DNA of 32,163 bases from Elusimicrobia bacterium GWA2_69_24 (GTDB lineage Bacteria > Elusimicrobiota > Elusimicrobia > UBA1565). The position numbers and the translations under genes are program-made. Under the pieces are notes generated by a model. The model was not told the DNA's origin and did no database searches. It saw only the letters and a list, made by a program, of their open reading frames with translations. Each line of letters starts with the position of its first letter. The stretch's first letter is position 1. Location of the stretch: NCBI GenBank assembly GCA_001799695.1, contig MGTY01000036.1:1-32163 (forward strand), in the 5' to 3' direction. Below, in pieces: positions 1-32,163 of the stretch.

Positions 1-2727
1 GGCCGGGCCGGGGGCCGGCTCGTCATCGGATGGGCGGAGCTCGGGCAGCTCTCCCGGGGCCATCACCAGCGTCCCCGCGATCTCCTCGGGAGTGAACCCC
101 CCTTCGGCTTTCCCCGCCGGGGCCGCGGCCGGGGTCGGCGCGGCCGGAGCCGCCGGCGCCGCGACGGCCGGAGCGGGGGCGCCCCCCTGCATGACGGCTA
201 TGCAATCCCGCAGATCCTTGGCGAATCCCGCGCCCCGCTGATAGCGTTCCTCGACCTTCTTGGACAGGATCTTGTGCAGGACGGGCTTCACGGAAACCGG
301 CATCCCCGGGTTGACGGTCATGGGATCCGGATCCGGCTCGTTGGCGATCTGGTATAGGAGGGTCCCGATCCCTTCCCCGCCCTTCCAAGGCTTCTCGCCG
401 GTCAGGAGCTCGAACAAGGTCACCCCGAGGCTGAAGAGGTCGGAACGCCCATCCACCTTCTTGCCCGCGATCTGTTCCGGGCTCATGTAGGAAGGGGTCC
501 CCATGACGGTCCCGGTGGCCGTCTTCGATGAGGCGGTGATGCGCGCGATGCCGAAATCGGTGACCCGGATGGAGCCGTCCTTGAGCAGCATGATGTTCGC
601 CGGCTTGATGTCGCGATGGACGATGCCCTGCTGATGCGCGTAGTCGAGGGCCTCGGCGACGCGCGCCACGTAGTCCAGCACGGTCGCCGGGGGCAGGAGC
701 TTGTCCTTAGAGGTGAAACGCACGAGGTCGTCTCCGTCGAGCAGCTCCATGGCGATGTAGCAGACGTCCTGCTCCTCGCCCGCGTCGAAGACGCGCACGA
801 TGCCGGGGTGGTTCAAGGTCCCGGCCGACTCCGCCTCGCGGAAAAAGCGCTCCTTGACCTCCTTCATCTCGGCCGAGCTGCCCACGTCGTCGAACACCAG
901 GGTCTTGATCGCGACCTGCCGGTTGATCTTGGGGTCCTTGCCCAGATAGACGATGCCCATCGCCCCGCGGCCCAGCTCCTTCTCGATCTCGTAGCGGCCC
1001 AGGGTCGGCTTGGAGGCGCCGCCGGCGATGACCACCGTGCCTTCCTGCTTCTTGCCCCCGATGCCCCCGAACACGGCGCCGTCCGCCGCGGCCTGCAGGG
1101 TCTTGATCTTGGATTCGATGTCCTTGTATTTCGGATCCACCGCGGCGATGTGCTTGTACGTCTCGGCGGCCTTGGCGTACTGCCGCTTGCGCTCGAAATC
1201 GAGGCCCAGGTTGTAGAGGGTGTCCTTGAAGCCGTCGTCGATGAGCTCCTTCGGGACGAGGCGGAACTTCTCGAAGGCCATGTCGAGCATGCCCTGCCCC
1301 TGGAAGGAGAGCCCGAGCATCTTGTTGGTCTCGACCTGGGAAGCCTCGACCAACTCCTTGCCCCGCTCGGTGAGGAAGAAGCGCTTGGTGACGATCACCA
1401 CGTAGGCGGCGGAGAGGAGGAAGCTGGGGTAGAGCACGCGCACCCATTCCCCCTTGAACTTGAAGAAATAGAAGCCGGCCCCCATCAGTCCGCCCAGGAG
1501 CAGGATGGTGACGAGCGCCCCGAGCAGGGCCCGCAGCCGGGGCAGGATGAACATCGCCAAGAGACCGATGAGCAGGATGGCGCCCGCTTCGGCCTGGAAA
1601 GCCCATTCGGGGCGCACTAGGAAGCGCCGGCTCAGGATGTTCTCGACCACGTTGGCGATGAACTCGATCGAAGGGAGGGCGCTGCCGACGGGAGTGGCGT
1701 ACTGGGTCCCGACCCCGGCGGCGGAAGGCCCCAGCAAAACGATCTTATCCTTGAACACCTCCGGGGGGACCTTCCCGGAGAGCACCTCGTGGAAGGAGTA
1801 ATAGCGGAAGGTCTGCTCCGGCCCGTTGAAGGTGACCAGCATGGACTGGGCGGCGTCGATCGGGATCTTCGTGTTCCCGATGTCGACCCGCACGCCCGGG
1901 GTCAGGGAGATATCCTCCGCCTTGAGCCCGAGCTGGCGGGCGACCAGGAGCAGGGCGTAGGAAGGGAAGAACTGCTCCCCGTACTTCACGGCCAGGGTCT
2001 CGCGCCGGACCAAGCCGTCCACGTCGGGGATGATGTTGACGTGCCCGACGCCCGCGCTGCCCTCGATGAACGGGGGGAGCGGGAAGAGCGCCTTGCGCGC
2101 CTCGACGAGGGTCGGGGCCTCGCCCTGGCCCGAGGCCAGCCGGATCGTGATGGCGGAGGTGGATAGGGACGGGGGCAGCTCCGGGGGCCGCCCGCCCATG
2201 GTCCCGCCGATGTCCATGAAGGCCATGGGCAGGATGATGTTCTGCGCGGAGGTCAGCGCGGCCAGGAGATGCGAGTCCGTGTCCAGGCGCGCGGCCGCGG
2301 AGGAGAACTCGGTTTCGAAGGAGACGCCGCGCTGGGAGATCTGCTTGGAGCCCACGAGGTCCAGATAGCGCCCCCGGATCCTCTCGAATTCGGCGAGGGC
2401 CGGATTGCGTTCCGGCTCGGAGTAGAGGATGTCCAGCCCGATGACGCGGGGCCTGGCCTGGGTCAACAACGACACCATCTCCGCGATCCGGGTCCGCGGC
2501 CACGGCCAGCGGCCGAGGCGCTCGATCGAGTCATCGTCGATAGCGATGATCACGATGTCCGTCGAGGGGTCCAGACTCATGCGGAACTGGGCGCGCAGAT
2601 CGTAGGACTTGAGCTCGAGGCTCTCCAGGACCCGCCAGCGGAACACATAGGAGCCCGCCACAAAGGCCGTCAGCAGCAGGCCTATAAGGAAGTCCGAGAC
2701 CCAGCCCCGCTTAGAATTCTGAGCCAT
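1..2727 (-). CDS. CHASE2-domain membrane serine/threonine protein kinase (3' end missing)
   Basis: Predicted membrane sensor kinase that phosphorylates Ser/Thr on unknown targets. The N-terminus has one hydrophobic helix (about residues 12-28). An extracytoplasmic CHASE2 domain follows (about 30-350), with the typical 'DIVIIAIDDDSIERLGRWPW' start and 'KIVLLGPSAAG' end, then a cluster of membrane helices (about 360-440) and a TPR-like helical linker. The cytoplasmic kinase domain starts near residue 575: glycine loop 'ELGRGAMGIVYLG', Lys in 'VAIKTL', catalytic loop 'HRDIKPANIM' near 700, DFG near 724 and 'SPEQ' near 750. All catalytic residues are present, so it should be active. The tail is Ala/Pro-rich and runs off the left edge with no stop. 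The ATG at 2727 is the natural start, 70 nt from the divergent HMA-like gene. CHASE2 kinases of this order are a known bacterial architecture; the ligand is unknown. Confidence 0.93.
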   Translation of the reverse strand, partial: MAQNSKRGWVSDFLIGLLLTAFVAGSYVFRWRVLESLELKSYDLRAQFRMSLDPSTDIVIIAIDDDSIERLGRWPWPRTRIAEMVSLLTQARPRVIGLDILYSEPERNPALAEFERIRGRYLDLVGSKQISQRGVSFETEFSSAAARLDTDSHLLAALTSAQNIILPMAFMDIGGTMGGRPPELPPSLSTSAITIRLASGQGEAPTLVEARKALFPLPPFIEGSAGVGHVNIIPDVDGLVRRETLAVKYGEQFFPSYALLLVARQLGLKAEDISLTPGVRVDIGNTKIPIDAAQSMLVTFNGPEQTFRYYSFHEVLSGKVPPEVFKDKIVLLGPSAAGVGTQYATPVGSALPSIEFIANVVENILSRRFLVRPEWAFQAEAGAILLIGLLAMFILPRLRALLGALVTILLLGGLMGAGFYFFKFKGEWVRVLYPSFLLSAAYVVIVTKRFFLTERGKELVEASQVETNKMLGLSFQGQGMLDMAFEKFRLVPKELIDDGFKDTLYNLGLDFERKRQYAKAAETYKHIAAVDPKYKDIESKIKTLQAAADGAVFGGIGGKKQEGTVVIAGGASKPTLGRYEIEKELGRGAMGIVYLGKDPKINRQVAIKTLVFDDVGSSAEMKEVKERFFREAESAGTLNHPGIVRVFDAGEEQDVCYIAMELLDGDDLVRFTSKDKLLPPATVLDYVARVAEALDYAHQQGIVHRDIKPANIMLLKDGSIRVTDFGIARITASSKTATGTVMGTPSYMSPEQIAGKKVDGRSDLFSLGVTLFELLTGEKPWKGGEGIGTLLYQIANEPDPDPMTVNPGMPVSVKPVLHKILSKKVEERYQRGAGFAKDLRDCIAVMQGGAPAPAVAAPAAPAAPTPAAAPAGKAEGGFTPEEIAGTLVMAPGELPELRPSDDEPAPGPA

Positions 2728-2785
2728 GCCGCAGGAAGTTTACTCCTCCCCCCATGAGTCTGTCAACGAAAACCTCAGGAAATTG

Positions 2786-2791
2786 TATTAT
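2786..2791 (+). promoter_or_regulatory. Candidate -10 box (TATTAT) for the HMA-like gene
   Basis: TATTAT lies exactly 6 nt before the ATG at 2798, separated by six G residues. No good -35 is visible at 16-18 nt. The spacing would put the transcription start at or next to the start codon (leaderless), as at three other genes in this window. The G run could instead act as a weak ribosome binding site. Confidence 0.35.
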
Positions 2792-2797
2792 GGGGGG

Positions 2798-3205
2798 ATG
2801 CGGAGCCTGACCCTTCTCCTCGTACTTTTCTGCGCCGCGCCGGCGCCGGCCCGGCTGGGAGCCGCCTCCTCGGACGTGGGCGAGGTGCTCCGCTCCAAGT
2901 CCCGGGTCCTGGGCGATTCGGCTTACTCCTTGAAGAAGCTCAGCGTGCTCCGGGAGGGCCGCTACAAGTGCGTCGTCGCCGGAGTGCTCTGCAACGTATG
3001 CACGCGCTCGATCGTGGACCAGCTCAAGCGGATAGCGGGGGTGAAAGAGGCTCAATTCGATTTCGAGGAAGGGTTCCTTTACATCGTGATCGACAAGGAC
3101 CGCACGGTCCGCGCCGGCAAGGTCCGCCGCGCGCTGAGCCTCGCCGCGCGCAAAGCCAACCTGCACACCCGCTACGAGATCACCGACATCCGGTTCGTAC
3201 CCTAA
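2798..3205 (+). CDS. Secreted heavy-metal-associated (HMA-like) domain protein
   Basis: A 135-residue protein with an N-terminal signal peptide ('MRSLTLLLVLFCAAPAPA') and a C-terminal ferredoxin-like HMA fold. The metal-binding CxxC sits in 'GVLCNVCTRSIVDQLKRIAG', followed by 'VKEAQFDFEEGFLYIVID', which matches the beta-alpha-beta order of MerP/CopZ-type domains. Known HMA proteins bind Cu, Hg or Zn through the two cysteines. Here the loop is 'VLCNVC' rather than the usual 'GMTCxxC', so the metal is uncertain and the domain might serve protein interaction only. An in-frame upstream ATG at 2726 would add 24 residues without signal-peptide character, so 2798 is preferred. It is divergent from the kinase gene, and no metal transporter is adjacent. 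Confidence 0.75.
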   Translation: MRSLTLLLVLFCAAPAPARLGAASSDVGEVLRSKSRVLGDSAYSLKKLSVLREGRYKCVVAGVLCNVCTRSIVDQLKRIAGVKEAQFDFEEGFLYIVIDKDRTVRAGKVRRALSLAARKANLHTRYEITDIRFVP

Positions 3206-3429
3206 GGGCTCGCAATGAAATAAGTGGCGCACTTCGGAGGCCCGGGGTGCTTTTGGGCCTGCGGAAAGGAGTTACTCCCTGCCGCAGGTCCCTGCGGCGC
3301 TATCGCCGCAGGGGCTGCGCCTTCGCGCTGCTCGACTTACAGGCCTTAAGGCCTGCGCGTCTCGCATCGCTTCGGCTCGCTCCAAAATCGCCTCCGGCGA
3401 AATGCGCCACTTATTTCATTGCGAGCCCT
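3205..3429. repeat. 225 bp inverted-repeat element with perfect 27 bp ends
   Basis: The 27 bp at 3205-3231 are the exact reverse complement of 3403-3429, and the similarity continues imperfectly inward. Inside are further secondary structures: a perfect hairpin with 10 bp arms (CCCTGCGGCG, loop CTAT) and a 16 bp palindrome around 3340-3356 (CAGGCCTTAAGGCCTG). No open reading frame in it looks coding. It lies between the convergent HMA-like and CPXCG genes, and its left end includes the last base of the HMA stop codon. The form is that of a non-autonomous MITE-like or REP-composite repeat. It may also end transcription from both sides. No second copy is in the window. Confidence 0.75.
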
Positions 3430-3437
3430 AAAGGGGA

Positions 3438-3764
3438 TCAGTCCCGATAGGCGGATACCGAAAGCTCTCCGTCCTCGACCTCGACCGCGAGCTGGACCAC
3501 TTTGGCGCAGACCTGGCACTCCTGGGTCATGTCGACCCCTCCCTCGCTGGGATCCACGCGCACCTCGAAGGACTCCCCGCAGTAAGGGCACTCGACGTCC
3601 ACCCACTGCAGGGGCGGCTTGGCCGCGGTCTCCTTCGACGCCTCGTCGAAGATCTTCTTCAGGGAGGAGAGATCCGGCCCGTCCTCCGACGTGCCGCCTT
3701 TCTTGCCGGCCTGGGGGCGCGGCTCCGCCTTCTTGACCTTCACCTTTGCCTTTGCCTTGGGCAT
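3438..3764 (-). CDS. CPXCG-motif cysteine-rich (zinc ribbon) protein
   Basis: A 108-residue cytoplasmic protein. Residues 1-25 are very Lys/Ala-rich ('MPKAKAKVKVKKAEPRPQ') and likely disordered or nucleic-acid binding. The C-terminal half carries 'VECPYCGESFEVRVDPSEGG' and then 'QECQVCAKVVQL', the two CxxC knuckles of the CPXCG cysteine-rich family (Pfam Cys_rich_CPXG), a small zinc-ribbon family of unknown function. Usual members are about 60 residues, so the basic N-terminal extension is extra. It has its own promoter upstream (3798-3826) and is divergent from the aminotransferase operon. Confidence 0.85.
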   Translation of the reverse strand: MPKAKAKVKVKKAEPRPQAGKKGGTSEDGPDLSSLKKIFDEASKETAAKPPLQWVDVECPYCGESFEVRVDPSEGGVDMTQECQVCAKVVQLAVEVEDGELSVSAYRD

Positions 3765-3797
3765 GACAGGATCCTCTCTCGGGAGACGCTACCCAAG

Positions 3798-3826
3798 TAT
3801 ATAGACCCGAAACGCGGAATCGTCAA
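3798..3826 (-). promoter_or_regulatory. Sigma70-type promoter for the CPXCG gene
   Basis: On the minus strand, -35 TTGACG (3826-3821), a 17 nt spacer and -10 TATATA (3803-3798), about 34 nt before the start codon at 3764. The spacing is optimal and both boxes are close to consensus. A GAGAGGA stretch before the ATG can serve as ribosome binding site. Confidence 0.7.
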
Positions 3827-3837
3827 GCCCTATTTCC

Positions 3838-3843
3838 TACAAT
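3838..3843 (+). promoter_or_regulatory. Candidate -10 box (TACAAT) of the aminotransferase-galT operon
   Basis: TACAAT ends exactly 6 nt before the ATG at 3850. No Shine-Dalgarno sequence is visible between it and the start codon, which fits a leaderless mRNA. The -35 region is not recognisable. Confidence 0.35.
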
Positions 3844-3849
3844 GCGGGC

Positions 3850-5067
3850 ATGGCAATGCGCACGAAGGGCGGTCTGCGCCATCTCTGGTCCCTGGCGCCG
3901 GAGACGGCGCCTCTGAACCACGGCTCGTTCGGGGCCTGTCCCCGCGCGGTCCTGGATGAGCAGAGGCACCTGCGCGGACTCCTGGAAGCGAACCCCCAGC
4001 GCTTCTTCAGCCGCGAACTGCTCCCCCTGCTCGACGCCGCCCGCCGACGCCTCGCCGCCTTCGTGGGCGCCGACCCCGAAGGGCTGGTCTTCGTCCGCAA
4101 CGCCACCGAGGGGGTCAACGCGGTGCTGCGCTCCCTCCGGCTGCGTGCCGCCGACGAGATCCTGGTGACCGACCACGGCTACGAGTCCTGCGCCGTCGCC
4201 GCGGCCGCGGTCGCGCAGCGCGCGGGCGGCCGGGTCGTGACCGCCCGGCTCCCCTTCCCCCCGGCCGACGAAGGCGAGGTCTGCCGCGCCGTCCTGGGCT
4301 CCGTCACCCCCAGGACCCGCCTGGCGATCCTCGACCACGTCACCAGCCCCACCGCCCTCATCCTCCCGGTCCGGAGACTCGCGGCGGAACTGGAAAGCCG
4401 CGGCGTGGAGGTCCTAATCGACGGCGCCCACGCCCCGGGGATGCTCCCGCTCGACCTGGACGGCATCGGCACGTCCTACTACACGGGCAACTGCCACAAA
4501 TGGCTCTGCGCCCCCAAAGGCTCCGCGTTCCTCCAGGTCCGGGCCGACCGCAGGGCGGGCATCCTCCCCGCCGTCTCGACCCACAGCGCGAACTGGCCGG
4601 TCGGAGCCCGCACCCGGTTCCACAACCTGTTCGACTGGCCCGGCACGCACGACCCGACCGCCCACCTGTGCGTCCCATTCGCGATCGACTACCTGGGCTC
4701 CCTGGTCCCGGGAGGCTGGGACGAGATCATGCGGGGCAACCGCGCCAAAGTCCTGCTCGCCAGGGACCGGCTCCGGGCGGCCCTGCCCGCGACCGAGGAG
4801 GCTCCCGATGCCTTCATCGGCTCCATGGTCTCCTTCCTGTTCAAGCAGCCGCCGGCGGGATTTCCTCCCGCGACCGGGCTGGCCCATCCCCTGCAGGACC
4901 TGCTCTCCGACCGCTACGGGATCGAGGTCCCGGTCATGCGCTGGCAGGGAGGGCGAAAGGTCCTGCTGCGCGTTTCCGCCCAGCTTTACAACGAGCCCGG
5001 CGACTACGAGCGTCTCGCGGCCGCGCTCGGAGAGATATTCGATCGGAGGGGTCCATGCCCGAGTTGA
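3850..5067 (+). CDS. PLP-dependent class V aminotransferase (isopenicillin-N epimerase-like)
   Basis: A 405-residue cytoplasmic enzyme of PLP fold type I, class V. 'PLNHGSFGACPRAVLDEQ' near residue 22 is the typical N-terminus of the isopenicillin N epimerase / cysteine desulfurase-like group. The PLP-contacting Asp is in 'VLIDGAHAPGM' (about residue 195) and the Schiff-base Lys in 'YYTGNCHKWLCAPKG' (about 217). Family members include racemases, desulfurases and lyases acting on amino acids, and the substrate cannot be told here. The 3' end overlaps galT by 13 nt, so the two are likely co-translated, with a YddG-like amino-acid exporter gene following. An ATG two codons downstream (3856) is an alternative start. 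Confidence 0.88.
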   Translation: MAMRTKGGLRHLWSLAPETAPLNHGSFGACPRAVLDEQRHLRGLLEANPQRFFSRELLPLLDAARRRLAAFVGADPEGLVFVRNATEGVNAVLRSLRLRAADEILVTDHGYESCAVAAAAVAQRAGGRVVTARLPFPPADEGEVCRAVLGSVTPRTRLAILDHVTSPTALILPVRRLAAELESRGVEVLIDGAHAPGMLPLDLDGIGTSYYTGNCHKWLCAPKGSAFLQVRADRRAGILPAVSTHSANWPVGARTRFHNLFDWPGTHDPTAHLCVPFAIDYLGSLVPGGWDEIMRGNRAKVLLARDRLRAALPATEEAPDAFIGSMVSFLFKQPPAGFPPATGLAHPLQDLLSDRYGIEVPVMRWQGGRKVLLRVSAQLYNEPGDYERLAAALGEIFDRRGPCPS

Positions 5068-6053
5068 GGCAGAATCTGGCGAACAAGGAGTGGGTCATCA
5101 TCGCGACGGAGCGGGCCCGCCGGCCCGAGGAGTTCCACCAGGGCGTCCGGACCAAGCCCGTCCTCCCGGAGCGGAGCCCCGACTGCCCCTTCTGCCCCGG
5201 CAACGAAGCCGCCTGCGGCACGGAGCATTTCTCCCTCGGCAAGCCCGACTGGCGCGTGCGGGTCGTGGCCAACAAGTTCCCGGCCCTGGTCCCCGATCCC
5301 CCCCCCGCCCCCCCCCACACCGGGCTCTACCGGCACCTCCCGGGAGAGGGCATCCACGAGGTCATCATCGATTCCCCCTCCCATGCCAAGCATCCCGCGC
5401 TGCTGGACGAAGCCGCGCGCCGAGACCTCTTCCTGGCATACCGCGAGCGCTTCCGGGCCGCGGCCAAGGATCCCAAGGTCGCGTTGACCCAGCTGTTCAA
5501 GAACCACGGGGAAGGCGCCGGGACCTCGCTCGTGCACCCCCATTCCCAGCTCATCGGCTCCTCCGTCGTCCCCGCCGGCGTCCGCCACCGCATGGACGAG
5601 GCCCAGAAATACCACTACAAGCACAAGGTCTGCGTGTTCTGCGCCATGGCCGAGGAGGAGCGCCGGCTGAAGGTCCGCATACTCGCCGACACGCCCCATT
5701 TCACGGCCTTCGTCCTCTTCGCCGCGCTCTCCCCCTTCCACATCTGGGTCCTGCCCAAGCGCCACACGGCGACCTTCGGCGACTCCACGGATTCGGAGCT
5801 CGACGACCTGTCCCAGGTCATGGGCTCGCTGCTGCGCCGGGTGGACCGCGGGCTCGGGGACCCGGACTACAACTACCTCATCCAATCGTCCCCGCAGGAC
5901 CGCGGCGAGACCGATGCCTTCCATTGGTACCTGAGCCTCATCGTCCGCCTCACCCGCACCGCGGGCTTCGAGCTGGGCTCCGGGATGTACGTGAACACCT
6001 CCCTCCCGGAGGAGAGCGCGCGCTTCCTCAATGGGATCCCCGACGGAGCATGA
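5055..6053 (+). CDS. galT: Galactose-1-phosphate uridylyltransferase family protein
   Basis: A 332-residue protein of the HIT/GalT superfamily. GalT exchanges UMP between UDP-glucose and galactose-1-phosphate through a histidine-nucleotide intermediate (Leloir pathway). Visible marks are the zinc-binding 'CPFCPGNEAACG' (about residue 40), the active site 'LVHPHSQLIGS' with His-x-His (HPHSQ in place of the classical HPHGQ), a second Cys pair 'CVFCAMAEEE', and the C-terminal half-repeat 'SPFHIWVLPKRH'. The length is normal for the family. The start at 5055 has GGAGGGG upstream and lies inside the end of the aminotransferase gene; a longer in-frame reading back to 4500 is only a shadow of that gene. 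Some relatives act as ADP-glucose phosphorylases, so the exact sugar is uncertain. Confidence 0.9.
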   Translation: MPELRQNLANKEWVIIATERARRPEEFHQGVRTKPVLPERSPDCPFCPGNEAACGTEHFSLGKPDWRVRVVANKFPALVPDPPPAPPHTGLYRHLPGEGIHEVIIDSPSHAKHPALLDEAARRDLFLAYRERFRAAAKDPKVALTQLFKNHGEGAGTSLVHPHSQLIGSSVVPAGVRHRMDEAQKYHYKHKVCVFCAMAEEERRLKVRILADTPHFTAFVLFAALSPFHIWVLPKRHTATFGDSTDSELDDLSQVMGSLLRRVDRGLGDPDYNYLIQSSPQDRGETDAFHWYLSLIVRLTRTAGFELGSGMYVNTSLPEESARFLNGIPDGA

Positions 6054-6981
6054 ACTGAAGAACCTCTCAAGGGAGACCTGGGGCGGCCTGGCGGCGCTGG
6101 CCATATGGTCCTCCTCGATCGCCGTCGCGCGCGGTCTCAGCGAGTCCATCGGCACGCTGACGGGGCCCGCTTTGGCCTGCGCCCTGGGCGGGACCTTGGC
6201 CGTGGCCTGGGCGCGGGCCCGCGGGGACTCACCGGGGCTCATGCTCCGGCTCCCCCCGCTCTATCTATGGGGCTGCGGCGCCCTCTTCGTGTCCTGCAAC
6301 GTCGGCCTCTATCTCGCCATCGGCGCCTGCGAGACCCGGGAGCAGACCCTGGTCATCGGGCTGGTCAACTACCTCTGGCCGACGCTCACGGTGGCCCTCT
6401 CCGTGCCCCTCCTCAGACGGCGGGCGCGCTGGACCCTGGCCCTCGGCTGCATCATCGCCGCGGCGGGGACGGCCGTCGCGATGGTCGGCGGCATGGGAGT
6501 CTTGGACTCCGGACTGGACCACTGGCGCACCCCGGCGGGACTGTTCGCCCTGTCCATGGCCGGCGTCGCGGCCCTATCCTGGGGGCTGTACTCGAACCTG
6601 GCCCGGCGCTGGGGGAGCGGCGAGCGGGGCGCCGTGCCGCTCTTCGTCCTGGCCACGGCCGCCGCCCTCGGGGCCCTGCGCCTCCTGCGTCCGGAGGTCT
6701 CGCATTGGACGCTCAAGGGCGTGCTGGAACTCTGCACGCTGGGAGTCGCCTCGCTCATGGGAGCGTACGCGCTGTGGGATTGGGGGATCCGCCGCGGCGA
6801 CCAGGCCTTTCTCGGGGTGTGCAGCTACTTTATGCCCGTGGCTTCGGTGGCCATCGCGTCTTTGTACCTCGGCGTGCGTCCCGGCGCGCACGTGGCGGTC
6901 GGCTGCGTCCTGGTCGCCGCCGGCGCCTTTCTATCCCGCACCGACTCCCACAACAGCTCCCACAACGGTTCCGGGGATTAA
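6031..6981 (+). CDS. DMT-superfamily exporter, YddG-like
   Basis: A 316-residue inner-membrane protein with about ten hydrophobic helices (EamA repeats). Several stretches closely follow E. coli YddG, an aromatic amino acid exporter, as I recall that sequence: 'LAIWSSSIAVARGLSESIG' near the N-terminus, 'IGLVNYLWPTLTVALSVPLL' in the middle and 'GVCSYFMPVASVAIASLYLG' near the C-terminus. Export of aromatic or other amino acids is therefore likely, though the substrate is inferred. The start overlaps galT by 23 nt. The gene ends inside the inverted repeat at 6971-7035, which supplies its last codons (Gly-Asp-stop). Confidence 0.88.
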   Translation: MGSPTEHELKNLSRETWGGLAALAIWSSSIAVARGLSESIGTLTGPALACALGGTLAVAWARARGDSPGLMLRLPPLYLWGCGALFVSCNVGLYLAIGACETREQTLVIGLVNYLWPTLTVALSVPLLRRRARWTLALGCIIAAAGTAVAMVGGMGVLDSGLDHWRTPAGLFALSMAGVAALSWGLYSNLARRWGSGERGAVPLFVLATAAALGALRLLRPEVSHWTLKGVLELCTLGVASLMGAYALWDWGIRRGDQAFLGVCSYFMPVASVAIASLYLGVRPGAHVAVGCVLVAAGAFLSRTDSHNSSHNGSGD

Positions 6982-7035
6982 GTTATTTAAGTAATTCGGT
7001 AGTGGGGGCAATAACTTAAATAACTTAATCCCCGG
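6971..7035. repeat. 22 bp inverted repeat joining two convergent gene ends (probable bidirectional terminator)
   Basis: 6971-6992 is the exact reverse complement of 7014-7035, with a 21 nt spacer. It is A/T-rich in the middle of the arms (GATTAAGTTATTTAAGT). The stop codons of the exporter (6979-6981) and of the radical SAM gene (7027-7025) occupy mirror positions in the two arms, so both proteins end in Gly-Asp encoded by the repeat. As RNA, either strand forms a long hairpin ending transcription or protecting 3' ends. Confidence 0.75.
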
Positions 7036-8002
7036 GACGGGGTTGGGGGGGGTGGCGGGCGGTCCAGGTTCCCGTAGGCCAGGTCTCGTTGGCGTGGCGG
7101 AGCAGGGAGGGGTCGCCGGGGATCCGCCCGATGAAATCCGCCACCTCGGCGGAAGCCCAGGCCGCCTGGTACGCCTCCCAGGCCTGCCGGATGGTCTGGG
7201 TGCGCAGGTCGGCGGGGGCGAAGGGCAGGGCGTTGAGGAGCTTCACCTTGCCGTTGGGCACGACCAAAAGCATGGCCTGGGGGCTGGCGAGGCGTTCCTG
7301 CGTCTCGCGCACGATGTCCCAGGGGTAGACGCAGAGGCGGATGTCCCCGCCCGCGCGCGCGGCGCATTCCCGCAAGCGGGAAGCCGCGGCGGACCAATCC
7401 GCCTCGGGGAGGGAGAGCTCGTCCCACGCGGCGGCGGCGCGGCCCAGGCGCATCATCGGCCCGGTCACGAAGGCGCGGCAGCCGGCGTCCACGGCACGCG
7501 CGAACGCCGCCTCCAGGTCGCCGATGTTGACGCGGTTGGGGACGAAGACCCACTCGGGGCGGATCCCGCGCATCGCGAGGCGCCGCAGGACGGCCAGGGC
7601 CCCCGCGAAATCGCCGCCGGGGCGGACGCGCTCGTGCATGGCGCGGCTGGCCCCGTCGATCGAGATCTGGACGCATTGCGCTCCCATCCGGCGCAAGCGG
7701 TCCGCGCCTTCGTCGTCGATGCCGAGGCCGTCGGTTTCGAGCTTCAGCTCGCAGCCGCCCCGGGAGAGGATCTCGAAGACCTCCCAGGCGTGGGGCACGG
7801 CCAGGGGTTCGCCGCCGCCGAAGGCGGCATAGGGGATGGCGCACGCCACGATCTCATGGGCGATGCGCAGGGATTCTTCCCGGGGGAGCTCGTCGGGCCA
7901 GGCCCGCTCCGGGCCGGACTCCTCGCAGCAGTGAAGGCAGCGGCCTCGGCAGCGGTTGGTGAGCTGCCAGGCGAAGAAGAGGGGGGCCTCGTAGTCCGTC
8001 AC
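7025..8002 (-). CDS. Radical SAM peptide maturase-like protein (third copy, downstream of precursor)
   Basis: A 325-residue radical SAM enzyme. The [4Fe-4S]-SAM cysteines are C18, C22 and C25 ('NRCRGRCLHCC'), with 'GGGEP' at 62-66 and 'QISIDGASR' further on. The 'FAWQLTNRC' opening and the Cys-Cys-Glu-Glu-Ser-Gly after the cluster motif resemble mycofactocin (MftC) and PQQ (PqqE) maturases. The C-terminal part keeps the 'VPNGKVKLLNALPF' strand of a SPASM/twitch region but has no cysteines there, so an auxiliary cluster of the usual type is unlikely. The GTG at 8002 is chosen as start: it follows a GAGGGGGG ribosome binding site, lies 20 nt after the precursor-peptide stop, and gives the same N-terminal length as the two paralogues. 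The upstream ATG at 8092 would read out of frame through the precursor gene. It likely acts on the 37-residue peptide encoded just upstream. Confidence 0.85.
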   Translation of the reverse strand: MTDYEAPLFFAWQLTNRCRGRCLHCCEESGPERAWPDELPREESLRIAHEIVACAIPYAAFGGGEPLAVPHAWEVFEILSRGGCELKLETDGLGIDDEGADRLRRMGAQCVQISIDGASRAMHERVRPGGDFAGALAVLRRLAMRGIRPEWVFVPNRVNIGDLEAAFARAVDAGCRAFVTGPMMRLGRAAAAWDELSLPEADWSAAASRLRECAARAGGDIRLCVYPWDIVRETQERLASPQAMLLVVPNGKVKLLNALPFAPADLRTQTIRQAWEAYQAAWASAEVADFIGRIPGDPSLLRHANETWPTGTWTARHPPQPRPGD

Positions 8003-8022
8003 CGAGGCCCCCCTCTGGTTCG

Positions 8023-8136
8023 TCACGTGAAGCGGATGTACGGCTGAGCCATGACCCTCTGGGAAACTTCTTCGATCGTCGGCTTTTCCCAAACGGGCTT
8101 CTCAGCCGTCTCCTTCACGTTATTGCAGGCAGTCAT
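8023..8136 (-). CDS. PqqA-like RiPP precursor peptide (37 residues)
   Basis: Small gene with a strong ribosome binding site (AAGGAGA, 5 nt before ATG) set between two radical SAM genes. The N-terminal part is 'MTACNNVKETAEKPV' and the C-terminal part 'WEKPTIEEVSQRVMAQPYIR' followed by Phe-Thr. Counting from W16, Pro is at +3 and Tyr (Y33) at +17 and Ile at +18, the same spacing as W, P, Y and I in PqqA of Klebsiella as I recall it. The PqqA Glu at +13, which PqqE cross-links to Tyr, is Met29 here, and the Thr at +15 is Gln. There is one Tyr, one Trp and one Phe. The 15-residue head is longer than that of PqqA and may be a recognition leader for the PqqD-like protein at 11042-11506. Too short for most gene finders; the function is inferred from context and spacing. 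Confidence 0.8.
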   Translation of the reverse strand: MTACNNVKETAEKPVWEKPTIEEVSQRVMAQPYIRFT

Positions 8137-8153
8137 GATGTCTCCTTTTTCTC

Positions 8154-8180
8154 CGTCGCCCAAGGAGACGACGGGCGACG
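8154..8180 (-). promoter_or_regulatory. Hairpin just upstream of the precursor peptide gene
   Basis: Perfect 8 bp stem (CGTCGCCC / GGGCGACG) with an 11 nt loop, ending 18 nt before the ATG of the peptide gene. It lies in the 106 nt gap between radical SAM gene 2 and the peptide, the only sizeable gap in the operon. A second, smaller G/C hairpin lies near 8188-8202. Such hairpins between operon segments often mark mRNA processing or protect the downstream segment. That could raise peptide over enzyme levels. Role inferred. Confidence 0.4.
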
Positions 8181-8242
8181 AAACGGGCCGGGGAACGTCC
8201 CCCGAAAACTGGATACGCCTTACGAAGGCCCTGCGCCTGCGC

Positions 8243-9142
8243 TCAGGGCGCCTCTGCGAGGCGCCGCCGGACCTCCGGATCCTTCCAGGCCCGCCGATAA
8301 GCGTCCCAGGCCTCGCTGATGCCCTGCCGCGGCACGAACGCGCATCCCTCTTCCAGGAACGCCGACACCTTGACTGTCCCATCGGGGAGGATCAGAAGCG
8401 TCGCGGGGGGCTCCCGCAGGGCTTCCGACATCCCCTCCGCGATGGTGAAGGGATGATAGCAGAGTTCCATGGCGCTGCCAAGGACATCCGTCATCCTGGA
8501 GAGGACCGAAATCATCTTCGCGTATTCCTCCGGGGTCGGCTCCAGCTCCTCCCAACGCCGCGCCGCCCGCCCCACGCGCATGAGCGCTCCGGTGTTGAAC
8601 CGGAAGGCCCCGAGGTCCCGCGCCCGGCGCACAGTCGCGGCGATCTCCCCGATGTTCCGGCGCGTGGGCGCGAAGGTCACCTCCAGGGGCAGACCCGCCT
8701 CCCGGACCGCCCGGCAGGCGGCGTGGGCCTTCTCCAGGGACGCCCCCGGCCGCTGGCGGGCGTAGACCTCCTGGGTGTCCCCGTCGAGGCTCACCTGCAC
8801 CGACCGGATGGGCAGGGCCGCCAGCCTGCGGGCCTCCGCCGGTCCGAAACTCTGTCCGTTGGTCTCGATCTTGAGCTGGACTCCGCCCCGCCCCAGGACC
8901 TCGGCGACGGCGAAGGCCTGGGGCGCGAGCAGGGGCTCCCCGCCGCAGAGCATGACGTAGGGGACTTCGCAGGCGACGATGTCGCCCGCCAGGCGCAGGG
9001 ACCCTTCCCGGTCCAACTCCTCCGCAGCGGCGCGATCCGGCCCGGAGTCCGTGCAGCAGTGGACGCAGGCCAGGTCGCAGGCGTGGGTGAGCTGCCAGGA
9101 GACGCAGAGCGGGGCGCGCAGGGCGCCGCTGTGGAACTCCAT
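8243..9142 (-). CDS. Radical SAM peptide maturase-like protein (second copy)
   Basis: A 299-residue radical SAM protein, the shortest of three paralogues in this operon. Cluster cysteines are C22, C26 and C29 ('HACDLACVHCC'). It has 'LCGGEP' for SAM amino-group binding, and 'QLKIETNGQSF' and 'VQVSLDGDTQEVY' further in. The C-terminus 'LPDGTVKVSAFLEEGCAF' ends in 'GISEAWDAYRRAWKD', the usual SPASM-like helix, but the SPASM cysteine series is absent apart from a single Cys. The start ATG is 1 nt after the UbiA stop, so translation is coupled. It likely modifies the precursor peptide together with its two paralogues, perhaps at a different residue. Confidence 0.87.
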   Translation of the reverse strand: MEFHSGALRAPLCVSWQLTHACDLACVHCCTDSGPDRAAAEELDREGSLRLAGDIVACEVPYVMLCGGEPLLAPQAFAVAEVLGRGGVQLKIETNGQSFGPAEARRLAALPIRSVQVSLDGDTQEVYARQRPGASLEKAHAACRAVREAGLPLEVTFAPTRRNIGEIAATVRRARDLGAFRFNTGALMRVGRAARRWEELEPTPEEYAKMISVLSRMTDVLGSAMELCYHPFTIAEGMSEALREPPATLLILPDGTVKVSAFLEEGCAFVPRQGISEAWDAYRRAWKDPEVRRRLAEAP

Positions 9143-9143
9143 C

Positions 9144-10106
9144 TCAGCGGAGGCCCTCGAAAGCCAGGGCCAGGGAGAACAGCACCGTGCCCACCACGTA
9201 GCAGAGGACGATGCTCCGCACCGCGGGTACGAACTCCAGGGGCGTCTCGTAGGTGCCGGCGGCCGCGCGCCCGCTCTTCACCAGCAGGGGGACCGCCGCG
9301 AGGGTTCCGAGCGCGGTCCAGGGAAAGAGTCCCAGGAGCGCTCCCGCCGCGGGGATGGCCAGACCGGCCGCGGCCAGCCCCAGATAGATCCGCACCCCGA
9401 CGCGGCGTCCGAAGCGCACCACCAGGTTGCGCTTGCCCACCAGCCGGTCCTGGTGGAAGTCCGGGATCTCGTTGACCACGGCGAGAGCGGCGATGAGGCA
9501 GGCTGGCACCATGGAGGCGAGCAGCCCCCCCCAGGAGAAGCGCTGCGTCTGCAGATGCAGGCTCCCCAACGTCATCCAGGGCCCGTAGGAGAGGGCGATC
9601 ATGATCTCGCCCAGCCCGCGATAGACCCACCGGATGGGGGGCCCGACGTAGAACGCCGCAGCCAGCCCGCCCAGGCCCGCGTAAAGAAGCACGGGCCAGC
9701 CGGCCTCGCGCGCGAGGAGGATCCCGGTGACTGCCGCCCCGGCGAAAGCGGCCAGACCCAGCCAGAGCACGCCATCGGAGATGGGGGGCTCGTCGTTGGG
9801 GTTGAACACCCGGTCCGTGCCCAGGCGCGAGTCGAAGTACTCGTTGAAGGCCTCCACCCCGACCACGGAGAGGAAGATGCCGAAGAACCCGGCCCAGAAG
9901 ACCCCGGGGCGAAAGATCCCCTCCATCCCGAAGCCCCAGGCCGCGCCCAGCAGGTAGGGCAGCAGCCCGGCGAACAGGAAGAAGCGGTAGCGCACGAGGC
10001 TGAAGATCCGGAGCAGGGCGACGGCCCAGGACGGCCAGGAGCCCGCGTCGGCGGCGCCCCGGTCCGGAGGCTGGAAATGCGGGGGGTCGTTTATAACCGG
10101 ACCCAT
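9144..10106 (-). CDS. UbiA-family prenyltransferase (MenA-like)
   Basis: A 320-residue integral membrane protein with about eight or nine hydrophobic helices. Both Asp-rich, Mg-diphosphate-binding motifs of UbiA enzymes are present: 'NEYFDSRLGTDRVF' (about residue 90) and 'NEIPDFHQDRLVGKRNL' (about residue 205). UbiA enzymes transfer a polyprenyl chain from its diphosphate to an aromatic ring or similar acceptor in the membrane; the 'FDSRLGTD' form is closest to MenA-type enzymes as I know them. The ATG at 10106 overlaps the end of radical SAM gene 3 by 16 nt; a longer reading to 10202 is probably not used. Its position between two RiPP-type radical SAM genes, with a prenyl diphosphate synthase in the same operon, suggests a peptide-derived aromatic acceptor. 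Ordinary quinone synthesis cannot be excluded. Confidence 0.9.
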   Translation of the reverse strand: MGPVINDPPHFQPPDRGAADAGSWPSWAVALLRIFSLVRYRFFLFAGLLPYLLGAAWGFGMEGIFRPGVFWAGFFGIFLSVVGVEAFNEYFDSRLGTDRVFNPNDEPPISDGVLWLGLAAFAGAAVTGILLAREAGWPVLLYAGLGGLAAAFYVGPPIRWVYRGLGEIMIALSYGPWMTLGSLHLQTQRFSWGGLLASMVPACLIAALAVVNEIPDFHQDRLVGKRNLVVRFGRRVGVRIYLGLAAAGLAIPAAGALLGLFPWTALGTLAAVPLLVKSGRAAAGTYETPLEFVPAVRSIVLCYVVGTVLFSLALAFEGLR

Positions 10107-11041
10107 CGGTGCAGCTCCGAGGTTAGTTCGGGCCGGACTTCCATATCCGCGACGAAGCGGGCCACGCGGGGATCCCTCCACGCGGTCTTGAAATGCTCCC
10201 ACACCGCGAGGAGGGTCTGCTCGCGCAGGTCGCCGCAGACGAAGGGTAGGGCGTTGATGAGCTTCACCAGACCGTTGGGGAGCACGATGAGGAGCGCCGC
10301 CGGGTGCTCAAGGCGGCACTTGAGCTCCGCGAGGAGCCCCATCTCGTGGAAGCAGATCCGCATCCGGTCCCCGTATTCGGCGGATTTCTCATGCAGGACC
10401 CGGAAGTACCCGGCGTACTGCTCCTCGGTCGGGGCGATGCGGTCCCAGGAGCGGACGGCGTTGCCGGTGTACATGGTCCGGCCCGTGAAGAAGGCGCTCG
10501 CCCCGCACTCGAAGGCGAGGTCCACGGCCTTCCCCACTTCGCCGGCATTGCAGCGCGTGGGGCTGAAATTCACCTCGGTCGTCACCCCGGCCTCGCGCAG
10601 GCGGCGCAGTCCGCCCAGGACGTCGTCCAGGCGCCCCCCGGCGCGCAGGCGGCCGTAGGAATCCTGGGTGACCCCGTCCATGCTCACCTGCACCGACTTG
10701 ACCCCAGCGCGGCCGAGCCGGGCGCAGCGGGGGGCATCGAGGAGGACTCCGTTCGTCTCGACCTTGAGCTCGATCCCCCGGCCGCACACGGACTCCGCCA
10801 GCTCGAAGAAGGCGGGGTGCAGCATCGGCTCCCCGCCCGAGAAGGCCACATAGGGGATCTGCGCCGCGATGACCTGCTCCAGGATGCTCCGGCACTGGGC
10901 CTCGGACATCTCGTCGGGCATGCGCTTGCCCGGCCCGGACTCCTCGATGCAGTGCAGGCAGGCCAGGTTGCACTCGTTGGTCAGCTGCCAGGCGAGGTAG
11001 AGGGGAGAGCCCAGGTCGAAGGACGAGACGCCCTGCTCCAT
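10091..11041 (-). CDS. Radical SAM peptide maturase-like protein (first copy)
   Basis: A 316-residue radical SAM protein. Cluster cysteines are C24, C28 and C31 in 'LTNECNLACLHC', preceded by 'SPLYLAWQ', very like the start of the mycofactocin maturase MftC as I recall it. 'AFSGGEPMLHP', 'ELKVETNGVLL' and 'VQVSMDGVTQDSY' complete the core. The C-terminal region 'VLPNGLVKLINALPFVCGD' then 'LLAVWEHFKTAW' has the shape of a SPASM/twitch domain but only one cysteine in it. It starts directly after the stop of the PqqD-like gene (TAG ATG), so the RiPP recognition protein and this enzyme are made together and probably work as a complex, as PqqD-PqqE and MftB-MftC do. Confidence 0.88.
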   Translation of the reverse strand: MEQGVSSFDLGSPLYLAWQLTNECNLACLHCIEESGPGKRMPDEMSEAQCRSILEQVIAAQIPYVAFSGGEPMLHPAFFELAESVCGRGIELKVETNGVLLDAPRCARLGRAGVKSVQVSMDGVTQDSYGRLRAGGRLDDVLGGLRRLREAGVTTEVNFSPTRCNAGEVGKAVDLAFECGASAFFTGRTMYTGNAVRSWDRIAPTEEQYAGYFRVLHEKSAEYGDRMRICFHEMGLLAELKCRLEHPAALLIVLPNGLVKLINALPFVCGDLREQTLLAVWEHFKTAWRDPRVARFVADMEVRPELTSELHRWVRL

Positions 11042-11506
11042 CTACCCCTGCTCGACCAGCCCCTTCTCCTTGAGAAAGGCCAGGAACTCGGTCGCCTCGC
11101 GCTCGATGGCGCCGCTGGGGTCCTGGAAGCGGGCTTTGAGCCGCGCGACGATGGCCGCCTCGTCTCCGCCGCCGGCGATCTCGCGCACGACCGCCGCCCC
11201 GGTGGGGCTCAGCGTGAAGACGCGCTCCGAGCGGGTCTCGAAAAGGACCCCTCCGAACTTCTCTTCGCGGAACTTGACGTACTGCGCCAGCTTCATAGCT
11301 CCCTCCACGATCGACGGATGTTCGGCCGGCCCCCGGAGCGGGTCGTACGCCTCCCGCTCCACGATCCACTCCAGCTTCGAACGCAGGAAACTCCGCAGCG
11401 CCTCCGCCTCCCCGCTCCCCGCTCCAGCCGCGTTCGGGGACTCCGGCGCCGCCTTGTACTCTCCCGACTTCCAGGACCGGCGCGCGAGCTCGTCGTACCG
11501 GGTCAT
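11042..11506 (-). CDS. PqqD/MftB-like RiPP recognition element protein
   Basis: A 154-residue protein. Residues about 1-70 are a charged helical region with no family that I recognise. Residues about 75-154 form a PqqD-type RiPP recognition element (RRE): 'KFREEKFGGVLFETRSERVF' (beta wing), 'TLSPTGAAVVREIAGGG', then 'EREATEFLAFLKEKGLVEQG'. The 'FREEKFGGVLF' opening resembles MftB, the rest is PqqD-like. RREs bind the leader of a precursor peptide and present it to the radical SAM enzyme. The start ATG overlaps the stop of the prenyl synthase gene by one base (TGATG) and the stop abuts the next start, so it is firmly within the operon. The extra N-terminal domain makes it longer than PqqD (about 90). 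Confidence 0.82.
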   Translation of the reverse strand: MTRYDELARRSWKSGEYKAAPESPNAAGAGSGEAEALRSFLRSKLEWIVEREAYDPLRGPAEHPSIVEGAMKLAQYVKFREEKFGGVLFETRSERVFTLSPTGAAVVREIAGGGDEAAIVARLKARFQDPSGAIEREATEFLAFLKEKGLVEQG

Positions 11507-12453
11507 CAGAACTCCCTCCGGAGCATCTGATCCAGGAAATCGCGCAACCGCCGGGTTTCCTCCGCCACGGGAAGGGATTCGATGAGGGGCTGGAAACGTC
11601 CCAGCATCCCCCGCGCCGTCTCCTTGGCGGCGTCCAGATGCCCCCGCTCCCGGAATAGCGCCAGGGCTCCGGGAAAGGACTCCGGGGCGTGGCGCCGCTC
11701 CCACAGCGCGACGAAGCGCGGCCGCGCGGCCTCATCGTCCAGGGCGAGTATGCCGGGCAGGGTGAGCCGGCCGTTGGCGAAATCCTGGCCCGGAGGCTTC
11801 CCGGCGACCTCGGCGGCGAGCGTGAAATCGTGGATGTCGTCGATGACCTGGAGGATGACGCCGGTCAGGCGGCCGAGCTTGGGCGGGTCTTCCCGGCGGT
11901 GCGGGAGGCGGCTCTCGCCCGAAAGGGCCTCCCCCATCCACTCGAAGAGGGCGCCGGTCTTGCGTGCGGCGATCCCGCAATAGCCTTCGACGGACAGGTT
12001 CAGGCTGCCGGACAGGAACTCCTCCTGGAGTTCCCCCACGGCCATCTCCCGGACGGTCCGGATCAGCCCTTCCGTGGCCCGGGCCGAGACGCGGGCCGCC
12101 TCGGCCATGCCCTCGGCGAAGGCCAGGTCCCCCAGCATGACCGCGGTACGGTCGCCGAACCGCGCGTTCGGGGTCGGGGCGCCCCGGCGCACGGAGGCGC
12201 GGTCGATGCAGTCGTCCTGCAGGAGCGAGGCGTTGTGGACGAGCTCGGCCGCGCAGCCCAGGCGCTCGCAGACCCCCGCGTCCACGCCCAGGGCCGCGCC
12301 CAGCGAGAGGCCGAAACGGGCCCGGAGCATCTTGCCCGGCCGGCCGATGGCGGAGGCCAGATGGTCGCCGATGCGCCCGCCGATGGCGGCCACGTGCCGG
12401 TCCAGGCTCTCGCGGATACGGAGGAGGGGTTCCTCGACGGCGGGGGAAGTCAC
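11506..12453 (-). CDS. Trans-isoprenyl (polyprenyl) diphosphate synthase
   Basis: A 315-residue soluble all-helical enzyme of the IspA/IspB/HepT superfamily that condenses isopentenyl diphosphate with an allylic diphosphate. The substrate-binding 'GKMLRARF' (near residue 40), the first Asp-rich motif 'LLQDDCIDRASVRRG' (about 78) and the second motif 'VIDDIHDFTLAAEVAGK' (about 210, in place of the usual DDxxD) are all visible. Residues before the first motif ('LVHNASLL') are not large aromatics, which fits a medium or long product. The start is a GTG at 12453 with no ribosome binding site but a TAGAAT box 6 nt upstream. First gene of the seven-gene operon; it presumably supplies the chain used by the UbiA enzyme. 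Confidence 0.9.
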   Translation of the reverse strand: MTSPAVEEPLLRIRESLDRHVAAIGGRIGDHLASAIGRPGKMLRARFGLSLGAALGVDAGVCERLGCAAELVHNASLLQDDCIDRASVRRGAPTPNARFGDRTAVMLGDLAFAEGMAEAARVSARATEGLIRTVREMAVGELQEEFLSGSLNLSVEGYCGIAARKTGALFEWMGEALSGESRLPHRREDPPKLGRLTGVILQVIDDIHDFTLAAEVAGKPPGQDFANGRLTLPGILALDDEAARPRFVALWERRHAPESFPGALALFRERGHLDAAKETARGMLGRFQPLIESLPVAEETRRLRDFLDQMLRREF

Positions 12454-12459
12454 CTGTAG

Positions 12460-12487
12460 ATTCTACTAAAACAGCCGGATGCGGTAA
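12460..12487 (-). promoter_or_regulatory. Candidate promoter of the RiPP/prenylation operon
   Basis: On the minus strand, TTACCG (12487-12482), a 16 nt spacer and TAGAAT (12465-12460), then 6 nt to the GTG start at 12453. This predicts a leaderless mRNA. The -35 match is only partial, so the evidence is moderate. There is no gene between here and 12670, so a promoter in this stretch is expected. Confidence 0.4.
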
Positions 12488-12557
12488 TACGCGCCGGCCA
12501 TGAGTCCGGCTCCATCCCCGTGTAGTGAGTCCAACGCTTCTTTACATTTGACAGGCC

Positions 12558-12646
12558 GTCACCCCGGCGAAAGCCGGCAGCCAGCGCGTGGAACGGATCC
12601 AAAATTCCTGCTATGGCGCCTGGACCCCGGCTTTCGCCGGGGTGAC
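12558..12646. repeat. 89 bp inverted-repeat (REP/MITE-like) element
   Basis: Perfect 20 bp arms, GTCACCCCGGCGAAAGCCGG at 12558-12577 and its reverse complement at 12627-12646, with a weaker match continuing inward. This GTCACCCCGGCGAAAGCCGGGG sequence type recurs as a short dispersed repeat in many bacterial genomes. It fills the 12454-12669 intergenic stretch between the DUF47 gene end and the operon promoter. It can fold as a long hairpin and probably ends transcription of the DUF47 gene. Confidence 0.7.
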
Positions 12647-12669
12647 GAATGTGATTGGACTTATCTAGG

Positions 12670-13296
12670 CTAACCCTGCTTAACGATGATGGACTCGATG
12701 ATGTTGGCTACGTCCTCGCATTTGTCCATGGTCTCTTCGGTGATCTCGTAGATCTCCTTCCACTTCATGACCTCGAGGGGGTCCGGAGTCCCCAGGAAGA
12801 GCTTGCCGATGGCCTGCGTGTAGATCTGGTCCCCGGCGTTCTCAAGGCGGTTGATCTCGATGCAGTAGTCGAGGATGCGCCGCGACTTCTCCAAGTCCTT
12901 CATGCTGAGGACGGCCTTGCGCAGGTTCTCGGTGGACTGGCAGAGCACGTCCGCGAGTTGGACCAGCTCCTCGGTGGAATGCCCCACCCGGTAGAGCCTC
13001 ATGCGGATCGAGACCGCCTGGATCAGGTCCACCACGTCGTCGAGCTCGCTGGCCAGGGCGTGGATGTCCTCCCGGTCGAACGGGGTGACGAAGGTGCGGT
13101 TCAGCTTGTCGATGATCTCGTGCGTGGTGATGTCGGCCTCATGCTCGATGTCGCGCAGGCGCTCGAAGGCGGGGGATTCCAGGTCCCACCTGGACACTAG
13201 GGCCTTGAAGACCTTGGCCGCCTCCACGCTGTGCGCGGCCTGGGACTCGAACAGCTCGAAGAACTTCTCTTCCTTCGGGATGAGGCTGAAGCCCAT
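12670..13296 (-). CDS. DUF47 (PhoU-like) family protein
   Basis: A 208-residue all-helical cytoplasmic protein. 'DIEHEADITTHEIIDKLNRT' then 'FVTPFDREDIHALASELDDV' and 'INRLENAGDQIYTQAIGKLF' are the typical paired helices of the DUF47/PhoU-like family, with E/DxxxD metal sites. Members are usually encoded next to a Pit-type phosphate transporter and regulate it, but no transporter gene lies beside it here. A clear AAGGAGA ribosome binding site precedes the ATG, and a TATAAT box lies about 34 nt upstream. Confidence 0.9.
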   Translation of the reverse strand: MGFSLIPKEEKFFELFESQAAHSVEAAKVFKALVSRWDLESPAFERLRDIEHEADITTHEIIDKLNRTFVTPFDREDIHALASELDDVVDLIQAVSIRMRLYRVGHSTEELVQLADVLCQSTENLRKAVLSMKDLEKSRRILDYCIEINRLENAGDQIYTQAIGKLFLGTPDPLEVMKWKEIYEITEETMDKCEDVANIIESIIVKQG

Positions 13297-13329
13297 CGGG
13301 GGTCTCCTTGGATCCGGCCGCCGCCGGGG

Positions 13330-13357
13330 ATTATAGTAATTGTCAGAACAGACCGAA
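13330..13357 (-). promoter_or_regulatory. Candidate promoter of the DUF47 gene
   Basis: Minus strand: perfect -10 TATAAT (13335-13330), 16 nt spacer, weak -35 TTCGGT (13357-13352). The -35 lies inside the 3' end of the upstream gene (13343-13864). The predicted 5' untranslated region is about 25 nt and contains the ribosome binding site. Confidence 0.5.
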
Positions 13358-13864
13358 CCATTTCCGCCGGGAACGGCCGAAGCGCCGTTCCACCGCGTCC
13401 CAGGCCTTGCCCACGTCTTTGAGCTCGCGCAGGGCCGGGTTGAACGCCGACATGAATTCCTCGACGCCTCCAGAGGCGCGCTCCCCCGCCTTGGGCTTGC
13501 CGCCGCGGGACGCCTCGCGCAGGACCGCGCCCAGCTCCGCCTCGGGCACCGGGATCTCCCGAGAGAACCCGTCCTCGGTCCCGCGGCTCTCGAACACCAG
13601 GACCATGGCCTCCTGGCGCAGCACGCGGTCCATGTAGCCGGCGACGGCCGGGTCGGAGAGGTCCAGCACGCGGTGCACGAAGTAGGGCTGGTCCGGGATG
13701 TCGAAGAGCCGCAGCCAGCAGCCGATGAGCGCGCAGCCGCGGACCCGGAAGAGGCGGAAGCGCAGGTCGTGGCGCACGCCGCGGAAGCGCTCGGGCTGCG
13801 GGACCCGGATGCGCCAGGCGGACTTCCCCTCGACGACGAACAACTCGACCGCGCCTTCGCTCAT
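13343..13864 (-). CDS. Hypothetical protein (173 residues)
   Basis: Not recognised. The protein opens 'MSEGAVELFVVEGKSAWRIR', has no signal peptide, and contains beta-rich stretches ('RHDLRFRLFRVRGCALIGCW', 'QEAMVLVFESRGTEDGFSRE') and a basic helical tail ending 'RRFGRSRRKWFGLF'. That suggests a small beta-barrel or PilZ-sized fold, but no PilZ RxxxR/DxSxxG signature is present. The ATG at 13864 is chosen because a TATACT box lies just upstream; the longer in-frame reading to 14083 runs antisense through the riboswitch. It is divergent from the c-di-GMP riboswitch gene. Confidence 0.6.
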   Translation of the reverse strand: MSEGAVELFVVEGKSAWRIRVPQPERFRGVRHDLRFRLFRVRGCALIGCWLRLFDIPDQPYFVHRVLDLSDPAVAGYMDRVLRQEAMVLVFESRGTEDGFSREIPVPEAELGAVLREASRGGKPKAGERASGGVEEFMSAFNPALRELKDVGKAWDAVERRFGRSRRKWFGLF

Positions 13865-13872
13865 GGCACAGG

Positions 13873-13900
13873 AGTATAGCATGGGTAACAACCCTGTTAC
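13873..13900 (-). promoter_or_regulatory. Candidate -10 box plus operator-like inverted repeat
   Basis: TATACT (minus strand, 13878-13873) lies 8 nt before the ATG of the hypothetical gene. Directly upstream, a perfect 6+6 bp inverted repeat GTAACA-ACCC-TGTTAC (13885-13900) occupies the -15 to -35 zone, as a dimeric repressor site would. It is also just behind the riboswitch promoter on the other strand. Role inferred. Confidence 0.35.
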
Positions 13901-13921
13901 TTTCCGCAACGCGGGTGTGAA

Positions 13922-13950
13922 TTGACGCTGGGGCGGTTGCGTGGTATATG
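13922..13950 (+). promoter_or_regulatory. Sigma70-type promoter of the riboswitch gene
   Basis: -35 TTGACG (13922-13927), exact 17 nt spacer, -10 TATATG (13945-13950). The predicted transcription start, near 13957, is directly before the 5' strand of aptamer stem P1 at 13961, which supports both calls. Confidence 0.72.
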
Positions 13951-13960
13951 CGTGATGAAG

Positions 13961-14114
13961 CATCGTTTCAGGGCAAACCCCGCACTTGGACGAGGTGTGC
14001 GCCGGACCCGATGACGGATCGGACCCGGCGCGGAGAAATCCGGGGGACGCAAAGCCACGGGGCGTTCCGACCAGGCGCATCACGAAGACATCCGAGCCAG
14101 CCGGGCTGCCGATG
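13961..14114 (+). ncRNA. c-di-GMP-I (GEMM) riboswitch aptamer
   Basis: The two conserved GEMM-I core segments are present in order: CAGGGCAAACC (13969-13979) and GACGCAAAGCC (14046-14056), followed by the conserved 3' type sequence GCCGGGCTGCCGATG. P1 can form between CATCG (13961-13965) and CGATG (14110-14114). The segment between the cores is usually a short hairpin of about 15 nt capped by GAAA; here it spans about 66 nt and holds extra hairpins (GCGCCGG/CCGGCGC around an inner CCGAT/ATCGG) as well as a GGA-GAAA-TCC tetraloop hairpin. The aptamer binds the second messenger c-di-GMP. It controls the secreted FlgO/CsgG-like gene that starts 25 nt downstream. Confidence 0.87.
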
Positions 14115-14137
14115 GGATCCTACGAGGTCGGCAGCCC
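14103..14137 (+). promoter_or_regulatory. Riboswitch expression platform: RBS-occluding alternative hairpin
   Basis: GGGCTGCCGA (14103-14112) and TCGGCAGCCC (14128-14137) form a perfect 10 bp stem ending one base before the ATG at 14139, with GAGG (14124-14127) at the base of the loop. The left arm is the conserved 3' strand of the aptamer, so ligand binding and this hairpin are mutually exclusive. The simplest reading is a translational ON switch: without c-di-GMP the start region is locked, with ligand it is released. No U-tract follows, so a terminator is unlikely. Confidence 0.65.
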
Positions 14138-14138
14138 T

Positions 14139-15017
14139 ATGGCCCACAACCGCCATACCGTTCTCCTGGTCGTCCTCACCCTCCTCTCCGGAGCCGCGCC
14201 CGCGCAGGCCGACCCCTACGACCGGCTCTCCCGGGACCTGGCCCTGGCGGCGCGCAAGAGCGGCTGCCGCCGCGTAGCCGTCCTCCCCTTGTCGCCGGTG
14301 AGTTCGGACGACCGGCACAGCGGACGCGTCCTCTCGGAACGCATCATCTCGCGGCTGGCCGGCGAAGAAGGGGTCCAGGTGGTGGAGCGCGCCCTGCTGG
14401 AAAGCGTCCTCCAGGAACAGCGGCTGGGCGCCCAGGGCGTCATCGACCCCCAGCAGGTGAGGCAGGTCGGCCGCGTGCTCGGGGTGGAAGCCTTGATGAC
14501 CGGGACCTTCCTCCCCCTCTCCGGACGCCGCATCGAAGTGCACACGCGGCTCATCGACGCCCAGACCGCCCGCATCCTGGGGGTCGCCATCGTCCAGGTG
14601 GAGAAGGAGTGGGAGGACGAGACCTTCGTGGTCCCTCCCCCGTTCGATCCCATGGGCGAAACGGGGGACTTCCGGATGCCGTCGGTGCGGCTGGTCCCGG
14701 ACCCCTTCCGCGACGCCCTCCGGGGCGGCCCGGACTGCGCCGCCTGGGAGCGGCGCGTCGACGGGCTCCAGGCCGACTCCCTGGAGCTCAAAGCCCGCCA
14801 TTGGGCCGCGCGCCTGCGCGACCCGGGCTTCTCGTCCCACTCGCTCAAACAGAACCCGGGCTCCGACATCCGGAGCCTGGAGACCCGTCAGGCGTTCTTC
14901 GCCCGCCTCAAGGAGCTCTACAACCAGGGCGAGCGCCGGGGACTCACGGCCGACGAGGACGCGCGGCTGCAGCTCGTGGAACGGAAGGCGGGCGAACTCC
15001 GGCAGGAGTGCTACTGA
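14139..15017 (+). CDS. Secreted FlgO/CsgG-like protein under c-di-GMP riboswitch control
   Basis: A 292-residue exported protein. Signal peptide 'MAHNRHTVLLVVLTLLSGAA' with probable cleavage after 'PAQA'. Residues about 40-160 match the FlgO / CsgG N-terminal alpha/beta fold: 'RVAVLPLSPVSSDDRHSGRV' (strand then helix), 'EGVQVVERALLESVLQEQRL', then 'VGRVLGVEALMTGTFLPL' and 'HTRLIDAQTARILG'. FlgO is an outer-membrane-associated flagellar protein, CsgG a curli secretion pore; the C-terminal 130 residues here match neither and are helical and charged. There is no lipobox. Start 14139 gives a clean signal peptide; earlier in-frame ATGs lie within the riboswitch. The 3' end overlaps the convergent regulator gene by 7 nt. 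c-di-GMP control points to a surface, motility or biofilm role. Confidence 0.8.
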   Translation: MAHNRHTVLLVVLTLLSGAAPAQADPYDRLSRDLALAARKSGCRRVAVLPLSPVSSDDRHSGRVLSERIISRLAGEEGVQVVERALLESVLQEQRLGAQGVIDPQQVRQVGRVLGVEALMTGTFLPLSGRRIEVHTRLIDAQTARILGVAIVQVEKEWEDETFVVPPPFDPMGETGDFRMPSVRLVPDPFRDALRGGPDCAAWERRVDGLQADSLELKARHWAARLRDPGFSSHSLKQNPGSDIRSLETRQAFFARLKELYNQGERRGLTADEDARLQLVERKAGELRQECY

Positions 15018-15706
15018 TCCGACGGCGGGATGTAGATGTAGCCGAAGCCCTTCACCGACTTGATGCGCTGCTGGAGGACGACGGGCAGGGCCTTGCGCAG
15101 GCGGTTGAGCAGGATGTCGAGAGAACGCGACAACTCGGGCTTCTTGGTGCCGGCCACAGCCGTGAAGAGGATGTCCTTGTCCACGGGCTCCGGGCTGCGC
15201 TCCAAAAGCACGTGGAACAGCTCGAACTCCTTGGGCGTCAGCGTAGCCACCAGGACGTCGCGGTAGTAGACCTTGCGGGTCTCCACGTGCAGCGAAACGT
15301 CCCCCTTGCGCACGATGTCGAGGTCCAGCTCGCGTCGGCGGAACACGGCGCGCAAAGTGGCCAGGAGCTCGGCCGGGTTCTCCGACTTCTGAACGAAGTA
15401 GTCCGCCCCGAATTCCAGGCCCATGATCTTGTCCTTGCGGTGCGCGGTGACCATGATGATGGGGGTGCGGCCCAGGGCCGGGATGGAGCGGACGATCTTG
15501 CACACCTCCATCCCGTCCATGTCCGGCAGAACCAGGTCCAGCAGGATGCAGTCGGGGATGGCCTTGCGGGCCAGCGCGATGGCCTCGTTGCCCATGCGGG
15601 CGAAATACAGCTCCTGGTAGCCCGCGTGATTGAGCCACACCTTGAACAGCTCGAGCCAGGGCTCATAGTCCTCGACGACCAGGATCTTCTGCGAGGCGGG
15701 CTGCAT
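15011..15706 (-). CDS. OmpR/PhoB-family response regulator (orphan)
   Basis: A 231-residue DNA-binding regulator. The receiver domain (about 1-120) has acidic pocket E12-D13, phospho-acceptor D57 in 'CILLDLVLPDMDGMEV', Thr in 'IIMVTAHRKDK' and the conserved Lys in 'ADYFVQKSENP'. The C-terminal winged helix (about 130-231) shows 'TLTPKEFELFHVLLERSPEP' and 'IKSVKGFGYIYIP', the OmpR-type DNA-binding fold. In place of the usual 'L..R..VDxHI..LR.K' sequence it has 'LSRSLDILLNRLRKAL', a recognisable variant. No histidine kinase gene is near, so the partner is unknown. The start ATG at 15706 follows GTAGG; a longer in-frame reading to 16060 is antisense to the pal region and was not used. Confidence 0.92.
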   Translation of the reverse strand: MQPASQKILVVEDYEPWLELFKVWLNHAGYQELYFARMGNEAIALARKAIPDCILLDLVLPDMDGMEVCKIVRSIPALGRTPIIMVTAHRKDKIMGLEFGADYFVQKSENPAELLATLRAVFRRRELDLDIVRKGDVSLHVETRKVYYRDVLVATLTPKEFELFHVLLERSPEPVDKDILFTAVAGTKKPELSRSLDILLNRLRKALPVVLQQRIKSVKGFGYIYIPPSDQ

Positions 15707-15766
15707 CCTACGGAGTCTAGCAAAATATACGACTGGATGCGGTCTAACGCGAACTGCCGGACTGCG

Positions 15767-15796
15767 TTGACTTGCCGTCGGGTTAGGAAGTATAAT
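15767..15796 (+). promoter_or_regulatory. Strong sigma70-type promoter of pal-cpoB-tolB
   Basis: -35 TTGACT (15767-15772), 18 nt spacer, perfect -10 TATAAT (15791-15796). A second TATAAT-like stretch (TATAATAC) follows at about 15803. A GGAGG ribosome binding site (15828-15832) precedes the pal ATG at 15837, giving a 5' untranslated region of about 35 nt. One of the clearest promoters in the window. Confidence 0.8.
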
Positions 15797-15836
15797 CACC
15801 TTTATAATACGGCGCTTTTCCGAAGTCGGAGGTACG

Positions 15837-16424
15837 ATGTTCCGAATCAGGTCCTTTTGGGTCCTCTTGGCCTTCACCGGCGTCCTTTGCGCCGCGTGCA
15901 CACCCAAGAAAGTCGTGAGGAAAGCCGTGGACGGCGACCTCTCCGCGGACGCGGACGCGCGCCGCGCCGGACTCAGCGGCAGCGGATTCGACGACCCTTC
16001 GGTGGACGTGCAGGAAGCCAGCATCCGCAGCAAGCAGTTCGGCGACGCCCCGGAGCTCAAGTCCGTCGGCTTCGACTACGACATGTATTCCCTGGACGAC
16101 GCGGCCCGGGGTCTCCTGCGCGGCAACGCGCAGTACCTCAAGGAGCATCCGGACCTCGAGATCCTGGTCGAGGGGCACTGCGACGAGCGGGGCACCGCCG
16201 AGTACAACCTCGCCCTGTCCCAGAAGCGGGCCAAGGCGGTGCGCGACTACTACATGACGCTGGGCGTCTCCGGCAAAGCCGTCGGAACCCTCGCCTTCGG
16301 CGAGGAACAGCCGGTCTGCAAGGAAGCGACCGAGGACTGCTGGAGCCGCAACCGGCGCGCCCCGACCAAGATCCGCTCCCAAGTCTCCATGAACGGGATC
16401 CCGGGCAAGCCGAGCATCCAGTAA
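15837..16424 (+). CDS. pal: Peptidoglycan-associated lipoprotein (OmpA-like)
   Basis: A 195-residue protein. The N-terminal hydrophobic segment ends in 'TGVLCAACTPKK'. C21 is the likely lipidated cysteine, though position -3 is Cys instead of Leu, so the lipobox is imperfect. A low-complexity linker leads to an OmpA-like peptidoglycan-binding domain (about 80-190) with 'VGFDYDMYSLDDAARGLL', 'LEILVEGHCDERGTAEYNLA' (the meso-DAP-contacting Asp-Glu-Arg) and 'SQKRAKAVRDYYMTLG'. Pal tethers the outer membrane to peptidoglycan and works with TolB. Its stop is followed immediately by the cpoB GTG start. Confidence 0.92.
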   Translation: MFRIRSFWVLLAFTGVLCAACTPKKVVRKAVDGDLSADADARRAGLSGSGFDDPSVDVQEASIRSKQFGDAPELKSVGFDYDMYSLDDAARGLLRGNAQYLKEHPDLEILVEGHCDERGTAEYNLALSQKRAKAVRDYYMTLGVSGKAVGTLAFGEEQPVCKEATEDCWSRNRRAPTKIRSQVSMNGIPGKPSIQ

Positions 16425-17300
16425 GTGAACGGATCCTCGCGCAGGTGCCTCCCGCTCCTGGCCCCCCTGCTGGCCTGCGGCTGTTTCGCGACGCAGCGGG
16501 ACATCCTGGACCTCTCCCAGCAGTACGACAGCATCCGGATCCAGAACAACAGCCTCAAGAAGATCATGGGGGAGCTGCAGGGCAACCAGGCCGACCTCAA
16601 CGTCAAGCTCGACGAGCTCCATAAGGGGCTGTCCGTCCTCAACGAGAACCTGAAGGACAACCGCGACGACATGTCCCGGCTCGCGGCCAAGATGGACGAT
16701 CTCGGGGCCGTGATCGGGACGAAGGTCTCCTCCATGGGCAAGACCCTCGATGAGAGCCGCTCCCTCGTCCGCGCCACCGAGGAGAAGCTGGTCAAGGAAG
16801 GAGAGGAGCGGCGCAGAGCGGAAGAGGCGCTAAAGAAGAAGCAGGCCGAGGAGGAGGCGCGGCGCCAGGCGGAAGCCGAAGGCCCCAGTCCGAGCGAACT
16901 TTACCGGTCGGCCCGGGTCCAGCTGGACAAGAAGCAGTACGACCTGGCGGTCCAGGGCTTCCAGGTGTATCTCGAGAAGTTTCCCAAGGGCGAGGTCGTG
17001 GACATGGCGACCTATTACATCGGCCAAGCCCGCTATCTGCAGGGGCGCTGGAAGGACGCCGCCACCCAATACGCCCTGGTGCTGGACCGCTATCCCAAGA
17101 GCGAGGTGACGCCGTCGGCGCGCCTGCGCTACGCCCTCTGCCTCATCAACATGAAGACCCATCTCGACGAGGCGAAGCGCTACCTGGAGTCCATCCCCCA
17201 GGATTTCCCGAACACCCCCGAGGCCAGGAAAGCGCTGGAACTCAACAAGGAACTGGGGGCCAAGGCCGCACCCAAGAAGAAGCCGGCGAAGCCGCGATGA
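16425..17300 (+). CDS. cpoB: CpoB/YbgF-like coiled-coil TPR protein
   Basis: A 291-residue envelope protein. The start is GTG directly after the pal stop. The N-terminus 'CLPLLAPLLACGCFATQ' looks like a lipoprotein signal with C18 as the acceptor. E. coli CpoB is periplasmic rather than lipidated. Residues about 25-130 are a long coiled coil ('YDSIRIQNNSLKKIMGELQG', then a Glu/Lys/Arg-rich run). Residues about 150-275 are TPR repeats of the YbgF type ('LYRSARVQLDKKQYDLAVQG', 'FPKGEVVDMATYYIGQARYL', 'YPKSEVTPSARLRYALCLIN'). CpoB links Tol-Pal constriction to peptidoglycan synthesis. The stop overlaps the tolB ATG by 4 nt (ATGA). Confidence 0.88.
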   Translation: MNGSSRRCLPLLAPLLACGCFATQRDILDLSQQYDSIRIQNNSLKKIMGELQGNQADLNVKLDELHKGLSVLNENLKDNRDDMSRLAAKMDDLGAVIGTKVSSMGKTLDESRSLVRATEEKLVKEGEERRRAEEALKKKQAEEEARRQAEAEGPSPSELYRSARVQLDKKQYDLAVQGFQVYLEKFPKGEVVDMATYYIGQARYLQGRWKDAATQYALVLDRYPKSEVTPSARLRYALCLINMKTHLDEAKRYLESIPQDFPNTPEARKALELNKELGAKAAPKKKPAKPR

Positions 17301-18583
17301 GCGGGCTCTCGGGCGTCCTGGCCCTGGCGCTGGCCGGGCCGTGCGCGTACGCGGCGGACGTGTTCATCGGCGTCGAGGGCGGCCCCTCCAAGCGCGCCTG
17401 GGTCGTGGGCCTGGACGCCTTCCTCCCCGCGGACCCCAAGAACCAGGAGAGCGCCGAAGCCGGACGGCTCCTGCGCGATACGTTGCGCTCCGACCTCCTC
17501 TTCTCCCGCTACGTGGACTTAGTCGAGACCATCCCGCCGGCCAACATCGCGGACGCCAAGGAGCGCGACCGCCGCTGGAAGACGGGCGGCGCGGCCCTGG
17601 TCCTGCAGGCGAAGGCCTCGCGCACCGCGGACCAGGTGGTCCTGGAAGCCGTCCTGCGGGACCTCGCCTCCGGCCAGGCCATCCTCTCGCGCTACTACCG
17701 GCAGAGCGCGGAGCATCAGCGCTCGCTGGCGCACCGCCTGGCCGACGACGTGATCAAGCAGCTGACCGGCCGCATGGGGATCGCCCACACACGCATCGCC
17801 TTCTCCAACGACCAGACGGGCTCCAAGGAGCTCTACCTGGCGGATTACGACGGCTCCGGCGTCAAGCCGGTCACGCGCAACCGCTCCATCAACCTCCTGC
17901 CGCGCTGGCATCCCGACGGCCGCTCGCTGGCCTTCACCAGCTACAAGGACGGCAACCCCGACCTCTTCCTGTTCGACCTGAACCGGGGCTCCCTGCGCAC
18001 CCTCTCCGACCGGCAGGGACTCAACCTGGCCGGCGGCTTCTCGCCGGACGGGAACTCCCTGGCCGCGACCCTGTCGCGCGGGAAGAACCCCAACATCTTC
18101 CTGATCAGCCTCAAGAACGGCGCGGCCAAGGAGCAGACCTCGCATTGGGGGGTGGACTCCTCGCCCACCTTCTCACCGGACGGCAATTTCCTGTCCTTCG
18201 TCTCGGACCGGAGCGGCAACCCCCAGGTCTACACCCTGGAGCTGGCCACGGGCCGCACCAAGCGCCTGACCAACCTGAACTGGTGCGACACGCCGGCCTG
18301 GTCGCCGAGCGGGGAGTGGATCGTCTTCGCGGGGCGCGCGAACGTCAAGGACCGCATCGACATCTTCCTCGTCGACATCACGGGCACCCGCCTCGTCCAA
18401 CTCACCCACGGCGAGGGCTCCAACGAATCGCCGTCCTGGTCCCCGGACGGGCGCTTCCTGACCTACTCCTCGACCCGCGACGGCGGGCGCCGGCGGATCT
18501 TCGTCATGGACGCCGACGGCAGCGCGCCCCACATCCTCGCGGACGTCCCCGGGAACTCCTTCAACCCGAGCTGGGGCCCCTGA
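17297..18583 (+). CDS. tolB: Tol-Pal system beta-propeller protein TolB
   Basis: A 428-residue periplasmic protein. Signal peptide 'MSGLSGVLALALAGPCAYA'. The N-terminal alpha/beta domain spans about 20-160, then a six-bladed propeller with repeated 'SPDG' turns ('LPRWHPDGRSLAFTSYKDGN', 'GGFSPDGNSLAATLSRGKNP', 'PTFSPDGNFLSFVSDRSGNP', 'SPSWSPDGRFLTYSSTRDGG') and the closing '[10 protein letters not shown]'. Length and layout are standard for TolB. tolQRA is not in the window, and the order pal-cpoB-tolB differs from the common tolB-pal-cpoB. The last 23 nt overlap the convergent PAP2 fusion gene. Confidence 0.94.
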   Translation: MSGLSGVLALALAGPCAYAADVFIGVEGGPSKRAWVVGLDAFLPADPKNQESAEAGRLLRDTLRSDLLFSRYVDLVETIPPANIADAKERDRRWKTGGAALVLQAKASRTADQVVLEAVLRDLASGQAILSRYYRQSAEHQRSLAHRLADDVIKQLTGRMGIAHTRIAFSNDQTGSKELYLADYDGSGVKPVTRNRSINLLPRWHPDGRSLAFTSYKDGNPDLFLFDLNRGSLRTLSDRQGLNLAGGFSPDGNSLAATLSRGKNPNIFLISLKNGAAKEQTSHWGVDSSPTFSPDGNFLSFVSDRSGNPQVYTLELATGRTKRLTNLNWCDTPAWSPSGEWIVFAGRANVKDRIDIFLVDITGTRLVQLTHGEGSNESPSWSPDGRFLTYSSTRDGGRRRIFVMDADGSAPHILADVPGNSFNPSWGP

Positions 18584-20300
18584 CCCCCCCACCCCGACCC
18601 TCCCCCGCGAGTGGGGAGGGAGCAAGGCCGTTGCTCTTGGGCCAATAGACCGCCAGGAGTCCATAGCCCAGCGCCATCCAGGCCAGTTCCCGGGCCCTGC
18701 GGATGAGTCCGTACGCCATGCCCGCGGCCGGGGGCAGCCCGAGCACTCCGAAGATGAGCACCCGGCTGCCTTCCAATACGCCGAGCCGGGCCGGAATGAA
18801 GAAGGTGACGTTATTGAAGAATAGGGCGAAGGTCTCGATGGCCAGGGCCAGGCGCCAGCCGGCCGGCAGGTCCAGGAGCCGCAGACAGATGTAGGCTTCG
18901 ACGACCCCTCCGAACCAGCCCAGGACGTTGCACAGAAGGGAGAGGGCCGCGGCCCCGGGCTCGCGCGCGGCGAACTCCCGGACGCTGCGATCGGCCGATT
19001 CAGCCCCCGCGCGCAGCCCCGCCGACAGGGAGAGCCCCATGAGCCCGCTCCCGCCCTTGAGCAGGGGGCCGTAGAATCCCGTGCGGCGGGCGAGCAGGAA
19101 CAGCGCGGTCACACCCGCCATGCCGAAGAGGACGACGGACGCCCCCCACAACCAGGGCCGCGGGAAGGAGAGGCCGGAGCGCGCCACAGCCAGGCCCAGG
19201 CTCAGGAAGAGGAGCAAGGAGACGAAATCGGAGGCCTTGTAGAGCGTCACCGAGGCGACGCAGTCCTCCACGGGGACCCGGTGGCGCAGGAGCAGGACTT
19301 TGACCGGCTCTCCCGCCGCGTTCGCGGAGGGGATGCTGCAATTGACCGCGTCCCCCGCCAGGAAGGGGATGACTATGCCGCGCAGACCGAGCTTCTTGCG
19401 CCACGGCCCCAGGGTCCAGTACCAGCCGCAGCAGAACAGGAATTGCGGGACCGCGTACAAGAGCGTCAGCCCGACCGCGGCGGTCCAGCCGATGGAGCCG
19501 ATGGCCGCCCCGATGGCACCCCAGCCGATATGCCGGCCCAGCCAGAACACCGTCCCCAGCCCGAAGGCTCCCGCCGCGCCGTGGATGGCGACGGTCCAGA
19601 AGCGGCCGGGCGATGCCAGGCGGGATTGCAGCCAAGGGAGCACTTCCGACCAGCGGCGCAGGTTCAGGGCGCTGGAGAACGCGATGCGGAAGCAGGCGGT
19701 CCCCAGGAGCAGGCCCGTGGGCAGATCGAGCAGATAGTGCTGCTTGACGAAGAGCGTGGAGACCGTGATGAACAGGCAGAGGGCCCACATCCCCGCCCCC
19801 GATGCCGCCCCCCCGAACCGCCCCATGACGCAGGCGATGTAGGCCGTGTTCGCGACGTGCAGGCTCGGGAAGATGTTGAAGCCGTCGTCGATCTGGTACA
19901 TCCACGACAGCGCCGTCCAGCTCAGCCCGGCCTCCACGACAGGGGGCCGCAGCATCCGCGAGGGCGCCGCCCAGAACACCAGGATGGAGACGAGGAACTG
20001 GATCGTGAAGCCGAGCGCCGTGCGCTGGAAGGTCTCGGCGTCGTCGCGGACCCGGCGCAGGAACAAGGGCGCGAAGCAGGCCGGGAAGTAGAGGAGATAG
20101 ACCCAGATCCAGCCCGGGTGGAAAGGGATGGAGTCGTCCAACGGCAAGGACGGGCTCCAGAACTCGCGCCCGCGGGACGCGAGCGCCGCCATGTGCAGGT
20201 CCGTGGCGTAGAAGCCTAGGGTCAGCACCGCGGCCACGCCCACGGCGGTGGCGATCTGCTTTCCCCGGAACCCCGGCACTCGGCCGGAGAGGAGCGTCAC
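18561..20300 (-). CDS. PAP2-type phosphatase fused to LPG-synthase/flippase-like membrane domain
   Basis: A 579-residue multi-spanning protein made of two domains. N-terminal half (about 1-220): PAP2 superfamily (inositolphosphotransferase-like type) with '[20 protein letters not shown]' and '[17 protein letters not shown]', the His and Asp catalytic motifs. C-terminal half (about 240-560): the lysylphosphatidylglycerol-synthase transmembrane / UPF0104 fold, with '[20 protein letters not shown]' and '[19 protein letters not shown]' near the end. The last about 20 residues ('[16 protein letters not shown]...') are encoded by a G/C-rich hairpin repeat and look acquired. It starts with a GTG overlapping the lpxD stop (GTGA), so it is co-translated with a lipid A gene. 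A role in lipid-phosphate headgroup handling or flipping is inferred. Confidence 0.82.
18598..18620. repeat. G/C-rich hairpin (REP-like) at the tolB / PAP2-fusion junction
   Basis: Perfect 8 bp stem CCCTCCCC / GGGGAGGG with a 7 nt loop, 15 nt after the tolB stop and inside the last codons of the minus-strand gene. The sequence type (ACCCTCCCCCGCGAGTGGGGAGGG) recurs as a dispersed repeat in many high-GC genomes. It probably acts as the 3' hairpin of the tolB message, and it supplies the C-terminal tail of the facing protein. Confidence 0.55.
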
Positions 20301-21331
20301 GCGGCCGGGGTCCGGTCTTTTTCCCGCCGCATCGCGACGAGCAGCTCGGGGAGCCGCTCGAGCGCGGCGTTCATCTTGTGCATCTGGCGGGCGGGGCGGG
20401 CCGGCGAGCCGAAGTAGGCCTGCCCGGGCTCGGTGTCCTGGGCCACTCCGGACATCCCCATGACGATCGAGCCCTTGGCGATGCGCAGGTGATCCTTGAT
20501 GATGACCATGCCCGAGATCATGGCGCCGTCCTCGATGACCACGGAGCCCCCGATGGCGGAGTTGCCCACGATGTAGACGTAGCGCCCGACCTGGCAGTTG
20601 TGGCCGATGTGCACCTGGTCGTCGATCTTGGTGAACGCTCCCACGGTCGTGCTCTCGATGGCCGCGCGGTCGATGGTGCAGGAGGCACCGATCTCGACGT
20701 CGTCGCCGATGACCACGTTGCCGATCTGCGGGATCTTGTACCGCCCGCCGGGCCGGTCATAGAAGCCGAAGCCGTCGGCGCCGAGCACCGTGCCGCCGTG
20801 GAGGATGCAGCGCTCCCCCACCGCGCAGTCATAGCCGACCACGGAGCAGGAATGGATCACGCTGTCCGCCCCGACCGCGGCGCGGGGCTCGATCACCGCG
20901 CCGGGATAGAGGACGGCCCGCGCGCCGACCCGGGCCCCTTCCATTACGACCGCCCCATCGAGGACGCAGGCCGTCGGGTCCACCGCGGCCGACGGATGGA
21001 CCCGGGCTCCAGCCGCGATCCCCGGCTTGAAGCACGGGCTCTTGTCGAAGAGCTTGAGGAGCGCGATGAAGACCAGGCGCGCGTCCCCGTCGGGGGCGAT
21101 GAGGCAGCGGGGGAAGCGCTCGGCCAGGGCCGCGGGGACGAGCAGGGCGCCGCGCTCGGCGGCCTTGGGGTGGCGCTTGTGCACGGCCGGGGTCTCGATG
21201 AAATAGACGGCGTTCTCTGCGAGTTCCGCCTCGGGCGCCAGGCGCTCGATGTCGCGCACCCGGTCGATGCGGTACTCCGGGTCTCCCTTGAGCTGTACGC
21301 CGAGCGCCTTGCCGAGTTCCGCTAGTGTCAT
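20297..21331 (-). CDS. lpxD: UDP-3-O-(3-hydroxyacyl)glucosamine N-acyltransferase
   Basis: A 344-residue cytoplasmic enzyme for the third step of lipid A synthesis: transfer of a hydroxyacyl chain from ACP to UDP-3-O-acyl-glucosamine. The N-terminal uridine-binding domain (about 1-100) holds '[14 protein letters not shown]'. A long left-handed beta helix of hexapeptide repeats follows ('[20 protein letters not shown]'), with '[13 protein letters not shown]', the catalytic His in '[18 protein letters not shown]', and the C-terminal helical extension. Length is normal. GGGAGGG precedes the ATG. Its presence marks a lipid A-bearing outer membrane. lpxA, lpxB and lpxC are not in the window. Confidence 0.94.
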
Positions 21332-21396
21332 AGTCCCTCCCGCCGAGTCTAAATCATAGCGCCTTTCGCGCCTCCGGTGCTATCATCTGGGAATCG

Positions 21397-22563
21397 ATGC
21401 CCGCCCTCCTGGTCCTCCTCCTTTCCGCGTTCCTGCTGCCGTCGTCGGCCGCGGCCGATGAGCGCGAGGAGGCCGCCCGGCAGAGCATGGAGGCGCTCTA
21501 CGATCTCGACTACGAGGACGCCATGGCGCACATCCGCGGCCACATCGACGCCGCCCCGGCCGACCCCTTCGGCTACCTTTTCGAGGCCGGCCTGCTGTTC
21601 TGGCGGGAGACGACCGAGCCCGGCGTCCTCAAGAGCAGCGCCCCGATGGAAGCGCGCTTCCTGGAGGACATCGACTTGGCCCAGGCCCTTTCCCACGACT
21701 GGCTCGCCTCGGACTCCGCGGCCAAGCGCGCGGACGCGGAATTCATCACCGGGCTGACGCTCGGCATCCGCGCGCAATGGGAGCTCACCTACGGACGCTG
21801 GCTCAAAGCCTATCTCGACTCGCGGAGGGGGAAGCGCCTCCAGGAACGCTGCCTTAAGAACGACCCCGGCTACTACGACGCCCACATCGGCATCGGGCTC
21901 TACCTCTACCTCACCGACCGCCTGCCCGGCATACTCGGCATCGGCGCCCGCTGGCTCATCCGGGGCGACGCAGCGAAGGGCAAGGAGTCTTTGCGCATCG
22001 CCATGGAGAAGGGACGCTGGCCTTTCGCGGCCAGCCAGGCCGCCTCCAACCTCCTGACCATCTACGGCGCGTACGAAGGCGACCTGCCGCACGCCTTGGG
22101 AGTAGCCCGCCATCTGCTCACGCGCTTCCCGAACAGCCCCTATTTCCGCTTCGCCGAGATCCTCATCCTGGCGCGCTCCGGGGACTGGACCTCCTCCCAC
22201 GAACGCGCCCTGTCCCTCTACGACCGTGCCGCGCAGGACCCCGCCATCCTGGGGGGCAAGCGCAAGAGCATGCTCTGCGGTCTTGCGGGAGCGGACTGCC
22301 TCAAGCCCGAGACGCTGGGCCCGGTCGTGGACTGGTTCACGCGCGCCCTCGCGGCGCCCGGCCCCGCCCCGTCGGGCTGGCGGAGCCTCTGCCATCTTTA
22401 CCGCGGGGTCGCGCTCGACATCCTGGGGAAGCGGCCCGAAGCCCTCACCGACTACCGCGCCGTCCAGGAACTCCCCGACCATGCGGACTTCCGCGCCGCC
22501 GCGCGCAGTTGCATCCTCAACCCCTGCACCCGGGACTCGGTCCTGCGCGAACTCCAGAAGTAA
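21397..22563 (+). CDS. Secreted helical-repeat (TPR-like) protein of unknown function
   Basis: A 388-residue exported protein with signal peptide 'MPALLVLLLSAFLLPSSAAA'. The mature part is alpha-helical, with TPR-like pairs such as 'SMEALYDLDYEDAMAHIRGH', 'GYYDAHIGIGLYLYLTDRLP', 'ASNLLTIYGAYEGDLPHALG' and 'LYRGVALDILGKRPEALTDY'. No catalytic motif is seen. A TATCAT box lies 10 nt before the ATG, close to the start. It is divergent from lpxD and convergent with tdk. A periplasmic scaffold role is possible but not shown. Confidence 0.8.
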   Translation: MPALLVLLLSAFLLPSSAAADEREEAARQSMEALYDLDYEDAMAHIRGHIDAAPADPFGYLFEAGLLFWRETTEPGVLKSSAPMEARFLEDIDLAQALSHDWLASDSAAKRADAEFITGLTLGIRAQWELTYGRWLKAYLDSRRGKRLQERCLKNDPGYYDAHIGIGLYLYLTDRLPGILGIGARWLIRGDAAKGKESLRIAMEKGRWPFAASQAASNLLTIYGAYEGDLPHALGVARHLLTRFPNSPYFRFAEILILARSGDWTSSHERALSLYDRAAQDPAILGGKRKSMLCGLAGADCLKPETLGPVVDWFTRALAAPGPAPSGWRSLCHLYRGVALDILGKRPEALTDYRAVQELPDHADFRAAARSCILNPCTRDSVLRELQK

Positions 22564-22627
22564 ACCTGTTGCCTCTCCCGACGACCCAGGGGCACCCCCC
22601 CGGCCCCTGATCCGAGGCGCAGCATCG

Positions 22628-22645
22628 ACTGTGCCCGGGCACAGT
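22628..22645. terminator. 18 bp perfect palindrome between convergent genes
   Basis: ACTGTGCCCGGGCACAGT lies between the TPR-like gene (ends 22563) and tdk (ends 22661). The flanks (GCATCG ... GCTGC) are also partly complementary, and a second hairpin AGGGGC/GCCCCT lies just left at about 22589-22607. There is no U-tract, so it is a G/C-type bidirectional 3' hairpin or, less likely, a protein-binding site. Confidence 0.45.
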
Positions 22646-22660
22646 GCCGCTGCGGGAAGT

Positions 22661-23260
22661 CTAGCCGCGCTCGAAGCAGCGGCGGCAGCGGGCCTCGTAC
22701 TTGTCCGCGGCGCCCACGCTGATGCGCTTCTTGGTCTGGGTGAGGCGCTGGCTCCGGTTGGCGGGGTTGCCGCAGACCATGCAGATGGCCAGCTGCTTGG
22801 TGACGAACTCCGCAATCCCCATGAGCCCCGAGGTCGCCTCGAAAGCCTGTCCCCGGTAGTCCTGGTCGAGGCCCGCCGCGATCACCCGCTTGCCCTGGTC
22901 CGCGAGCGTCTCGCAGACCTCGACGATGGCGGGCCCGAAGAAATGCACCTCGTCGATCGCCACCACCTGGGTGTCCGGCTCGATCAAGTCGAGGATCTCC
23001 CTGGCGGCTTTCACCGGCTTGGAGGGGATCTTCACCTGGTCGTGCGAGATGATGTGGTTGCGCCCGTAGCGGATGTCCAGCGCGGAGTTGAAGGCCTGGA
23101 CCTTCTGCCGAGCGATCTTGGCCAGCCGCAGGCGGCGGATGAGCTCCTGCGACTTGCCGGAGAACATGCTGCCGCAGACCACTTCGATCCACCCGCACGG
23201 CACCTGGACCGGCCGCATGTGCGCTTCAGGCTCACGGGAATTCAGAAGGGTCGGATGCAT
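22661..23260 (-). CDS. tdk: Thymidine kinase (type II, zinc-containing)
   Basis: A 199-residue enzyme that phosphorylates thymidine to dTMP with ATP (pyrimidine salvage). Walker A is 'VCGSMFSGKSQELIRRLR' and Walker B-like 'VVAIDEVHFFG'. 'GLDQDYRGQAFEATSGLMGI' is the lasso/substrate region, and the zinc ribbon is formed by 'CMVCGNPANRSQR' with the C-terminal 'CRRCFERG'. The ATG at 23260 is chosen because GAGGTGA lies 7 nt upstream; the GTG at 23269 and the ATG at 23218 are alternatives, the last giving the length most usual for the family. It starts just after the rfbB-like stop, probably in one transcript. Confidence 0.93.
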   Translation of the reverse strand: MHPTLLNSREPEAHMRPVQVPCGWIEVVCGSMFSGKSQELIRRLRLAKIARQKVQAFNSALDIRYGRNHIISHDQVKIPSKPVKAAREILDLIEPDTQVVAIDEVHFFGPAIVEVCETLADQGKRVIAAGLDQDYRGQAFEATSGLMGIAEFVTKQLAICMVCGNPANRSQRLTQTKKRISVGAADKYEARCRRCFERG

Positions 23261-23265
23261 GGCGT

Positions 23266-24276
23266 TCACCTCAGGGTCCGATACTGCTTGCCATAGTACT
23301 TCTTGAAGCCCCCGTGCCGCTTAAGGGGGCGCCACCAGGATGCGTTCTCCTGATACCACTGGATCGTCTGCCGCAGGGCTTCGTCGAAGCCCAAGGAGTG
23401 CTTCCAGCCGAGCTTGCGGAGCTTGGAGCAGTCCACGGCGTAGCGCCGGTCATGCCCCAGCCGGTCCGGGACAGGCTGGATGAGGGTCTTGGGCACGCCC
23501 ATGAGCCGCCGCACCCGTTCGACCAACTCGCGGTTGTCCATCGAGAAGGCGCCCCCGATGTTGTAGATCTCACCCGGAGCGCCGCGGCGCAGGAGCAGGT
23601 CGACGGCGCGCACGTGATCGAGCACGTAGATCCAGTCCCGGACGTTGCGGCCGTCCCCGTAGAGCGGGAAGGGCTTGCCCTCCATCCAGTTGGTGATCAT
23701 GAGGGGCAGGGCCTTCTCGGGGAACTGGTAGGGCCCGAAGTTGTTGGAGCAGCGGGTGATGATGACCGGCAGCTTGTGCGTGACGTGGTAGGCGCGGACC
23801 AGGAGGTCCGAGCCCGCCTTGGAGGCCGCGTAGGGGCTGTTGGGCTCCAGGGGGTCCCCTTCCTTGGACTCCCCCTTGGGGATGCTGCCGTAAACCTCGT
23901 CGGTGCTGACGTGCACGAAGCGGGATACCTTGTGCCGCAGGGCCGCGTCGAGCAGGACCTGCGTCCCCACCACGTTGGTGCGCAGGAAGGCGCCCGCGTC
24001 CAGGATGGACCGGTCCACATGCGTCTCGGCCGCGAAGTGCACCACCGCGCCCGCGCCCTTCATGGCGCGCTCCACGGCGCGGGGGTCGGCGATGTCGCCC
24101 CGGATCCAGGAGTAGCGACGGCCGCAGCGCGCGGCCACGTCCTTCAAGTTCGCGGGGTTGCCCGCGTAGGTGCGCAGGTCGAGGTTGACGACCGAGTCCT
24201 TGGGGTGCGCGCCCAGGTAATGGCGCACGAAGTTCGACCCGATAAAACCTAGCCCCCCGGTGACGAGCAGCCTCAT
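23266..24276 (-). CDS. rfbB: dTDP-glucose 4,6-dehydratase (extended SDR)
   Basis: A 336-residue NAD-dependent enzyme. It shows 'MRLLVTGGLGFIGSNFVRHY' (Rossmann GxxGxxG), 'VVHFAAETHVDRSILDAGAF' (the AAxTHVDRSI signature of dTDP-glucose 4,6-dehydratases), 'VHVSTDEVYGSIPKGE' (the TDE in place of SSS, catalytic Asp-Glu), 'SPYAASKAGSDLLVRAY' with the YxxxK, and 'CSNNFGPYQFPEKALPLM'. It converts dTDP-glucose to dTDP-4-keto-6-deoxyglucose, the entry to rhamnose and other deoxysugars of surface glycans. It overlaps the preceding epimerase by 4 nt (ATGA). No rfbA, C or D is nearby, so the final sugar is open. Confidence 0.92.
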   Translation of the reverse strand: MRLLVTGGLGFIGSNFVRHYLGAHPKDSVVNLDLRTYAGNPANLKDVAARCGRRYSWIRGDIADPRAVERAMKGAGAVVHFAAETHVDRSILDAGAFLRTNVVGTQVLLDAALRHKVSRFVHVSTDEVYGSIPKGESKEGDPLEPNSPYAASKAGSDLLVRAYHVTHKLPVIITRCSNNFGPYQFPEKALPLMITNWMEGKPFPLYGDGRNVRDWIYVLDHVRAVDLLLRRGAPGEIYNIGGAFSMDNRELVERVRRLMGVPKTLIQPVPDRLGHDRRYAVDCSKLRKLGWKHSLGFDEALRQTIQWYQENASWWRPLKRHGGFKKYYGKQYRTLR

Positions 24277-25235
24277 TTCCGGGCCGCCTTCTTGAAGTAC
24301 GTCTCCTCGAAATAGCGCCAGGTGTCGGACAGTCCCTTTTCGAAGTTCATGACCGGCTTGTAGCCCAGCAGCCGCTTGGCCCGGGAGATGTCGGCCCAGG
24401 TCTTGCGCACGTCGCCCTTGCGCATGGGATGGTGCCGGAGCACCAGCTTGCGGCCGGCGAAGCCCTGGATGACCGCGATGAGGTCCAGCAGGGAATAGGT
24501 CTTCCCGTTGGCGATGTTGAAGGCCTCCCCCACGCCGGTCCGGGTCTTGGCCGACAGGAGGTTGGCCTGGACCACGTTGGCGATGTGAGTGAAGTCCCGG
24601 CTCTGCCGCCCGTCCCAATGCACATCCAGGGGCTTGCCCAGGTAGGCCGCCTCCATGAACTTGGGGATGACCGCCGAATACAGGGATTCCGGGTCCTGCC
24701 GGGGGCCGAACACGTTGAAGTAGCGCAGGGCGACGGTCTCCAGCCCCATGTTTTTGGAGAAAAGGAGGCAGTAGTGCTCGCCGCACAGCTTGGACGCGGC
24801 ATAGGGGCTGATGGGCTCCGGCTTCATGGTCTCCCGTTGGGGGAAGACCTTGGCGTCCCCATACGCCGAGCTCGAGGAGGCGTAGACCAGCCGGCGCACC
24901 TTGGCGTCCCGCGCCGCGACCAGCATGTTCAAGGTCCCGGTGGCATTGGCGTCGTGCGAATCGGTGGGCCGGTCCACGGATTTCGGGACCGAACGGATGG
25001 CGGCCTGGTGGATGACGTAGGTCGCGCCGCGCACCGCGCGCCGGCAGGCGGCGGGGTTGCGGATATCGCCGCGCTGCAGCTCGATGCGGCTGCGGAAGGC
25101 GGCCATGTGCTGGGGTTTGCCGGTGGAGAAATTGTCGAGGACGCGCACCGTCTTCCCCTGCTCCACGAGCGTCTGCGCGATGTGCGAGCCGATGAAGCCG
25201 GCGCCGCCCGTGACCAGCCAGAGTTCTTTGCCCAT
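24273..25235 (-). CDS. UDP-sugar C4-epimerase-like SDR (WbpP/TviC-like)
   Basis: A 320-residue extended SDR. It has 'LVTGGAGFIGSHIAQTLVEQ', 'VIHQAAIRSVPKSVDRPTD' (the HQAA..SVP..S form typical of UDP-GlcNAc(A) 4-epimerases such as WbpP), 'VYASSSSAYGDAKVFPQ', 'SPYAASKLCGEHYCLLF' with the catalytic Tyr and Lys, and 'LRYFNVFGPRQDPESLY'. It probably interconverts UDP-GlcNAc/GalNAc or the uronic acids for surface polysaccharides; the substrate is inferred from the signature. The start ATG at 25235 follows GGAGAGGA; the ATG at 25250 has no ribosome binding site. A TATAAT box (25297-25292, minus strand) lies upstream. It forms an operon with rfbB and tdk. Confidence 0.88.
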   Translation of the reverse strand: MGKELWLVTGGAGFIGSHIAQTLVEQGKTVRVLDNFSTGKPQHMAAFRSRIELQRGDIRNPAACRRAVRGATYVIHQAAIRSVPKSVDRPTDSHDANATGTLNMLVAARDAKVRRLVYASSSSAYGDAKVFPQRETMKPEPISPYAASKLCGEHYCLLFSKNMGLETVALRYFNVFGPRQDPESLYSAVIPKFMEAAYLGKPLDVHWDGRQSRDFTHIANVVQANLLSAKTRTGVGEAFNIANGKTYSLLDLIAVIQGFAGRKLVLRHHPMRKGDVRKTWADISRAKRLLGYKPVMNFEKGLSDTWRYFEETYFKKAARK

Positions 25236-25353
25236 CCGATTCCTCTCCATGGGACGAATTAAGGGAATGCAGCGCGGGAGACGACGGAGCGATTATATCA
25301 AAATGGACTCCCTACCAAATCTCTCCAACCCCTGCTATCCTACGGAGGCGGCC

Positions 25354-26079
25354 ATGGACCCCATGAAAGCCTTCCAAATCCTGGAGCTCGAGGCCGACGC
25401 CTCGTTCGAGGACGTCAAGCGCGCCTACCGGCGTCTCGCCAAGGAGTGGCACCCGGACCTCTACCCCTACGGCCCCGAGCTGCGCCGCCAGTGCGAAAGG
25501 AAGATGGCCCTCATCAACTCGGCCTACGCCCTGCTCCGGGAAGCGGCGAAGGCGTCATCCCCGCCGACGGCAGAGGCCGGGCCCGATCCCGAAGCGACCG
25601 CGCCGGACCCCCCGCCCCCGGCTGAGGCGTCCGCTGCCGAGGAAGCGGAGGCGGAGTCCGACCCCGGGCTCGAACCCTGGGCCGGCAAGACCGCCGAGCC
25701 CCGGCCCCGCTGGGACCCCTTCGTCTGGAACGTCCCCGAGGACAAGCCGGATTACCCCAGCCTCCTGCGCGTGGGGGCGGGCTTCGTCGCGTGCTCCATC
25801 CCCATGGGCCTGTTCTTCGTCCTCAAGCCCGCCAACGACGCCTATTTCGCCGTGGTCCGCATCGCGGCCACGGGCGCGGTCATCTACGCCGCCGTCTTCG
25901 GCTTCAACCGCGGCTACTGGGAGTTCGGCATGCTCCTGGTCCTGTTCGGCTTCGTCATGAACCCGTTTCTGCCCGTCATCCTGGACCTGTGGGAGTGGAA
26001 GATATTCTGCTTTTTGGCGCCCTTCCTGCTCACCTACATCTGGCTGGAATTCTACCGCCAGGAGTCCCGCCGGCGATGA
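25354..26079 (+). CDS. Membrane protein with N-terminal DnaJ (J) domain
   Basis: A 241-residue protein. Residues about 4-65 form a J domain: 'AFQILELEADASFEDVKRAY' with 'EWHPDLYPYG' holding the HPD tripeptide needed to stimulate DnaK. A Pro/Ala/Glu-rich linker follows (about 70-130), then about four hydrophobic helices ('VGAGFVACSIPMGLFFVL', 'IAATGAVIYAAVFGF', 'GMLLVLFGFVMNPFLPVI', 'IFCFLAPFLLTYIWL'). It probably recruits Hsp70 to the membrane; the client is unknown. GGAGGC precedes the ATG at 25354. Earlier in-frame ATGs (25303) lack a ribosome binding site. It overlaps the next gene by 4 nt. Confidence 0.85.
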   Translation: MDPMKAFQILELEADASFEDVKRAYRRLAKEWHPDLYPYGPELRRQCERKMALINSAYALLREAAKASSPPTAEAGPDPEATAPDPPPPAEASAAEEAEAESDPGLEPWAGKTAEPRPRWDPFVWNVPEDKPDYPSLLRVGAGFVACSIPMGLFFVLKPANDAYFAVVRIAATGAVIYAAVFGFNRGYWEFGMLLVLFGFVMNPFLPVILDLWEWKIFCFLAPFLLTYIWLEFYRQESRRR

Positions 26080-26774
26080 AGGTGCTGCGCCCGCTCTTCT
26101 GGCTGTTCCTGGCCCTGGTGGCCGCCAACCTCGCGGTCCACCGCCGCCTATGGCTGCCCCAGCTGGCCGCCGCGCGGGAACGCTTCGACGGCATGCGCTT
26201 CCCCTGGAGCAAGCCACCGCCCACCGGACTCGACCTGGACATCCGCGTGAACGCCGAAGGCGAGGCGCTGATCCTGGACAACCGCGGGGGTCCGCTCCAG
26301 GACCTCAAGGTATACTTCACCGAGTACCACATCGAACTCCAGAGCATCACCAAGCTCGGCCCCATCCTCACGCGCGACGCCCTGCCCAACGGCGGACGCC
26401 AGCGCATCACCCTGGACTCCCTGGTCGGCCAGCTCACCGCCAAGACCGCCGACGCTCCGGCCATGGGCTGCTTCGCCATCTTCTTCACGGAGGGGACCCC
26501 GCCCAGGAAATACCTGCATCTCCTCCCCGCCAGCGTGATGGTGGCTCCGGAGGTCAAGATCATCGACCCCATCTTCAACGCCGCGGACCTGGCGGGCGAC
26601 AACCCGTCCGACATCGTCGCGGAGCGCATCAACGCGGGCCAGGCGATGCTCGCGCACCAGCAGGCCGTCTGGGGACCTGAGTTCGAATACTACCGGCTCC
26701 CCGCCAAGCGCCTCCCGCCCATCGTCAAGGCCGACCTCCCCCCCGTCGAACCCACGGAGGAAGCAGCCCCGTGA
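26076..26774 (+). CDS. Membrane-anchored protein of unknown function
   Basis: A 232-residue protein. One N-terminal hydrophobic anchor ('VLRPLFWLFLALVAANLAV') is followed by a soluble, presumably periplasmic part with beta-rich stretches ('GLDLDIRVNAEGEALILDNR', 'LQDLKVYFTEYHIELQSITK') and a Pro-rich C-terminus. No family is recognised. The ATGA overlaps on both sides (with the J-domain gene and rtcB) put it in one transcript. That suggests, without proving, a joint function with the J-domain membrane protein. Confidence 0.75.
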   Translation: MKVLRPLFWLFLALVAANLAVHRRLWLPQLAAARERFDGMRFPWSKPPPTGLDLDIRVNAEGEALILDNRGGPLQDLKVYFTEYHIELQSITKLGPILTRDALPNGGRQRITLDSLVGQLTAKTADAPAMGCFAIFFTEGTPPRKYLHLLPASVMVAPEVKIIDPIFNAADLAGDNPSDIVAERINAGQAMLAHQQAVWGPEFEYYRLPAKRLPPIVKADLPPVEPTEEAAP

Positions 26775-27949
26775 AACCCCGGACCACTCCCGCTCCCTAT
26801 CGCAGTTGGGGCCGCGATTTCGATTCGGAGGCGGTGCGGCAGATGGAGAACGCCTGCCGCCTGCCGGTGTCGATCCAAGGCGCGCTCATGCCGGACGCGC
26901 ACGTGGGCTACGGCCTGCCCATCGGAGGCGTCCTGGCCGTGCGCGACGCCGTCATCCCCTACGCCGTGGGCGTGGACATCGCCTGCCGCATGAAGCTGAG
27001 CGTTCTCGACCTCCCGGCCGCGGCCCTGCGCACCGACACCGAGCGGCTCTCCCAGGCCCTGCTCCAGGAGACCCGCTTCGGCGTGGGCGCCGCGTTCGAG
27101 CGCAACCGCCAGCACGCGGTCATGGATGAGGACTGGTCCTTCAGCCCCGTGACCCGGCGGTTCAAGGACAAGGCCTGGAGCCAGCTGGGCACCAGCGGCA
27201 GCGGCAACCACTTCGTCGAATTCGGCCGGCTCACGGTCCTGGACCCGGCCGCGGGTCTGGCCCCGGGCGAGTACACGGCGCTCCTGAGCCACAGCGGCAG
27301 CCGCGGCACGGGCCTCGAAGTGGCCCGGCACTACAGCGAGCTCGCCCGGGACCGGAACCCGGGGCTCCCCAAGGAGCTCGCGCACCTGGCCTGGCTGGGG
27401 CTCGAAACCGAGGCCGGCCAGGAGTACTGGCGCGCCATGGAGCTCATGGGGCGCTACGCCGCGGCCAACCACGCCCTCATCCATAGCCACGTGACCGCGG
27501 CCCTCGGCGCCAAGATCCGGCTCGACATAGAGAACCATCACAACTTCGCCTGGAAGGAGCTCCGCGACGGCCGGGAGGTGATCGTCCACCGCAAAGGCGC
27601 CACTCCCGCGGGCAGGGGGATCATCGGCATCATCCCCGGCACCATGGCCACGCCCGGTTACGTGGTGCGCGGCAAGGGCCATCCCGACTCCCTCGACTCG
27701 GCCGCCCACGGGGCGGGGCGGCGCATGAGCCGCAAGCGGGCCAAGGACACCTTCACCCAAGGCGAGCTCAACCGCTTCCTGGCCGAGAAAGGGGTCAAGC
27801 TGCTCTCCGCGGGCCTCGACGAGGCCCCCATGGCCTACAAGGATATCGACCAGGTGATGGCCGCCCAGGCCGACCTGGTCGAGATCCTCGCCCGCTTCGA
27901 CCCGCGCCTGGTGCGCATGGCCCCCGGCCGCGAGCGCCCCGAGGGCTGA
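26771..27949 (+). CDS. rtcB: RtcB-family RNA ligase
   Basis: A 392-residue Mn/GTP-dependent ligase family protein that joins 2',3'-cyclic phosphate or 3'-phosphate ends to 5'-OH ends in RNA repair. It shows 'MPDAHVGYGLPIGGVLA', the metal-site 'YAVGVDIACRMKLS' (classical GVDIGCGM), 'LGTSGSGNHFVEFG', 'LLSHSGSRGTGLEVA', 'DIENHHNFAW' and 'IVHRKGATPAGRGIIGIIPG', and the guanylylated His in 'SAAHGAGRRMSRK'. It is shorter than E. coli RtcB-like enzymes with inserts but has every metal and GTP ligand region. No RtcR activator or rtcA is nearby. It is coupled by a 4 nt overlap to the unknown membrane protein gene. Confidence 0.92.
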   Translation: MKPRTTPAPYRSWGRDFDSEAVRQMENACRLPVSIQGALMPDAHVGYGLPIGGVLAVRDAVIPYAVGVDIACRMKLSVLDLPAAALRTDTERLSQALLQETRFGVGAAFERNRQHAVMDEDWSFSPVTRRFKDKAWSQLGTSGSGNHFVEFGRLTVLDPAAGLAPGEYTALLSHSGSRGTGLEVARHYSELARDRNPGLPKELAHLAWLGLETEAGQEYWRAMELMGRYAAANHALIHSHVTAALGAKIRLDIENHHNFAWKELRDGREVIVHRKGATPAGRGIIGIIPGTMATPGYVVRGKGHPDSLDSAAHGAGRRMSRKRAKDTFTQGELNRFLAEKGVKLLSAGLDEAPMAYKDIDQVMAAQADLVEILARFDPRLVRMAPGRERPEG

Positions 27950-27982
27950 TACTGGCGGAGGCGGGGGCGGCGGGGAAGCGCG

Positions 27983-28012
27983 TTGATGCATTGCTTGCGG
28001 ATGCTATATACT
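27983..28012 (+). promoter_or_regulatory. Sigma70-type promoter of the CsgG-like/barrel gene
   Basis: -35 TTGATG (27983-27988), 18 nt spacer, -10 TATACT (28007-28012). The -10 box ends exactly 6 nt before the ATG at 28019, predicting a leaderless or near-leaderless mRNA. There is no Shine-Dalgarno sequence in between. Confidence 0.6.
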
Positions 28013-28018
28013 GCGACC

Positions 28019-29155
28019 ATGAATAGATTTCGATTCCACCACCACCGTGCCCGGGCAACGCTTGTCATCCTCACTATGACCTTCATTGGGAATGCCGGCC
28101 ATGCCTCGGAGATCCCGTCGCGGATGGAGAGGATGGCGAAGACCCTCGTCTCCGGGTATCAAGGGAAGCGGGGAGTCCCAGCGGGAGCGGTCATCGCCAT
28201 CCTCCCGTTCAACTCGAGCCCTAGGCTTTCGGAAAGACACATCGGAGAGGCGGTCTCCGAACTCCTGACGCGACCCTTCGTGCTCGATTCCGGCTTCAAG
28301 GTGGTCGAGCGCGCGGCGCTCGCCAAGGTTTTGGAGGAACAACACCTTCAATCAAGCGGCGCCATCGATCCAGAGAGCGCCGTGCAGGTCGGGAGACTCC
28401 TCGGCGCCCGACTGCTATTGCTGGGCAGCATCGACAAGCTGGGGGACCGGTATCAAGTCAATGCCCGGCTGGTCGACGCCAACGATGGGGAGGTCCTGAG
28501 CGCGGCCTACGAGGATTTCGCCTCCCGTCTTTTCGAGGAGGAGGCCCGGCCCTTCCTCGCCGACGTGCCGGAGCAGCAGACGATCGGACTGTACCTCCTC
28601 TACAACTATCGCCGCAACGGGAACGACCTCGCCTCCTATCAAACCACGCAATCCGGCGCCTGCGTCGGCGGCAGTCCCTGCGGGGCGTCGGCGACCCCGC
28701 GCTCATTCTCCCTTGGGCTCGTCGGCGGCGGCATCCGCTACGCGCCGCTCAGGTCTTGGATATTGGACCTGAGCGTCGCCCTCCTCGCGAAAAACGTCCG
28801 CTTCGCCGACACGAGCAGCGACGCCGTGTTTTCCGGGGAGTTGACGAGCGGCGATGTCATCCTGCTCCGGGGAACTGTCAATCGCAGCTTCCACATGACG
28901 CCGCGTTTCAAAGGGTCGCTCGGGGCGGGTCTGAGCACTTATAAGATCTCGACACCGAGCGTGGACTTCAAGACCACCGTATCGCCTTCCATCCGAGCCG
29001 GCTTCGAATATCGACCTCAGCCCCGCGTCGGAGCCGGCTTCTTCCTGAATTACGATTTCCTGCTGCCGAAAGGGACTGATACCCGAACGCCGAGTCATGA
29101 CGCCCTCAAGATCGATGGGCTGTCCTTTGAACCGACCCTCGCCGTATATTTCTGA
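28019..29155 (+). CDS. CsgG-like domain protein with probable outer-membrane beta-barrel tail
   Basis: A 378-residue exported protein. The signal region is 'RARATLVILTMTFIGNAGHA'. The first half (about 45-175) is a paralogue of the 14139-15017 product: 'VIAILPFNSSPRLSERHIGE', 'SGFKVVERAALAKVLEEQHL', 'AIDPESAVQVGRLLGARLLL', 'VNARLVDANDGEVLSAAYED'. The second half (about 220-378) consists of alternating amphipathic strands ('PRSFSLGLVGGGIRYAPLRS', 'GSLGAGLSTYKIS', 'SIRAGFEYRPQPRVGAGFFL') and ends in 'SFEPTLAVYF', an aromatic C-terminus as in BAM-inserted barrels. Start 28019 is set by the promoter; the in-frame ATG at 27983 lies in the -35 box. G+C and codon choice look lower than in the neighbours. 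A surface secretion or assembly role is inferred. Confidence 0.75.
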   Translation: MNRFRFHHHRARATLVILTMTFIGNAGHASEIPSRMERMAKTLVSGYQGKRGVPAGAVIAILPFNSSPRLSERHIGEAVSELLTRPFVLDSGFKVVERAALAKVLEEQHLQSSGAIDPESAVQVGRLLGARLLLLGSIDKLGDRYQVNARLVDANDGEVLSAAYEDFASRLFEEEARPFLADVPEQQTIGLYLLYNYRRNGNDLASYQTTQSGACVGGSPCGASATPRSFSLGLVGGGIRYAPLRSWILDLSVALLAKNVRFADTSSDAVFSGELTSGDVILLRGTVNRSFHMTPRFKGSLGAGLSTYKISTPSVDFKTTVSPSIRAGFEYRPQPRVGAGFFLNYDFLLPKGTDTRTPSHDALKIDGLSFEPTLAVYF

Positions 29156-29188
29156 GCCGACGGGTGGCCCTGCTCCCGTCCCACGGGG

Positions 29189-30346
29189 CTACAGACCGAG
29201 TTCGGAGAGCCCCTGCTGCCAAGGCAGGCATGACACGCCGGCGATCTTCTTGGGGATGGGATCCAACGAGAGGCAAAAGGCCTCAGAATTGGGGATGTCC
29301 GGCGACAAGCGCCCGAGCCCCCGGACTTCCTCCGGCCCGACGCGCTGGGTCGATTTGATCTCGACCAAGGCGCGCCGGAGACCCGGCCGCTCGACGATCA
29401 AGTCGATCTCGACGCCGTCCTTGGTGCGCAGATAGGACAGCCGGTAGTCTTTCTTCGCGTAAGACTGCAGGCGGAGGATCTCATTGATCAGGAACTGCTC
29501 GAAGGCCGCGCCGTATTCATAGGTCCGCGGCACGAGATCGACGGTAAGCGCATGGGACAGCGCGCGCTGTATCCCGGTATCGAAGAAATAGAATTTTGGA
29601 TTCTCCCGCTGCCTCTTGCGGACCGATTCATGGAACGGCTCCAGGAGAAAACCGACCAGCGTGTCCTCAAGGATCTGGAAATAGGTCTGCACGGTCGGCA
29701 CCGTGGTCCCGGCTTCGCGCGCGATCTTGGAGAAATTGATTATCCGGCCGCTCATTTGAGCCGCCGTGTAGATGAAGCGCCGGAAGGGCTCCAGTTTTCG
29801 CACCACTTGCTCCTGAGTGATCTCTTCCTGCAGATAAACATGGGCATAGCTGCGCAGGAAATCGCTCTTGACGTCGTCGCCCTTCAGCGCGAAGAGGCGC
29901 GGCAGCGTCCCCCAACGCAAGGCCTCGGCCAACGAGAAGGTCTCTCCGAGCTCCCGCGCGGTGAGCGGAAAGAGATTATAGACGAAGGCTCTTCCAGCCA
30001 GGAGATTGGCGCTCCCATGCCGAAGCTTGCGGGCGCTCGATCCGGTCAGGGCGAAGCGGATGTCCCGGGATTCGATCTGCTGATGCACGATGTCCAGAAG
30101 GGAAGGGAGCTTCTGGATCTCGTCGATCGCCACCCAGCGGGTGCCGGGCGCGAGCGCATCCAGCTGCTCGATGAGCGCTTTGGGACGGAGACTGAGAGTT
30201 TGGAATGTCTCGGGGTCGAGCAGATCGATGTAGAGGGTGGAAGGGGCGCGCAACCTTTCCTTAAGCAGATGGGTCTTCCCCGACCCGCGGGGACCGAACA
30301 GGAAGAAGCTGGAATCCTGGGGCAGGCGAATGTGTCTATCAAACAT
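29189..30346 (-). CDS. AAA ATPase with DUF4143 domain
   Basis: A 385-residue protein. The N-terminal AAA_14 ATPase domain has Walker A 'LFGPRGSGKTHLLKERL', Walker B 'TRWVAIDEIQKLPSLLDI' and sensor 'IRFALTGSSARKLRHG'. The C-terminal DUF4143 (about 200-345) ends in a nuclease-like fold stretch 'GVEIDLIVERPGLRRALVEI' (the D..E.K pattern of PD-(D/E)XK-like domains). These single-gene ATPases are common, often transferred between bacteria, and of unclear role. Codon use looks less GC-biased than the surrounding genes, fitting recent acquisition. The start lies 3 nt after a short A/T-rich tract, with no clear ribosome binding site. Confidence 0.88.
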   Translation of the reverse strand: MFDRHIRLPQDSSFFLFGPRGSGKTHLLKERLRAPSTLYIDLLDPETFQTLSLRPKALIEQLDALAPGTRWVAIDEIQKLPSLLDIVHQQIESRDIRFALTGSSARKLRHGSANLLAGRAFVYNLFPLTARELGETFSLAEALRWGTLPRLFALKGDDVKSDFLRSYAHVYLQEEITQEQVVRKLEPFRRFIYTAAQMSGRIINFSKIAREAGTTVPTVQTYFQILEDTLVGFLLEPFHESVRKRQRENPKFYFFDTGIQRALSHALTVDLVPRTYEYGAAFEQFLINEILRLQSYAKKDYRLSYLRTKDGVEIDLIVERPGLRRALVEIKSTQRVGPEEVRGLGRLSPDIPNSEAFCLSLDPIPKKIAGVSCLPWQQGLSELGL

Positions 30347-30470
30347 GGTTTAATTTAGTCCGCCGAATTTATACCATATTATAAGACAATCTGGCGGCGG
30401 ATGGCACTGCGCCCCGGGCGGCCGGATCTCGCGAGCGGCGCAGACCGCATTCAGCGACGCGAGCGCTAAG

Positions 30471-30488
30471 CGCGACCGCAGGGTCGCG
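30471..30488. repeat. Hairpin in the 30347-30531 intergenic stretch
   Basis: CGCGACC-GCAG-GGTCGCG, a perfect 7 bp stem with a 4 nt loop, 43 nt beyond the stop of the glycosyltransferase-like gene in its direction of transcription. No U-tract follows on either strand. Next to the ATPase start the gap is A/T-rich (TATAAT and TATAAA on the minus strand near 30370-30385), probably that gene's promoter. Nothing else is seen. Confidence 0.3.
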
Positions 30489-30531
30489 CGGTCCGGACGC
30501 TCGGGCCGCAGGGCCAGGACCCGCCGCGGGA

Positions 30532-32061
30532 CTAATATTGGCGGAGGCGGGAGGCGCGGGCTTCGGGGGAGGCGTCGGTCAGGCGTTCCAGGCGCAGGGC
30601 GACGTTGGCGTAATCGATGTCGGAATCCTGGGTCCTGCCCAGGACCTGGCGCGCCAGGCCGCGGCTGACCAAGGCTTCGCCTTGGCCCGGGTCCGTGCTC
30701 AAGGCCTCGGAGAAGTACTCGTCGGCCGATTCCCAGCGGCCCCGGACCGCGGCTTGGACCCCCAGGTCGCTGAAGCCCTTGATGGCGGCGGCCATCCCCG
30801 GAGAATCGGGCGCCTCGGGGCGTTTCTCGCGCAAGAGGAGCGCCGACGAGTACATATAAAGGAACAGGATCGGGGCGAGCCCGGCCGCCAGGAAACCCCA
30901 GGCCGCTTTCTCCGCCATGGGCGGGTCTTCCCGGCGCAGGAACCGCGCCGCCCCGACGGCGGCGAGCACGCACAGGACGCCATGCACGGGCCGCACGAAG
31001 CGCGGGAAGACGCCCATGAGCAGATGGACGTTGAAGTAAAGGACCAGGCCGAGCAGGGCCAGCGTCTCGGCGCGGTGCCCTCTACGTAGAAGTACGGTGA
31101 ATGACAATAGGAGGAACGGCCATTGCTCCCGCCACAGCACGGGGATGCGCTTGAGGCATTCCCAGGCGTAGGACGACGGTCGGGCCAGCAAGTTCCCCCG
31201 TACCCGGCGCCAGAGATCCCGGCGGCGGGCGGTCTCGCCTTGGGCATGATAGTCTTCGAGGACTTCCCCCCAATGGCGCTCCGCGATGAGACCCAGTTCG
31301 GTCGGGGCCTCGAGCCGGCCGACGGAAGCGGCCCATATCGCCATCATGGGGGCCTCGTTCTCGAGCGGGATGAACGCGTGGAACACGCGGAGGTTGCGCA
31401 GGCTCCACGGCAGGAGCAGACAGGTCGGGATCGCGACGAAGAGCAGGGCCGCGCGCCAGGACGAGCGCCAACCCTTGGCCAGGAACACCGCGGGGACCAG
31501 GCATACGGGGAAGAGCCAGAGCGTGGAGCGGCAGGTGAGGCACAGGCCCAAAGCCAGGCCCGCGGCGGCCGCTCGGCGCCCGCTCCGCGGCTCGCGGGCC
31601 CAGAGCGCGAGGGCGAGAGCGGTCAGGAGCACGAGCCAGCCGAAGAAGCAGTCCAAAGTCAGTTCCGGGACCTGCCCGAGCATGGGGCCGGAGACGGCAT
31701 AGAGGGCCGCCGCCGCGGCGGCGGCCAGGGTTCCCCCCGTGAGGGCCCCCAGGACGTAGACGCCGCCGATGGCCGCGGTGTCGAAGGCGGCCTGGGCGAA
31801 ACGCACCGCGCGCGGGCCCGGAACCGTCTGCCGCAGGACGCCGATGAAGGCGGGGTAGAGGGGCAGGCGGTTGGCGGTGGGCTGGAGACCGGGCAGGACG
31901 CGGAGCGTGCCGGACTCGGCCAGCTCCACCCCCATCCCGTAGTACTCCCACTCCTGCCAGAATTCGGCGAGACCCTGGGAGCGGCTCGCCGCGGCCCAAC
32001 GCAAGGCGCCGCCGGCCAGCAAAGACGCGAGTAGCAGGGCCGCCGCGGCCCGGAGGCTCAT
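30532..32061 (-). CDS. GT39/ArnT-like multi-spanning membrane glycosyltransferase-type protein
   Basis: A 509-residue inner-membrane protein with roughly ten hydrophobic helices. The layout (first helix, then a periplasmic acidic loop 'FWQEWEYYGMGVELAESGTL', then 'PTANRLPLYPAFIGVLRQ' and a stack of helices) is that of PMT/ArnT-type enzymes, which take sugars from polyprenyl-phosphate carriers. The catalytic DE/DD pair of the first loop is not clearly present, so activity is uncertain. The C-terminal about 90 residues ('FSDLGVQAAVRGRWESADEY', 'FSEALSTDPGQGEALVSRGL') are TPR-like. The ATG at 32061 is fixed by an ATGA overlap with the preceding gene; the in-frame ATG at 32115 lies within that gene. 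Confidence 0.75.
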   Translation of the reverse strand: MSLRAAAALLLASLLAGGALRWAAASRSQGLAEFWQEWEYYGMGVELAESGTLRVLPGLQPTANRLPLYPAFIGVLRQTVPGPRAVRFAQAAFDTAAIGGVYVLGALTGGTLAAAAAAALYAVSGPMLGQVPELTLDCFFGWLVLLTALALALWAREPRSGRRAAAAGLALGLCLTCRSTLWLFPVCLVPAVFLAKGWRSSWRAALLFVAIPTCLLLPWSLRNLRVFHAFIPLENEAPMMAIWAASVGRLEAPTELGLIAERHWGEVLEDYHAQGETARRRDLWRRVRGNLLARPSSYAWECLKRIPVLWREQWPFLLLSFTVLLRRGHRAETLALLGLVLYFNVHLLMGVFPRFVRPVHGVLCVLAAVGAARFLRREDPPMAEKAAWGFLAAGLAPILFLYMYSSALLLREKRPEAPDSPGMAAAIKGFSDLGVQAAVRGRWESADEYFSEALSTDPGQGEALVSRGLARQVLGRTQDSDIDYANVALRLERLTDASPEARASRLRQY

Positions 32062-32163
32062 TGACCGTCGGTCGGGGTGCGGCCCCGGCGCCAGGGGAAC
32101 CACTCGCTTTCCCAATCCTTCTTCTCCACCCGCCGCTCCGGGTCCTTCTCGAAGCGCAGTTCC
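32058..32163 (-). CDS. 3' end of an unidentified gene (34 codons visible)
   Basis: Open frame on the minus strand running in from the right edge and ending with TGA at 32060-32058, which overlaps the ATG of the next gene (ATGA). The visible residues are strongly charged, with 'RFEKDPERRVEKKDWESEWF' followed by 'PWRRGRTPTDGQ'. Too little is present to name it. The overlap shows it is co-transcribed with the GT39-like gene. The bases fit the codon use of the neighbours. Confidence 0.6.
   Translation of the reverse strand, partial: ELRFEKDPERRVEKKDWESEWFPWRRGRTPTDGQ

Follow-up and report, generated by a model that had tools for sequence, protein, structure and literature searches.

The window analysed here, a 32,163-nucleotide stretch from Elusimicrobia bacterium GWA2_69_24, carries on its minus strand, between positions 7025 and 12453, a seven-gene operon that combines a short peptide, an RRE, three radical SAM enzymes and a prenylation pair. 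An earlier note on this DNA had claimed this arrangement, and the positions, spacing and junctions of all seven genes are confirmed from the sequence and by Pfam. The first gene encodes an isoprenyl diphosphate synthase (11506-12453; PF00348, polyprenyl_synt, 128.5 bits) with two DDxxD motifs, DDCID and DDIHD. It overlaps by 1 nt (TGATG) the gene for a 154-residue PqqD-like RRE (11042-11506; PF05402, 45.9 bits), a putative peptide-binding partner whose start is ATG 11506, corrected from a longer open reading frame start at 11704. With a gap of 0 nt follows radical SAM enzyme A (10091-11041; PF04055, 85.2 bits), whose gene overlaps by 16 nt that of a MenA-like, UbiA-family membrane prenyltransferase (9144-10106; PF01040, 67.4 bits), itself separated by 1 nt from radical SAM enzyme B (8243-9142; PF04055, 63.2 bits). 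A further 106 nt lead to the ATG of a 37-residue precursor peptide, MTACNNVKETAEKPVWEKPTIEEVSQRVMAQPYIRFT (8023-8136), which has AAGGAG closely 5' of its ATG within a likely ribosome-binding site (AAAAAGGAGA, 8141-8150). The peptide matched no Pfam or NCBIfam family and is recognized by its homologues at related loci, whose conservation defines an invariant core, MAQPYIRFT, at its extreme C-terminus (8026-8052). Radical SAM enzyme C (7025-8026; PF04055, 69 bits) completes the operon; its start is GTG 8026 or GTG 8002, both preferred over TTG 8092, from which the gene would run into that of the peptide.

Gene products and their relation to known systems

The RRE has 510 relatives at E<=0.001 and finds its best NCBIfam family in lasso_PqqD_Strm (39 bits, cut-off 70), while its scores against PqqD (24.4 bits, cut-off 46) and MftB (20.1 bits, cut-off 33) likewise fall short. 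All three radical SAM enzymes have MftC as their best NCBIfam family, at 96.5, 117.7 and 128.7 bits (the last for enzyme A) against a cut-off of 265, and score 41.8-77.2 bits against PqqE, whose cut-off is 381.35. The CxxxCxxC motif is conserved in 79 of 81 homologues of A, 48 of 49 of B and 40 of 41 of C, and GGEP in at least 95% of the homologues of each. A Cys-rich SPASM tail is absent from the homologue rows of all three enzymes past residue 200, where at least half of the rows share no cysteine other than C269 in A (76/81), C228 (38/49) and C267 (43/49) in B, and C315 in C (24/41). A heme-related reading of these enzymes was set aside, as AhbD/NirJ-like scores lie far below the cut-offs and an RRE and a peptide accompany them.

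Comparison with characterized peptide-derived pathways reveals both shared features and clear departures. As in mycofactocin biosynthesis (MftA/B/C), the operon joins a peptide with a fixed C-terminal core to a PqqD-like RRE and radical SAM enzymes nearest MftC; however, the mycofactocin precursor ends in Val-Tyr rather than MAQPYIRFT, the operon's enzymes remain well below the MftC cut-off and are Cys-poor at their C-termini, and the operon adds a MenA-like UbiA and a synthase. As in the PQQ system (PqqA/D/E), there is a separate RRE and a short peptide whose W-x-K-P and tyrosine are spaced approximately as in PqqA, whereas the Glu that PqqA carries at Tyr-4 is Met in the operon peptide, the PqqE scores are low, and PqqB and PqqC are absent among the seven genes. 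Lasso peptide systems with a PqqD-type RRE supply the best RRE family and a leader motif, YxxPxL, that the operon's WxxPxL resembles, but the seven genes include radical SAM enzymes and a UbiA instead of a lasso peptidase or cyclase.

The UbiA protein shows an affinity for MenA. Its best NCBIfam family is 1,4-dihydroxy-2-naphthoate polyprenyltransferase (95.5 bits, below the cut-off of 264), the same family is best for three UbiA proteins of proteobacterial clusters (102.6-104.9 bits, also below cut-off), and a PDB sequence search returned UBIAD1 as the sole match (E 0.0011). Among 65 homologues, the NEYFD motif recurs in 61 and the NEIPDFHQD motif in 56. In a tree of 39 rows, the 26 cluster rows form a single clade (support 100/100) that contains no row from outside the block and adjoins E. 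coli MenA and a MenA-like protein of Rhodothalassium (support 91/93). The earlier note had raised the prospect of a housekeeping UbiA; the separate clade speaks against it, and the genome also encodes a heme O synthase-like UbiA, so that the cluster's enzyme is not its only one.

The conserved unit and its peptide core

The order synthase-RRE-A-UbiA-B-peptide-C is seen again in relatives and, with the peptide found in all 39 loci that extend across the B-C interval, exceeds chance. These 39 loci, which include the window, were collected without the peptide as a query (loci L068 and L070 stop short of the interval). Across pattern-found stretches with enough sequence, a shared core composed of the peptide, a PqqD-like RRE, one radical SAM enzyme (A in the window) and a MenA-like UbiA is present in 49 of 50; one layout has it in 26 of 26 stretches, the other in 23 of 24 (the exception being L119). 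A regular lack of the peptide or the RRE at homologous loci, which the earlier note had named as evidence against its reading, was not observed. Its count of three radical SAM enzymes is correct for the window but not universal: enzyme B belongs to the layout of Elusimicrobia and Proteobacteria, whereas the layout of Planctomycetota and Omnitrophota has one radical SAM enzyme and sometimes two. The synthase occupies the same place in most of the fetched Elusimicrobia loci; no synthase was detected at L047 or L054 or next to the proteobacterial clusters examined. The unit is conserved while its surroundings change, with any one neighbour family common to at most 15 of 41 loci, and the flanking genes were accordingly set aside as members. 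By eye, some of these resemble ligA, purH or aminotransferase genes. A search limited to open-licence PMC papers found no description of this gene set.

The C-terminus VMAQPYIRFT is identical in all 39 spanning loci, the window included. A pattern scan for the core in a collection of 84,980 species yielded 101 stretches, all with MAQPYIRFT, whose record titles name Elusimicrobia, Planctomycetota, Omnitrophota, Lentisphaerae, Proteobacteria and others; a peptide search returned 2703 protein clusters at E<=10, with MAQPYIRFT in 120 of 120 among the matches listed. At the gene level the components of a RiPP system, namely a conserved precursor peptide, an RRE and a modifying enzyme, are all present. 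Because the core does not vary across these loci, stretches and labelled phyla, its sequence suggests a single fixed product, as with a cofactor.

Menaquinone genes and respiratory enzymes

The block and the known menaquinone pathways nearly exclude each other. Among 97 relatives, 47 have the cluster only, 21 have strong MqnA/D (PF02621 >100 bits) only, none has both and 29 have neither (Fisher p 8e-8, uncorrected for ancestry), where absences in metagenome-assembled genomes may reflect incompleteness. No strong MqnA/D occurs in the 47 cluster relatives, in which a single 32.8-bit match was found (G078), and none of them passes the MenD cut-off; the only one of the 97 relatives to do so, G077, lacks the cluster. 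In 48 other peptide-bearing genomes, MqnA/D was found in two, with one match each, and MenD (E<=1e-40) in none. MenG follows the same division: no cluster relative exceeds its cut-off, and matches above 120 bits occur in 0 of 47 cluster genomes vs 20 of 21 MqnA/D genomes. Canonical MenG methylation was therefore rejected for the cluster-bearing Elusimicrobia, whose product may thus differ from menaquinone.

Quinone-dependent enzymes co-occur with the block and, in part of the loci, adjoin it, with exceptions among Planctomycetota/Phycisphaerae and the relatives with neither pathway. All 47 cluster relatives have NuoH-family matches, some of which may be hydrogenase subunits (that of G029 reaches only 119 bits), and 13 have cytochrome bd above 100 bits. 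Of 37 stretches, 10 have genes of the Na+-pumping NADH:quinone reductase (nqr) next to the peptide, and none were seen in the other 27, many of which are cut. NCBIfam cut-offs are exceeded by NqrB and NqrD at L172 and by NqrF at L191, and NqrF is the best family in eight more. Two further candidates, L103 and L127, were discarded when a family check assigned them to sulfhydrogenase/sulfite-reductase-type subunits. Respiratory neighbours accompany 5 of 21 proteobacterial stretches, with FrdA/FrdB adjoining the block at L197 and L137, NapC/NirT and MtrB/PioB at L252, MtrB and DmsE at L157, and a multihaem cytochrome at L184; no neighbour of this kind was found in the remaining 16.

An argument from complex I alone is weakened by genomes on both sides. 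Of the 29 relatives with neither pathway, 21 still have a NuoH match, and G094 and G095 combine MenG, cytochrome bd and NuoH; conversely, NuoH is absent from 15 of the 48 other peptide genomes, including 8 of 10 titled Planctomycetota or Phycisphaerae. Ten of the neither-pathway relatives belong to the window's own order (G013, G014, G015, G027, G028, G036, G037, G045, G046 and G047; G036 has a partial radical SAM match at a contig end), which indicates that a need for quinone does not force the presence of the cluster.

Individual organisms add evidence for and against. Rhodothalassium, which we take to be a menaquinone producer, has a second MenA-like UbiA (L237), and this counts against a quinone reading; a term search of its genome paper did not return the word "menaquinone" (PMC11762602). 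Rhodopila globiformis, a cultured purple bacterium, carries the block with neighbours that look housekeeping. Its genome (G124) returned neither an MqnA/D nor a MenD match, and the cluster gene is the sole MenA-like one among its five UbiA genes. Passages of two papers describe menaquinone in the membranes of this species, with a model that places it at the QA site (PMC9640540), and report MK-9 (PMC12542754). R. sodomensis also has the block (L166). The block resembles the Men and futalosine (Mqn) pathways in that its prenyltransferase is MenA-like, quinone-dependent enzymes are encoded in the same genomes and next to part of the loci, and R. globiformis has documented menaquinone; it differs from them in the lack of MenD (0/47 and 0/48) and near absence of MqnA/D (0/47 strong, 2/48) from its genomes.

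A proposed peptide-based quinone pathway

What is directly observed is which genes make up the block, how strictly the peptide core is kept, that the UbiA has an affinity for MenA, that the block and the two known menaquinone pathways nearly exclude each other, and that some loci are linked to quinone-dependent enzymes. We consider it probable that the block encodes a peptide-based isoprenoid-quinone pathway, with a head group predicted to derive from the C-terminal MAQPYIRFT. In such a pathway the RRE would bind the leader (WxxPxxEEVS) so that radical SAM enzyme A, with B and C where present, could act on the core; these enzymes would introduce carbon-carbon or oxidative changes, most likely at the core's sole tyrosine; proteases from outside the operon would free an aromatic fragment; UbiA would couple this fragment to polyprenyl diphosphate supplied by the synthase; and complex I, Nqr, fumarate reductase or NapC-type enzymes would use the prenylated lipid as their membrane quinone. 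The earlier note had envisaged a separate pathway to a RiPP-derived, prenylated cofactor or lipid, a view that the evidence supports and extends to quinone biosynthesis; that the peptide-derived group is prenylated is a step we infer. The product would likely be menaquinone itself in Rhodopila and, because no MenG is recognizable, likely a demethylmenaquinone-like or new quinone in Elusimicrobia. More tentatively, we raise as a serious possibility a third menaquinone (vitamin K2) route, spread across the labelled phyla, in which radical SAM enzymes would carve the naphthoquinone ring from the MAQPYIRFT-ending peptide and a relative of MenA would prenylate it, which would explain menaquinone-containing bacteria without Men or Mqn genes.

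The radical SAM affinity for MftC, the PqqD-like RRE, the invariant core and the lack of MenG in cluster Elusimicrobia would also suit a prenylated, lipid-anchored RiPP redox cofactor that, like mycofactocin or PQQ, serves particular dehydrogenases without a diffusible quinone pool. We judge this unlikely: because neighbour families recur in at most 15 of 41 loci, the block is not accompanied by any one dehydrogenase, respiratory neighbours, where present, are mostly quinone-reactive, and both the near-exclusion with MqnA/D and MenD and the menaquinone of Rhodopila would be left unaccounted for. That two pathways share one operon, with the synthase and UbiA prenylating a conventional quinone acceptor made by unknown enzymes elsewhere, beside an unrelated peptide product, is improbable; the nearest UbiA families do, by name, prenylate dihydroxynaphthoate, and head-group genes could sit at a distance, but peptide, RRE, radical SAM enzyme and UbiA stay together in two layouts (49 of 50 stretches with enough sequence) and the UbiA clade is block-specific among the 39 rows compared. 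Radical SAM RiPPs and prenylated RiPPs with antimicrobial or signalling use offer a precedent for a product of that kind, yet a core constant across labelled phyla and the want of any neighbour family, hence of any exporter or immunity gene, in more than 15 of 41 loci (neighbours were not annotated singly) make it very improbable here.

To our knowledge, the starting materials of quinone pathways are always small molecules derived from chorismate or catabolites of tyrosine, never a ribosomal peptide. If confirmed, a membrane quinone of peptide origin would link RiPP chemistry with the heart of respiration and fill a pathway gap in organisms such as Rhodopila globiformis. It also bears on a gap described in section 6 of a 2026 survey, in which four species with measured menaquinone have no menaquinone pathway in their genomes (PMC13386864). 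The MAQPYIRFT peptide may then serve as a marker for predicting quinones from genomes.

The operon and its invariant peptide

The seven genes that the earlier note had placed on the minus strand at 7025-12453 (isoprenyl synthase, RRE, radical SAM A, UbiA, radical SAM B, a 37-residue peptide and radical SAM C) were confirmed, with families and spacing as it had given them. Two minus-strand starts were corrected, that of the PqqD-like, putatively peptide-binding RRE to ATG 11506 and that of radical SAM C to GTG 8002 or 8026; the precursor peptide (8023-8136, minus strand) has a ribosome-binding site judged good by eye. Neither Pfam nor NCBIfam has a family model that matched the peptide, and the top-scoring NCBIfam families were mycofactocin maturase for the radical SAM enzymes, far below its cut-off, and lasso-type PqqD for the RRE, also below cut-off. 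An inverted repeat upstream of the operon (12555-12650, arms of CCCCGGCGAAAGCCGG type) is possibly a dispersed intergenic repeat.

The order synthase-RRE-A-UbiA-B-peptide-C recurs across 40 fetched stretches, some cut by contig ends; the synthase went undetected in two (L047 and L054). All 39 stretches spanning the B-C interval, the window counted, encode a peptide ending in VMAQPYIRFT, and among these 29 distinct peptides Trp -22, Pro -19 and E-E-V at -16 to -14 are likewise invariant. Because these loci were retrieved by enzyme and not by peptide, the invariance is no product of the search. Organism-named RRE relatives, among the 120 listed of 510, are all Elusimicrobia or Elusimicrobiota. 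The B-C interval of L035 (L153 likewise) contains an ORF bearing a Fic-like motif (HPFADGNGRVARAL), and a 1.5 kb stretch apparently interrupts radical SAM C.

Radical SAM A, B and C retain CxxxCxxC and GGEP. PqqE and MftC carry a seven-cysteine SPASM tail, whereas each of these enzymes has just one or two common cysteines past residue 200. The UbiA homologues bear the motifs NEY[FY]D (61/65) and NxIPDxxQD (56/65). In a 39-row maximum-likelihood tree, which has few reference rows and drew a long-branch warning from the tool, the 26 cluster UbiAs fall together (support 100/100) in a group that adjoins E. coli MenA and a Rhodothalassium MenA-like protein (91/93) and is separate from MqnP, UbiA, CtaB, BchG and phosphoribosyltransferase-like rows. 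By sequence, the only relative of solved structure is UBIAD1 (E 0.0011). In Rhodothalassium a second MenA-like UbiA is encoded away from the cluster (L237:4168-5157).

Distribution and respiratory neighbours

Scanning an 84,980-species collection for MAQPYIRF followed by the first two bases of a Thr codon returned 101 stretches, against a hand-estimated chance expectation of less than one match. MAQPYIRFT is complete in all 101 and directly followed by a stop codon in 100 (the exception, L126, ends there), neither the final Thr nor the stop being required by the pattern. At least one cluster gene lies on the same strand within 4.5 kb in 92 stretches; eight of the other nine have fewer than 750 bases downstream in the tile. 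The ninth, L119, holds a second peptide copy of the STD1_166 genome; no cluster gene could be recognised over the 3.6 kb that follow it, and it seems to be an orphan. RRE, UbiA and radical SAM genes were all detected in 55 of the 101, many tiles cutting the block, and the trio is complete in 26/26 and 23/24 stretches long enough for their respective layouts. The first layout, RRE-A-UbiA-B-peptide-C, occurs in Elusimicrobia and Proteobacteria; the second, peptide-RRE-A-UbiA, sometimes with a synthase, in Planctomycetota, Omnitrophota, Lentisphaerae and a few Elusimicrobia. By record title, MAGs included and some genomes counted twice, the 101 comprise Elusimicrobia, Planctomycetota, Omnitrophota, Lentisphaerae, Alpha-, Beta- and Gammaproteobacteria and single others; one metagenome bin titled Bordetella parapertussis (L101) has a doubtful-looking label. 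Two peptide copies or clusters belong to one genome, sharing an accession series, in L127/L191, L155/L156 and L113/L197, the last pair on one contig, which suggests paralogous units. A profile search of predicted proteins with the peptide yielded 2703 clusters at E <= 10, and all 120 of the matches listed, a listing biased to the best, end in [VI]MAQPYIRFT.

Genes for Na+-pumping NADH:quinone reductase (nqr) adjoin the peptide, on the same strand, in 10 of 37 second-layout stretches. They lie upstream in L102, L134, L135, L152, L172, L176, L179 and L191; L116 (nqrA-E upstream; assigned by BLAST grouping only) and L177 (nqrF downstream) are contigs of one genome, apparently opposite ends of a single locus in which the block separates nqrE from nqrF. 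NqrB and NqrD of L172 (358.6 and 263.5 bits; cut-offs 349.9 and 235) and NqrF of L191 (311.2; cut-off 295) pass, and NqrF is the top family, at a sub-cut-off 239-287 bits, in L102, L134, L135, L152, L172, L176, L177 and L179. The NqrA encoded at L102:4433-5929 is an unusual form that has a 4Fe-4S dicluster at its C-terminus and matches RnfC models as well as those for NqrA. Two Omnitrophota candidates, L103 and L127, were rejected as nqr loci, the gene before the peptide encoding a sulfhydrogenase- or anaerobic-sulfite-reductase-type subunit and not NqrF.

Among 21 proteobacterial stretches, in which only respiratory-looking neighbours were annotated, 16 had none, that of Rhodopila globiformis included. 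Fumarate reductase lies beside the block in an Acidocella MAG (L137; FrdB 420.6 bits, cut-off 264) and adjoins the second, partial-looking copy in a Burkholderiales MAG (L197; FrdB 422.9 bits; FrdA 1120.3, cut-off 663), the matched models being of Campylobacterota type. The others neighbour NapC/NirT, MtrB/PioB, a multihaem cytochrome and cytochrome b561 (L252, GR16-43), MtrB and a DmsE decahaem (L157), and a multihaem cytochrome (L184).

Quinone genes with and without the cluster

We searched 97 related genomes for PF02621 (the MqnA/MqnD family), MenD and MenG, a radical SAM A match at E <= 1e-50 defining the 47 cluster genomes. PF02621 exceeds 100 bits in 21 relatives and in no cluster genome (Fisher p 8e-8 over the 97, inflated by relatedness), and 29 have neither; the sole cluster genome outside the window's order, G078, has a 32.8-bit match. 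MenD is above cut-off only in G077, which lacks the cluster. MenG exceeds 120 bits in 22 relatives, 20 of the 21 PF02621 genomes among them, and in none of the 47, where the top score is 107 bits (G038). NuoH-family matches occur in 88 relatives and all 47 cluster genomes, and cytochrome bd (> 100 bits) in 26 and 13, respectively. The cluster genomes thus encode complexes that use quinone but no known menaquinone pathway, as do ten cluster-minus genomes of the window's order. G094 and G095 have MenG, cytochrome bd and NuoH, with no strong MqnA/D, no MenD above cut-off and no cluster.

In 48 further genomes of unstated completeness, reached via peptide-bearing loci, for a few of which the tile shows the peptide alone, PF02621 has one match each in two (G136, G137), MenD none, and NuoH occurs in 33, with none in 8 of the 10 genomes whose titles read Planctomycetota or Phycisphaerae. 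Such absences carry weight only where menaquinone has been measured, given that menaquinone genes are often missing from Proteobacteria that make ubiquinone. For R. globiformis, whose genome carries the block (L150/L250), published work reports membranes with ubiquinone, menaquinone and rhodoquinone, menaquinone being modelled at QA (PMC9640540), and lists MK-9 (PMC12542754). Its genome has no PF02621 or MenD match and five UbiA-family genes. Three are above cut-off as heme O synthase, 4-hydroxybenzoate prenyltransferase and chlorophyll synthase; a fourth is PRK08238-type, its second matches phosphoribosyltransferase-like; the cluster UbiA alone scores best with MenA models. No other single finding points as strongly to menaquinone as the product. 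Rhodovibrio sodomensis, outside the set of 48, also carries the block (L166), and MK-10 is reported for its genus (PMC7179689).

Candidate pathway and product

Taken as a pathway, the RRE would bind the peptide leader and radical chemistry would act on the core, whose only aromatic residues are Tyr -5 and Phe -2; host proteases would release the modified fragment, UbiA would prenylate it, and the product may act as a membrane quinone. We consider it probable that the block is an isoprenoid quinone pathway, building the head group from the peptide core. That menaquinone itself is made is a more tentative proposal, of slightly less than even likelihood; since MenG is missing from cluster genomes, Elusimicrobia may make something other than menaquinone. 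A 2026 quinone survey reports four species that contain menaquinone but have no pathway for it (PMC13386864). We found no account of the gene set in the open-licence papers searched and, if the block does build a quinone from a peptide, the system would be new in kind.
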